DNA of 58,251 nucleotides from Bacillota bacterium (lineage in GTDB: Bacteria; Bacillota; Limnochordia; DTU080), in contig DULU01000064.1 in the NCBI GenBank assembly GCA_012840225.1, forward strand, positions 1-58,251. Direction: 5' to 3'. Of the stretch, positions 1 through 58,251 are shown piece by piece (within the stretch, counting starts at the first letter, position 1; every line of letters starts with the position of its first letter). The notes beneath the pieces are model-generated. The model had not been told where the DNA came from, did not search any database, and saw nothing but the letters and a program-made list of their open reading frames with translations. Position numbers and translations under genes: made by a program.

Positions 1-288
1 GCCGCCGCCGCGGGGGATTATCTGATGGCCGCCCTGACCTCGCTGAGCGGGGAATTTCCCGCCATTTTGGGCGAGGTGCGCGGCAAGGGTTGCCTTATCG
101 GCGTGGAGACCAAAATACCGGCCAAAGAGCTGGTCGCCGCCGCCAGGGAGTGCGGTTTGCTGCTTAATGCGGCCGGTGAAGCGGTGCTGCGCCTGATGCC
201 TCCGCTTAATGTAAAGAAAAGCGAGATGGATAAGGCTTTGACACAGCTGCGCCGGATAGTGCAGGAAAAGGCCAAGATCACCTCTTGA
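1..288 (+). CDS. argD: Acetylornithine aminotransferase, C-terminal part
   Basis: This is the last 95 codons of a PLP-dependent class III aminotransferase; the start lies outside the window. The tail shows the family pattern: VRGKGCLIGVE, then a GLLLNAAG segment and RLMPPLNV. These match the end of ArgD, which makes N-acetylornithine from N-acetylglutamate semialdehyde in arginine synthesis. The catalytic lysine would lie upstream and is not visible. It is followed after 30 bases by carB and then argG and argH, which supports an arginine role over another class III aminotransferase. ArgD in some bacteria also serves lysine synthesis; that cannot be judged here. Confidence 0.85.
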   Translation, partial: AAAAGDYLMAALTSLSGEFPAILGEVRGKGCLIGVETKIPAKELVAAARECGLLLNAAGEAVLRLMPPLNVKKSEMDKALTQLRRIVQEKAKITS

Positions 289-318
289 CCGGCGGCTTGA
301 TTAGGGAGGCAAAACCAC

Positions 319-3300
319 TTGATTTACCGGGAAAATAACCAGGGTGGAAAACAGGCACTGCGCAAGGTGGTAGTGATCGGCTCCGGGCCGATCATTATCG
401 GTCAGGCGGCGGAGTTCGATTATGCCGGCACGCAAGCCTGCAAGGCCTTGCGTGAGGAAGGTCTTGAGGTGGTGCTGATCAACTCCAACCCCGCTACCAT
501 CATGACCGATATAGAGATGGCGGACCGCATCTATATCGAGCCCCTGACCAGGGAGATGGCGGCGAAGATCATTGAAAAGGAGCGCCCGGACGGACTTTTA
601 CCCACCCTGGGGGGACAGACGGGTCTGAATTTAGCCTTCGACCTGGCCAAATCAGGGGTGCTGGAGCGCTTTGGCGTGCGCCTTTTGGGCACACCGCTCT
701 CGGCTATTGAAAAAGCGGAAGACCGGGAAAAGTTCAAACAGACCATGCAGGAGATCGGCGAACCGGTGCCTGAGTCGGCCATCGTATCCGATCTCGCCGC
801 GGCCGAAGAATTTGCCGCCACGATCGGCTATCCGATCATCGTGCGCCCGGCCTACACCCTGGGCGGTAGCGGCGGGGGTATCGCCGAAAACCCCTCCGAG
901 TTGCGGGAGATTGCCGGTCGAGGTCTGAAATACAGCCTGATCAAACAGGTTCTTCTGGAGAGAAGCGTAGCCGGCTGGAAAGAGATCGAATTCGAAGTGA
1001 TGCGGGATGCCGCCGACAACTGCATCACCATCTGCAGCATGGAGAATTTCGACCCCATAGGCATCCACACCGGCGATTCCATCGTCGTGGCGCCCAGTCA
1101 GACCTTGGCCGACAAAGAATATCAGATGCTGCGCAGTTCGGCCTTGCGCATCATCCGGGCTTTGGGGATCGAAGGCGGCTGCAATATCCAATTTGCTCTC
1201 GACCCCAACAGCTTGAATTATTATGTGATCGAGGTGAACCCGCGGGTCAGCCGCAGTTCCGCCTTAGCCTCCAAAGCCACCGGCTATCCGATAGCCCGGG
1301 TGGCCGCCAAGATCGCCGCCGGGCTGACCTTGCCGGAGATCGGCAATGCCGTCACCGGCAAGACCAGCGCCTGTTTCGAGCCGGTGGTCGATTATTGCGT
1401 GGTCAAGATTCCCAGATGGCCTTTCGACAAGTTCCGCAACGCCAACCGCCTTCTGGGCACGCAGATGAAAGCCACCGGTGAGGTGATGGCCATCGACCGC
1501 ACCTTTGAGGGGGCGCTGCAGAAGGCGGTGCGCTCCCTGGAGATTGGCCTGACGGGGCTGACGCTCAAGGGTATCGATCAGTGGAGCGATGAGGAGGTGG
1601 CCCGCCGGGTGGGGGTGGCCGACGACCAAAGGCTTTTTGTTTTGGCGGAGGCCTTGCGGCGGGGCATCACGGTCGACGAGATCTGCCGACGTACCAGGAT
1701 CGACCGCTGGTTTGTCGCCAAAATTGCCGGTATTGTGCATCTGGAGGAGCAGCTGCGCCGGGAAAACATCCGGGAGATCGATGACGAGCTCTTGCGGCAG
1801 GCTAAAGCGCTAGGCCTTTCCGACGAGCGCTTGGCCGAACTCCTCTCCTGCCGCCCGGCGGAGATATATGAAAAGAGAAAAAAGGCGGCCATCACTCCCG
1901 TCTATAAAATGGTGGACACCTGCGCTGCCGAATTTGAAGCCCAGACGCCCTATTATTATTCCACCTACGGCACGGAAGACGAAGCGCCGGACACCGGTCG
2001 GCGGCGGGTGGTGGTGCTCGGGGCCGGACCTATCCGCATCGGCCAGGGCATCGAGTTCGACTATTGCTCCGTCCATTCGGTGTGGGCGCTGCGCCGGGCC
2101 GGAGTGCAATCGATCATCATCAACAACAACCCCGAAACGGTCAGCACCGATTTCGACACCTCCGACCGCCTCTACTTCGAGCCGCTGACCCTGGAGGATG
2201 TGCTCCACATCGTCGCTAAGGAACAGCCCGAGGGGGTGGTGGTGCAGTTTGGCGGGCAGACGGCCATCAATCTGGCTGCGCCGCTCGCCAAGCACGGCGT
2301 GAAAATACTGGGCACTTCCATCGACGCCATCGACATGGCGGAAGACCGCAAGCGCACGGAAATTTTCCTCAACGGCCTCGGCATTCCCCAGACCGAAGGG
2401 GGCGCGGCCACCTCGTTGGAGGAAGGCATGGGCATCGCTCTGAAGCTCGGCTTTCCGCTTGTGGTGCGGCCTTCTTATGTCCTTGGCGGGAGGGCCATGG
2501 AGATTGTCTATAACGAAGTGGAACTTCTGGAATACCTGAAGTTCGCCGTGGCCGTCACCCCGGAACATCCGGTATTGATCGACCGCTACCTGCCCGGAAA
2601 AGAAGTGGAAGTGGATGCCGTGTGCGACGGGGAGACGGTGATCATCCCCGGCATCATGGAGCATATCGAGCGGGCCGGCGTGCATTCGGGCGATTCCTAT
2701 GCCGTCTTTCCTCCACAGGGGCTCTCGGCGGAGCACAAAAACGTCATCGTCGACCATACCGTGCGCATCGCCAGGGGACTCGGGGTGCGCGGCCTGGTGA
2801 ACATCCAGTATGTGGTCTATAACGGGCGGGTGTATGTCCTGGAAGTGAACCCCAGAGCCAGCCGGACGGTGCCGTTTTTGTCGAAGGTGACCGGCGTGCC
2901 CATGGTGGCCTTGGCCACCCAGGCCATGCTGGGCGCCCGCCTCGCCGATCTGGGGTATACCACCGGCTTGCTTCCGGAGCCGCCCTATGTGTCGGTGAAA
3001 GCTCCGGTGTTCTCCTTTGAGAAGCTCGGAGCCGTCGATGTGTTCCTCGGTCCGGAGATGAAATCCACGGGAGAAGTGCTGGGTATCGACCGGGAGTATT
3101 CTCATGCCTTATTCAAAGCCATCGTGGCTGCCGGCTTCCAGATCCCCAAGGAAGGCGTGATTTTAGCCACCCTGGCAGACAAAGATAAAGCCGAGGGAGT
3201 GGAGCTGATGGCGGGATTTCATGCCCTGGGATATAAACTGATGGCCACCTCGGGCACAGCCGCCGCCCTCGCTGCCGCCGGTCTACCGGTGACCGAGGTG

Positions 3301-3564
3301 AAAAAGGTGACCGAAGGGCATCCCAATGTGCTCACCTTCATTAAGGAGAACCGGGTGAGCATGATCATCAACACCCCGACCCGCGGCAAAGTGCCGGAAC
3401 GCAACGGCTTCCAGATCCGCCGGGCGGCGGTGGAATTCCGCATCCCTTGCCTCACCTCGCTGGACACGGCCAAAGCGGTGCTGTCCGTGCTGCAGTCGCA
3501 CAGAAGCGGGAGCGATCTCGAACCCAAAACGCTGAACGATTACCTAATAACGTACGTTTCATAG
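319..3564 (+). CDS. carB: Carbamoyl-phosphate synthase large subunit
   Basis: Makes carbamoyl phosphate from bicarbonate, two ATP and ammonia passed on by the glutaminase subunit CarA, for arginine and pyrimidine synthesis. At 1081 residues it has the usual full length. Two homologous synthetase halves are visible: the first opens with [13 protein letters not shown] near residue 17, the second with [13 protein letters not shown] near 562. An MGS-like regulatory domain follows from about residue 960 (TSGTAAAL, then INTPTRGK). The start is TTG, preceded by AGGGAGGC at 303-310; no better ATG is in reach. carA is not between argD and carB, which is unusual because the subunits are normally adjacent. 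Confidence 0.97.
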
Positions 3565-3576
3565 AAGGAGAAAAAT

Positions 3577-4800
3577 ATGAGCGCTGTGAAAAAAGTTGTG
3601 TTGGCCTATTCCGGAGGGCTCGATACCTCCATCATCATCCCGTGGTTGAAGGAAAACTACGGCTGTGCCGTGATCGCCATGGTAGCCGATGTGGGTCAGG
3701 GCGAGGAACTGGACGGCATAGTGGAAAAGGCCAAAAAAAGCGGAGCCGACAAGGTCTATGTGGAAGATCTGAAAGAGGAGCTGATCACGGAGGTCATCTG
3801 GCCCACCCTGAAAGCCGGGGCGGTATATGAAGGCAAATACCTCCTGGGCACGTCCATGGCCCGGCCGGTGATCGCCCGGCGCCAGGTGGAAATAGCTCAC
3901 GCCGAGGGCGCGGACGCCCTGGCCCACGGCTGTACGGGGAAGGGCAACGACCAGGTGCGCTTCGAGCTTACTTATAAAGCGCTCGATCCTTCCCTCAAGA
4001 TCATCGCACCCTGGCGGGTATGGAACTTGCGCTCCCGGGAAGAAGAGATCGACTACGGGCAAGCCCGCGGCATACCCGTGCCCGTCACCAAGGAAAAAAA
4101 TTACTCCATGGATCGCAACATCTGGCATATCTCCTATGAAGGCGGGATTCTGGAAGATCCCTGGCAGGCGCCGGCGGAAGAAATGTTCCTCATCGGCAAA
4201 AGCCCGGAGTTGGCCGCCGATGAACCTGAGATCGTCACCGTGTCTTTCGTCAAAGGCGTGCCCACGGCCCTCAACGGCGAGGAGTTGCCGCCGGTGGCGC
4301 TCCTGCAGAAACTGAACGAGCTGGGCGCCCGTCACGGCATCGGCCGCGTCGATCTGGTGGAAAACCGCCTGGTGGGTATGAAGTCGCGCGGGGTGTATGA
4401 GACTCCCGGCGGCACGATATTAGTGGTGGCCCACCGGGAGCTGGAACATCTCTGCATCGACCGGGACACCTTGCACTATAAAGACGTGATCGCTGTGCGC
4501 TATGCCGAACTGGTATATTACGGCCAGTGGTTCAGCCAACTGCGGCGGGCTTTAGATGCTTTTGTGGAGGAGACGCAGACCTGGGTCACCGGCGATGTGC
4601 GGCTGAAATTATATAAAGGGAACACTATCATCATGGGCAGGCGTTCACCCTATTCGCTCTACCAGCATGATCTGGCCACTTTCGGAGCCGATCAGGTCTA
4701 CAGGCAAGCCGATGCCGAGGGCTTCATCAATCTGTTCGGCCTGCCTATGACCGTGGAAGCCGCCAGGCGGGCTAAAGCCGGGAAAGGAGAGCCGCAGTGA
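3577..4800 (+). CDS. argG: Argininosuccinate synthase
   Basis: Joins citrulline and aspartate with ATP to give argininosuccinate. The N-terminal PP-loop AYSGGLDTS (residues 10-18) binds ATP, and the 407-residue length is normal. The ATG sits behind GAAGGAG, 12 bases after the carB stop. The last codons overlap the GTG of argH in a GTGA arrangement, so synthase and lyase are probably translationally coupled. argF, which supplies citrulline, is not in the window. Confidence 0.97.
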
Positions 4801-6191
4801 AATTGTGGTCCGGCCGGTTTGCGGCGGCGACCGACAGAAGAGTCGACGATTTCCACTCTTCGATTGCTTTTGACAGCCGGTTATATCGCTACGACATCAG
4901 GGGCAGTCAAGCCCATGCCCGGGCTCTGGCGCGGGCGGGGATCATCACCGGAGAAGAGGCGAAAGCCATAATAGAAGGCCTGGAAGGCCTGCTCATGGAT
5001 ATCGAAGCCGGTAAGGTGGAGTTCAGCAAAGAGGCGGAGGATATCCACATGAACATCGAGGCGCTGCTCACCGCCCGCATCGGTACGGCCGGCGCCAAGC
5101 TGCACACCGCCAGGAGCCGCAACGACCAGGTGGCGCTGGACACCAGGATGTACCTGCGCCATGAGCTGGGGGTCATCGAGTCCTTGCTGGCCGGCCTGCA
5201 GACGGCCTGCCTTGAGCTGGCCGGACGGGCCGGCATGGCCGTCATGCCCGGCTATACCCATCTGCAGCCGGCGCAACCCATCCTCTTCGCTCACCACCTT
5301 TTGGCCTATGTGGAGATGCTGCAGCGGGACCGGGAACGCCTGGCCGACTGTTTCAAACGGGTGAATGTCTGCCCGCTGGGCTCCGGGGCGCTCGCCGGGG
5401 TGCCCTACCCGCTCGATCGGCAGGCCGTGGCTAAAGAACTGGGATTTGCCGGCATCACCCGGAACAGCCTCGATGCCGTCTCCGACCGCGACTACATCCT
5501 GGAATTTATGGCCGCCGCCGCCATAATGATGATGCATATCAGCCGCCTGTGCGAGGATGTGGTGCTTTGGGCTACGGCGGAGTTCGGCTTTGTAGAGCTT
5601 GACGACGCCTTCAGCACCGGCAGCAGCATCATGCCGCAGAAGAAGAATCCTGATGTGGCCGAGCTGGCCAGGGGCAAATCCGGGCGCGTCTTCGGCCACC
5701 TCCTCGGCTTGCTCTCGGTGATGAAAGGGCTGCCCCTGGCTTACAACAAAGATATGCAGGAGGATAAGGAAGCCTTATTTGATACGGTGGACACCTGCAA
5801 AGCCGTGCTGACCATCATGGCACCCATGATCTCCACCTTGCAGGTAAACCGGGAGCGCATGGAGAAAGCCTGCCGCAGGGGTTTCCTGACCGCCACCGAT
5901 CTGGCCGACTACCTGGTGAGAAAAGGTCTGCCTTTCCGGAAAGCGCATGAGTTGACCGGACGAGTGGTCAGAAAGTGTATAGAACAAAATAAAACCCTTG
6001 AGGAATTAACCTTGCCCGAGTGGCAGGAACTCCTGCCCATGGTTGACGAAGAAGTGCTGAGGGCCGTCACCCTGCACGGAGCGACGGCCGCCCGCAAGCT
6101 GCCCGGCGGCACGGCTCCGGAGACGGTGGCCGCCGCTGTGGCTGAAGCCCGGAAAACGGTGCTGATCAGGCTGGTTCCGGATCACGATTAA
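4797..6191 (+). CDS. argH: Argininosuccinate lyase
   Basis: Cleaves argininosuccinate to arginine and fumarate. It belongs to the fumarase/aspartase superfamily and carries the signature [12 protein letters not shown] near residues 276-287, with the substrate-loop region [16 protein letters not shown] near residue 105. At 464 residues it is full length. The start is GTG, overlapping the argG stop by 4 bases. The coding order argD-carB-argG-argH with minimal gaps indicates one transcript; no terminator is obvious before the next gene. Confidence 0.97.
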
Positions 6192-6258
6192 TAAATAGAC
6201 ATTCGATTATATGTGGATGAGGTGGATCCTCTTGGTGGAGAGCATTTGGAGGCAAAGG

Positions 6259-7713
6259 TTGGCGGCCATGAAGGACAAAAAGCTGAAAACGCGCGCCTTC
6301 GCCGCTTTTAACACAAACATCGATGTGGTGGTGCATCTGACCGGAGAGATGCTGGCGGACATCATCGCCGGCCTGGAGAAGACGGCGGCTAATGAGGCTC
6401 TGTTGCGGAAGCTCGAGCAGCCTGTGCAGTCCGAGGCCGAACTCCCGGAGGTAGTCGACGATGTCGGTGCTTTTCTCCGGGTCATCCGCTATAAAGTGGA
6501 GGAAGGTAAGGCGCATCATGTGGTGATGACCGCCACTTTCGCCGACTGGCTGAAACAAAACTTCAGACAGGTGTTCACCACCATGGGCGGTCAGGCCGGC
6601 ATCATTGCCAACCAGATGGCGGCTTTGGAAGCAGCCTCCATTTGCTACACACCACTGCTCTCCCCGGCGCAAGCCGAGCTGTTTGATTCACGGGTGAAGA
6701 TACCCAAAGTGGTCAAGAAAGCCGGCGGGCAAGCGCTGGAGCTAGTGCCGGTGGAAAAGGCGGCCGAAGCGGGTGACGCCGTCAAAGTGAACTGGATTTT
6801 CGAGTATTCCAAAGGCGAGATCTTCCATTTCGGTTCTCTGCCTGTGGAAACCAACAGAGCCAACCGGGTGATCCTCGCCACCAGGCCGCGGGAGTCGGTG
6901 ATGGCTTTTCCCGAAGAGATGCTGCCGTGGCTCGGGGAACTCGGCTCCTGCATCGATGTGGCCTTTATGGCCGGCTATCATTATGCCGCACCGGAAAACA
7001 ACGGCGGCCGCGATTTTGCCGGCTATATGGCCTATACCCTGGACAGCCTGGCCCGTCTGACCAGCCGGAACAAAAGATTGCGCCTGCATTATGAATATGT
7101 GCCTATGAAACAATATGAGCCGCTGGAAGCGGCGGTGCTGCGCGGCATCAGCCCTTATATCCATAGCCTGGGCATCAACGAAATCGAGATCGTCAGGGCC
7201 CTGCAGAAGCTGGGGCATGAGGCGGCGGCAGAAGCCGTCAAAAAAGGAGAAGACGCTTATTATCTGTATAAAGGAGCCAAAGTGCTCTTCGACGATCTCG
7301 GCATGGAGCGCATTCATGTGCACAACCTGGGCTATTATGTGGTCGTGATGCGCAAGCCCTACCCGATATCCTGGCAGGATGCCCAAGCCGCCTCGCTATA
7401 TGCCTCTATGGTATGTGGCGTCAAAGCCAAATATGGCGGCTACCCGCAAGTGCAGCATCTGGCGGAGTTGGCCGAGTTTCCGCTTTCGGAAATCGGCTTC
7501 GCACAGCTGAAGATGTTTGAGAGCGCGGTGAAAAATGAGCTCCGCCCGCTGGCCGAGGGAGTCTGGGAAGGGGAAGATCATTATGTGCTGGTGATTCCCG
7601 CTCATGTGATCCCAAACCCGTTGGTCACCGTGGGCATGGGCGATACCATTTCTTCCTCATCTTTTGCCATGGAAGCAGCATTAGCCGTTGACACGATGAC
7701 GGCGAAATGCTAA
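6259..7713 (+). CDS. ADP-dependent glucokinase/phosphofructokinase family kinase
   Basis: A sugar kinase of the ADP_PFK_GK family, which uses ADP instead of ATP to phosphorylate glucose or fructose 6-phosphate and is best known from archaea. Conserved features seen: FNTNID near the N terminus (sugar site), MGGQAGIIANQ, an RIHVHNLGYY stretch, and the catalytic GMGDTISSSSF close to the C terminus. The reading frame is open back to 6211, but TTG at 6259 lies six bases after GGAGG (6248-6252), so I chose it; ATG at 6268 is the alternative. The glutamate that follows GKA in archaeal ADP-glucokinases appears as His here (GKAHH), so the preferred sugar is uncertain. It lies 67 bases after argH, without functional link to arginine genes. 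Confidence 0.85.
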   Translation: MAAMKDKKLKTRAFAAFNTNIDVVVHLTGEMLADIIAGLEKTAANEALLRKLEQPVQSEAELPEVVDDVGAFLRVIRYKVEEGKAHHVVMTATFADWLKQNFRQVFTTMGGQAGIIANQMAALEAASICYTPLLSPAQAELFDSRVKIPKVVKKAGGQALELVPVEKAAEAGDAVKVNWIFEYSKGEIFHFGSLPVETNRANRVILATRPRESVMAFPEEMLPWLGELGSCIDVAFMAGYHYAAPENNGGRDFAGYMAYTLDSLARLTSRNKRLRLHYEYVPMKQYEPLEAAVLRGISPYIHSLGINEIEIVRALQKLGHEAAAEAVKKGEDAYYLYKGAKVLFDDLGMERIHVHNLGYYVVVMRKPYPISWQDAQAASLYASMVCGVKAKYGGYPQVQHLAELAEFPLSEIGFAQLKMFESAVKNELRPLAEGVWEGEDHYVLVIPAHVIPNPLVTVGMGDTISSSSFAMEAALAVDTMTAKC

Positions 7714-7716
7714 AGT
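7688..7716 (+). promoter_or_regulatory. Likely promoter of the aminotransferase T-box transcript
   Basis: TTGACA at 7688-7693, a 17-base spacer, and TAAAGT at 7711-7716. It lies inside the last codons of the upstream kinase gene and ends about 25 bases before the conserved start of the T-box leader, the expected place for its start site. The -35 is perfect and the -10 is 4 of 6. Inferred from sequence only. Confidence 0.6.
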
Positions 7717-7734
7717 GAAAACACTAACCTTATA

Positions 7735-8061
7735 TGTACCGGCGATGACCGAGGAAGAGTAGTCACCGGGAGCCACAGTGCGCCGGGAAAACCCAGGCGC
7801 CCAGAGAGCCGTCCGGGTGGTGCAAGGACGGATGGTGATGGTGATGAAGCCGCCTCGAGAGCTGTTGCGGGAACTGGACGGCCGTGCGGCGCCGGTCGCA
7901 CGTCTGCCTTGGTCCTCATTATCGCAACCGGAGGGCTACCGTTAGATGCTGCCGGCGCTTTCTTCAAAGAGAGCGCTCACTGAGGCTGTCGCTGCGAGGC
8001 GGCAGCGAAGTTGGGTGGTACCGTGACGCCTTCACCCCAATGGGGGGTGGAGGCTTTTTTT
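7735..8061 (+). promoter_or_regulatory. T-box leader, predicted Ala (GCC) specifier
   Basis: A tRNA-sensing leader that lets transcription continue when the matching tRNA is uncharged. Stem I elements seen are GGCGATGACCGAGGAAGAGTA (7741 on), CAGAGAGCC and GGTGCAAGG. The T-box motif AAGTTGGGTGGTACCG is at 8008-8023, followed directly by a terminator. Aligned on GATGAA with the Leu T-box further along this window, the triplet at 7849-7851 is GCC, an alanine codon. The TGGT bulge suits a tRNA with A at the discriminator position, as tRNA-Ala has. The class assignment is firm; the specifier rests on a by-eye alignment. Confidence 0.9.
8028..8061 (+). terminator. T-box attenuator terminator
   Basis: An 11-bp stem (GCCTTCACCCC with GGGGTGGAGGC, one G-T pair) followed by seven T. 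It lies just after the T-box motif and 47 bases before the aminotransferase ATG, so it is the conditional terminator of the leader. Confidence 0.9.
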
Positions 8062-8107
8062 ATTTGTCTTTAATGTCTTTGTCTTTAGGTCGGAGAGGAG
8101 AAGTGCT

Positions 8108-9340
8108 ATGCCGGACTGGACGCGCTATTATGCGCAAAGAGTGACAGGGATGAGAGCTTCGGACATCCGCGACGCCTTTAAACTGGCCGAGGAACCAGGC
8201 ATCATCTCTTTTGCCGGTGGATTTCCCGCCCCCGATTCCTTTCCGGTGGCCGAGGTGCGCCGCCTTTTGGCCGAGCTTCTTATGACCGAGCCGGCCGCAG
8301 CTTTGCAATATGGCCCGACGGAAGGTTATTACCAACTGCGCCGGTTCATTGCCGGACAGATGGCCGGGGAGGGTATCGCCGTCGAGCCGGAGAACATTCT
8401 GGTCACCAGCGGCTCGCAGCAAGCCCTGGATCTGATCTGCAAGCTCTTCGTCAACCCGGGGGACACGGTGCTGGTGGAACTGCCGGCTTATATCGGCGGC
8501 ATCAACGCCGCCATCAACTACCAGGCCGATCTGGTCGGCATACCGCTGGACGAAGAAGGGCTTGTCCCTGCCGAAATGGTGAAGATCCTGAAGAACCTGA
8601 AGGCGGCAGGCCGGCGGCCGGCGCTGCTTTATGTTGTACCCAACTTCCAGAATCCGACCGGGGTGACGATGAGCAGTGCCCGGCGGCGGCAACTTCTGGC
8701 CTTGGCGGCAGAATACGACTTTTTGATCATCGAAGATAATCCTTATGGCAGCCTGCGGTATGAAGGGCAGCCGCTTCCCCATCTCAAGACCATGGACGGC
8801 GAAGATCGGGTCCTCTACCTGGGATCATTTTCCAAGGTGTTCCTGCCCGGCCTGCGCCTGGGCTGGATTGCCGCCGACCAGGCAGTGATCCAGAAGCTGA
8901 CCGTGGCCAAACAGGGCACCGATCTCTGCGGCAATTCCCTCGGGCAAAAGCTGGTATACGCTTATGCCGAAAGCGGCCGCCTCGAACCCCACATCGCCCA
9001 CCTGCTCTCCCTCTACCGCAGGAAGAGGGATATCGCTCTCTCCTCCCTAACCAGGTTTTTCCCGCCCGGCATCAGCTGGTCCAAACCGGAGGGAGGCTTC
9101 TTCATCTGGCTCACCCTGCCCGCCGGCCTCGACGCCCGGGCTTTGCTGCCCCAAGCCATTGCGGAAGAGAAAGTGGCCTACATACCCGGCGGAGCCTTCT
9201 TTGTCGATGGTAGCGGCCGGAACACCATCCGCTTGGCTTTCAGCCAGGTCGGGGAGGAGGAACTGGTGGAAGGAATACGCCGCCTGGGCCGCTTTTTCGC
9301 CGGGGTGCTGGAGAAGCGGCGTGGGGCCACCACAGCCTGA
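8108..9340 (+). CDS. Class I/II PLP-dependent aminotransferase (2-aminoadipate aminotransferase-like)
   Basis: Fold-type I aminotransferase of the LysN/AadAT-like group, 410 residues. The PLP lysine is K243 in LGSFSKVFLPGLRLGW; YVVPNFQNPTG and IIEDNPYG are the cofactor-site motifs. The N-terminal AGGFPAPDSFP is typical of this group, which acts on aromatic, branched-chain or aminoadipate substrates; sequence alone does not fix the substrate. The ATG follows GGAGAGGAG. Expression is governed by the T-box leader just upstream, whose specifier reads as alanine. That suggests the enzyme forms alanine from pyruvate, or feeds a pathway tied to alanine, which is an inference. It is followed by a flavodoxin-like gene and the ilv-leu genes. 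Confidence 0.88.
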   Translation: MPDWTRYYAQRVTGMRASDIRDAFKLAEEPGIISFAGGFPAPDSFPVAEVRRLLAELLMTEPAAALQYGPTEGYYQLRRFIAGQMAGEGIAVEPENILVTSGSQQALDLICKLFVNPGDTVLVELPAYIGGINAAINYQADLVGIPLDEEGLVPAEMVKILKNLKAAGRRPALLYVVPNFQNPTGVTMSSARRRQLLALAAEYDFLIIEDNPYGSLRYEGQPLPHLKTMDGEDRVLYLGSFSKVFLPGLRLGWIAADQAVIQKLTVAKQGTDLCGNSLGQKLVYAYAESGRLEPHIAHLLSLYRRKRDIALSSLTRFFPPGISWSKPEGGFFIWLTLPAGLDARALLPQAIAEEKVAYIPGGAFFVDGSGRNTIRLAFSQVGEEELVEGIRRLGRFFAGVLEKRRGATTA

Positions 9341-9428
9341 GTAACGCCTCGTGCTTGAATAAATTCTCCTGGGTGAAGGAAAGCCCGCTCGCCAAGCCGA
9401 ACAGTAATGCGGTGCGGAGGTGAAAAGG

Positions 9429-9851
9429 ATGCGGGCTTTAATTCTTTACAGCAGTACCGGCAAGTTGGATGAGCTGGTCAAGGGACTGGAGTCCGGCCTG
9501 CGTTCCGTCGGTTACGACGTGCAGCTCATGGAGGCGGCGGCAGCTTTGAGCACACCTGCCGTTTCGGCGGGCAGATATGATCTGATATGTGTCGGAAGTC
9601 CGGCTGAAGGTCTTTTCGGCGGCAGCATCGCCGCCGATGTGAATGCCGCCATCAAGCACTTCAGCCGCCTGCAGGGCCGGCCGTGCGCCGCTTTCGTCAA
9701 GGCCAGGCTGATCGGCAGCTCCCGCAGTTTGCGCACTTTGATGGAAGCCATGGAGTCGCAGGGTGCCTGGGTGCAGGATTTTGCCGCCGTCGGCACGCCG
9801 GCCGACGCCTATCGCCTGGGCAGGAGGCTGCAGAGTGTGCAGCAGCTATAA
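9429..9851 (+). CDS. Small flavodoxin-like fold protein
   Basis: A 140-residue protein. The N-terminal ALILYSSTGKLDE matches the first strand and phosphate loop of flavodoxins, and YDLICVGSPAEG matches the second conserved loop. Such proteins bind FMN and shuttle electrons, but the loop is not the canonical T-x-T-G-x-T, so FMN binding is uncertain. I start it at ATG 9429, eight bases after GCGGAGG; GTG 9420 overlaps that site and is less likely. Its partner is unknown. It sits between the aminotransferase and ilvD with gaps of 88 and 62 bases. Confidence 0.7.
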   Translation: MRALILYSSTGKLDELVKGLESGLRSVGYDVQLMEAAAALSTPAVSAGRYDLICVGSPAEGLFGGSIAADVNAAIKHFSRLQGRPCAAFVKARLIGSSRSLRTLMEAMESQGAWVQDFAAVGTPADAYRLGRRLQSVQQL

Positions 9852-9913
9852 GAAGGCGATATCACCGCAAGAATAAAAACCCCGAATAGGGATGGCGAAA
9901 GAAGGTTTTTGTT

Positions 9914-11620
9914 ATGACTGTGGGAGGCGCGGCTGTGGAGCGCCGGATGATCAGCGACCGGGTGAAAAAGGGGCCGGAGCGCGCTCCGCATCGCAGTTTG
10001 CTCAAGGCCGTTGGGCTCAGCGATGCCGATATGGATAAGCCGTTTATCGCCGTATGCAATTCCTATACGGACATCGTTCCCGGACATGTGCACTTGAGAA
10101 AGTTGGGCGAGCTGGCGAAAGAGGCCATACGCCAGGCCGGCGGGGTACCTTTCGAATTCAACACCATCGCCGTCGACGACGGTATCGTGATGGGGCATTT
10201 CGGCATGCGCTATTCGCTTCCGAGCCGCGAGCTGATTGCCGATGCGGTGGAGACCATGTTGACGGCGCATGCTTTTGACGGCATGATCTGTCTTACCAAT
10301 TGCGACAAAATAACGCCGGGTATGCTCATGGCGGCCGTGCGGGTGAATATCCCGACCATTTTTGTGAGCGGCGGGCCGATGATGGCCGGGCGTCTGCACG
10401 GCCGGAAGGTCGATCTGATCTCCGTGTTTGAGGGTGTGGGCGCCTATAAAACCGGAAAGATTACGGCCGGGGAGCTGAAGGCGCTGGAAGATGCCGGCTG
10501 CCCCGGCTGCGGTTCCTGTGCCGGCATGTTCACCGCCAACTCCATGAACTGCCTGTGCGAGGCTTTGGGCATAGCCCTGCCGGGCAACGGCACCATCCCG
10601 GCCGTCGATCCGGCGCGGGCGCGGCTGGTGGAAGAGGCGGCCAAGAGGCTGATGCAGCTGGTGGAGAAGGATATTAGGCCGCGGGACATCATCACCGCCA
10701 AAGCCATCGACAATGCATTTGCCCTGGATATGGCCATGGGCGGCTCGACCAACACCGTCCTGCACACCCTGGCCGTTTGCCGGGAAGCCGGTGTGGATTA
10801 TCCCTTGTCCAGGCTGAACGAAGTGGCGGCCCGGGTGCCGCACCTGTGCAAAGTGAGCCCGGCCTATTATGCCGAAGGGGCTCAGTGGCATATCGAAGAT
10901 GTGCACCAGGCCGGCGGGGTGAGCGCCATCCTGCACGAGTTGCTGCAAAAACCCGGCATCCTCCACGGCGACTGCCTGACGGTGACCGGGCGCACTTTGG
11001 CGGAAAATGTGGCTCAGGCCGCCATCACCGACCAGCGGGTGATCAGACCGCTGGCCGATCCATATAGTCGGAGCGGCGGCCTGCAGGTGCTCTTCGGCAA
11101 CCTGGCTCCGGAGGGAGCGGTGATCAAAGCGGGTGGGGTGCATCCCGATGTGCGGCGCCATCGCGGCCCGGCCGTGGTAGCCGACTCGCAGGAGGAGGCT
11201 TTCGACCGCATTGCCGGCATCAAGCCGGGCGATGTGCTGGTGGTGCGATATGAAGGGCCGCGCGGTGGGCCCGGCATGCCGGAGATGCTGGGGCACACGG
11301 CGGCCATTGCCGGCATGGGGCTGGAGAAAAGCGTGGCCCTCATCACAGACGGCCGCTTTTCCGGAGGGACAAGAGGGATCTCCATCGGGCACATATCGCC
11401 TGAGGCCGCCGCCGGCGGTCCCATAGCCTATCTGCAGGACGGCGATATGATCGTCATCGACCTTGACCAAGGCCTCTTGGAGGTGGAAGTGAGCGAGGAG
11501 GAGATGGCCAGACGCCGGGCCACCTGGCAACTGCCCGCACCCAAAGTGACCGGTGGCTACCTGGCCCGCTATATCAAAATGGTCACCTCGGCCAGCCGTG
11601 GCGCGGTGCTGGAGGTATAG
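9914..11620 (+). CDS. ilvD: Dihydroxy-acid dehydratase
   Basis: Dehydrates dihydroxy acids to the 2-keto acid precursors of valine and isoleucine, using an Fe-S cluster. Cluster cysteines lie in NCDKITPGM and [11 protein letters not shown] (about residue 196 on); the C-terminal GRFSGGTRG motif is present. At 568 residues it is slightly longer than the usual 550-560. The ATG follows a GAAAGAAGG site; another ATG lies 11 codons in, closer to the family start. It is not under the Leu T-box, which begins after a strong hairpin downstream of this gene. Confidence 0.96.
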
Positions 11621-11638
11621 CCGACCAAAACTGATTGT

Positions 11639-11660
11639 GGGGCAGCCGACCCGCTGCCCC
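11639..11660 (+). terminator. Hairpin after ilvD
   Basis: Perfect 8-bp inverted repeat GGGGCAGC / GCTGCCCC with a six-base loop, 18 bases after the ilvD stop. It lacks an immediate T tract (T-rich DNA follows only at 11711-11725), so it may be a weak terminator or an mRNA 3'-end stabiliser. Confidence 0.45.
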
Positions 11661-11728
11661 GCCTCCACCAAGCTTTAGGCTCTTGGGGCTATTTTCGCCG
11701 GACAGGATATTTTTTGGTTTTTTTATCC

Positions 11729-11757
11729 TTGACAATGATGACCACCTGGGCTATTCT
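11729..11757 (+). promoter_or_regulatory. Likely promoter of the ilv-leu operon
   Basis: TTGACA at 11729-11734, 17-base spacer, TATTCT at 11752-11757. A start near 11764 would place the T-box leader right at the 5' end of the transcript. Confidence 0.65.
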
Positions 11758-11763
11758 TAAACA

Positions 11764-12194
11764 AAATATCCGGGAGGCCAGGTGGCCATACTGGTTATAT
11801 TCCTGTCAAGGCGATGAAGGGGACTATTAGTCTTCGACGGTAGCTTCAGAGAGCCGGCGGGTGCTGCGAGCCGGTGCACCTGGAAGATGAACTCCCCCCG
11901 GAGCCGGAGATGGAACGGGCGAGGCCTGACGGTCAAGTCAGCCGGAGGCACCCCTAGTACATCATACCGGGTGAGCTCCCAACAGACCGAGGAGCGGCTC
12001 CCGTTACCAGCAATCCTTTGCCTAAAGGAAAGGGCGGTAGTGCGGCCTCTAATTCACCTAACGCCGTCATTGGTCGGGCTGCACCCCCACCGGCAGGCAG
12101 GAGGATACTAAGGCTGCAATGCGCAAGAATTGCAGTGAAACGGGTGGTACCGCGAGAACCCTCGCCCCGGCTTGCCGGGCTGCGAGGGGTTTTT
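11764..12194 (+). promoter_or_regulatory. T-box leader, Leu (CTC) specifier, of the ilv-leu operon
   Basis: A long T-box leader. Stem I landmarks are AAGGCGATGAAGGGGAC, CAGAGAGCCGG and GTGCTGCGAGCCGG. The specifier loop reads GATGAA followed by CTC at 11892-11894, then CCCCCGGAGC, so it should sense uncharged tRNA-Leu. The T-box motif AACGGGTGGTACCGCG is at 12139-12154 and runs into the terminator. It controls ilvB-ilvN-ilvC-leuA-leuC-leuD-cimA, so leucine shortage would raise the supply of all three branched-chain amino acids. Confidence 0.95.
12159..12194 (+). terminator. T-box attenuator terminator of the ilv-leu operon
   Basis: CCCTCG and CCCGG pair with CCGGG and CGAGGG around a short loop, followed by five T. 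It lies directly after the T-box motif; the competing antiterminator would use the ACGGGTGGTACCG stretch. Confidence 0.92.
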
Positions 12195-12262
12195 GCTATA
12201 TATAGCGCCAATTTTTGACGATCGATTTTATCATGGCCGCAAGGCGGCGGGAGGAAAAGGCG

Positions 12263-14005
12263 ATGCTCGACAAGATGATCAACAATACAGGCGACAAAGA
12301 GGAAAAAGGTAAACCGGTGCGCCTGAGCGGGGCACAGGCTTTTGTGCAAGCGCTGATCGATCAGGGCGTAGACACCATTTTCGGCTATCCCGGTGGCTCC
12401 GTTCTGCCGATCTATGATGCTATTTACCAGTCACCGCTCCGCCACATTCTCGTACGCCATGAGCAAGCGGCGGCTCATGCCGCCGACGGTTATGCCCGCG
12501 CCACCGGGCGGCCCGGAGTCTGCCTGGCTACTTCCGGACCTGGCGCCACCAACCTCGTAACCGGTATCGCCACGGCCTGGATGGATTCCAGCCCCGTGGT
12601 GGCGTTCACCGGCAACGTGGCCCGCCAGCTGATCGGCCGGGATGCTTTCCAGGAAGCCGACATCACCGGCATCACCCTGCCGATCACCAAGCATAACTTC
12701 GTGGTGCGGGAGGCCGGGGAGCTGCCCCGCATCATCCGTGAAGCTTTTCACATCGCCACCACCGGGCGGCCGGGGCCGGTGCTGGTGGATATTCCCAAAG
12801 ACGTGACGCTGGAGGAGATCACTTATCAATATACAGATCATGTCAATCTGCCGGGTTTCCGCCCCACCTATCAGGGGCATATCAGGCAGATCAACGAGGC
12901 GGCGCGGGCCATCATGGCCGCCAAGCGCCCCGTCCTTTACATCGGCGGCGGCGTCATCTCCTCAGGGGCGGCCGATCTGGTGCGCCAGTTGGCGGAGAAG
13001 GTCGGTTTGCCGGTCACCTTCACTTTGATGGGCATCGGCGGCTTCCCGGGCCACCATCCTCTGGCGTTGGGCATGCTCGGCATGCACGGCACGGTCTATG
13101 CCAACCTGGCGGTCAGCCGCTGTGATCTCCTGATCGCGGTCGGCGCCCGCTTCGACGACCGGGTGACGGGCCGCCTGGACAGCTTTGCCCGGGAAGCGAA
13201 AATCATTCATATCGATATCGACCCGGCGGAGATAGGCAAAAATGTGCGGGTGGATATCCCGGTGGTGGGGGATGCCCGCACCGTGCTGGCGGAGCTGATC
13301 CGCAAAGTGTCCACCAAGCGGGAAGCGGAATGGCTGGGGCAGATCGAGGAGTGGAAGAAACAGTATCCCCTGCGTTATAAAGAGGATCCTGCCGGCAGCA
13401 TCATGCCGCAGTTCCTGGTGGAAGAGATATATGCCGTCACCGGCGGTCATGCGGTGGTGGCTTCCGATGTCGGTCAGCATCAGATGTGGCTGGCGCAATA
13501 TTACAAATTTTCCACGCCCAGAAGTCACATTTCTTCCGGGGGTTTGGGCACCATGGGCTTCGGCTTCCCGGCCGGCATCGGCGCAGCTTTGGGCCGACCC
13601 GATCGGCAGGTGTGGTGCCTGTGCGGCGACGGCAGCTTCCAGATGAACTCTCAGGAGCTGACCACCGCCGCCGTCTACGGCATCCCGGTCAAAGTGGTGG
13701 TGTGCAACAACGGCTATCTGGGCATGGTGCGGCAATGGCAGGAAATCTTCTTTGCCAACCGGCTCAGCCATTCGGATATCGGCAGCGGTCCCGACCTCGT
13801 CAAGCTGGCCGAAGCGCATGGCGTGCCGGCCAGGCGGGTGGAGAAGCCCGCCGAGCTGCGAGCGGCGCTGGAGTGGGCGGCCGCACGGCAGGACGGGCCG
13901 GTGCTGGTCGATGTGCGGGTGGCCAGGGAAGCCAATGTGTTTCCCATGGTGCCGTTGGGCGCCGGTCTGGAGGATATGATCGGTAAGGAAGGATGGGTAA
14001 AATGA
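12263..14005 (+). CDS. ilvB: Acetolactate synthase, catalytic subunit
   Basis: Thiamine-diphosphate enzyme that condenses pyruvate with pyruvate or 2-ketobutyrate, the first common step to valine, leucine and isoleucine. The family start FGYPGGSVLPIYDA, the catalytic glutamate in RHEQAAAHAADG, and the TPP-binding GDGSFQMNSQEL (about residue 455) with its downstream NN are present. I use ATG 12263, eight bases after GGGAGG, giving 580 residues; the frame is open to TTG 12215. Its end forms an ATGA overlap with ilvN, matching the two-subunit holoenzyme. Confidence 0.97.
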   Translation: MLDKMINNTGDKEEKGKPVRLSGAQAFVQALIDQGVDTIFGYPGGSVLPIYDAIYQSPLRHILVRHEQAAAHAADGYARATGRPGVCLATSGPGATNLVTGIATAWMDSSPVVAFTGNVARQLIGRDAFQEADITGITLPITKHNFVVREAGELPRIIREAFHIATTGRPGPVLVDIPKDVTLEEITYQYTDHVNLPGFRPTYQGHIRQINEAARAIMAAKRPVLYIGGGVISSGAADLVRQLAEKVGLPVTFTLMGIGGFPGHHPLALGMLGMHGTVYANLAVSRCDLLIAVGARFDDRVTGRLDSFAREAKIIHIDIDPAEIGKNVRVDIPVVGDARTVLAELIRKVSTKREAEWLGQIEEWKKQYPLRYKEDPAGSIMPQFLVEEIYAVTGGHAVVASDVGQHQMWLAQYYKFSTPRSHISSGGLGTMGFGFPAGIGAALGRPDRQVWCLCGDGSFQMNSQELTTAAVYGIPVKVVVCNNGYLGMVRQWQEIFFANRLSHSDIGSGPDLVKLAEAHGVPARRVEKPAELRAALEWAAARQDGPVLVDVRVAREANVFPMVPLGAGLEDMIGKEGWVK

Positions 14006-14517
14006 AGCACATTCTGTCGCTGATCGTGCTGAATCATGCCGGGGTTTTGACCCGCGTGGCCGGGCTCTTTTCCCGCCGGGGATATAATATTGAGAGCATC
14101 GCCGTGGGCATCACCGAAGACCCGAATGTGTCCCGGATGACCATCGTGGTCGACGGCGATGAGAACGTGGTGGAGCAGATCACCAAAAACGTGCACAAGC
14201 TGATCGACGTCCTGAAGGTGTCGGATATCACCCATGATGATTGTGTGGACAGGGAACTCGCCCTGATCAAGGTGACCGCCAATTCCTCCAACCGTTCGGA
14301 GATCCTGCAGATCGTCGATATTTTCCGGGCCCGCATCGTCGATGTCGGCGAGCAGTCGGTGATCGTGGAAGTGACGGGTGATGAGGGCAAGGTGGATGCC
14401 ATCATCCAACTCCTGCGTCCCTATGGCATCAAGGAAGTGGCGAGAACCGGCATGATCGCCATGGTGAGAGGAACCAAGATGCAGAAGACGCCTTCGCGCC
14501 GGGTTATCAATATTTGA
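14002..14517 (+). CDS. ilvN: Acetolactate synthase, regulatory subunit
   Basis: Small subunit that activates IlvB and gives valine feedback inhibition. The N-terminal ACT domain reads [25 protein letters not shown], and a second ACT-like domain follows from about residue 80. At 171 residues it is the usual length. ATG 14002 overlaps the ilvB stop (ATGA) and lies nine bases after AAGGAAGG; an ATG at 13993 in the same frame is too close to that site. Confidence 0.96.
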
Positions 14518-14602
14518 CCGTACCGGAGCGGCAGCGCCCGCGGCCGGCCGGTCGATAGTTTTGATAAAAATAAAGATATACACACGAAAGGAAGTAAACA
14601 AA

Positions 14603-15604
14603 ATGGCTAAGATGTATTACGAACAAGATGCTGATCTGGCTCACCTGCAGGATAAGGTGATCGCTGTCATCGGCTACGGCAGCCAGGGACACGCCCATGC
14701 CAAGAATCTGCGGGACAGCGGCCTAAAGGTCATCGTCGCCAACCGGCCGGGCAGCGCCAACTACAGAAGGGCGGTAGAAGACGGCTTCCAGCCGATGTCC
14801 GCCGGCGAAGCGGCGGCGGCGGGAGATGTCATCGCTATGCTGGTTCCCGATCAGTCGGCGGCCGCCATATATGAAAAAGAGATCAAGCCGCATATGAAAG
14901 AGGGCAAAACCCTGCTCTTCTCCCACGGCTTCAACATTCACTTCGGTCAGATCCAGCCGCCGGACAATATCGATGTGGTCATGGTGGCGCCCAAAGGCCC
15001 CGGCCATCTGGTGCGCCTGATGTATGAGGAAGGCAAAGGCGTGCCCGCCTTGGTGGCCATTCACCGCGATGCCAGCGGCAAGGCTATGGCTAATGCCTTG
15101 GCATATGCCAAAGGGATCGGGGCCTGCCGTGCCGGTGTTCTGGAGACCACTTTCGAAGAGGAAACCGAGACCGACCTCTTCGGGGAGCAGGTAGTGCTGT
15201 GCGGCGGCCTTTCGGAGTTGGTGCGGGCCGGATTTGAAACGCTGGTGGAAGCCGGCTACCAGCCGGAAGTGGCTTACTTCGAATGCCTGCATGAACTGAA
15301 GCTGATCGTGGATCTGATCTATGAGGGCGGCATCAGCTATATGCGCTATGTGATCAGCGACACGGCGGAATATGGCGACATCACGGTGGGCAAGCGCATC
15401 ATCAACGAGGAGACCCGCAAGGAGATGAAGCGCGTGCTGGCCGACATCCAGTCCGGCCGCTTTGCCCGGGAATGGCTGCTGGAGAACCAGACCGGACGGC
15501 CGGTGTTCAACACCAGCCGGATGAAAGAGCAGAATCACCTGATCGAGCAGGTGGGTGCCAAATTGCGGGCCATGATGCCCTGGATCAAGCCGCGGAGCAA
15601 ATGA
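14603..15604 (+). CDS. ilvC: Ketol-acid reductoisomerase
   Basis: Isomerises and reduces acetolactate or acetohydroxybutyrate with NAD(P)H. The dinucleotide loop is [14 protein letters not shown] near residue 22, and the C-terminal knotted domain has [10 protein letters not shown] and [17 protein letters not shown]. It is the short class I form (333 residues). The ATG at 14603 follows GAAAGGAAG; codons upstream to 14561 are in frame but lie in the untranslated gap. Third gene of the Leu-controlled operon. Confidence 0.97.
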
Positions 15605-15650
15605 ACGCTCCCGGCCGGGCCAAGAATAGACAGCGGAGAGGTGAGGATAA

Positions 15651-17207
15651 ATGAGGGAGATTATTATTTTCGATACCACTTTGCGCGATGGTGAGCAATC
15701 GCCGGGTGTCAATCTGAACCGGGAAGAGAAGCTGGAGCTGGCCAAACAGTTGGCCCGCTTGGGCGTCGACGTGATCGAGGCCGGTTTTCCCATCGCTTCG
15801 CCCGGAGATTTTGAGGCGGTGACGCGCATCTCCCGGGAGATCGACGGGCCGATCATTGCCGGGTTAGCCCGGGCCAGGCGGGAGGATATCGAACAGGCTG
15901 CCAGGGCGCTGGAGAAGGCCAGGCGGCCGCGCATTCACACCTTTATCGCCACCTCTCCCATACACATGCAGCATAAATTGCGGAAAACTCCCGAAGAAGT
16001 GCTCTCGCTCGCCAGGGAGGCTGTGGAGCTGGCCAGGTCTTATGTGGACGATGTGGAGTTTTCCGCCGAGGATGCCACGAGAAGCGAGCGCCCCTTTCTC
16101 TGCCAAGTGCTGGCAGAGGTGATCGCCGCCGGGGCCACCACCGTGAACATCCCGGACACCGTGGGCTACACCACCCCCGATGAGTTTACCGAGCTGATCA
16201 CGTATATCAAGCAGCACACGCCGGGGATCGACAAGGTGACCATCAGCGTGCATTGCCACAACGATCTGGGTCTGGCGGTGGCCAACTCCCTGGCAGCCAT
16301 TGCCGCCGGGGCGACGCAGGTGGAGGGCACCATCAACGGCCTGGGCGAGCGGGCAGGCAACGCCGCGCTGGAAGAGATTGTCATGGCCCTGCGCACCAGA
16401 GCCGACCGCTTCGGGGCAAAGACCAGGCTGGTGACTGAACAGATCTACCGCACCAGCCGGATGGTCAGCACCCTGACCGGGGTGGCGGTACAGCCCAATA
16501 AAGCCATAGTGGGCGAGAACGCTTTTGCCCATGAGTCGGGGATCCATCAGCACGGCATGCTGATGAACCGCGCCACCTATGAGATCATGACCCCGCAGTC
16601 CATCGGCCTGGCGCAAAGCCGCATGGTGCTGGGCAAGCTGTCGGGACGGCATGCCTTGAAAGAGCGGCTGCGGGAGATGGGCTATGAACTCTCGGAAGAG
16701 GAACTGAACCGGACTTACCAGCGCTTCATTGAACTGGCGGATCGAAAGAAACAGGTTTCCGACCGGGATCTGCAGGCCTTGCTTGAGGAGCAGATGACCC
16801 AGGTGGAGGAGAAATTCACGCTGGAATACCTCCAGGTGAGTACCGGCAACACGACCGTTCCCACAGCTACGGTGCGCATCCGCTGCGGCGACCAGGTGAT
16901 GGAGGAAGCCGCGTGCGGCGACGGGCCGGTCGACGCCGCCTATAAGGCCATCGACCGGGTCACCAGGATCGAGACCCACCTGGTCGCCTACAGCCTGGGA
17001 GCGGTGACCGGAGGCAAAGACGCTCTGGGTGAGGTGGCGGTGCAGGTGCGGGACAATGGCACCATCATTACCGGGCGCGGCACCAGCACAGATATCATCC
17101 AGGCGAGCGCCAAAGCCTACCTGCAGGCCATCAACAAACTGGTGAAACTCAGACAGGAAGCCGGCCAGACCGAACAGACCGGCCGGACCGCACCGCAGAC
17201 GATTTGA
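15651..17207 (+). CDS. leuA: 2-isopropylmalate synthase
   Basis: First committed step to leucine: acetyl-CoA plus 2-ketoisovalerate. It has the DRE-TIM signature [13 protein letters not shown] at residue 6, metal ligands in HCHNDLG, and [14 protein letters not shown]. The C-terminal LeuA dimer domain (about 390-505) is the leucine feedback site, so the enzyme is probably controlled both by allostery and by the Leu T-box. 518 residues. The last 15 residues are a Thr/Gln-rich tail ([11 protein letters not shown]) from short repeated triplets. Confidence 0.96.
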
Positions 17208-17232
17208 ACCAACCGGAGGAGTGGAAAGAAAA

Positions 17233-18654
17233 ATGACAGCGCGCACCTTGCTGGACAAAATATGGGACGATCACGTGGTCAAAAGAGAGCCGGGCCGGCC
17301 GGATCTGCTCTACATCGACCTGCATTTATTGCATGAGGTGACCTCGCCTCAAGCCTTTGACGGCTTACGCCGGGCCAATAGGCACGTGAGACGGCCTCAA
17401 CTCACCTTTGCCACCATGGATCATAATGTGCCGACCGAGCCGGAAAAACGGTTCCGGAAGATCGAAGAGATCGAAGACGAGGTGTCCCGCCGGCAACTGG
17501 CCACCCTGGCCGAAAACTGCCGGGAGTTCGGCATCACCCTCTTCGATCAGCACCATGAGCTCAATGGGGTGGTGCACATCATCGGGCCGGAATTGGGACT
17601 GACGCAGCCGGGGAAGACCATCGTCTGCGGCGACAGCCATACCGCCACCCATGGGGCCCTCGGCGCCCTGGCTTTCGGCATCGGTACCAGTGAGGTCGAG
17701 CATGTGCTGGCCACCCAGTGCCTGTGGCAGGCGAAGCCCAAAACCATGCAGATCCGGGTTAGCGGCCGCCTGCCGGCCGGCGTGTCGGCCAAAGATCTGA
17801 TACTGGCGATCATCGGCCGCATCGGTACCGGCGGGGCTACCGGTTTTGCCGTGGAATACACCGGGGAGGCCATAGAAGATCTTTCCATCGAAGGGCGCCT
17901 GACGGTGTGCAACATGACCATCGAAGCCGGAGCCAGGGTAGGATTGGTGGCTCCGGATGAAAAGACCATCGCTTACCTTAAAGGCCGCCTCTATGCGCCC
18001 AAAGGTGCAGATTTCGAGCGGGCGGCCGAGAAGTGGCTGGCCCTCGGCACCGATCCTGGTGCCCGTTACGACCGCACGGTCGAGTTCGAGGCCGGTGAGC
18101 TGGCTCCTCAGGTCACCTGGGGCACCAATCCGGGCATGGTGGTGCCCGTCACCGGGCGGGTGCCGGATCCGGATAAAATGCCCACTCAGGTGGAGAAAGA
18201 AGCGGCCCGCCGCGCCCTGGAATATATGGGGCTGGTACCGGGTACGCCCATCACAGACATCCCTGTGGATTGCGTTTTTATAGGTTCCTGCACCAACGGG
18301 CGGATTGAGGATTTGAGAGAAGCGGCCCGCGTGGTCCGGGGACGCAAGGTGAAGGAAGGCGTGCGGGCTTTAGTGGTGCCCGGCTCGCAGGCCGTCAAAC
18401 GCCAGGCGGAAGCGGAAGGCCTGGACCGGGTCTTCAAGGAAGCCGGTTTCTCCTGGCGGGAATCGGGCTGCAGCATGTGCCTGGCCATGAACGCCGACGT
18501 GTTGGCGCCGGGGGAGCGGGCGGCTTCCACTTCCAACCGCAACTTCGAAGGCCGGCAAGGCCGGCTGAGCCGCACCCACCTGGTCGGTCCGGCCATGGCG
18601 GCGGCGGCGGCGGTGGCGGGGCATTTCGTGGATGTCCGCACCTGGCTGTCCTGA
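17233..18654 (+). CDS. leuC: 3-isopropylmalate dehydratase, large subunit
   Basis: Aconitase-type subunit isomerising 2- to 3-isopropylmalate with LeuD. Cluster cysteines are in [13 protein letters not shown] (near 352) and [11 protein letters not shown] (near 413 and 416); [19 protein letters not shown] is also conserved. At 473 residues it matches the longer bacterial form. ATG 17233 gives the family start [15 protein letters not shown] 17221 lies right against the GGAGGA and is less likely. Followed by leuD after 42 bases. Confidence 0.96.
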
Positions 18655-18696
18655 GGAACTATAGAGAGGCATAAGCGGAAAGGCGGTCTTATAGGC

Positions 18697-19287
18697 ATGG
18701 ATAAATTCATCAAGCTAACCGGCATAGTCGCACCTTTGGACCGGGCCGATGTGGATACCGACCAGATCATCCCCAAGCAATTCCTGAAGCGGGTGGAACG
18801 CACCGGCTTTGGCCAGTTCCTCTTTTGGGATTGGCGCTATCTGGCCGGCGGCGAGCCCAACCCGGAGTTCGTCCTGAATCAGCCGCCCTATAAGGGAGCC
18901 ACCATCCTCCTGGCCAGGAAAAACTTCGGCTGCGGCTCGTCCCGCGAACATGCTCCCTGGGCGCTCCTGGATTATGGTTTCCGGGTGATCATCGCTCCCT
19001 CCTTTGCCGATATCTTCTACAACAATTGCTTCCAGAACGGTATTCTTCCCATCAGCCTGGAGGAAAGCGCCGTCGACGCCCTCTTTGCCAAAGCCGCGCC
19101 GGGAGGGTATAAACTCACCGTCGACCTGGAAAACTGCCGGCTGGAAGATGCGTCCGGTTTAAACCTCTCCTTTACCATTGATCCCAACCGGCGCGAGATG
19201 CTCATGTCGGGTCTGGATGAGATCGGCATGACGCTGCGCTTTGAGCCGGAGATTTCCCGTTGGGAAGCCGCTCGGGGGGTGGTCTGA
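18697..19287 (+). CDS. leuD: 3-isopropylmalate dehydratase, small subunit
   Basis: Swivel-domain partner of LeuC. It shows [19 protein letters not shown] near the start and the substrate loop [14 protein letters not shown]. At 196 residues it is the E. coli-like size, consistent with the long LeuC. Its stop overlaps the ATG of cimA (TGATG). leuB, which completes the pathway and often sits beside leuCD, is absent here. Confidence 0.96.
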
Positions 19288-20885
19288 TGGCCGAAAAGAT
19301 AGAGATCCTCGACACCACGCTCCGGGACGGCTCGCAGAGAGCCGGCATTTCCTTAAGCGTGGCCGACAAGCTGCAGATAGCCAAGCGGCTCGACCGTTTC
19401 GGCATTGATGTGATCGAAGGCGGTTGGCCCGGCTCCAACCCCAAAGATGCCGAATTTTTCCATCGGGCCAGACAGATCAAATGGCAACATGCCCGCCTGG
19501 CCGCTTTCGGCAGCACCAGGCGGGCCAATAAAGCCGCCGCCGCAGATGTGTCCCTGCAGGCCATTGTGACCTCGGGGGCGAGCATCGGCGTCCTGGTGGG
19601 GAAAAGCTCCGCCTTCCAGGTGCGGGAAGCGCTGCGCACCACCCTGGAAGAGAACCTGAAGATGATCGAGGAGAGCATCGCCTTTCTGAAAGCGGCGGGT
19701 ATGCAAGCCTTTTTTGATGCCGAGCATTTCTTCGACGGTTATAAGGAAGATGCTGAGTATGCTCTGGCCACCCTCCTGGCGGCGGAGCGCGGTGGAGCCG
19801 ACGTTATCGTGCTTTGCGACACCAACGGCGGCACCATGCCCGATCAGATCTATACCATCACCAAAGCCGTGGTCGACAGGCTGTCCGTGAAGGTCGGCAT
19901 CCACACCCACAACGATTGCGGTTTGGGGGTAGCCGGCACCCTTTTGGCCGTCGATGCCGGTGCCCGCCATGTGCAAGGCACCGTCAACGGCTACGGCGAG
20001 CGGGCCGGCAACGCCGATCTGTGCCAGATCATCGCCAATCTGCAGCTGAAGAAGGGCTATTATTGCGTTCCGGACTTAAGCGGCCTGACCGACCTCTCCC
20101 GCTTTGTAGACGAGGTAGCCAATGTCAATCCCGACGAGTACCGCCCGTTTGTGGGCAGCAGCGTCTTCGCTCACAAAGCCGGGCTGCACGTCTCGGCCCT
20201 GCTCAGGAATTCAGGCACCTATGAGCACATCGATCCGGCGGTCATCGGCAACCGGCGCCGGGTGCTGATCAGCGAGCTGTCCGGCGGCGCGAATCTGATC
20301 TACAAAGCGAAGGAGTATAACATAGAACTGGAGAAAGATTCTGCAGCCCTCGCACAGATGCTGCAGATGGTGAAGGAACTGGGGCATGAAGGCTACACCT
20401 TCGAGGGAGCGGAAGGCTCTTTCGAGCTGATCCTGCGGAAGGCCGTGGGTCTCTATCGGCCTTATTTCGAACTGATCGGTCTGAGACTGATTATCGAAAA
20501 AAGGAAGCCGGGGGAAGAACCGATCGCCGAGGCCACCGTGAAAATCAGGGTAGGCAAGCAGATCGCCCATACCGTCAGTGAAGGGAACGGTCCGGTCAAC
20601 GCCCTGGACAGTGCTTTGCGCCTCGCCCTGCAGCAGCAATATCCGGCTATCTCCGCCATCCACCTCACCGACTATAAAGTGCGGGTGCTCAACGAGCAGG
20701 CCGGAACAGGAGCCAAGGTGCGAGTGATGATCGAATCGGCAAGCAACGGCCGGCGTTGGACCACCGTGGGTGTTTCCGCCAATATCATCGAGGCCAGCTG
20801 GCGGGCTTTGGTTGATTCGATCGAATACGGCTTGATGATTTGCGATGTGAAACCGCTCACCGCAGAGCCGGCGCTGGCCCAGTGA
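19287..20885 (+). CDS. cimA: (R)-citramalate synthase
   Basis: Condenses pyruvate and acetyl-CoA to citramalate, opening a threonine-independent route to 2-ketobutyrate and isoleucine. LeuA-like architecture: ILDTTLRDGSQRAGISLS at the N terminus, HTHNDCGLG, NGYGERAGNADLC, and a C-terminal allosteric domain. IEGGWPGSNPKDAEFF is characteristic of the citramalate synthase branch rather than LeuA. ATG 19287 is the base-overlapping start; the frame continues upstream within leuD. LeuC and LeuD can process citramalate as well, which explains the neighbourhood. 532 residues. Confidence 0.9.
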   Translation: MAEKIEILDTTLRDGSQRAGISLSVADKLQIAKRLDRFGIDVIEGGWPGSNPKDAEFFHRARQIKWQHARLAAFGSTRRANKAAAADVSLQAIVTSGASIGVLVGKSSAFQVREALRTTLEENLKMIEESIAFLKAAGMQAFFDAEHFFDGYKEDAEYALATLLAAERGGADVIVLCDTNGGTMPDQIYTITKAVVDRLSVKVGIHTHNDCGLGVAGTLLAVDAGARHVQGTVNGYGERAGNADLCQIIANLQLKKGYYCVPDLSGLTDLSRFVDEVANVNPDEYRPFVGSSVFAHKAGLHVSALLRNSGTYEHIDPAVIGNRRRVLISELSGGANLIYKAKEYNIELEKDSAALAQMLQMVKELGHEGYTFEGAEGSFELILRKAVGLYRPYFELIGLRLIIEKRKPGEEPIAEATVKIRVGKQIAHTVSEGNGPVNALDSALRLALQQQYPAISAIHLTDYKVRVLNEQAGTGAKVRVMIESASNGRRWTTVGVSANIIEASWRALVDSIEYGLMICDVKPLTAEPALAQ

Positions 20886-20927
20886 AGAGCAGGCACCGGC
20901 TCTACTCTCCAGGAAAGGGAGAGATAT

Positions 20928-21704
20928 ATGCCGGCATTGCCTATGGTTGATGTATTCGACGTCATTATCGTGGCCTATTTTATATATAGGCTGATGCTGA
21001 TCTTAAAGGGAACAAGGGCGACGGCCATCATCAAAGGTTTGGCCATCCTCTTTATTGCCAATGCTATTGCCCGCTATGCCGGGTTCCGCACGGTGACCTG
21101 GATATTGACCCAGGGCACCACGGTGGTGTTGGTGGCCTTGCCCATCGTTTTTTACCCTGAGCTGCGCCGGGCACTGGAGCATTTGGGCCGGGGTCAGCTG
21201 TTCAGCCGGCTGACCGCCTTCGGCCAGAGCGATACCAAAAATGTGATCGATGCCGTGGTGAGGGCGGCCCGTATCTTGTCCCAGGCGCGCACCGGGGCGC
21301 TCATCGTGTTCGAGCGCGAGGTCGGCCTGGAGGAATATATTGAATCGGGTGTGCAGATCGACGGAGCCATCTCCAGCGAGCTGCTGCTGAATATTTTCAC
21401 CCCGCTCACCCCCCTCCACGACGGGGCGGTGATCATCCGGGGCAACCGCATTGTCTCGGCAGGCAGTTTCCTGCCCCTCACCGATGCCGCCCTGCCGCCG
21501 GAACTCGGCACCCGGCATCGGGCCGCCGTGGGGGTGACGGAGGTGTCCGACTGTGTGGTGGTGGTGGTCTCCGAGGAAACCGGCACCATCACCATAGCCG
21601 AGGGCGGAGCTTTGCGCCGCAACCTGGATGAAAACCAACTGCGCGCCGAGCTGACTCAAGCATTGGAGCATGCCGGCTCGCTGTGGCGGGGGTGGTTTAA
21701 ATGA
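20928..21704 (+). CDS. cdaA: Membrane diadenylate cyclase
   Basis: Makes cyclic di-AMP from two ATP. The first 90 residues hold three hydrophobic segments; the catalytic DAC domain follows with HDGAVII near 164 and GTRHRAAVG near 196, the two signature motifs. 258 residues, ATG behind AGGAAAGGGAG. It overlaps cdaR by 4 bases and is followed by glmM, the conserved cdaA-cdaR-glmM order in which CdaR and GlmM modulate cyclase activity. The gap from cimA is only 42 bases with no clear terminator. Confidence 0.96.
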   Translation: MPALPMVDVFDVIIVAYFIYRLMLILKGTRATAIIKGLAILFIANAIARYAGFRTVTWILTQGTTVVLVALPIVFYPELRRALEHLGRGQLFSRLTAFGQSDTKNVIDAVVRAARILSQARTGALIVFEREVGLEEYIESGVQIDGAISSELLLNIFTPLTPLHDGAVIIRGNRIVSAGSFLPLTDAALPPELGTRHRAAVGVTEVSDCVVVVVSEETGTITIAEGGALRRNLDENQLRAELTQALEHAGSLWRGWFK

Positions 21705-22477
21705 AGTGGCGCTGGCGCCGGCCGGACTGGCTTAAGATCAAATCTCTTACCTTACCGAAAAGAATAGCCATGAAGATGCCTCCCGACCTGTCGCTCCGCC
21801 TTTTGGCCCTGCTTTTGGCCATCGCTTTATGGTTTGTCGCCACCGGCGAGCGCAGCAATCTGGAGGGTGGCTTCGAGGAAAGAGTGGTCAAGGCGGCGGT
21901 GAACGTGGTGGGGGTGGACGGCGATCTGGCGGTGACGGCTAAGCCGGAGCCGGTGGAGGTGCGCCTGCGCCTGCCGAAAGGCACAGTATTGGGTGAAGTG
22001 GAAGCCAAGGCCGATATGACCGGTCGCCGGCAGGGCGAGCACAGCGTGCCGGTGACGGTGGTCCCGCCGCTGCGGGGCAGCATCCTGGCGGTCGAGCCGC
22101 CCACGGTGACGGTGAAGCTGGAGAAAAATGTCAGCCTGAAATATGCCGTGGAGACGGCGGTCATCGGCATCCCGGCCGGGGTTCCCATCCTGGTACAGGA
22201 TCCGGAGCCTGCCACCGCCACTCTGATCGGGCCGGAAAGCAAGATGGTTAAAGTGGCCAGGGTGATGGCTACGGTAATATATAGACCGGGGAATTTCACC
22301 AACACGGTGGAGATCAGGGCTTTTGACGCTTCGGGGCGTGAGGTGACAGATCTGGTGGTCTCTCCCGACAAAGCCCGCGTCACGGTGCGCACCTTGACCG
22401 GCAGTCCCTCGCCGGGAGGTATGGGCAGTGCAGGAAGCATGGGAAGCGCAGGGCCGGGAGGCACAGGAGGCACATGA
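21701..22477 (+). CDS. cdaR: CdaA regulator, YbbR-domain protein
   Basis: Single-pass protein with an N-terminal membrane segment (LRLLALLLAIALWFVATGE, about 31-49) and extracellular YbbR repeats; known family members modulate CdaA. Its ATG overlaps the cdaA stop in an ATGA. 258 residues, shorter than B. subtilis CdaR, with room for about two YbbR domains. The C-terminal 24 residues are a Gly/Ser/Met repeat (SAGSMGSAGPGG) with no equivalent in the domain, and may be a recent repeat expansion. Confidence 0.9.
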   Translation: MKWRWRRPDWLKIKSLTLPKRIAMKMPPDLSLRLLALLLAIALWFVATGERSNLEGGFEERVVKAAVNVVGVDGDLAVTAKPEPVEVRLRLPKGTVLGEVEAKADMTGRRQGEHSVPVTVVPPLRGSILAVEPPTVTVKLEKNVSLKYAVETAVIGIPAGVPILVQDPEPATATLIGPESKMVKVARVMATVIYRPGNFTNTVEIRAFDASGREVTDLVVSPDKARVTVRTLTGSPSPGGMGSAGSMGSAGPGGTGGT

Positions 22478-22532
22478 GGCGGCGAAGGCAGGCCCCGGCC
22501 GCGACTGGTAATATTAGGTAAAGGAGAATCTG

Positions 22533-23855
22533 ATGGGACGACTGTTCGGTACCGACGGTGTGCGCGGCGTGGCCAACCGGGGATTAACGCCTGAGCTGGC
22601 GTTGTCTTTAGGGCGGAGTGCCGCCAAAATACTGAAACAAGGAAAGAGCGGCGAGATATATATCGGGCGAGACACCCGCATTTCCGGCGACATGCTGGAA
22701 GCCGCTTTGGTGGCCGGCATCACCTCGGCCGGGGCTAATGCGGTTTTGCTCGGTGTGGTGCCGACCCCCGGGGTGGCCCACCTGGTGCGGGCGGAAGGTG
22801 CTTTGGCCGGCGTGGTGATCTCCGCTTCCCACAACCCTATGGAAGATAACGGCATCAAATTTTTCTCCGGCGACGGCTTTAAGTTGTCCGACGAGCTGGA
22901 GGATGAAATTGCCGCCCGTCTGGAGGACAGGAGCAATTTGCCCATCGGCCGGGAGATCGGCCGGGTGAGGCGCGATGAAGAAGCCTGGCTGAGATATGGC
23001 CGCCATCTGGCCGGTTTGGGCGTCCCGCTCCATGGTTTGCGGGTGGTGGTGGATTGCGCCAACGGCGCCGCCTGGCAGGTGGCGCCATGGGTGCTCAGGG
23101 AGTTGGGGGCCGATTGCCTAGCCATCAATGCGGCGCCCAACGGCATAAACATCAATGTCGGCTGCGGCTCTACCCATCCTGAGCAGTTGCAGCAAGCCGT
23201 TTTGGCTCATGGGGCGCAGGTGGGGCTGGCCCATGACGGCGATGCCGATCGCTTGATCGCCGTGGACGAGAAGGGACAGGTGGTTAACGGCGATCAGATC
23301 CTGGCCATCTGCGCCCTCCACGATCTGGAAAAAGGCCTCTTGCCGAAAAACACCGTGGCCGCCACCGTCTACAGCAATCTGGGGCTGCATCTGGCCCTGA
23401 AGGCCCGGGGCGGCAAGGTTTTGGTGACCAAGGCGGGAGACCGCTATGTGCTGGAAGCCATGTTGCGGGAAAACCTGAAACTGGGCGGCGAGCAATCCGG
23501 CCACGTGATCTTCCTCGATTATTCCACCACCGGGGACGGCATCATTACGGCTTTGCAGCTATTGCGCATCATGATCAGGAGCGGCCGGCCACTGTCGGAG
23601 TTGGCGGCGCAGATGCCTATGGTACCGCAGGTGCTGCTCAATGTGCCGGTGAGATCAAAGGCCTGGGAGGGGAATCCGGCCATCCAGGAAGTGATCGGCC
23701 GGGTGGCCGGTCGCCTGGGAGGGGACGGGCGCATCTTTGTGCGCTCTTCGGGTACGGAATCCCTGATCAGGGTGTTGGCCGAAGGGCTGGAAGAAGATCT
23801 GGTGAAAGAAGCTGCGGCCGAGGTGGCCGCAGTGATAAAAAGGGAGTTAGGCTGA
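22533..23855 (+). CDS. glmM: Phosphoglucosamine mutase
   Basis: Converts glucosamine 6-phosphate to glucosamine 1-phosphate for UDP-GlcNAc and peptidoglycan. Starts with GRLFGTDGVRGVANRG; the phosphoserine loop is SASHNPMEDNGIKFF (near residue 98), the metal loop DGDADR (near 236), and the phosphate-binding VRSSGTESLIRV near the end. 440 residues, ATG after AAAGGAGAA. It is a known partner and inhibitor of CdaA in other Firmicutes, in line with the gene order. Confidence 0.97.
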   Translation: MGRLFGTDGVRGVANRGLTPELALSLGRSAAKILKQGKSGEIYIGRDTRISGDMLEAALVAGITSAGANAVLLGVVPTPGVAHLVRAEGALAGVVISASHNPMEDNGIKFFSGDGFKLSDELEDEIAARLEDRSNLPIGREIGRVRRDEEAWLRYGRHLAGLGVPLHGLRVVVDCANGAAWQVAPWVLRELGADCLAINAAPNGININVGCGSTHPEQLQQAVLAHGAQVGLAHDGDADRLIAVDEKGQVVNGDQILAICALHDLEKGLLPKNTVAATVYSNLGLHLALKARGGKVLVTKAGDRYVLEAMLRENLKLGGEQSGHVIFLDYSTTGDGIITALQLLRIMIRSGRPLSELAAQMPMVPQVLLNVPVRSKAWEGNPAIQEVIGRVAGRLGGDGRIFVRSSGTESLIRVLAEGLEEDLVKEAAAEVAAVIKRELG

Positions 23856-23856
23856 T

Positions 23857-24261
23857 TTGGTGGTGGCCGTTGGCGTCGATTTGACGGAAGTGGATCGCAT
23901 CGCCTACCTGGCGGAAAGGTATGGGACGCGCTTTCTGGGCCGCATTTTCACGGCTGCCGAACAGGAACTGTGCGGCGGAGACAGCCGGCGGCTCGCCGGC
24001 CGCTTTGCCGCCAAGGAAGCAGTGATGAAAGCGCTGGGCACGGGCTGGGCGCTGGGCGTCGGCTGGCAGGATATCCATATCGGCAACCGGGAGGGCGGTG
24101 CGCCGGTGGTCCATCTCACCGGCAAGGCGGCCGAGGTGGCCGCCGCCCGCGGCATCAGCAGATGGCACCTCAGCCTGAGTCACACCGCCACCGCCGCCAT
24201 AGCCATGGTGGTGGCAGAAGGAGAAGATGGTTTTTGCGGGTGGTCACCGGACAAGAAATGA
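23857..24261 (+). CDS. acpS: Holo-[acyl-carrier-protein] synthase
   Basis: Transfers phosphopantetheine from CoA to acyl carrier protein. VGVDLTEVDRI holds the metal-binding Asp, and RFAAKEAVMKALGTG the second acidic site. 134 residues. Start is TTG 23857, two bases after the glmM stop; GTG codons 23860 and 23863 are possible too, all behind AGGGAG. The 3' end overlaps the start of the next gene by 28 bases. Confidence 0.92.
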   Translation: MVVAVGVDLTEVDRIAYLAERYGTRFLGRIFTAAEQELCGGDSRRLAGRFAAKEAVMKALGTGWALGVGWQDIHIGNREGGAPVVHLTGKAAEVAAARGISRWHLSLSHTATAAIAMVVAEGEDGFCGWSPDKK

Positions 24262-25823
24262 AAGAGATAGATGCCGCCGCCATCGCCGGAGGGCTGCCCG
24301 GCACCGCTTTGATGGAAGCGGCCGGAGCGGCGGCAGCTAAAGCGGCAGTCGCCATGCTCGGAGCCGACCCGGAGCGGCGGCGGGTGGTCATATTGTGCGG
24401 TACGGGCAACAATGGTGGCGACGGTTTGGTAGCCGCCAGGTATCTGCTCAACCGGAAAATCGGGGTGCAAGTCTTTCTGGCCGCGGCTCCCGACCGATAC
24501 AAAGGCGATGCCGCCCGCTTTTACGCTGCGCTGCGGGATATGGCGGGCTGTGCCGTTGCCGTGGCTCCCGGGGTGGATGCCTTGCATCAGGCTTTATCGG
24601 GTGCCGATCTGATCATCGACGCCATGCTGGGCACCGGCATCAGGGGAGCGCCCGGCGAACCATATAATAGCTGGATCAGGATGGTAAACGCCCTGAAAGC
24701 CGCAGGTCGGGCAGTGCTCTCGCTCGACATCCCTTCCGGGGTGGAGGCCGACACCGGTGCGGTTCCCGGCGAAGCCGTCAGGGCCGACACGACGATCACA
24801 TTCGCCCTGCCCAAGCTGGGCTTATTGCTATATCCAGGCGCAGCATATACCGGGCGCCTGGAAGTGGCCGATATCGGCATCCCCTATAGCTGGCTGGAAA
24901 GCTGGGACGGCGGGGGAGAAAGCCTGATGCGGCGGCTCATCACCGCAGAGGAGATCGCCTCCCTCTTGCGGAGGCGCCCGGCCAATGCGCACAAGGGGCA
25001 TTTCGGCAAAGTGGCGGTGGTAGCCGGCTCGCAGGGCATGGCCGGAGCAGCGGAACTCACGGTGACGGCGGCTTTGCGCGGCGGAGCCGGCCTGGTCACC
25101 TGGGTCGGACCAGCTTCCCTCTGGCCGGTGATGGCCACGAAATTGACGGAGGCCACCACTTCCGGCTTAGCGGAAGATGCCGCCGCGCCGGGGTGCCTCG
25201 GCACGGCCGCCGTTCCCGCCGTGATCGAGCTGATGGCGGCCTGCGATGTCCTAGCTCTCGGACCGGGGCTGGGCCGGCGGCCGGCGACGCTCTCCTTTGT
25301 GCGGGAAGTTTGTGCCGCAGTGGGGAAACCTATAGTGGTGGATGCGGACGCCCTCTACGCCCTGCCGGCGGAGAGGTCCGTCCTGGCGGCCGAAAGGCGG
25401 AAGAAGGAGGCGCCTTGGGTGTTGACGCCTCATCCCGGGGAAGCAGCTCACCTCCTCGGTCAAAGCATAGCCGAGGTCGAGAAGGACAGGGTGGGAGCGG
25501 CACTGGCTTTGGCCCGCGGATATCGCTGCATCGCTGTCCTGAAAGGGGTGCCCACCTTGGTCGCCGATGCGGAAGGCCGGTATCTCTTCCTCAACAGCAC
25601 AGGCAATCCCGGCATGGCCACCGGCGGTTCCGGCGACTGCTTGACAGGCCTTGTGGCCGCCTTTTTGGCCCAGGGGATGGCACCGCTCAAAGCGGCGGAG
25701 GCAGCTGTTTATTTCCACGGCCGCGCCGGTGACCTGGCGGCGGAGCAAAAGGGAATCACCGGTCTGACGGCCGGCGACATTGCCGCTTATCTGCCGGCGG
25801 CCATCAAAACCGTGTGGGAATAA
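24234..25823 (+). CDS. nnr: Bifunctional NAD(P)H-hydrate repair enzyme (epimerase/dehydratase)
   Basis: Repairs hydrated NADH and NADPH. The N-terminal YjeF_N/NnrE epimerase domain (about 1-215) shows CGTGNNGGDGLVAARYL; the C-terminal NnrD kinase-like dehydratase (about 235-525) shows NAHKGHFGKVAVVAGS and GNPGMATGGSGDCLTG. The frame is open far upstream inside acpS, but the real start is TTG 24234 (MRVVTGQEM), ten bases after AAGGAG; GTG 24240 is the alternative. 529 residues. acpS-nnr-alr is a common Firmicutes order. Confidence 0.95.
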   Translation: MRVVTGQEMKEIDAAAIAGGLPGTALMEAAGAAAAKAAVAMLGADPERRRVVILCGTGNNGGDGLVAARYLLNRKIGVQVFLAAAPDRYKGDAARFYAALRDMAGCAVAVAPGVDALHQALSGADLIIDAMLGTGIRGAPGEPYNSWIRMVNALKAAGRAVLSLDIPSGVEADTGAVPGEAVRADTTITFALPKLGLLLYPGAAYTGRLEVADIGIPYSWLESWDGGGESLMRRLITAEEIASLLRRRPANAHKGHFGKVAVVAGSQGMAGAAELTVTAALRGGAGLVTWVGPASLWPVMATKLTEATTSGLAEDAAAPGCLGTAAVPAVIELMAACDVLALGPGLGRRPATLSFVREVCAAVGKPIVVDADALYALPAERSVLAAERRKKEAPWVLTPHPGEAAHLLGQSIAEVEKDRVGAALALARGYRCIAVLKGVPTLVADAEGRYLFLNSTGNPGMATGGSGDCLTGLVAAFLAQGMAPLKAAEAAVYFHGRAGDLAAEQKGITGLTAGDIAAYLPAAIKTVWE

Positions 25824-25895
25824 TATATAAAAAATCATGACAATGGGGGTCTTTCCTTGAGAATATCAGGAGTCCAAAGGCGGGGTTCGCCGGCA

Positions 25896-27050
25896 ATGAG
25901 CGAGCCCCGTCCCCTTTGGGTAGAAATAGATCTGGCGGCGATCCGCCATAATGTCCGGCAGCTTTTGGCGGCTAATAAGGGACGGGCTTTGCTGGCGGTG
26001 GTGAAGGCCGATGCCTATGGCCACGGAGCTATTGAAGTGGCCCGGGTCGCTCTTTCCGCCGGCGCCGCCTGGCTGGGGGTGGTTTCTGCCGAAGAAGGAG
26101 CGGCCTTACGCCGGGCCGGCATTACGGCGCCGATCCTGATCCTGGGAGCCTTTTTCCCCGGAGAGGAGTCATTTATCTTCTCCCACCGCCTGACGCCGGC
26201 CGTGGCTACGGAAGAGTCGCTGGTGTCTCTCTGCCGGTGGGCGGCGACCCGGACCGGCGGCGAGCCGCCCACCGTGCATCTCAAAGTGGATACGGGCATG
26301 GGCCGGCTCGGCTTCAGATTGCCGGAGGTGGTCAGGGCCGCCGGGACGCTTGCCGCTCACGGGGTGCGCATCGACGGCTTGTTCACCCATCTGGCCACTG
26401 CCGACGAAGCCGACTTGGCTTATGCACACCAGCAATTAGCCGCTTTCGCCGAAATCCGGCGCCGCCTCCTGGAGCGGGGCATCGCGCCGCGCTGGCTCCA
26501 TGCCGGGAACAGCGCCGCTTTGGCGCGATTGCCCATGGCGGAAGACAACATGGTCAGGAGCGGTATCTCTCTCTATGGGCTCTACCCCTCGCCCGCCGTG
26601 CCGCCCTGCCTGGATCTGCGGCCGGCCCTCTCCTTTAAGGCGAGAGTGGTGGCGGTAAGGCGCCTGCCGGCGGGGAGCACCGTGAGCTACGGCGCCACCT
26701 ATGTGACCAAGCGGGAGACGAATATCGTCACCTTGCCGGTCGGCTATGCCGACGGTTACAACCGCCTCTTCAGCAATAAAGGACAGGTATTGCTGGGCGG
26801 TAAAAAATTTCCCATTGCCGGGCGGATCACCATGAATCTGTGCATGGTGGATGCCGGCGATCATGAGGTCAAGGTGGGGGAGGAAGCGGTGCTACTGGGC
26901 CGGCAGGGCGATGAAGCCGTCACCGCCGACGACCTGGCCGCCGCCGCCGGCACCATCAATTACGAGATCCTATGTATGATCGGCCGCCACGTGCCGCGCC
27001 TCTATATCGATAGCGCAAGAGAGGCGGACGATCAGAAGACGCCCAGATAA
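25896..27050 (+). CDS. alr: Alanine racemase
   Basis: Interconverts L- and D-alanine for peptidoglycan. The PLP lysine is in AVVKADAYGHG (K37 from this start); the second catalytic tyrosine is in STVSYGATYVT. The conserved start is PLWVEIDLAAIRHNV. ATG 25896 gives 384 residues; TTG 25857, six bases after GGGGGT, would add 13 residues and is equally possible. The last 19 bases overlap the end of glnA on the other strand. Confidence 0.95.
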   Translation: MSEPRPLWVEIDLAAIRHNVRQLLAANKGRALLAVVKADAYGHGAIEVARVALSAGAAWLGVVSAEEGAALRRAGITAPILILGAFFPGEESFIFSHRLTPAVATEESLVSLCRWAATRTGGEPPTVHLKVDTGMGRLGFRLPEVVRAAGTLAAHGVRIDGLFTHLATADEADLAYAHQQLAAFAEIRRRLLERGIAPRWLHAGNSAALARLPMAEDNMVRSGISLYGLYPSPAVPPCLDLRPALSFKARVVAVRRLPAGSTVSYGATYVTKRETNIVTLPVGYADGYNRLFSNKGQVLLGGKKFPIAGRITMNLCMVDAGDHEVKVGEEAVLLGRQGDEAVTADDLAAAAGTINYEILCMIGRHVPRLYIDSAREADDQKTPR

Positions 27051-28369
27051 TGATCAAGCTCCCACTGGTGCACCTGTGAGCGGTAATGCTCCCACTCGAT
27101 GCGCTTGGCCTCGAGGAGGCGACTCGATATATGCTCACCCAGGGCGCTTTGCACCACCGGATCGGCGGCAAAGGCGGCGATGGCCTCTTCCAGGCTGGCG
27201 GGCAGATTATTGATACCCTTGGCCCGGCGCTCTTCCGGGGTCATGTGGTAGATGTTCCCGTTCAGGGAAGGCGGCGGCTCAATGCCGTTTTTTATCCCGT
27301 CCAGACCGGCTTTGATGATCGCGGCAAAAGCCAGATAAGGATTGCAGGACGGGTCGGGTGAGCGCAGCTCCATGCGCGTACCTTTCCCCCTGGTGGTAGG
27401 CACCCGGATCAAGGCGCTGCGGTTCTGGGCCGACCAGGAGATATAAACCGGGGCCTCAAAACCGGGCACCAACCGCTTGTAGGAGTTGACTAAAGGATTG
27501 GTGACCAGGGTGATACCCGGAGCGTGATGCAACAGCCCGCCGATGAAGTGCCGGCAGGTGTCGGAGAGCTCAAATTCCTTATCCGGATCGTAGAAAGCGT
27601 TCCGGCCGTCGGCGCCGTAAAGCGAAATATTCGTATGCATGCCGCTGCCGCAGATACCGTAAATGGGTTTCGGCATGAAAGTGGCATGCAAGCCGTGCTG
27701 GGCGGCGATGGCCCGGGTGGCGAATTTGAAGGTGGCCACCCTGTCGGCGGCGACCAAGGCATCGTCATATTTAAAGTCGATTTCATGCTGGCCGCGGGCC
27801 ACTTCGTGATGGGAGGCCTCCACTTCAAAGCCCATCTCTTCCAGGGCCAGCACGATGTCGCGGCGGGCATCTTCGCCCTTGTCCACCGGCCCGAGGTCGA
27901 AATAGCTGCCCTCATCGTTGGTGATGGGCACGGGTCGTCCGTCCTCATTCCTTTTGAACAGGAAAAATTCGCATTCCGGCCCGATCATCACGGAAAAGCC
28001 CATGCTGCGGGCTTCTTTGAGCACCTGGCGCAGGGCGTAGCGAGGATCGCCGGGGAAAGGCTGGTCGTTGGGTAAATAGACGTCGCAGATCAGGCGGCCG
28101 ACGGTGCCTTTGTCGTTGGGATGCCATTTGAAAGTGGTAAAGGTGCTGTAATCCGGCCGCAGTTTCATATCGGATTCCTCGATGCGGGTGAATCCTTCAA
28201 TGGACGAGCCGTCGAAATAGATCTCGTTGTTCAGCGCTTTCTCCAGTTGGCTGACGGGAATGGCCACATTTTTCAGTATGCCGAGAATGTCGGTGAATTG
28301 CAGGCGGATAAACTTCACGTTTTCCTTTGCCGCCCGGCGGAGAATCTCCTCTTTGATTTGCGCTTTCAA
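27032..28369 (-). CDS. glnA: Glutamine synthetase, type I
   Basis: Makes glutamine from glutamate, ammonia and ATP. 445 residues, the short GSI-alpha form of Firmicutes, without an adenylylation-site insert. Motifs: YFDGSSIEGF, the metal-site MIGPECEFFLF, HHEVARGQHEIDF, and KPIYGICGSGMHTNISL. The start is TTG with AGGAGG eight bases upstream. It is the only reverse-strand gene between 1 and 56 kb. No glnR or other regulator lies beside it. Confidence 0.97.
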   Translation of the reverse strand: MKAQIKEEILRRAAKENVKFIRLQFTDILGILKNVAIPVSQLEKALNNEIYFDGSSIEGFTRIEESDMKLRPDYSTFTTFKWHPNDKGTVGRLICDVYLPNDQPFPGDPRYALRQVLKEARSMGFSVMIGPECEFFLFKRNEDGRPVPITNDEGSYFDLGPVDKGEDARRDIVLALEEMGFEVEASHHEVARGQHEIDFKYDDALVAADRVATFKFATRAIAAQHGLHATFMPKPIYGICGSGMHTNISLYGADGRNAFYDPDKEFELSDTCRHFIGGLLHHAPGITLVTNPLVNSYKRLVPGFEAPVYISWSAQNRSALIRVPTTRGKGTRMELRSPDPSCNPYLAFAAIIKAGLDGIKNGIEPPPSLNGNIYHMTPEERRAKGINNLPASLEEAIAAFAADPVVQSALGEHISSRLLEAKRIEWEHYRSQVHQWELDHYLGVF

Positions 28370-28429
28370 CTGAACTACCTCCTAGAGTGAGCTCCTGATA
28401 AAGCCAAAGCACCGTCTCCGGCAGCCAAC

Positions 28430-28462
28430 TTTATCAACATAACAATGATATTATAATGTCAA
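28430..28462. promoter_or_regulatory. Overlapping divergent promoter elements between glnA and the debranching enzyme
   Basis: An AT-rich patch in GC-rich surroundings. On the minus strand TTGACA (28462-28457) is followed, after 15 bases, by TATGTT, pointing to glnA. On the plus strand TTTATC (28430-28435), a 16-base spacer and a perfect TATAAT (28452-28457) point to the debranching enzyme. The two overlap, so they may exclude each other. Spacings are not ideal. Confidence 0.4.
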
Positions 28463-28584
28463 GAGCCTGCCGGTCAATACAAACACCTGGAGCTCCCGGG
28501 AGCCGGTTAATGTGGCGGTACCTGCGGCACAATAAAACCATCAGGTCAGGCGGCCAAACCGGCCGGCAGAAAGGTGAGTGGCAG

Positions 28585-30600
28585 GTGCGCACAATTGATA
28601 CCTACGGCATCTCGGGAGCGGAAGCCCAGGATCCGCAGAAAGCAGGGGATCTGGAGTGGCTCGTCACCAATCACCTGGGTGGTTTCGCCTCCGGCACTGT
28701 GGCCGGAATGCCCACCCGGCGCTATCATGCCCTGTTGGTGGCCGCTCCCGCTCCTGAAGCCAGATGCGTTCTCCTTGCGCAGGTGCTTGAGACGGTGACG
28801 CAAAAAGGGTCCTCCTGGTCGCTTGGGGCTTTGCGCTTTCCGGATGTCTACCACCCGCAGGGGTTCCGCTATCTGCACCGCTTTCAGCCCTATCCTTATC
28901 CCACCTGGATCTATGCCGCCGCCGGCTGGCTTCTGGAGAAGAGCCTGGCCATGCTGCCCTACAAAAATGTGACCGTGGTGCATTATCGACTGCTCGACGC
29001 CCCCGGTCCTCTGCTCCTCACCTTGCAGCCTTTTGTGGCCATGCGGCATTATCATCATGTGCAGCAGGAGAAAGCCGGCCTCTACCAGCAGACGGCCAAA
29101 AGCGGCTGGCAGGTGATCCAGGGCCCTCCCGGCCTGCCGGAACTGTACCTGGCTTCGGAAGCTATATATCAGAAGGAAGAAACCTGGTGGCGGCGGATCA
29201 CCTATCGCCAGGAGGCGGAAAGAGGGCTGGAAGATGAGGAAGACTGGTTTGCCCCCGGCTTCTACAATATAGAATTACATCCCGGCGACTCCGTCCGGCT
29301 GGTGGCCGGCTCCGGTGACGACACAGGCGTTTTTCATAGCGGCCACCTGCTTTCACCCGCTGAGGCGGCCGGTGCCGCCTTCCGGCGCAGCCGGGCAAGG
29401 CAGGCGGAGCTCTTGGCCAAAGCCGGCCGGCCGGAGGGGGCCGCCGCCCAATTGGTATTGGCGGCCGATGATTTCATCATTAAGCGGGGGGAATTGGTGA
29501 GCGTCATTGCCGGCTACCCATGGTTCACCGACTGGGGGCGGGACACCATGATCTCCTTCCCCGGTCTGTTCTTGGCTACCGGGCGGGCCGACGAAGGCGG
29601 AGCGGTCCTGGCCACTTTTGCTTCTGCCGCCGAAGGCGGCTTGATACCCAACCGCTTTCCCGACATCAACATAAAGCCGGAGTTCAATGCCGTCGATGCT
29701 TCCCTGTGGTTTATATATGCCTGTTGGCAGTATGTCAAGTATACCGGCGAGATGGTGCTGGCTCACAACCTCTGGCCGGTCATCCGCCAGATACTTACCA
29801 GCTATCGCCAGGGCACCCGCTTCGGCATCCGGGCGGAAAAAAACGGCTTGCTCAGAGCGGGAGAGGAAGGGTATGCCTTAACCTGGATGGATGCCAAAGC
29901 CGGCGATTGGGTGGTCACGCCGCGCCGGGGATTGGCGGTGGAAGTGAATGCCTTATGGTATAATGCCCTGCGCTCGGCGGCCGATCTGGGGGCGGCCTGG
30001 GATCCCGCCTTTTGCTACCGCTGCCTGGAGCTGGCCGGGGAGGTGGAAAAACATTTTGTGCCGACCTTCTGGCTGCCTGAGGAGGGGTATCTGGCCGACG
30101 TGGTGGCCGACGACGGAACAGTTGACAAAAGCCTGCGGCCCAACCAACTCCTGGCCGTCAGCCTGCCCTTTCCTCTGCTCTCAGGTCATTTGGCCTGCCA
30201 GGTAGTGGAGACGGTGCACCGCCACCTCTTGACGCCGCTCGGTCCGGCCACCCTCTCACCCCTGGATGCCGATTTTCAACCGCTCTACCGGGGCAATCAG
30301 CGCACCAGAGACGCCGCCTACCATCAGGGTTGTGTCTGGCCGTGGTTGATGGGACCGTTTATCTCCGCATATAGGCGAGTCTATGGCCGCAGCGACAAAA
30401 CCGCCGCCATCTCCCGGCGGCTTTTGGCCCCGCTCCTCGATCATCTCTACACCGCCGGATTGGGACACATCTCGGAGATCTGCGACGGCGCTCCCCCGCA
30501 CTGGCCGAAAGGCTGTCCCTGGCAAGCCTGGAGCACGGCGGAGATGCTCCGGCTCTGGGTGGAAGAATTCGGGCGCGCTCCGCTGGAAATGACGCTATGA
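28585..30600 (+). CDS. Glycogen debranching enzyme, amylo-alpha-1,6-glucosidase type
   Basis: Hydrolyses alpha-1,6 branches of glycogen-like glucans; archaeal/bacterial GDE family. The N-terminal domain opens with EWLVTNHLGGFASGTVAG and GMPTRRYHALLV; the C-terminal (alpha/alpha)6 catalytic part holds YPWFTDWGRDTMISFPGL, EFNAVDASLWF, and YHQGCVWPWLMGPF. The frame is open to 28456, but GTG 28585 behind AAAGGTGAGTGG gives the family start; 671 residues. The PHP gene follows after 7 bases. Glycogen synthesis genes are not in the window. Confidence 0.9.
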   Translation: MRTIDTYGISGAEAQDPQKAGDLEWLVTNHLGGFASGTVAGMPTRRYHALLVAAPAPEARCVLLAQVLETVTQKGSSWSLGALRFPDVYHPQGFRYLHRFQPYPYPTWIYAAAGWLLEKSLAMLPYKNVTVVHYRLLDAPGPLLLTLQPFVAMRHYHHVQQEKAGLYQQTAKSGWQVIQGPPGLPELYLASEAIYQKEETWWRRITYRQEAERGLEDEEDWFAPGFYNIELHPGDSVRLVAGSGDDTGVFHSGHLLSPAEAAGAAFRRSRARQAELLAKAGRPEGAAAQLVLAADDFIIKRGELVSVIAGYPWFTDWGRDTMISFPGLFLATGRADEGGAVLATFASAAEGGLIPNRFPDINIKPEFNAVDASLWFIYACWQYVKYTGEMVLAHNLWPVIRQILTSYRQGTRFGIRAEKNGLLRAGEEGYALTWMDAKAGDWVVTPRRGLAVEVNALWYNALRSAADLGAAWDPAFCYRCLELAGEVEKHFVPTFWLPEEGYLADVVADDGTVDKSLRPNQLLAVSLPFPLLSGHLACQVVETVHRHLLTPLGPATLSPLDADFQPLYRGNQRTRDAAYHQGCVWPWLMGPFISAYRRVYGRSDKTAAISRRLLAPLLDHLYTAGLGHISEICDGAPPHWPKGCPWQAWSTAEMLRLWVEEFGRAPLEMTL

Positions 30601-30607
30601 TGATGGT

Positions 30608-31405
30608 ATGAAAAGGACACTGGTTTTCACCGCCGATTATCACACGCACACCAGGCACAGTCACGGCCGGGGTACGGTGGCGCAAAATGCCCGCGTAGCC
30701 AAAAGACGGGGTCTGGCGAGACTGGCGGTGACCGATCACGGTCCGGCCAACCTTTTCGGGGTGGGCGTGCGCCACTGCGGTGTATATGAAGAGATCAGGA
30801 AAGAAGCGGAAGAGGCTATGCGCCTTTTTCCCGGCCTGCAGATTTTGACCGGAGCCGAGGCCAATGTGATCAGCCGGGAGGGGGAAATCGACATTCCTCC
30901 CGAGGTAGCGAAAAAGCTGGATATTCTGCTGGTAGGTCTGCATATTATGGTGCGGCCGAAGGTGCTTCCCCAGGCGGCCTATGTGGCGGGAGTGAACCTG
31001 CTGGCGGCTCTGCAGAGCCGAGCGGGCCGGGGAAGTCGGGTGGGCCGGGCGAGTCGGGCGGATAGGGCGGCTTTGGTGGCCAACACCGATGCCTTGGTAG
31101 CGGCCATATATCGCCACCGGGTGCATATCGTGACACATCCGGGCTACCGTTTGCCCATAGACACCAAAGAGCTGGCGCGAGCTTGTGCCGCCCGGGGCAC
31201 GGCCATGGAAATCAACACCGGCCACCATGGAGTGACGGCGTCCTATGTGCGGACGGCTTTCGCCGCCGGCGCCCGCCTGGTGATCAACAGCGACGCCCAT
31301 GAGCCTGAGCGGGTGGGAGATCTGGCAGGCGGCCTGGCACTGCTCCGTGAGGCGGCGGTGCCGCCGGAGGCGGTGCTCAACCTGATCTGCCGCACCGAGT
31401 CATAA
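30608..31405 (+). CDS. PHP-domain metal-dependent phosphoesterase
   Basis: A PHP-family hydrolase of the YcdX-like group. Metal-binding motifs in order: DYHTHTRHSHG, VTDHGP, TGAEANV, GLHIM, VTHPGY, EINTGHHG and NSDAHEP. Substrate unknown; relatives are phosphatases, some on small phosphorylated compounds. Residues 138-154 are an Arg/Gly-rich insert (RAGRGSRVGRASRADRA) encoded by an imperfect GC-rich repeat, probably an expanded surface loop. 265 residues. The stop lies within a 21-bp tandem repeat. Confidence 0.85.
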   Translation: MKRTLVFTADYHTHTRHSHGRGTVAQNARVAKRRGLARLAVTDHGPANLFGVGVRHCGVYEEIRKEAEEAMRLFPGLQILTGAEANVISREGEIDIPPEVAKKLDILLVGLHIMVRPKVLPQAAYVAGVNLLAALQSRAGRGSRVGRASRADRAALVANTDALVAAIYRHRVHIVTHPGYRLPIDTKELARACAARGTAMEINTGHHGVTASYVRTAFAAGARLVINSDAHEPERVGDLAGGLALLREAAVPPEAVLNLICRTES

Positions 31406-31486
31406 GCCCACACCGAGCCATAAGCCGACCGCACCGAGCCATAAGCCGACCGCACCAAGCCATAAGCCGACCGCACCAGGCCATAT
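31391..31486. repeat. 21-bp tandem repeat, about 4.5 copies
   Basis: Consensus CGCACCGAGCCATAAGCCGAC. Copies begin at 31391 (18 bases long), 31409, 31430, 31451 and 31472 (partial). The first copy covers the last codons and stop of the PHP gene, and the rest fills the gap before rapZ. Copies differ by one or two bases. Each contains an in-frame TAA for the PHP gene. Confidence 0.9.
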
Positions 31487-31581
31487 ACCTCCAATTGAAT
31501 TTCCCATTCCTACCGAAAGGGATCACCACCGGTGAAAGCGAAATAGGCAGCGCCGGACGCAGGTGCCGGTGGGGGTGCATA

Positions 31582-32481
31582 ATGGGCGGAAATTTGCAGT
31601 TTATCATCATCACAGGGCTTTCCGGAGCCGGTAAATCGGAAGCCGTGCGCTGTTTTGAGGATATGGGATTTTTCTGCGTGGACAATCTGCCCCCGGCTTT
31701 GATTCCCAAATTTGCCGAACTGTGTACGCAGTCGGCAGGGAAAGTGAAGCGGGTAGCCATCGTGAGCGACATCAGGGGCGGGGATTTCTTCGACTCCCTC
31801 TTCGATGCCTTGCAGACCTTAGAAAACGATGGCATATTATACCAGATTATCTACCTGGAAGCATCAAATGATTGTCTGATAAAAAGGTTCAAACAGACCC
31901 GCCGCCGTCATCCCATGGCTTCGGAAGGCAGCATCCTGGAAGGCATCATGGCGGAGAGGCGGCGCCTGGAAGGCTTGCGCGGCCGGGCTCACAAGATCAT
32001 CGATACCTCCAACCTGACCACCAGGCAGCTGCATGCGGAGTTGGCCCGCACCTATGGCGAACGGGAGTCCGACCGGCTGACGGTCACATTTATCTCCTTC
32101 GGCTTTAAGCATGGGGTGCCGCTCGATGCCGACATGGTGTTTGATGTGCGCTTCCTGCCCAATCCGCATTATGTGGAGTCGCTGCAGCCGCTGACCGGCA
32201 ATCATCCCGATGTGGTCAAATATGTCATGGGCTGGGCGGTGACCAAACGTTTCCTGGCCAAAGTCTGCGATCTGCTCGATTTTCTCCTGCCGCAGTTCGT
32301 CAGCGAAGGCAAAACGCATCTCATCATCGGCATCGGTTGCACCGGCGGGCAGCATCGCTCGGTGATGATAGCCAATCACCTGGGTAAGTTTGTGCAGCAT
32401 CTCGGTTACAACACCAGGGTGGATCACCGCGATATAGATGAAGAAAGACCGGTGCTGGAGCCGTTGGCTTCCACACAGTGA
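31582..32481 (+). CDS. rapZ: RapZ/YvcJ family nucleotide-binding protein
   Basis: P-loop protein; Walker A GLSGAGKS at residues 12-19, VDNLPPALIPKF near 38, and the C-terminal GIGCTGGQHRSVMIANHL. In E. coli RapZ is an RNase adaptor controlling glucosamine-6-phosphate synthase; B. subtilis YvcJ is linked to competence. The Firmicutes role is less clear. ATG 31582 follows GGTGGGGGTG; the frame runs open to 31495. 299 residues. rapZ-yvcK-whiA is a conserved Firmicutes order. Confidence 0.96.
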   Translation: MGGNLQFIIITGLSGAGKSEAVRCFEDMGFFCVDNLPPALIPKFAELCTQSAGKVKRVAIVSDIRGGDFFDSLFDALQTLENDGILYQIIYLEASNDCLIKRFKQTRRRHPMASEGSILEGIMAERRRLEGLRGRAHKIIDTSNLTTRQLHAELARTYGERESDRLTVTFISFGFKHGVPLDADMVFDVRFLPNPHYVESLQPLTGNHPDVVKYVMGWAVTKRFLAKVCDLLDFLLPQFVSEGKTHLIIGIGCTGGQHRSVMIANHLGKFVQHLGYNTRVDHRDIDEERPVLEPLASTQ

Positions 32482-32490
32482 GGGGTAGCC

Positions 32491-33795
32491 ATGTCTTTTA
32501 AAGTGATTAAGTGGTTATATCCCGGCATGCGCGTTAAGCGCTGGGTGTTCCTTTTAGTGCTCGGTATCCTGGCCATCAGCGGCGGGTTGGCCCTCCTGTT
32601 GGGTTGGGAGGTACTGAGCACCGTGGAGCAATTGTTTGTCCGCCGCCTGCAAGCTCTGTTCGGCAGACAGCCGGCTTTCGTTCCCTCTCTGGCCGGTTTG
32701 TTTCTGATTGCCGCCGGTATTGTCTTAGTCTGCGCCGGAGTGCGGCAAACCGTGCGCACCCTTTTGCGGGAACTCGCCCCCCGCGATGTCGACAATGTGG
32801 CCGATATCATGTTTGCCCGGAGGAATCTGCGCCGCGGTCCTCATGTGGTGGCATTAGGCGGAGGTACCGGACTATCCACCCTCTTGCGGGGCATGAAGGA
32901 ATATACCAGCAACATTACCGCCATCGTCACCGTGGCCGACGACGGCGGCAGTTCGGGGGTGCTGCGCGCCGAACTCGGCATGCTTCCTCCCGGCGATATA
33001 CGCAATACCCTGGTCGCTTTAGCCGATACCGAACCATTGATGCAGCAGCTTTTCCAGTATCGCTTCCCGCAGGGCAACGGGCTCGCCGGGCATAGTTTCG
33101 GCAATCTCTTCATTGCCGCCATGCACCAGATCACCGGAGATTTCGAAGGAGCGGTGCGGGAATCCTCAAAGGTGCTGGCCATCCGCGGCCGGGTCTTGCC
33201 CAGCACCCTGGATCCGGTGGTGCTGCAGGCGGAATATACCGACGGCGACACCATCACCGGGGAAAGCCGCATACCTCAGCCGGGGAAGAGAATCAGGAAG
33301 GTGTCCATCTGCCCGGCCGACGCCGCACCGCTGGACGAAGCGCTGCGGGCTATTGCTGCCGCCGACATCATTATCCTGGGGCCGGGAAGCTTATATACCA
33401 GCGTGATGCCGAATCTTCTGGTCAGGCCGATCACGGCGGCCATCAGAGAGTCGGCGGCGATCAAAATTTATGTTTGCAATGTGATGACCCAACCCGGGGA
33501 GACGAGCGGCTACAGTGCCGCCGATCATCTCCAGGCCATATTCGATCACGCCGGTCCCGGACTGGTCCACTACTGCCTGGCCAACAACGCGCCTATCTCG
33601 GAGGCGGCGGCGGAAAGATATCGCCGCCGGGGAGCTCATCCGGTGGCGGTCGATGCCGGCCGGTTGCAGAAGTTGGGCGTCACCCCGGTGGTGCGTTCCC
33701 TGATCAGTGAGACCGACGTGGTGCGTCATGATCCCCAAAAGCTCGCCCGGGCCGTTTTGGAAGTGGCGGGGCTCTGGCGACCTCCGGTAAAATAA
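32491..33795 (+). CDS. yvcK: Gluconeogenesis/amino-sugar regulator YvcK (GlmR) with N-terminal membrane segments
   Basis: CofD-like protein known to bind UDP-GlcNAc and to steer carbon into cell-wall precursors. Conserved core: ALGGGTGLSTLLRGMKEY (about 118), VTVADDGGSSGVLR, and ILGPGSLYTSVMPNLLV. The first 100 residues are extra: two hydrophobic segments (VFLLVLGILAISGGLALLLG and LAGLFLIAAGIVLVCAG) that probably anchor it in the membrane, giving 434 residues against about 320 for the soluble form. ATG, 9 bases after rapZ. Confidence 0.94.
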   Translation: MSFKVIKWLYPGMRVKRWVFLLVLGILAISGGLALLLGWEVLSTVEQLFVRRLQALFGRQPAFVPSLAGLFLIAAGIVLVCAGVRQTVRTLLRELAPRDVDNVADIMFARRNLRRGPHVVALGGGTGLSTLLRGMKEYTSNITAIVTVADDGGSSGVLRAELGMLPPGDIRNTLVALADTEPLMQQLFQYRFPQGNGLAGHSFGNLFIAAMHQITGDFEGAVRESSKVLAIRGRVLPSTLDPVVLQAEYTDGDTITGESRIPQPGKRIRKVSICPADAAPLDEALRAIAAADIIILGPGSLYTSVMPNLLVRPITAAIRESAAIKIYVCNVMTQPGETSGYSAADHLQAIFDHAGPGLVHYCLANNAPISEAAAERYRRRGAHPVAVDAGRLQKLGVTPVVRSLISETDVVRHDPQKLARAVLEVAGLWRPPVK

Positions 33796-33838
33796 GTATA
33801 ATTAATTGGATAAAGCTCTTTGGAGAGGAATCTGCGGC

Positions 33839-34738
33839 GTGTCATTCGCGTCTGTGCTCAAAGATGAGCTGGTGCGCATCATACCACAAGCCCCCTGCTG
33901 CCGGGCGGCCGAGATCAGGGGTTTGGGTCACCTGGAGGATCATGCCGGCGGCGCTTTCCGCATCTCCATGCGCAGTGCTGCCCTGGCCCGCAAGATGTAC
34001 CTGCTGCTTAAGGAGACGGGCGCCAGTCAGCCTGCCCTGGTGATCAAAAAGCGCGGCCAAAGACGCATTTATGAGCTCTCCGGATACATAGGCGGCCATC
34101 TGGTCTCTTGCTTGACAGCAGAGCAGGGGGAGGGGACCGGCCTTCCGGAGCGGCGCTGCTGCCGGCGGGCCCTGCTGCGGGGGATTTTTCTGACCAAGGG
34201 ATCGGTCACCGACCCCGACAAATCCTATCATCTGGAGATCATCTCCGCTTCCCTGCCGGAAGCCCAAAAAGTGGCTGAGCTCTTCGCCCTTTTGGGCGTG
34301 CCGGCACGCATCAGCAAGAAACGGCGGAATTACGCCGTCTACCTCAAAGACGGCGATCAGATCTGCCAGTTCTTCCGCTTGGTGGAAGCTCATCAGTCCC
34401 TGCTCAAGTGGGAGAACGTGCGCATCATCAAAGATATGAAAAATACCATAAATCGGCTCGTGAACGCCGAAACCGCCAACGTGGACAAAACCGTACAGGC
34501 GGCCGTCAGGCAGGCGGCGGGTATCTCTTTTTTGTCCGCCAAGGTCGGTCTGGAAAACCTGCCGCTGCATCTGCGGTGTGTGGCCAGGCGGCGCCTGGAG
34601 ATGCCCTATGCCAGCCTGCAGGAGTTGGCGGAAAGCATGGACCCGCCCATCAGTAAATCAGCCGTCAACTATCGGCTGCGCCGGCTGCTGGAGATGGCGG
34701 AAAGTGCCGGATTTACTCCCGAACCTGAAAGTAATTGA
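33839..34738 (+). CDS. whiA: WhiA family DNA-binding protein
   Basis: Combines a LAGLIDADG-like N-terminal fold with a C-terminal helix-turn-helix; needed for sporulation in Streptomyces and linked to division and chromosome segregation in Bacillus. GTG 33839 gives the conserved start SFASVLKDEL, ten bases after GGAGAGG; TTG 33806 is in frame but gives an atypical extension. The C terminus has LRCVARRRLEMPYASLQELAE and ISKSAVNYRLRRL, the HTH. 299 residues, third gene of the rapZ-yvcK-whiA unit. Confidence 0.95.
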   Translation: MSFASVLKDELVRIIPQAPCCRAAEIRGLGHLEDHAGGAFRISMRSAALARKMYLLLKETGASQPALVIKKRGQRRIYELSGYIGGHLVSCLTAEQGEGTGLPERRCCRRALLRGIFLTKGSVTDPDKSYHLEIISASLPEAQKVAELFALLGVPARISKKRRNYAVYLKDGDQICQFFRLVEAHQSLLKWENVRIIKDMKNTINRLVNAETANVDKTVQAAVRQAAGISFLSAKVGLENLPLHLRCVARRRLEMPYASLQELAESMDPPISKSAVNYRLRRLLEMAESAGFTPEPESN

Positions 34739-34795
34739 ATTTTTGCCAAGATAGGCAGGGACCATAAGGAGGAGAGCGAAATACAGTAAATGGTG

Positions 34796-34831
34796 CGGGA
34801 CAACAGGCGTGCTGCCGGGACGGTGCTCATC
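34796..34831 (+). promoter_or_regulatory. CggR operator
   Basis: CGGGAC occurs at 34796-34801 and again at 34816-34821, exactly 20 bases apart. The CggR operator of B. subtilis has two CGGGAC direct repeats with the same 20-base period. The downstream TGTC half-elements are degenerate here (CGTG, CATC). It lies 37 bases before the cggR start and would repress the whole glycolytic operon when fructose 1,6-bisphosphate is low. Confidence 0.8.
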
Positions 34832-34867
34832 CCGTAAGCAGCAGGCGGCCAATGGAGACGAATAAGG

Positions 34868-36987
<2,120 letters not shown>

Positions 36988-37037
36988 CCCCCGGCGGCTG
37001 TTATAATGAAATGATGGATGGGGAGGGGGCCAAGGTT

Positions 37038-38222
37038 ATGGCGAAAAAGACCTTGGATGATATTAATGTGTCCGGGAAGCGGGTGTTGGTGCGGGTGGAC
37101 TACAACGTCCCGCTCGGGGAGGCCGGCGAGGTGGCCGATGATACCCGCATCAGGGCTTCCCTGCCGACTTTGCGCTATCTTCTGGAGCACAACGCCAAAG
37201 TGATACTGATGTCGCACCTGGGACGGCCCAAAGGAGTGACCGAAAGCTTGCGCCTGGGCGCGGTCGCCGAACGGCTGGCGGAGCTGCTGGGCCGTCCGGT
37301 GCAGAAACTTGACGACTGTGTCGGGCCGGAAGTGAGCGCCGCCGTGCAGAAGATGAACCCGGGCGAGGTCATCCTGCTGGAGAACCTGCGCTTTCATCCG
37401 GAAGAGGAGAAAAACGATCCGGACTTCTCCCGGGCTCTGGCTTCTTTGGGTGAGATATATGTGAATGATGCTTTCGGTGCCGCTCACCGGGCTCATGCCA
37501 GCACCGCCGGGGTAGCCACTTTCCTGCCGGCGGTAGCCGGGCGCCTGTTGCAGAAAGAGATTGAGATTCTGGGCAACGCCCTGGACAACCCAGCCCGTCC
37601 TTTCCTGGCCATTTTAGGCGGCGCCAAGGTGTCGGACAAAATCGGCGTGATCCGAAACCTGCTGAATAAGGTGGACACCCTCTTGATCGGCGGCGGCATG
37701 GCCTATACCTTCCTTAAGGCAAAGGGCTTGGAAATCGGCAAGTCACTCCTGGATGCCGATCATCTCCAGTTGGCGGCCGAATTGATGGCTGAAGCCGAAA
37801 AGCGGGGCATCAAACTTATCCTGCCGGTGGATGTGGTGGTGGCCGACCGCTTTGCCGCCGACGCCGCCAAACAGATCGTCCCCGTCACCCGGATCCCGGC
37901 GGAGCAAATGGGTCTGGATATCGGGCCGCAGTCGCGGCAGGTGGCGGAGAAAGAGATCGCCGCCGCCAAAACCATCATCTGGAACGGTCCCATGGGAGTC
38001 TTCGAATGGGAGGCCTTCGCCGCCGGCACCGGGGCTGTAGCCAAGGCTATGGCGGAGAACACCGCAGCCGTGACCATTGTCGGCGGGGGAGATTCCGCTT
38101 CCGCCGTGGAAAAACTGGGCTTGGCTGAAGCCATGACCCACGTTTCCACCGGCGGCGGTGCCAGTCTGGAATTTCTGGAAGGAAAAGAATTGCCGGGGGT
38201 GGCCGCCCTGTCCGACCGGTGA
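37038..38222 (+). CDS. pgk: Phosphoglycerate kinase
   Basis: Makes ATP from 1,3-bisphosphoglycerate. [12 protein letters not shown] and the substrate site MSHLGRPKG in the N-terminal half, [13 protein letters not shown] in the middle, and the nucleotide-binding [15 protein letters not shown] at the end. 394 residues. ATG 37038 gives the family start, behind GGGAGGGGGCCAAGG. Not fused to tpiA, which follows separately after 31 bases. Confidence 0.98.
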
Positions 38223-38253
38223 GGCGGAATGGCCTGGAAAGGGGGACAATTGG

Positions 38254-39006
38254 ATGCGTAAACCGTTGATCATGGGCAACTGGAAGATGTATAAAACCGT
38301 GCCGGAAGCCGTGCGGCTGGTTAAGCAGCTGAAGGTGATGCTGGCCGATACTGTCGATGTGGAAATTGCCGTCTGCCCGCCATTCACGGCCTTGCAGGCG
38401 GTGGGCGAGGTGATCAAGGGCAGCGCCCTTAAGCTGGGTGCCCAAAACCTTTTCTGGGAGAAGGAGGGTGCCTACACCGGAGAGATCTCCCCGGAGATGC
38501 TGACCGATATCGGTGTGGATTACTGCATCATCGGGCACTCGGAGCGGCGGGCCTATTTCCACGAAACCGATGCCGACGTCAACCGCAAGGTGAAAGCGGC
38601 CCTCGCCGCCGGGCTGGGTGTGGTGATGTGTGTTGGCGAGACACTGGAGCAGCGGCGGGCCGGTCTGACGCAGCGGGTGGTGGAGGAGCAGGTGACGAAC
38701 GGTTTAGCCGGCCTGGAAGTGAGCCAGGCGGATAAGCTCGTGATTGCCTATGAACCGGTGTGGGCCATCGGCACCGGGGAAAATGCCACCGGGCAGGATG
38801 CCGCCGAAGTGATCGCCATGATCCGCCGGGTAGCCGCCGGGATCGTGGGGGAAGAGATCGCCGCAGAGATGCGCATTCTCTATGGCGGCAGCGTCAAACC
38901 CGGCAACATTAAGGAATTCATGGCGCAACCCGAGATTGACGGCGCTTTGGTGGGCGGCGCCAGTTTGGACGCCTCCTCTTTTGCCCAGATAGTCCGGTAT
39001 AACTAA
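38254..39006 (+). CDS. tpiA: Triosephosphate isomerase
   Basis: Interconverts dihydroxyacetone phosphate and glyceraldehyde 3-phosphate. GNWKMYKT with the active-site lysine near the start, catalytic His in IIGHSERR, catalytic Glu in AYEPVWAIGTG, and the phosphate-binding YGGSVKPGN. 250 residues, ATG behind GGAAAGGGGG. Confidence 0.98.
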   Translation: MRKPLIMGNWKMYKTVPEAVRLVKQLKVMLADTVDVEIAVCPPFTALQAVGEVIKGSALKLGAQNLFWEKEGAYTGEISPEMLTDIGVDYCIIGHSERRAYFHETDADVNRKVKAALAAGLGVVMCVGETLEQRRAGLTQRVVEEQVTNGLAGLEVSQADKLVIAYEPVWAIGTGENATGQDAAEVIAMIRRVAAGIVGEEIAAEMRILYGGSVKPGNIKEFMAQPEIDGALVGGASLDASSFAQIVRYN

Positions 39007-39036
39007 GTCCAGAGATGTGCTAAGGAGATGAAGGTT

Positions 39037-40590
39037 TTGGCCGCAGCTGATAAAGGACCGCTGGTGCTGATAATTATGGATGGGGTGGGGATGAACCCCA
39101 ACAGCGAGGGCAACGCCGTGGCGCTGGCCCATACCCCTGTTCTTGACGGTTTGTTTGCGACCAGGCCATGGTCCAAACTGGACGCCTGCGGCGAAGCCGT
39201 CGGCTTGATGCCCGGCCAGATGGGCGATTCCAACGTCGGTCATCTCAACCTCGGCGCTGGCAGGCTGGTATATCAATATATGCTCTATATCACCAGGGAA
39301 GTGGAGCAGGGCCGTTTCCAGAAAAATGAAGTGCTGCTGGATGTGATCGACCGGGCGGTGCGCTCCGGCGGCGCCCTGCATTTTATGGGTTTGGTATCCC
39401 ACGGCGGGGTGCACAGCCACAGCCGGCACCTCTTTGCCCTGATGGAGATGGCCCACCGGGCCGGAGTGAAAAATTGCTTCGTCCACGCCTTCCTGGACGG
39501 CCGTGACGTGCCGCCCGACAGCGGTAAAGGATATGTGGAAGAGCTGCAAAGAGAGACGGAGAAATATCCCGGTATTAAAATCGCCACTGTCTCCGGGCGC
39601 TATTATGCCATGGACCGCGACAAGCGCTGGGAGCGCACGGCGCTGGCCTACCAAGCCATGGTGGCGGGTGAGGGGCTGACCGCCGTCAGCGGTCCGGAGG
39701 CCGTAGCCGCCGCCTATAGCCGGGGAGAGACCGACGAATTTGTCAAACCTACGGTGATCGTGGACGCAGAGGGCCGTCCCGTCGGGCGGATCAAAGACGG
39801 TGATGTTGTGTTCTTCTTCAATTTCCGCGCCGACCGGGCCCGGCAGATAACCATGGCCCTTTCCCAGGATGATTTCAGCGGCTTCGCCCGGCCGGGCGGC
39901 CGGCGGCCGGACATATTCATGGCCTCGCTGACCCGCTATGATGAGGACTTTACCATTCCCTTCGCCTATCCGCCGCAGGATCTGCGCTACACCTTAGCCG
40001 AGATCATTTCCAATCTGGGCTGGAGGCAGCTGCACATAGCCGAAACCGAGAAGTGGGCGCACGTCACCTATTTCTTCAACGGCGGCCGGGAAGAGCCGTT
40101 TCCCGGAGAAGATCAGGTGCTGATCCCTTCGCCGAAAGTAGCCACCTATGATCTGAAGCCCGAGATGAGCGCTCCGGAAGTGACCGAACGGGTACTGGCC
40201 GAATTGGCCAGAGACATCTATCAGGTGGTGGTGGTCAACTTCGCCAACGGCGACATGGTCGGCCACACCGGCATATTGAGCGCCGCCATCAAAGCCATGG
40301 AGACGGTGGATAGCTGTATCGGCCGTATCATAGATGTCGTGACCGCCAAGCACGGGCAGGTCCTGGTCACCGCCGACCACGGTAATGCCGATCAGATGAT
40401 CGATTATGAAACCGGGCAGTGCCATACCTATCACAGCCTGCATCCGGTGCCGTGCATCCTGGTCTCCGATAAATTCAAAGGAGTGCGCCTGCGGGACGGC
40501 ATTTTGGGCGATGTGGCACCGACGGTGCTGGAGATGTTGGGAATAGAGCAACCACCGGAGATGACCGGGCGCAGCTTAATCGTGAAATAG
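39037..40590 (+). CDS. gpmI: 2,3-bisphosphoglycerate-independent phosphoglycerate mutase
   Basis: Manganese-dependent mutase of the alkaline phosphatase superfamily. LIIMDGVGMN near the start, the serine nucleophile S65 in MGDSNVGHLNLGAGR, HAFLDGRDVPP, and the metal loop TADHGNADQMID. The upstream ATG 39028 abuts AAGGAG, so TTG 39037 fits the ribosome site better; both give about 520 residues. Confidence 0.96.
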   Translation: MAAADKGPLVLIIMDGVGMNPNSEGNAVALAHTPVLDGLFATRPWSKLDACGEAVGLMPGQMGDSNVGHLNLGAGRLVYQYMLYITREVEQGRFQKNEVLLDVIDRAVRSGGALHFMGLVSHGGVHSHSRHLFALMEMAHRAGVKNCFVHAFLDGRDVPPDSGKGYVEELQRETEKYPGIKIATVSGRYYAMDRDKRWERTALAYQAMVAGEGLTAVSGPEAVAAAYSRGETDEFVKPTVIVDAEGRPVGRIKDGDVVFFFNFRADRARQITMALSQDDFSGFARPGGRRPDIFMASLTRYDEDFTIPFAYPPQDLRYTLAEIISNLGWRQLHIAETEKWAHVTYFFNGGREEPFPGEDQVLIPSPKVATYDLKPEMSAPEVTERVLAELARDIYQVVVVNFANGDMVGHTGILSAAIKAMETVDSCIGRIIDVVTAKHGQVLVTADHGNADQMIDYETGQCHTYHSLHPVPCILVSDKFKGVRLRDGILGDVAPTVLEMLGIEQPPEMTGRSLIVK

Positions 40591-41907
<1,317 letters not shown>

Positions 41908-41942
41908 AATAGAAGAAAAGAAAAGATAAATATCAAGGACCG

Positions 41943-41999
41943 GGGACGGCTCCATGGGTGCGCCGGCAGTTCGGCGACTCTGGAGGCCGTCCCTGTTTT
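41943..41999 (+). terminator. Terminator of the glycolytic operon
   Basis: GGGACGGC-TCC pairs with GGA-GGCCGTCCC around a long loop holding a second small GC hairpin, followed by TGTTTTA. It lies 36 bases after the eno stop and ends the glycolytic operon before the AT-rich two-gene insert. Confidence 0.8.
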
Positions 42000-42031
42000 A
42001 TATGAAACATGAGAACCGAAAGGAGGAACGG

Positions 42032-42061
42032 ATGATAAGTACAAGTATAATGTTTATGTAG
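42032..42061 (+). CDS. Nine-codon ORF with strong ribosome-binding site
   Basis: ATG 42032 lies five bases after AAAGGAGG (42019-42026) and encodes MISTSIMFM before TAG. It ends 39 bases before the solute-binding protein gene. It may be a leader peptide or the leftover start of a lost gene. Composition gives no support either way. Confidence 0.3.
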   Translation: MISTSIMFM

Positions 42062-42100
42062 TCTATTTTGATATATATACATCAACAAGGAGGAAGCAGT

Positions 42101-43378
42101 ATGCATAGGAAAGTCAGTCGTATGTATATTTGCCTGGTGCTGTGCCTATTGTTCACTATTGGCGCCACAGTATCCTTAGCTGCTCCTATTGAAGTCGATA
42201 TTTGGGGGAATGCCAACCATCTTGAAGCCCTCAAACCAATTATTGAACGGTTCAACAGCGAGCAACAGCAAATAGTGGTGACCATTCCGGGGAAAACCGA
42301 GTCGCACACCAACATAATGACGGCTGCGGCCGGCGGCGTTTTACCGGCTATAATCGAGACGGCAGGTACAATTACACCGCTTTATGCCCCTTTAGGTCTT
42401 ATTGTGCCTTTGGATGATTTCCTCAAAAAAATGGGCGGCGATTATATCAGGGATTTCCTGCCGGTGGGAATGGAAGGCAATATATATGAAGGCAAGGTGT
42501 TTAGCCTGCCGGCCTTTCTACAGATTGAAGGGGGCTACTACAACAAAGAAATATTACAAAAATATGGCCTGGCCCCGCCAAAGCCGGGATGGACCTGGAG
42601 CGATCTTGAGCAGTTGGCTAAACAAGCGCGCCAATATGGCCCGGACGGTAGTAAAACTGTACACGGCATAATCGCCAACGGGCCCATCAATTTCGATGTG
42701 GTGCTGCTCGGCCAATCCGGAGCCAAACTGGTGGATGATAAATATCGTGTCCTTGTAAATTCCGAACCGGTACAGTCGACATATCGCTGGATTTTGGACT
42801 GGCGCGCCAACGATTTATTGGCCTACCGCCGGGGGATAGATGACATTGCAGACGACGAATATGCCTATAGAGCTGCCTTCGTGATGGATGCCTCTTACAG
42901 GCAGTTCTTCTGGGATAGCGTGGAAGCTCCTATGGTCACGGCTCCGCCGCTGCGCCGGGATGCCAACTCTTTGCCGTCTACAGTGTTCACCAATCGCGGT
43001 TGGGCCATCATGAAGACCACTCCTGAAAAAGAAGCGGCGGCTTTGGTGGTAGTTCAATACCTCCTCCGGCCGGAAATTGTAGCCGAATGGGCCATCAGAC
43101 TCAACAATCCGCCCTCCACATATTCAGCTATCAATTTGCCGGCATATAGAAATCATTATCGGGACAATGTGAACATGAATATATGGATAAATAGTTATAC
43201 GATAATAAATAATTCCGGGTTTCCTTGGCCATCAGCATTTGAAGCGAGCAACATTCGCAGCGCCTATGAAGCGGAAACCATCGCCCTCCTCAAGGGGCAA
43301 AAGACACTGCCGCAATATACGGAAGATTTAAGTGTGAGAATCGCCGCCATGATAACCGATTTCCTGGCCGGAAGATAA
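42101..43378 (+). CDS. Extracellular solute-binding protein, family 1 (sugar ABC type)
   Basis: A 425-residue secreted binding protein. The signal peptide spans about 1-27 (hydrophobic CLVLCLLFTIGATVSLAA) with a signal-peptidase-I-like end and no lipobox cysteine, unusual for a monoderm. The mature start IEVDIWGNANHLEALKPIIERFN and GVLPAIIETAG match sugar-binding proteins of carbohydrate ABC importers. No permease or ATPase gene is nearby, so it is an orphan here. ATG behind AAGGAGG. Base composition is visibly lower in GC than neighbouring operons, which suggests transfer. Confidence 0.82.
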   Translation: MHRKVSRMYICLVLCLLFTIGATVSLAAPIEVDIWGNANHLEALKPIIERFNSEQQQIVVTIPGKTESHTNIMTAAAGGVLPAIIETAGTITPLYAPLGLIVPLDDFLKKMGGDYIRDFLPVGMEGNIYEGKVFSLPAFLQIEGGYYNKEILQKYGLAPPKPGWTWSDLEQLAKQARQYGPDGSKTVHGIIANGPINFDVVLLGQSGAKLVDDKYRVLVNSEPVQSTYRWILDWRANDLLAYRRGIDDIADDEYAYRAAFVMDASYRQFFWDSVEAPMVTAPPLRRDANSLPSTVFTNRGWAIMKTTPEKEAAALVVVQYLLRPEIVAEWAIRLNNPPSTYSAINLPAYRNHYRDNVNMNIWINSYTIINNSGFPWPSAFEASNIRSAYEAETIALLKGQKTLPQYTEDLSVRIAAMITDFLAGR

Positions 43379-43397
43379 CCGGGGGCTGAGAACATAA

Positions 43398-45002
43398 ATG
43401 CCGGCAGGCGGTGATCGGACTTATAGCATTTCCGGGGGCCGCCTGCCCCGGTATGAAACGGAGATGAAGCTGTCGCCGATGTTTACGGTAAACAGGGGGT
43501 GGAAAAAAGGGGCTCTCCCTCGTTCGGAGGCTAATCAAGATTATGTACCTATTGTACGGTCGGAAAAGCATGTGGCTTTTCCGGGCATCTGCAAAACAAA
43601 AACGGGGCGGTTGCTGGTGGTCTACCGGGAAGGATTAAATCATGCCGGCGGCCGTGACGGCCGAGTGATGATGACTAAAAGCGATGATCTCGGGCGGACT
43701 TGGAGCGAGCCGTGGCAGATCTACGATGATCCGGAAGTAGACGACCGCAACTCTGCTTTATTATGCACCGCCGACGGCACAATTGTTCATGTGTGGAACA
43801 AATACTGTGAAGGCCGCGATTTGGGGGTTTTTTTGGTAAAAAGCCATGATGAGGCGCGCAGTTGGAGTCGGCCCATACCTATCGGTGCCGGACAACCCCT
43901 GCGCACCCGTTGTCATCCGCTGGAAATCCGTACCCCTACAGGTGACATTGAATGGTTGCTCCCGCTGTATGACTGTGTCAGTCAACGCAAAGCCGCATAT
44001 GTCGGCATTTTCCGCCCGGAAGACAACAGTTGTCTCCTCGTGCCGGTAACTCCGGTAGGCGACCGCAATGTCAGCGACGAGTGGGCTCTGGAGCAAGCTG
44101 CAGACGGCCGCTTAGTCGCTTTGGTGCGTTCCAATTGGGATCTCTGGTTGTGGCAGTCAGAATCCTGGGACCAGGGCCGCACCTGGCATAATTTGCGGCC
44201 TTCCTCTATTCCGTCGCAATTTACCCCTCCCGATCTCCTTCGCTTGCAGGACGGGCGCCTTATGGTCACCTTTTCTTTCCGGGAACGCTGCAATGAACGC
44301 CAGGCAGTGTCCCCGGATAACGGTGAATCATGGGCGGTGGCTCAAAGCGTTGATGTTTTCGGCGCGAAACTCAGAGGCGACCGGTCCTATCCGGCAGCCG
44401 TGCAGTTGGATGACCACACTATCGGAACCGTACTGTATGAGACTTTACCTGCGCCTCATGGCGGAACTATTTGGTTTGCCCGCACAAAGTTAGCAGATCT
44501 GGAACGGCCGGCCGTTAATGTCTGGTACTCGGATGCTGGCGAAGAATTGGCCGCCGGTTATGTAGAGCTGACGGCGGTAGAAAGAGCGCCGGCCGACCGG
44601 GAAAGAGCCGCCGTTGCTGTCGACTACCGCTTTACAGGCCGCTTCGGCGAGCCGCTTCACGGCTTGGAGTTGGTGTTGAGCGACGAGGAAGGCACCATCT
44701 GTCACGGCAGATATTGGATGGGTGGAGGCAGAGGTGAAACCAATTACATAGAGCTGGCGTTGACCTGTAACTCCTCTTTTACCACCCTGCGGCGACAGAG
44801 CGCTATAGGCGGTTTCTATAACGACGGCAATAATCATCGGATGAGCCTAGAGTTGAGAGGCAGGCAGCTATCCCTGGTTCTTGACAATATAGATCAAGCC
44901 GCCGTGCCGTTACCTGCCGAAACCGATTGCCAGCGAATCGTCCGGGCAGGGGTAATTGCTCACCGGACCGGCGTAGCGTTATTTGATTTAAAAATTGTTT
45001 GA
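43398..45002 (+). CDS. BNR-repeat (sialidase-like) protein
   Basis: A 534-residue beta-propeller of the sialidase superfamily. Four Asp-box-like repeats are visible: SDDLGRTW, SHDEARSW, SWDQGRTW and SPDNGESW. FPGICKTKTGRLLVVYREG marks the first blade, where true sialidases carry an arginine; whether the arginine triad is complete is unclear. From about residue 370 a separate beta-rich domain follows. No signal peptide, so it is probably cytoplasmic, unlike most sialidases. The start is uncertain (ATG 43398; ATG 43464 also possible). It lies 19 bases after the binding protein and shares its composition. Confidence 0.72.
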   Translation: MPAGGDRTYSISGGRLPRYETEMKLSPMFTVNRGWKKGALPRSEANQDYVPIVRSEKHVAFPGICKTKTGRLLVVYREGLNHAGGRDGRVMMTKSDDLGRTWSEPWQIYDDPEVDDRNSALLCTADGTIVHVWNKYCEGRDLGVFLVKSHDEARSWSRPIPIGAGQPLRTRCHPLEIRTPTGDIEWLLPLYDCVSQRKAAYVGIFRPEDNSCLLVPVTPVGDRNVSDEWALEQAADGRLVALVRSNWDLWLWQSESWDQGRTWHNLRPSSIPSQFTPPDLLRLQDGRLMVTFSFRERCNERQAVSPDNGESWAVAQSVDVFGAKLRGDRSYPAAVQLDDHTIGTVLYETLPAPHGGTIWFARTKLADLERPAVNVWYSDAGEELAAGYVELTAVERAPADRERAAVAVDYRFTGRFGEPLHGLELVLSDEEGTICHGRYWMGGGRGETNYIELALTCNSSFTTLRRQSAIGGFYNDGNNHRMSLELRGRQLSLVLDNIDQAAVPLPAETDCQRIVRAGVIAHRTGVALFDLKIV

Positions 45003-45079
45003 TGGCGGTCATGCAGTCAGCAGCATATCGTTCCTGGGTATACCGATCAAACTCTGGCTTTACCGGTGCTAAACCGGTG

Positions 45080-45108
45080 TTGCCCGCCGATTCTCCATAT
45101 GCTACAAT
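45080..45108 (+). promoter_or_regulatory. Likely secG promoter
   Basis: TTGCCC at 45080-45085, 17-base spacer, TACAAT at 45103-45108, 48 bases before the secG start. It would give secG-smpB their own transcription, independent of the inserted pair upstream. Confidence 0.6.
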
Positions 45109-45155
45109 GAGTTGCAAGGCTTATTTGCCCGGTGTTCGGGGAGTGAGAAACTTAG

Positions 45156-45377
45156 ATGATCACCTTTCTGATGATAGTGCAGTTTTTGGTGTCCCTCGCT
45201 TTGATTATTGTGGTGTTGTTGCAGAAGAGCAAAGGAGAAGGTTTGGGCTCCATCGGCGGCGGCGCGCAGATGTTCTTTGACAAGGCCAAAGGGTTTGACC
45301 GCACTTTGGAAAAAGCCACCACGGTGACGGCAGTCAGCTTCATGGTGTTGTCGGTGATCCTGGCTTTGATCATCTGA
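45156..45377 (+). CDS. secG: Preprotein translocase subunit SecG
   Basis: Small subunit of the SecYEG channel. 73 residues with two membrane helices (about 1-20 and 52-72) joined by the conserved QKSKGEGLGSIGGGAQMFF loop. ATG behind GGGGAGTGAG. In many Firmicutes the order is eno-secG-rnr-smpB; here rnr is missing and eno is 3.2 kb away. Confidence 0.95.
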   Translation: MITFLMIVQFLVSLALIIVVLLQKSKGEGLGSIGGGAQMFFDKAKGFDRTLEKATTVTAVSFMVLSVILALII

Positions 45378-45447
45378 TGAAATGAGCGGATTCGGACTCG
45401 GCCCGGCGACCGCGGCAATTGGGAAAGGCAAAGGATAAGAGGAAACC

Positions 45448-45951
45448 ATGCGCAAACCGACCGGAAAGCCGGACGAGACAGCCAAAAACAAGATCGTATC
45501 CACCAACCGCAAAGCCAGGCATGATTATCACATCGAGAGTACCATGGAAGCCGGCTTGGTGTTGCGGGGCACGGAAGTCAAGTCCATGCGTCAGGGACGC
45601 GTTAATTTGCGGGACAGTTACGCCCGGGTGGAAAAAGACGGCGTGATCATATATGATATGCATATCGCCCCGTATGATCACGGCAACCGCTGGAATCACG
45701 AGCCCACCAGGCCCAGGCGCCTGCTCTTGCGCAAAGAGCAGATCCGCAAGCTGACAGGGCAGGTAAAGCAGGAAGGTTACACTCTGGTTCCTCTGGCAGC
45801 CTATTTTACTCCCAGAGGGCATGCCAAGTTGGAGTTGGCCTTGGCCAGGGGCAAGAAACAATGGGATAAACGCGAAGATATCAAAAAGCGTGATGCCGAC
45901 CGGGAGATAGCGAAAGCTATCCGGGGAGAAAATAAACGAGGGGGCGAGTAG
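45448..45951 (+). CDS. smpB: SsrA-binding protein SmpB
   Basis: Binds tmRNA and brings it to stalled ribosomes. NRKARHDYHIEST near the start, GLVLRGTEVKSMRQGRVNLRDSYA, HEPTRPRRLLLRK, and the basic tail KQWDKREDIKKRDADREI. 167 residues; the N-terminal 15 are an extension. The last 12 bases, including the stop, lie within the predicted mature tmRNA 5' end, so the two genes are fused at the DNA level. Confidence 0.97.
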   Translation: MRKPTGKPDETAKNKIVSTNRKARHDYHIESTMEAGLVLRGTEVKSMRQGRVNLRDSYARVEKDGVIIYDMHIAPYDHGNRWNHEPTRPRRLLLRKEQIRKLTGQVKQEGYTLVPLAAYFTPRGHAKLELALARGKKQWDKREDIKKRDADREIAKAIRGENKRGGE

Positions 45952-46300
45952 GTTCGACGGCTTGAGTACAGATGGCGTAAGCGAGTCGAGATCGCCGCGG
46001 TCTCGTTAAACAGCGGCAACGGCAACAACTGCCGACAATCAACTAGCATACGCAGCTTAATCAATTAAGCTGCCGTTCTCTTACCGGCTTGCCTGCGGCT
46101 GGGAAGAGGGCGTCATCATAGCAGGCTCGGTCGTTCTTCTGCGCCTGGGGAAGGGCACGACATAAACCGGGCTAGCCGGCGCCGGAAGCCTGTTCTTCGG
46201 CGTCCTTTGCCGGCGAACAGCCAAAAGAAGAACTGCACTCGGAGAAAGCGCCATAGGTTCCAGGTCGGACGCGGGGTGCGACTCCCCGCCGCCTCCACCA
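45940..46300 (+). ncRNA. ssrA: Transfer-messenger RNA
   Basis: Rescues stalled ribosomes and tags the unfinished protein. The 5' end GGGGGCG (45940-45946) pairs over seven positions with CGCCTCC before a discriminator A and an encoded CCA (46298-46300). The tag frame GCC GAC AAT CAA CTA GCA TAC GCA GCT TAA (46031-46060) encodes ADNQLAYAA, of the usual -LAYAA type. A perfect 9-bp hairpin (46052-46073) follows the stop. The T arm has TGCGACT instead of TTCGAAT. 361 bases. The resume codon is my choice by analogy. Confidence 0.95.
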
Positions 46301-46314
46301 ATGTCGGGAGATTG

Positions 46315-46350
46315 CGCCGCCGGTTAATTATCCGGACGGCGAATTTTTTA
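46315..46350 (+). terminator. Terminator after tmRNA
   Basis: CGCCGCCGG, loop TTAATTAT, CCGGACGGCG with one bulge, then AATTTTTTATTT. It begins 15 bases after the CCA end of the tmRNA gene. The next 300 bases up to 46657 hold no gene I can support; a TATAAT at 46605-46610 may be the -10 of the following operon. Confidence 0.85.
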
Positions 46351-46657
46351 TTTATAAGCCACGTTTTGGAGATTTCGCCTACTATTGTCGGGTGTAAGCG
46401 AGAGGAGTCGGCGGGGTTAGGGACGAATCCAATTCGCAGCGGGTTTTTAAATATTTCCAGGCGTTGCTATTTGCTGCATTCATTGCATAAAGGCTACCGC
46501 TCTGTGGCGGCGAATGACCATCTCATAGGGGTGAGGGAAACCGCAACGGCTGATTATACTATTCCCGCAATAAATCTGGAAGGCGGGCGGAGATAAGGCA
46601 ATTTTATAATGGCGGTAATGAGTTAACCTAAGTTCTTAGTTGGGAGGGGTCCAAGCA

Positions 46658-47602
46658 ATGATCAGAACTGAAGGGTTGACCAAACGCTTTGGTCAACTGA
46701 CGGCCGTGGACAATTTAAACATCCACGTCCAGAAAGGGGAAATATATGGTTTCCTGGGTCCGAACGGAGCCGGCAAAACCACTACGGCCATGATGATACT
46801 CGGGCTGCTGAAGCCGACTGAAGGCCGGGTGAAGCTGTTTGGTAAATATCTGGAGGAAGATTATTTCAATATCAAGCGGCGCATCGGTGTGCTTTCGGAG
46901 TTCCAGTATCTTTATGATGAGATGACGGCCTATGAATACCTGCGCTTTTTCGGCAATCTGTATCAGGTCGACGACATTGACAAGCGCATCACCCAGGTGC
47001 TGGGCTTGGTCAATCTGGATCACCGCAAGCACGAACTGTTGCGCGGCTATTCCAAAGGCATGAAGCAGAAGCTGGGCATGGCCCGGGCTATGCTGCATGA
47101 TCCGGAACTCCTGCTCCTCGATGAGCCGGTTTCTTCGCTCGACCCATACGGCATTAAGGAAATCAGAGACATTATCCTTGAGGAAAACCGCAAAGGGCGC
47201 ACTTTCCTCATTTCCTCACATATTTTGTCCGAAATCGAACGCACCTGTCATCGCATCGGCATCATGAACAAAGGCCGCCTGGTGGCTGAGGATACCATGG
47301 CCGATCTCCGCCGCCGCCTGATGGATGAAGTGGAGCTGAACATCACCTTGGAGCAGGAAAGCGAAGCCGTGACCAAAGCTCTTCAGGAGAAGCCTTATGT
47401 CTCCAGCGTTCAGGTGAACGGGAAAGAATATGTGGTAAAAACCAAGACCGACAAAGACTACAGGGGAGAAATTTCCCGGACCATAGCTGCCGCCGGCGGA
47501 GTGGTCGTGGAGATTCACCGCCATGAGATGAGCCTGGAAGAAGCGTTCGTCACCATTACAGACAAAAACATTTCTCTCTTAGCAAAGGAGGGTGTGGCAT
47601 GA
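46658..47602 (+). CDS. ABC transporter ATP-binding protein
   Basis: Single ABC ATPase: Walker A GPNGAGKTTT (near 36), signature YSKGMKQKLGMARAM (near 129), Walker B LLLLDEPVSSLD (near 150), and H-loop SSHILSE. The last 90 residues form the small C-terminal domain usual in NatA/CcmA-type exporters of the ABC-2 class. 314 residues, ATG behind GGGAGGGG. It overlaps the permease by 4 bases. Substrate unknown. Confidence 0.93.
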   Translation: MIRTEGLTKRFGQLTAVDNLNIHVQKGEIYGFLGPNGAGKTTTAMMILGLLKPTEGRVKLFGKYLEEDYFNIKRRIGVLSEFQYLYDEMTAYEYLRFFGNLYQVDDIDKRITQVLGLVNLDHRKHELLRGYSKGMKQKLGMARAMLHDPELLLLDEPVSSLDPYGIKEIRDIILEENRKGRTFLISSHILSEIERTCHRIGIMNKGRLVAEDTMADLRRRLMDEVELNITLEQESEAVTKALQEKPYVSSVQVNGKEYVVKTKTDKDYRGEISRTIAAAGGVVVEIHRHEMSLEEAFVTITDKNISLLAKEGVA

Positions 47603-48426
47603 GTTACTCCTACCGTACCAACGCCAGTAAAGTAATCGCCTTCCGGGAGTTGTTTTCCACCCTTTACGGGCTGGGTCTTTATGTGGTGTTGACTGCCGTT
47701 TTCCTCATCAGTTCCTATACAGTACACGGTTCGGTATTCCAGCTGGAACAAAACGGACTTCTGGCTTTACCTTCCCCGCTGACCTCACCGTTTTTCCTGA
47801 CGGTCGGCTTGGTAGCCATCTATCTGGGACTTTGTTCCGCCATCTCCATTTCCAGGGAACGAGATCAGGGCACGCTTGAGGTTCTCTTCTACGGTCCGGT
47901 CGATTCGTTCTCATATATTCTCGGCAAATACGGGCAGCAGATGCTGACCTTCTTCGTGGTGCTCGTCTTCAGCGTCATCAACTTCTGGTTGGTGTCCCTG
48001 GTGACCAACTTCGGTTTTTCCGGGAACTTCTTCAGCCTGATGGTGCTCTCGATATTCCTGGCTTCGTGCATGGTATCATTCGGTATCTTTCTCTCCACGT
48101 TGACCAAGCGCACCAACATATCGCTGATCCTGTTCATCGCACTAATGATTTTGCTGGTCATTTTCCCCTTCGCCAGACAATCGGTACTGAGCATTCCGGG
48201 AAAATCGCTGACTACCGTGATGATCTACATCCGCATCGTGCTGGACAACCTCAACATTTTGATGCAGTGGATATCTCCGGTGGCCTACTTTGAGCGCGGT
48301 CTGGTGGCTGTAGGATTGCACGATACCGTGCAGTATATCATCAGCATCGCCGCTTCGACCATCTATACTGCCGTCATTTTAGGCATCAGCATGAAGGTTT
48401 TTGAGAACAAGGGGGTTAAACGGTAA
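47599..48426 (+). CDS. ABC-2 type transporter permease
   Basis: 275 residues with about six hydrophobic segments (near 22-44, 66-86, 112-135, 145-165, 175-192 and 240-262). SISRERDQGTLEVLFYGP after the second helix is the coupling-helix motif of ABC-2 permeases. The start overlaps the ATPase stop (ATGA) and its stop overlaps the next ATG (TAATG), so all three genes are probably translated as a unit. Confidence 0.9.
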   Translation: MSYSYRTNASKVIAFRELFSTLYGLGLYVVLTAVFLISSYTVHGSVFQLEQNGLLALPSPLTSPFFLTVGLVAIYLGLCSAISISRERDQGTLEVLFYGPVDSFSYILGKYGQQMLTFFVVLVFSVINFWLVSLVTNFGFSGNFFSLMVLSIFLASCMVSFGIFLSTLTKRTNISLILFIALMILLVIFPFARQSVLSIPGKSLTTVMIYIRIVLDNLNILMQWISPVAYFERGLVAVGLHDTVQYIISIAASTIYTAVILGISMKVFENKGVKR

Positions 48427-49916
48427 TGCGCATCAGATATTGGTTTACGATTATTTTGGCCTGCGCCATCCTGTTGATGGCGGCGCCGCTTGCCGGCCAA
48501 CCCGCCTTGGCGGCTGCAGCAGAAGAGACAGGGGAAGAAACAGCGGCAGAGACCACCGGGGAGGCGGCTGAGGAAAAAACCACGACTTCATCCACACCGA
48601 CCGATCCCACAGCGGCCTTGACCCAGGTGCCTGAGGAGATCAAAGAAGGAGAAGGCGTCCCGGTCAGGGAGAAGCAGTTCGTCTATGGGTTGAGCCCGTG
48701 GTCGGGTACGGAATACAGCGGCACTTTTGCTCCGAGACAAGCGAAGACTATCTATTTAATGGGCAATGTGACCAATATAGTGAACAGCCTGCGTTCGGAA
48801 ATATACTACTGGCCGATCACCCAGGAGTATATGGCCGACTGGTTCGGCTATAAGGAAGATGTGCCCGGCAGGCTGGAAGTGTTCAAGGAAGGCAGCAACG
48901 AACCGACAGTGTTTGAGAAGACGCCGTATTGTTATTCCTATCCCAACGGTTGGGATGCCGGGGTAGTGTTGGTCACCGGTGAAGCGGCCTATGCGGAGTT
49001 TGATAAATTCAACGCCGCCTACGATGCCTTCTATGACGCTTCTTCCAAATACTACGACGAGCATGCCAGGTGGCAGAAGATCCTGGACGGGATGCTGCAG
49101 AGAGTGCGGGAGACCGGGCAATATTACAAAGAGGAAGAGATTCCCAAACCCCCGGTACAGCCCACCGCTCCCAAGATCTATGTTACCGAGCCGGTCAACG
49201 CCTTCCTGGTCAAACTTGAGCCGGGTAATTATCGCATCAGAGTAGTAGGCGAGGACGGCAATGTCGTACCCGACAGCGAGAAAAAGCTGGTGGTTTTCGA
49301 CGCCCGGAGAACCGGCGTCGGCTATGAAATCATCCCCGAGAGCACCTGGACCAGGCCTTTCAACTCAGATGACCGGACCCAGGTACTCTATGCTGAAGGC
49401 AGACGCACTTTCTATACCAAGCCATATATGGAGAGTGAGTATAACCTCTTTAATTATTCCCGCATGATCAGCCTGCACAAGCCTCTGGAAGGCTTGGGCA
49501 CCAAGAGCGCTTGGCTGTGGATTCACGAAAAAGAGATTACCGATGCCAAGCTGGAGTTGCTGAAAGACGGCGAGGTCATTGAGGTTATCGAGCGGAAGCC
49601 TTTCTATGTGGAACAGACTGCCGGTTACGGTTTGGGTTATCGCATAGTGGATTTCGATCCCGAAAAACCGGAATTCCAGGGCCGGGAACCCAGCTTTGTG
49701 GCCTATAAAGTGGTAGTGGAGCCGAAGGCCGGCGAATATATGATTCGCCTCGTTGATGAAAACGGTGAGGTTATCCCCGGCAGCGAACGCGAGCTGCGCG
49801 CCGTGGGCACCACCCGCTGGCCTCTCTATACTATTCCGGTATTGCCGCTATTGGTCGGTTTGGGTATATTCATGTGGCGGCGCAGCCTGGCCGGAAGCGG
49901 TGAAGAAGAGGCATAA
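48426..49916 (+). CDS. Secreted, membrane-anchored repeat protein of unknown function
   Basis: I do not recognise a family. 496 residues: signal peptide 1-30 (WFTIILACAILLMAAPLAG), an acidic Glu/Thr-rich linker to about 60, a large extracellular part rich in Tyr, Trp and Glu, and one C-terminal helix (about 468-485, TIPVLPLLVGLGIFMW) ending in RRSLAGSGEEEA. Two related beta segments are visible: LEPGNYRIRVVGEDGNVVPD near 262 and VEPKAGEYMIRLVDENGEVI near 431. One-base overlap with the ABC permease suggests it works with the transporter, for example as an extracellular partner; that is inference. A terminator follows. Confidence 0.75.
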   Translation: MRIRYWFTIILACAILLMAAPLAGQPALAAAAEETGEETAAETTGEAAEEKTTTSSTPTDPTAALTQVPEEIKEGEGVPVREKQFVYGLSPWSGTEYSGTFAPRQAKTIYLMGNVTNIVNSLRSEIYYWPITQEYMADWFGYKEDVPGRLEVFKEGSNEPTVFEKTPYCYSYPNGWDAGVVLVTGEAAYAEFDKFNAAYDAFYDASSKYYDEHARWQKILDGMLQRVRETGQYYKEEEIPKPPVQPTAPKIYVTEPVNAFLVKLEPGNYRIRVVGEDGNVVPDSEKKLVVFDARRTGVGYEIIPESTWTRPFNSDDRTQVLYAEGRRTFYTKPYMESEYNLFNYSRMISLHKPLEGLGTKSAWLWIHEKEITDAKLELLKDGEVIEVIERKPFYVEQTAGYGLGYRIVDFDPEKPEFQGREPSFVAYKVVVEPKAGEYMIRLVDENGEVIPGSERELRAVGTTRWPLYTIPVLPLLVGLGIFMWRRSLAGSGEEEA

Positions 49917-49968
49917 GCATACGCTAAGAACTGCCGGCCGGCGGTAAAATCGCCATAAAAGCGCAAGT

Positions 49969-50007
49969 GCGGGGTGTCGCTATATGACGGCGATGCCCCG
50001 CCTTTTT
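49969..50007 (+). terminator. Terminator of the ABC/anchored-protein operon
   Basis: GCGGGG and TCGC pair with GCGA and CCCCGC across a TG mismatch, followed by CTTTTTATATA. It lies 52 bases after the anchored-protein stop. The stretch to 50154 shows nothing else I can support. Confidence 0.85.
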
Positions 50008-50154
50008 ATATATAAAACAAAACCCCTGAAATAGCTGCCCATTATCGCTAAAATCCTTATGAACAAAAAGGCAAATTAAGATCGGCGTCGAATTGTAGCG
50101 ATATCTAAGCGGATTTATCTAATATCCTCGAAGTCCGCATGGTGGTGGCCTGTT

Positions 50155-52758
50155 TTGATTCGGCGCCTGATCATGAGGTGGATGCTCATATCGTTGCTGA
50201 TGGCGGCAGTATGGACGGTGGCAGCCGCCCCGGCCGCTGCTGTGCGCCTTTTTGCCGGAGAGAGGGAACTGGCCAACTTGCCCCAGCCTATTTTCAGGGC
50301 AGCCAAGATGATGGTGCCGGTGGAGGTAGCTGAATACCTGGGCTCTTCTCCGGTATCCCGCCGGGAGGGAGAAGCGCGCTTCACGGTGGATAACCGGTCG
50401 GTAACCGTTACCGCCGGTTCCTCAAGCGCAAGAATAGACGACAAAACGGTGGCCCTCGAAGAAGAAGCTTTTCAGGCGGAAGGCACCATCTATGTGCCGG
50501 TGCGCCTTTTCTGCGAAGTCTTAAGAGTGTGCGACCTCTCCTTTGAACAGCAGTCGGGAATCATCCGCCTATTACCCCTGACCGGTAAAGCCGGCGCTTC
50601 GGAGCTCGTGCCCGTCTCACCTCCCCAGCTGCCCATTCCTGTTCCGGCTACCGCCACTATAACGCCGCAGGCCATAGTACCGGCGCCGGCGGCAGCACAG
50701 CCGGCTGCAGCAGCGCCGGCTGTGGCGGCAGCACCGGCGGCGGCAGTGGAGACGGCAGCGGGGCAACAGACCGCGATGGCAGCGGTAGAGGTGCGGAGAA
50801 AAGCCATTGTGCCGCGGCTTTTACCGCCAAAGGTGGACAAGGTAAGGCCCACTGATGTGGACCCTGCCATGACTGTAGCAGCAAGTTCCATTTCCGGAGA
50901 ATTTATCGCCGGTGAAGCCGTCACTGGTGCAGCCATCTCCAGCGAAGCGATCTCCGTGGCTGCCATGGCCGGGGATGTTATGCGGCCGGATTTGGCCGGT
51001 AACACAACCGGCAGCACAACCAGGGACGTGGCCGGCGACACAGCCGGCGGTATTATCATTGACGAGACCTTCCCGGAGCGGGGTGTGATCCGGCAGCGCT
51101 GGGAAGGGGAGCATGGCGTCTATCTGGTCGCCGATGCCTACGACTCTGCCGGTAGTTTCGTCCTGGAACTCCCCGGCTTTCCGCCCGAGATGATCAATGC
51201 CACCTTTCTGGCGGAAACAAAGCAAATCGCCCTTGATATTGCCGGATTCTCCATCGGCGAGGACTGGACGCCCTGGCCTGCCGATCATCCCTTGGTCTCC
51301 TACATCAGATTGACCGCCCATCAAGGGGTCACCAGGATGCTGCTGGAATTGACCCAGGTGTCGGGCTATACCCTGGAAGCTGCCGGGGAAGGCTCAAGGC
51401 TATATGTGCACAAAACCTTGTCCGCCTACCACTTTGAAGAAGCGGCAGCCGGAGGCCTGTTATCCCTGGCCTTGCCGGCGGATGCGCCATATGAGATCAA
51501 AAGGCTGCGGGAACCCGACCGATTGGTGATCGATCTGCCGTACACCACTCTCACGGCCGGCGCCGGCACCATCGAGGTGACGGACGGCCCCTTATATACC
51601 GTCAGGGTCAGCCAGTTCAATGCCAAAGTGACCCGGGTGGTCCTGGATCTTAAAGAAGGATATGCCGTGGAGCCATTCCTTCTGCCCGGCGCGGAAATGC
51701 AGTTTCTCCTGCATGGAGAGGTGCAGAGAATCGGTATGGCTCACATCAGCCCCGGCAGCTACAGCGTTTTCGTTACCGGTGAGGGACGGCTCAGGGGACA
51801 ACTGATGCGCCTGAGCCAGCCGGATCGCCTGGTGCTTGATATCAGTCCGGCCAGGGCCGGGCAGCTCTTTGCCGCCGAAGAGACCGACAGCGGCCCGATC
51901 CGCCGCATTGAAGCCGGGCAATATACCCCAGACACCTTCCGCCTGACTATGGAGCTTTCCGGCGAAGTCGACTACAGGCTGGTGGAATTGCCGGAAGGCG
52001 GCGGACTGGCCGTACTTTTCACCCCGCTTTCCATCAACGGCACCAGGATCTGTATAGATGCCGGGCACGGCGGTACCGATCCCGGAGCGATAGGCCGGAG
52101 CATCGGCTTGTTGGAAAAGGATGTCAATTTGGATATCGCATTGCACCTGGGAGAGATATTGAGCGGCGCTGGAGCCAAGGTCTTTCTCACCCGCAGCTCG
52201 GACATTACCCTGGATTTACATACCAGGCCATATATGATGTCGGGATTTGATCCCGATTTGATGGTCAGCATTCATTCCAATGCCACCGGCTCAGCCCACA
52301 ACCGGGCCTCCGGCACCGAAACCTGGTATGCTTCCGAATTACATAACAGCCGGCAGCTCGCCGAAGCTATTCAGGATGAACTGGTGAAAATCCTGGGTAC
52401 GGCCGACCGCGGGGTCAAGAAGGACACCAGTTTTGCCGTGCTGCGCTATATGTCGGTGCCTTCCGTGCTGGTGGAAGTGGCCTTCATAAGCCATGAAGAA
52501 GATGAAAAACATTTGGCCGATCCCTATTTCCGGCAAAAAGCCGCTCAGGGAATATATAATGGCATGGTGCGGTTCTTGAGAGAGCTTAAAGGACAAGTTG
52601 TCCATCTAGCCGATCCGAGGGAGGTGTGGGATAAACTCGCTACCGCTGCCGAAAAGCTATACCTGCCTATAGTGGAAGCCGCCGCTCAGGAGATTCCTGT
52701 GGCGGCTGTGCAGGCGGGCGCCTTTGCCATCAGCCGTGCCGGTCCGATCAGCCAATAA
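50155..52758 (+). CDS. N-acetylmuramoyl-L-alanine amidase with stalk and AMIN-type domains
   Basis: Secreted cell-wall hydrolase, 867 residues. Signal peptide about 1-29; a copper-amine-oxidase-N-like domain (about 32-143, ending in TIYVPVRLFCEVL); a Pro/Ala linker to about 225; a low-complexity Ala/Gly/Ser/Thr stretch to 310; AMIN-like beta domains (about 330-620); and a zinc amidase_3 domain from 630. Zinc and catalytic residues are in IDAGHGGTDPGA, GLLEKDVNLD, SIHSNAT and LVEVAFISHEED. The start is TTG 50155 behind GGTGGTGG. Long for the family because of the repetitive linker. Confidence 0.9.
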   Translation: MIRRLIMRWMLISLLMAAVWTVAAAPAAAVRLFAGERELANLPQPIFRAAKMMVPVEVAEYLGSSPVSRREGEARFTVDNRSVTVTAGSSSARIDDKTVALEEEAFQAEGTIYVPVRLFCEVLRVCDLSFEQQSGIIRLLPLTGKAGASELVPVSPPQLPIPVPATATITPQAIVPAPAAAQPAAAAPAVAAAPAAAVETAAGQQTAMAAVEVRRKAIVPRLLPPKVDKVRPTDVDPAMTVAASSISGEFIAGEAVTGAAISSEAISVAAMAGDVMRPDLAGNTTGSTTRDVAGDTAGGIIIDETFPERGVIRQRWEGEHGVYLVADAYDSAGSFVLELPGFPPEMINATFLAETKQIALDIAGFSIGEDWTPWPADHPLVSYIRLTAHQGVTRMLLELTQVSGYTLEAAGEGSRLYVHKTLSAYHFEEAAAGGLLSLALPADAPYEIKRLREPDRLVIDLPYTTLTAGAGTIEVTDGPLYTVRVSQFNAKVTRVVLDLKEGYAVEPFLLPGAEMQFLLHGEVQRIGMAHISPGSYSVFVTGEGRLRGQLMRLSQPDRLVLDISPARAGQLFAAEETDSGPIRRIEAGQYTPDTFRLTMELSGEVDYRLVELPEGGGLAVLFTPLSINGTRICIDAGHGGTDPGAIGRSIGLLEKDVNLDIALHLGEILSGAGAKVFLTRSSDITLDLHTRPYMMSGFDPDLMVSIHSNATGSAHNRASGTETWYASELHNSRQLAEAIQDELVKILGTADRGVKKDTSFAVLRYMSVPSVLVEVAFISHEEDEKHLADPYFRQKAAQGIYNGMVRFLRELKGQVVHLADPREVWDKLATAAEKLYLPIVEAAAQEIPVAAVQAGAFAISRAGPISQ

Positions 52759-52870
52759 ACAGACGAAATAATTGGGGCCAGGAACACCGCTTCTTTCGCC
52801 GTTGAGGGTGTAAAGACCAAGATGAACCAAGTATACTATAAGCGTTGATGGATGAGGTGATGCTCCGGCA

Positions 52871-54265
52871 ATGGATTGGCATGGCAAAAAAGTAGCCTTA
52901 ATCGGCTTGGGGCGCAGCAATGCCGCCGTAGCCCGTTATCTTTTAGCCGGTGGAGTGCGGGTGACCGCCTGCGATCGCAAAAATGCCGCCGAGTTGGGTC
53001 ATTATTATAATGAACTGGCTGCACGGGGTGCCGAGTTTCAGCTTGGACCCAATTACCTGGAAAAATTGGAGCGGTTTGATATTCTGGTCGTCTCCCCGGG
53101 CGTAAAGCCAAGCTTACCCGAGTTGCAGCGCGCTAAAGCATATGGGGTTAAATTAACCAATGAAATCGGTATCTTCTTAAACCGCTGCCGGGCACCGGTG
53201 ATCGGCATTACCGGCACCAGCGGCAAAACCACGACGGCCACCATGATCGCCGAAATTCTCTCCGCCGCAGGGTATCGCCTGTTTTTGGGCGGCAATATGG
53301 GCAAACCGTTGATCGATCAGGTGAACAAGATCACGCCGGAGAGCTGGGTGGTGCTGGAATTGTCCAGTTTCCAGCTCGACCTTTTGGAAAGATCACCTCA
53401 GATCGCCCTGATTACCAACATTTCCCCCGATCATCTGGATTTTCATGCTTCAATGGTGGAGTATATTGCCGCCAAAAAACATATATTCAAATATCAAAAC
53501 GGCCATAACTGGACGGTGTTGAACGCCGACAATCCCATCACCCGGAAGATGGCCGGCGAAGTGCCGGGCCGACTGTCCCTATTCAGTGTGAAAAAGATGG
53601 TGGAGCGAGGCGCATGTCTCGAAAGCGAGCGCATCATGTCCTGCCGGGCCGGACTGCTGATGGAAATCGCCAAGGTATCCGAAATCAAACTGATCGGCCG
53701 GCATAATATAGAAAATGTGTTGGCCGCCGTGGCCGTGGCCGACATTGTCGGTTGTTCCGCCGGAGCCATGCATGATGTCGTCACCAGCTTCACCGGTGTG
53801 GCTCACCGCCTGGAACTGGTGAGAGAAGCCGGCGGTATCGCTTACTACAACGATTCGGTAGCCACCACCCCTGTGGAGGCGGCAGCCGGCATGCGGGCAT
53901 TCGGCCGGCCGGTAATCCTGATCGCCGGCGGGGTGGATAAAAACCTTCCCTGGGATGAATTTGTCAAAGCCGTAGCAGACACAGCCAAGGCCGTAGTGTT
54001 GATCGGAAAAGCCAAAGAGTCCATCGCCGCCGCCCTGGCTGAAGGCGGGGTGAGTCATATCCCCGTCAAATTTGCCGGGTCTCTGGAGGAAGCGGTAGAG
54101 ACAGCGAAAAATATGGCTCAAGCCGGTGATATCGTCCTCCTCTCTCCGGCCTGCGCCAGCTTCGATATGTTTGCCAATTTTGAGGAGAGAGGACAGCGCT
54201 TCCGGGAAATAATATATAAACTGACCGAGGAAGCGCCGCTTTCCGGTATAAAATATGATTCGTAA
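52871..54265 (+). CDS. murD: UDP-N-acetylmuramoyl-L-alanine--D-glutamate ligase
   Basis: Adds D-glutamate to UDP-MurNAc-L-alanine. N-terminal Rossmann part [17 protein letters not shown], the ATP loop [14 protein letters not shown] (near 114), [12 protein letters not shown], and the C-terminal [14 protein letters not shown] and [19 protein letters not shown]. 464 residues, ATG behind GATGAGGTGA. It stands outside a mur/fts cluster, next to an amidase and rph. Lower GC than average for the window. Confidence 0.96.
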
Positions 54266-54290
54266 ATATGCTATATTTTGGAGGTTATTG

Positions 54291-55040
54291 ATGTCTATAC
54301 GATTAGATGGACGCAGCCCGGATCAGCTGCGGCCGGTGAAGATGAGATTGGGTTATCCCAAACATGCCGAAGGGGCGGTGTTGATAGAAACCGGGGATAC
54401 GCATGTATTATGCACGGCTTCCGTGGAGGAGCGGGTACCGCTCTGGCTGCGCGGCACCGGGCAGGGATGGGTGACGGCCGAATATGGTATGTTGCCTCGC
54501 TCCACCGCCACCCGCAACGAGCGGGAAGCTTCCCGCGGCAAGCTGGGCGGGAGGACACAGGAGATTCAACGCCTGGTGGGACGCAGCATGCGGGCGGTGA
54601 CCGATCTGAAGAAGCTGGGGGAGCGGACCATCTGGCTGGACTGCGATGTCTTGCAGGCCGACGGCGGCACCAGGACCGCCAGCGTCACCGGCTCTTTTAT
54701 TGCCCTGACCCTCGCCCTTGACCACCTGGCAAAGAAACTCGAATGGCCGGAGTTGCCGATCCTGGATTATGCCGCCGCCGTCAGCGTCGGGGTAATGGAT
54801 GGCGTCCCGATGCTCGATCTTTGCTATGAAGAAGATTCCAAAGCACTGGTCGATATGAATGTGGTGATGACCGGAAAAGGCGGTCTCATAGAAGTGCAGG
54901 GCACCGGCGAAGGCGGTCCGTTCACCGAAGCGCAGCTCCACGAGTTGCTGCAGTTGGCCAAACAAGGTATCGCCTCTTTGCTGGAGATCCAGAAACAGTA
55001 TCTCGGTCCGGAACTGGCAGCCAAAATCGGAGGACAGTGA
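54291..55040 (+). CDS. rph: Ribonuclease PH
   Basis: Phosphorolytic exonuclease that trims tRNA 3' ends. Start [49 protein letters not shown], the catalytic [19 protein letters not shown], and [12 protein letters not shown]. 249 residues. ATG 54291 lies six bases after GGAGG; the frame is open 12 codons further. rdgB follows after 6 bases, the usual rph-rdgB pair. Confidence 0.97.
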
Positions 55041-55046
55041 CCACCA

Positions 55047-55634
55047 TTGTTTCAACTAGTTTTAGCCACCAACAACATACACAAAGTAAAAGAAGTAGAA
55101 AGCATCATAGGCGATATCGCCGTCATCAAGCCACTCTCGGCTTTCCCGGGAGCGCCGGCAGTGGAGGAGACCGGCTCCACATTTGCCGAAAATGCCGTGC
55201 TGAAAGCTAAAGCGGCCGCCGCCCATACCGGGTGGCCGGCTTTAGCCGACGACTCCGGCCTGGAAGTGACGGCGCTGGGAGGAAAGCCGGGTGTCTTTTC
55301 GGCCCGCTTTGCCGGTCCCTCTGCCGGTGATGAGGGAAACAACGCCAAACTGCTCGAGGAGATGCGCCGTGTTCCTCCCGGACAAAGAGAGGCTAGGTTT
55401 GTCTGCTGCATGGCTTTGGCCTGGCCCGACGGGAAGGTGTGGACGACCACCGGTACCCACTCGGGATGGATCCTTATGGAGCCAAGGGGGAAAAATGGTT
55501 TCGGCTACGATCCGCTTTTTTACTCACCCGAGTTGGGCATGACCTTTGCCGAAGCGCCGCCGGAGATGAAGAACCGGGTCAGTCACCGGGCCAGAGCGCT
55601 CGCCGGTGTGCGCAATCACTTGTTATCTTTATAA
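55047..55634 (+). CDS. rdgB: dITP/XTP pyrophosphatase (RdgB/HAM1)
   Basis: Removes non-canonical purine nucleoside triphosphates. LVLATNNIHKVKEVE, the metal-binding TFAENAVLKAKAAA and ADDSGLEVTALGG, and the C-terminal GFGYDPLFYSPELG and VSHRARAL. 195 residues. TTG start behind GGAGGA. The stop lies within the promoter spacer of the following tRNA gene. Confidence 0.96.
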   Translation: MFQLVLATNNIHKVKEVESIIGDIAVIKPLSAFPGAPAVEETGSTFAENAVLKAKAAAAHTGWPALADDSGLEVTALGGKPGVFSARFAGPSAGDEGNNAKLLEEMRRVPPGQREARFVCCMALAWPDGKVWTTTGTHSGWILMEPRGKNGFGYDPLFYSPELGMTFAEAPPEMKNRVSHRARALAGVRNHLLSL

Positions 55635-55648
55635 ACCCGTGCTATACT
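55620..55648 (+). promoter_or_regulatory. Likely tRNA-Pro promoter
   Basis: TTGTTA at 55620-55625, 17-base spacer and TATACT at 55643-55648; the tRNA begins 26 bases after the -10. The elements overlap the end of rdgB. Confidence 0.65.
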
Positions 55649-55674
55649 GGAAGACGCATATGGTAGCAAACCGG

Positions 55675-55752
55675 CGGGGCGTGGCGCAGCTTGGCTAGCG
55701 CGCCTGCTTTGGGAGCAGGAGGTCGCGAGTTCAAATCCCGCCGCCCCGACCA
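55675..55752 (+). tRNA. tRNA-Pro (TGG)
   Basis: Acceptor CGGGGCG pairs with CGCCCCG; discriminator A and encoded CCA. The anticodon arm CCTGC-TTTGGGA-GCAGG gives anticodon TGG. D arm GCGCAGCTTGGCTAGCGC. The T arm GCGAG-TTCAAAT-CCCGC has one A-C mismatch in the stem. 78 bases with CCA. Confidence 0.96.
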
Positions 55753-55759
55753 GCTAGAG

Positions 55760-55790
55760 GGCCTGCAGTTAGCGGGCCTTCTTCATTTTT
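55760..55790 (+). terminator. Terminator of tRNA-Pro
   Basis: GGCCTGC, loop AGTTA, GCGGGCC, then TTCTTCATTTTT, starting eight bases after the tRNA 3' end. Confidence 0.8.
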
Positions 55791-55805
55791 GTAAACCCGG
55801 CCGAG

Positions 55806-56543
55806 ATGACCAAAGGCATTTGGAATAAGCCAATTGAAAAGTGGGGAACCACAGTGCATTTTCATGTACCTCTTATCAAAGGTAGGCTAAAACGTCGGTT
55901 GAATCGTTTTGTTGCAGAAGTGGAAATATCCGGTCGGCTGGAGCGAGTTCATGTGCCTAATACCGGCCGATTACGAGAGCTTTTATTTGAAGGCAATACT
56001 GTCTATCTTACTCCCGTTATCAAAGGTAAGCGGCAGACTCAATGGGACCTCACTGTTGTGCAAAGCGTTAACGTGCTATGCGCCATTGATACCCGTTTGC
56101 CGGCACAGCTGTTACTGGAACCGGAAACCCGCAAAGTTCTGCAACTTGATTCGCCTGATTGCAAACTAAAAACAGAAGCTAAATACGGTACCCATAGATT
56201 CGACTTACTAGCTGAAGACAAGCAAGGGCAGGTATGGGTGGAAGCAAAGACAGTCAGCCTAGTGGTAAACAGGCAGGCATATTTCCCCGATGCGCCTACG
56301 GAACGGGGTGCAAGTCATATGAGTACGCTGACCGAGCTGACTCAGGCAGGAGGTAGAAGTGCAGTTGTATTCATGTTGTTGCGCAATGATGCCGATGTAG
56401 TGCGACCAAATGATGAAACCGATCCGGCGTTTGGTCAAGCTCTACGTCATGCGGCAAAAGCCGGAGTGATGCTACGGGCTATCAGATTTTGCGTAACCTT
56501 GCAGGGCGTTTTTTTCGATCAGGAGATTCCGATCATTTTATAA
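55806..56543 (+). CDS. sfsA: SfsA family nuclease-like protein
   Basis: 245 residues of the SfsA family, an OB-fold plus PD-(D/E)XK-type nuclease domain, originally named as a sugar fermentation stimulation protein. Motifs: GRLKRRLNRFVAEVEI, VHVPNTGRLRELL, RFDLLAEDKQGQVWVEAKTV (the nuclease acidic pair and lysine), and FPDAPTERGASHMSTL. ATG 55806 gives about 10 extra residues; later starts are possible. Lower GC than the operons upstream. Confidence 0.93.
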   Translation: MTKGIWNKPIEKWGTTVHFHVPLIKGRLKRRLNRFVAEVEISGRLERVHVPNTGRLRELLFEGNTVYLTPVIKGKRQTQWDLTVVQSVNVLCAIDTRLPAQLLLEPETRKVLQLDSPDCKLKTEAKYGTHRFDLLAEDKQGQVWVEAKTVSLVVNRQAYFPDAPTERGASHMSTLTELTQAGGRSAVVFMLLRNDADVVRPNDETDPAFGQALRHAAKAGVMLRAIRFCVTLQGVFFDQEIPIIL

Positions 56544-56631
56544 AGAAGCCGGTTATTACCATGGTCTGAATCCTTGCCGGCGGATTGCCGGCATTCGGCC
56601 AAGACCAAGCCACAATATAAATGTGATCAAC

Positions 56632-56672
56632 CGGAAAACAAAGCAGCGCTCACTTAAGCCGGCGAGCGCTGC
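56632..56672 (-). terminator. Terminator of the dppA-like transcript
   Basis: Perfect 9-bp inverted repeat GCAGCGCTC / GAGCGCTGC with a 12-base loop. On the minus strand it is followed by TTTGTTTTCC, so it ends the reverse-strand genes. The rest of the gap back to sfsA shows no gene. Confidence 0.75.
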
Positions 56673-56718
56673 AATATACCGATAAGCAGTGAACATCACT
56701 GCTAAACCCCACCGGTCG

Positions 56719-57501
56719 TTAAATAAAAAGGTCCAGGTAATTGTAGGACAATTTACGAACCGTCCGGCCATCCAGTCTTTCTACTCCTGGTTTTTGATCT
56801 AATCCGTCGGTATATTCGGTGCACTTTAACTCCAATTTGATTTCCATTGGCAGTATAGGTTTAAACGGCCTTGCTTTGCCTACCAGTGCCATGGCTTTAA
56901 AGGCTGCTTCTCTGATCATCTCAGTAGCTTTGTCAGGATCTACCAGAATGGCTCTGGCCCTGCCCACGCCTTTTTTCACTGCAGCGGTCTCCAGAGGGCT
57001 GAAGAATTCCCTGGCTTCGGCACAGGCTGCTTCATCACCGCTCACCATCAACATCGGTACGTTGAAATTGGCGGCTACTATAGCCCACTGGGCCAGCTCG
57101 CCCATCTTGCGGCCGTTGAGCCAATAGTTATACCAGGTTTTGCTGCTCTGGGTATGATCAAGAAAAGCGTTAATTGTGCCGGCCATGGCATGTGCTCCGA
57201 TGAAAAAGGTGCCACAATACGATTCGTCGAGCTTGCCCCACCATTTTTTGTTCTCGCGGGTGTCGAGGTCGGCCCGTTTATCTAACAGAGGAAGAATAAA
57301 ATTGCCTCCACCTGCATGACTATCGAGCACCGTAACCTGCGTGGCACCACCGGCAAAAGCTCCATCGATAGCAGCGTTGAGATCAGCCATCAGTCTTTCG
57401 TTACAGTAGTTTCTTTCCGGGTGATCGTTCTTAACTATTTCAGCTCGATCGATGCCGCTGATTCCTTCCAGATCCGTATGAATATATATTTTCAACTTCA
57501 T
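56719..57501 (-). CDS. M55 family D-aminopeptidase (DppA-like)
   Basis: Zinc aminopeptidase releasing D-amino acids from short peptides; the B. subtilis homologue acts on D-Ala-D-Ala in stationary phase. Zinc residues match: DLEGISGI (residues 10-17), VLDSHAGGGNFI, GTFFIGAHAMAG and VSGDEAACAEA. 260 residues. ATG 57501 follows GAGGTGAAG; the open frame continues upstream without a better start. No dipeptide transporter genes are beside it, unlike the dpp operon. It follows the unknown gene upstream by 26 bases. Confidence 0.9.
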   Translation of the reverse strand: MKLKIYIHTDLEGISGIDRAEIVKNDHPERNYCNERLMADLNAAIDGAFAGGATQVTVLDSHAGGGNFILPLLDKRADLDTRENKKWWGKLDESYCGTFFIGAHAMAGTINAFLDHTQSSKTWYNYWLNGRKMGELAQWAIVAANFNVPMLMVSGDEAACAEAREFFSPLETAAVKKGVGRARAILVDPDKATEMIREAAFKAMALVGKARPFKPILPMEIKLELKCTEYTDGLDQKPGVERLDGRTVRKLSYNYLDLFI

Positions 57502-57527
57502 CTTCACCTCAACAATCAATTTTGCGC

Positions 57528-58251
57528 TTACCCGAGCTGCGTTCCTGCCGTCGGAACCTCCATCCGTATGTGACAGCTGCCTTGAGTTGTATATTCCAGA
57601 CCTATTTCGAATATCCAATCATTATTGTGCCGTCCAACCGTTAAATCGTACCACTGCGAACAACCTTCAGGCTGTACTTTGGCATAGATGACGCGGCGTG
57701 CCGATCGTAACACTATAGGGCCGCTCATTCGCACTTCGAGTTGCTGTTGCCTGCAGGAATGTCCTCTCCACTTGATATTGACAAACCCTGGTAATTGCAC
57801 GGTAGCTCTGCCATAATGCACCCGCCGTGGAAAGTGCGTTTCCCGCAACATCTGGGTTGAGGGATTATAGATAAAGCCCGGTTCACGTTCCAGGTGTAGG
57901 ATTATGCTTCCGTCGGCACCTTTTTCCATCCCTGTCAATGGCAACCAACGGGTGGCGGCGCCTTCCTGACATACGGCTATCATAGTGTTACGGTGAGGTT
58001 GGTGGGTGCCTTCCAGCGGATATTCAGGCCAGTCTGCTTCTACGATCAAGGAGTAATTGCCTTTGTTCTCTACGACGGAGAGCAGGCGGGCGCTCGGCCA
58101 AGTTTTCACTTGTACCGTTAGCGGAGAGGATGTCCTAAAATCCGTGGAAATTGAAGTGGCGGTCTCCCGCACAACTGTGGTAAAACATGGTTGGACCAAA
58201 AATACAAAGTGGGAGGAAACCGCCAATGTCAGGATACCACGACAATAATAA
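57528..58251 (-). CDS. Unknown protein, cut by the window edge
   Basis: The frame is open to the edge of the window, so the start is missing; at least 241 residues are visible. I do not recognise it. The visible part is mostly beta-strand-like, with many Val, Arg, Gln and aromatic residues (KVQPEGCSQWYDLTVGRH near the end) and no membrane segment, suggesting one or two C-terminal beta-sandwich domains of a larger protein, perhaps a glycosidase or peptide-binding protein. It reads into dppA with a 26-base gap, so the two are probably co-transcribed. Confidence 0.6.
   Translation of the reverse strand, partial: YYCRGILTLAVSSHFVFLVQPCFTTVVRETATSISTDFRTSSPLTVQVKTWPSARLLSVVENKGNYSLIVEADWPEYPLEGTHQPHRNTMIAVCQEGAATRWLPLTGMEKGADGSIILHLEREPGFIYNPSTQMLRETHFPRRVHYGRATVQLPGFVNIKWRGHSCRQQQLEVRMSGPIVLRSARRVIYAKVQPEGCSQWYDLTVGRHNNDWIFEIGLEYTTQGSCHIRMEVPTAGTQLG

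Follow-up and report, generated by a model that had tools for sequence, protein, structure and literature searches.

The locus analysed here raises the question of whether a protein gene and the gene for its RNA partner can share DNA and, if they do, what becomes of the protein's mRNA when the RNA is processed. The 5' end of tmRNA is produced by RNase P, and tmRNA-SmpB acts to rescue ribosomes that are translating non-stop mRNA. In the window (the whole stretch of DNA analysed, 58,251 nt of a Bacillota genome), the original prediction was that the smpB stop codon lies inside the tmRNA gene, ssrA, with the mature tmRNA 5' end at 45940, 12 bases before the end of smpB. This placement was confirmed by the open reading frame (45448-45951), by the covariance model match (RF00023, 45940-46300) and by the pairing of the acceptor strands.

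The smpB stop codon lies within the tmRNA gene

The features that define the junction are as follows.

45448..45951, + strand: smpB coding sequence including its stop codon TAG (45949-45951); open reading frame; NCBIfam SmpB equivalogs 206.9/188 bits; PF01668 E 5e-59
45940..46300, + strand: tmRNA (ssrA) gene, mature 5' end to encoded CCA; RF00023, 154.9 bits, model complete (1-374 of 374), E 3.4e-62
45940..45951, + strand: 12-nt overlap, smpB codons GGG GGC GAG TAG being tmRNA positions 1-12; open reading frame and RF00023; identical in relative G001
46031..46060, + strand: tmRNA tag reading frame, ADNQLAYAA and stop; sequence, with coordinates from ARAGORN on a T-loop control copy

In the window's list of open reading frames, smpB starts with ATG and encodes 167 aa; its equivalog HMM scores are above the cut-off, and the C-terminal tail that follows the DKR residues is intact. 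The tmRNA match (gathering score 47) has tRNA-like ends, in which a 7-bp pairing joins 45940-45946 (GGGGGCG) to 46290-46296 (CGCCUCC, one G-U pair), followed by a discriminator A and CCA. Because both the geometry of this pairing and the covariance model set it, the tmRNA 5' end was assigned to 45940. As is characteristic of tmRNA, small hydrophobic residues come last in the tag frame, ahead of its stop codon. The overlap comprises smpB codons 165-167 plus the stop, and the 12 shared nucleotides are the 7-nt acceptor strand and 5 more. The proposal that the last four smpB codons form the acceptor strand held for tmRNA positions 1-7, but the TAG occupies positions 10-12, at the acceptor/D-arm junction and just 3' of that strand.

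An artefact, whether misassembly, a base-calling slip in the G5 run or a misplaced tmRNA end, would explain the overlap away, and it is true that a run of five Gs sits at the junction, that the genome is a 154-contig assembly and that ARAGORN makes no tmRNA call. We nevertheless regard this explanation as extremely improbable. The overlap is identical in G001, a genome of the same family, and ten other genomes have analogous overlaps of 8 or 13 nt, while the acceptor pairing fixes the G5 run; together, the independent genomes, unless they all carry one common error, and the pairing rule out a slip in the G run or a wrong tmRNA end. Additionally, the frame of the smpB tail in the window genome (GENKR..) agrees with that in the non-overlapping relative G002 (VKNKQ..), which argues against a frameshift artefact.

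The last smpB codons also contain a perfect 6-bp stem with a GAAA tetraloop (GATAGC GAAA GCTATC, 45906-45921), with ~19 nt separating it from the tmRNA 5' end downstream. This hairpin was dropped as a candidate conserved signal, as G002 has no counterpart.

Detection of the tmRNA gene

ARAGORN called no tmRNA over the window. The tmRNA T-loop reads UGCGACU, not the consensus UUC form that ARAGORN recognises, which is a feature of the detection tool rather than a biological requirement, and when the loop was changed in silico to UUCGACU, ARAGORN called the tmRNA at exactly 45940-46300. The miss is therefore due to one T-loop base (G for the consensus second U), which removes the absent call as a point in favour of an artefact. 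Native tmRNA loci were called by ARAGORN in 7 of the 26 cases tested. The UGC T-loop was common to several missed loci among those with ends printed and also occurred in some detected ones, indicating that it is not the sole factor in the misses across loci.

The same T-loop change is present in relatives from several families. More broadly, G in place of the consensus second U (UGCGACU or UGCAAUU, not UUC...) was observed in the window's class and in the order with 13-nt overlaps described below (window 46268-46292; relatives L082, L028, L123, L127 and L130). A standard tmRNA finder overlooks many tmRNAs of this group. Given that the 2014 survey of PMC4131195 found its tmRNAs mainly with ARAGORN and BRUCE, smpB/ssrA overlaps could be under-sampled there, and such overlaps may be under-counted.

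Overlaps recur in the class and the phylum

Conservation of the overlap in relatives, which the original prediction had singled out for checking, proved to be partial. We surveyed 73 genomes of the window's class and read the junction in the 48 with both genes on one contig. Within the window's own family, G001 has the identical 12-nt overlap, but in G002 smpB ends 4 nt before the tmRNA. In another family, G006 and G011 share an 8-nt overlap, with the stop TGA inside GGGGGTGA, and the remaining class genomes among the 48 junctions, the majority, have no smpB/tmRNA overlap. The tmRNA start GGGGGCGAGTAGG, with the same TAG, is present in the non-overlapping genomes G002, G022, G031, G043 and G048, implying that the stop was available before the overlap formed.

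To extend the survey to the phylum, we searched 399 genomes drawn evenly from it with a pattern that linked the codons for the SmpB DKR residues to a tmRNA 5' end, and obtained 69 real smpB-ssrA junctions. Since this pattern preselects tight spacing, the following counts are not overall frequencies: the smpB stop lay past the tmRNA start in 10 junctions (eight genomes by 13 nt, the window genome by 12 and G408 by 1) and 0 to 5 nt before it in another 45, 3 nt being the commonest gap. The eight genomes with the 13-nt overlap, in which smpB ends in ..GAI and stop and the tmRNA begins with GGGGGCGATTTAGG, belong to one family that constitutes the whole of its separate order among the genomes examined (8/8, four genera).

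Two further observations concern the closest spacings. In several families, the gap between the smpB stop and the tmRNA 5' end is frequently exactly 3 nt (TAAcNt/GGGG), as if this spacing were favoured. In G408 (C11:1905-2001), the final G of the smpB TAG is the first G of the tmRNA, a minimal case of 1 nt.

The 12-, 8- and 13-nt overlaps use all three reading frames, which indicates at least three origins outside Carsonella. The overlap is the end of a continuum of tight smpB-ssrA spacing, seen as gaps of 0-5 nt in many relatives, and it arises easily because tmRNA 5' ends in the phylum carry TAG or TGA triplets.

Transcription signals

Around the junction, the following signals and upstream gene were found.

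45080..45108, + strand: promoter-like site before secG, TTGCCC-N17-TACAAT with extended -10; score 12.7; consensus match only
45156..45377, + strand: secG, upstream gene of the presumed secG-smpB-ssrA transcription unit; TIGR00810 73.5 bits
45629..45657, + strand: weak promoter-like site inside smpB, TGGAAA-N17-TATGAT; score 10.2, synonymous-null p 0.075; several relatives have TTGAAA-N17-TATAAT there
46306..46349, + strand: terminator-like hairpin and U run after the tmRNA; -21.3 kcal/mol, z -2.4

No terminator was found between smpB and ssrA, the terminator-like hairpin being present only after ssrA. The promoter scan covered the sigma-70/A consensus only. In most relatives whose smpB-ssrA gap measures 36-97 nt, a near-consensus sigma-A promoter (TTGACA-N17-TATTCT and similar) is present, its end lying 11-14 nt short of the tmRNA. 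In the overlapping genomes, the last 90 nt before the tmRNA gave promoter scores like those of shuffled sequences, except for the borderline G006 and G236, and for the window genome the idea that ssrA has a promoter of its own in these 90 nt was rejected (p 0.44). Most overlapping genomes lack a near-consensus promoter close to ssrA. We read the overlap as the extreme of a compact read-through architecture, with a non-stop smpB mRNA as a predicted consequence.

The original prediction had also considered that a tmRNA-specific promoter might make the two transcripts independent. This was partly borne out: some relatives have a promoter-like site inside smpB, but it is only weak in the window genome. 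In families f8, f5 and f4 and most of f36, TTGAAA-N17-TATAAT, TTGACA-N17-CATAAT or close variants occur ~280 nt before the tmRNA, in the smpB codons for VENGE...LYNMH. The tmRNA might accordingly derive mainly from this site, with smpB mRNA from the upstream promoter a minor species and the overlap of little consequence, a reading that we consider rather unlikely, if the most serious of the alternatives. In its favour, the near-consensus sites occur in several families mostly without a proximal promoter, and a synonymous-codon null gave p 0.005-0.05 in most genomes with the best-matching site. Compared with the remaining two-fold codons, those for E, Y and N at this site end in A or T at a higher rate and show less variation in f8 and f36 (P 0.002-0.01), although these tests ignore relatedness and the families were chosen after looking. 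Moreover, the Glu codon is conserved in the control family f13 as well, the site is weaker in the window genome and absent from G001, which has the same 12-nt overlap, and, even if this reading were true, a stop-bearing smpB mRNA would still extend into ssrA.

Individual carriers of the intragenic sigma-A-like site were L001-L007, L011, L012, L015 and L022 (f8), L123-L125 and L129 (f36), and L008 (f5), and the site in L028 and L048 (f4) is TTGACA-N17-CATAAT. Such sites lie ~280 nt or more ahead of ssrA, and the families that have them generally lack a promoter proximal to ssrA.

Predicted fate of the smpB message

The explanation that we favour, with a probability of roughly 0.6, is a compact smpB-ssrA transcription unit in which the smpB stop codon is supplied by the tmRNA 5' region and RNase P maturation would generate a non-stop smpB mRNA. 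Co-transcription, cleavage, the non-stop intermediate and tagging are steps that we infer from the arrangement of the genes. The cleavage site would be placed as follows.

45939..45940, + strand: predicted RNase P cleavage site (CGA/GGG), between smpB codons 164 and 165; inferred from the tmRNA 5' end and the 7-bp acceptor pairing

Having no stop of its own, smpB would end at the TAG in the tmRNA 5' region, 12 nt past the RNase P site, and a stop-bearing message would have to extend into ssrA. SmpB would be translated from the nascent or unprocessed transcript; it can be made first because RNase P should cut only after ~350 more nt have been transcribed, the acceptor stem requiring the tmRNA 3' end. 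Once that end is made and the stem has folded, RNase P would cut at 45939/45940 and remove the last four smpB codons, leaving an mRNA that ends exactly after codon 164. Later ribosomes on the cut RNA would be expected to stall with an empty A site, whereupon tmRNA-SmpB would rescue them and add the tag ADNQLAYAA to SmpB(1-164). Consistent with processing by RNase P, the genome contains an RNase P RNA-like match (contig C64, 95.6 bits), just below the gathering score.

The earlier argument that RNase P cleavage would yield a non-stop smpB mRNA, and hence a tmRNA substrate, is sound given the shared DNA, although it has already been published for Carsonella (PMC4131195). The accompanying claim that one transcript cannot give both products is correct in that an RNA molecule with its smpB stop intact cannot also have the mature 5' end of tmRNA, but the limit applies to one molecule at one time. 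Three circumstances bear against the favoured explanation: tmRNA supplied mostly from the promoter inside smpB could make the relevant fraction of smpB mRNA smaller, and either another route of tmRNA 5' maturation or decay of the upstream fragment that outpaces its translation would remove the non-stop step.

If a non-stop smpB mRNA forms, trans-translation would act on the message of its own protein partner, and the original prediction proposed a feedback loop on this basis. Such a loop is conjectural, and a regulatory role is possible. In a selected version, the RNase P-made non-stop mRNA would be an autoregulatory device, which we judge unlikely. By analogy with the non-stop arfA mRNA of Escherichia coli, which is repressed by trans-translation, high tmRNA/SmpB activity would lead to tagging and destruction of new SmpB, and low activity would leave it unmarked. 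The predicted cut falls exactly between codons in the window genome and G001, which would give an ideal trans-translation substrate, every examined genome of one order keeps the overlap, and the idea was already proposed for Carsonella (PMC4131195). On the other hand, constraint on the tmRNA holds the shared sequence anyway, so that its conservation is no sign that the overlap has been selected; in the lineages with 13- or 8-nt overlaps the cut would be out of frame; and the close relative G002 has no overlap. Additionally, no ArfB was found in the window genome to release untagged SmpB when trans-translation is low; its only two RF-1-domain proteins are both of release-factor length, and ArfB backup rescue was dropped from the loop. 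An RqcH-like protein is encoded.

Less likely still is a convergent homeostatic switch, in which transcription of the tmRNA 3' end would set off an RNase P clock by which smpB mRNA loses its stop, later SmpB would be tagged in proportion to rescue capacity, and the smpB-internal promoter would supply tmRNA independently. If this were true, SmpB and tmRNA amounts would be matched through shared DNA. Returning to the compact transcription unit, we think that compaction, together with a stop already present at the tmRNA 5' end, gave rise to the overlap, and that the resulting non-stop mRNA is tolerated and perhaps useful.

Comparison with known systems

In the secG-rnr-smpB operons of Gram-positive bacteria, rnr lies between secG and smpB. 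The presumed operon described here resembles these (e.g., Streptococcus pneumoniae, PMC3534368) in that secG is included with smpB, but differs in that smpB and ssrA directly follow secG. In Helicobacter, the overlap of FtsW/RodA with tRNA-Ile (Table 4 of PMC4131195) is likewise in the same orientation, and 5' maturation of the downstream tRNA-like gene removes the stop of the coding sequence; unlike SmpB, however, the product there is unrelated to ribosome rescue. In E. coli, arfA provides a rescue-factor mRNA that lacks a stop codon, is translated and is then subject to trans-translation (PMC10107115), as predicted here for smpB, but its non-stop end is made by RNase III rather than RNase P, and ArfA is a backup rescue factor, not the partner of tmRNA itself.

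The closest precedent is Candidatus Carsonella ruddii (PMC4131195, where Mao et al. 2009 is cited on this case), in which smpB also runs into the tmRNA gene on the same strand with its stop downstream of the mature tmRNA 5' end. A non-stop smpB mRNA was expected there on tmRNA maturation, as is predicted here, and the resulting feedback situation was stated. That study found the overlap "nowhere else" among about 2,000 genomes, the passages searched of a 2025 tmRNA database paper make no mention of such overlaps, and, when the literature was searched, PMC4131195 alone was found to bear on a promoter within smpB or on RNase P as a means of smpB autoregulation. The overlap in the window is real, was correctly located and for the most part correctly reasoned about beforehand, and the concept is already published; what is new, from genome sequences, is its recurrence in ordinary-sized genomes with intact SmpB and its order-wide conservation. 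In the 2014 survey it was an oddity confined to one decaying endosymbiont (PMC4131195); this insect symbiont has an extremely reduced genome and an SmpB without the C-terminal tail and central loop, and half of its strains have the overlap. In contrast, the window genome is 3.55 Mb and encodes a full-length SmpB, and overlaps occur in three or more lineages whose genomes are of normal size and whose SmpB is intact, one of them order-wide, which makes the arrangement a natural experiment.
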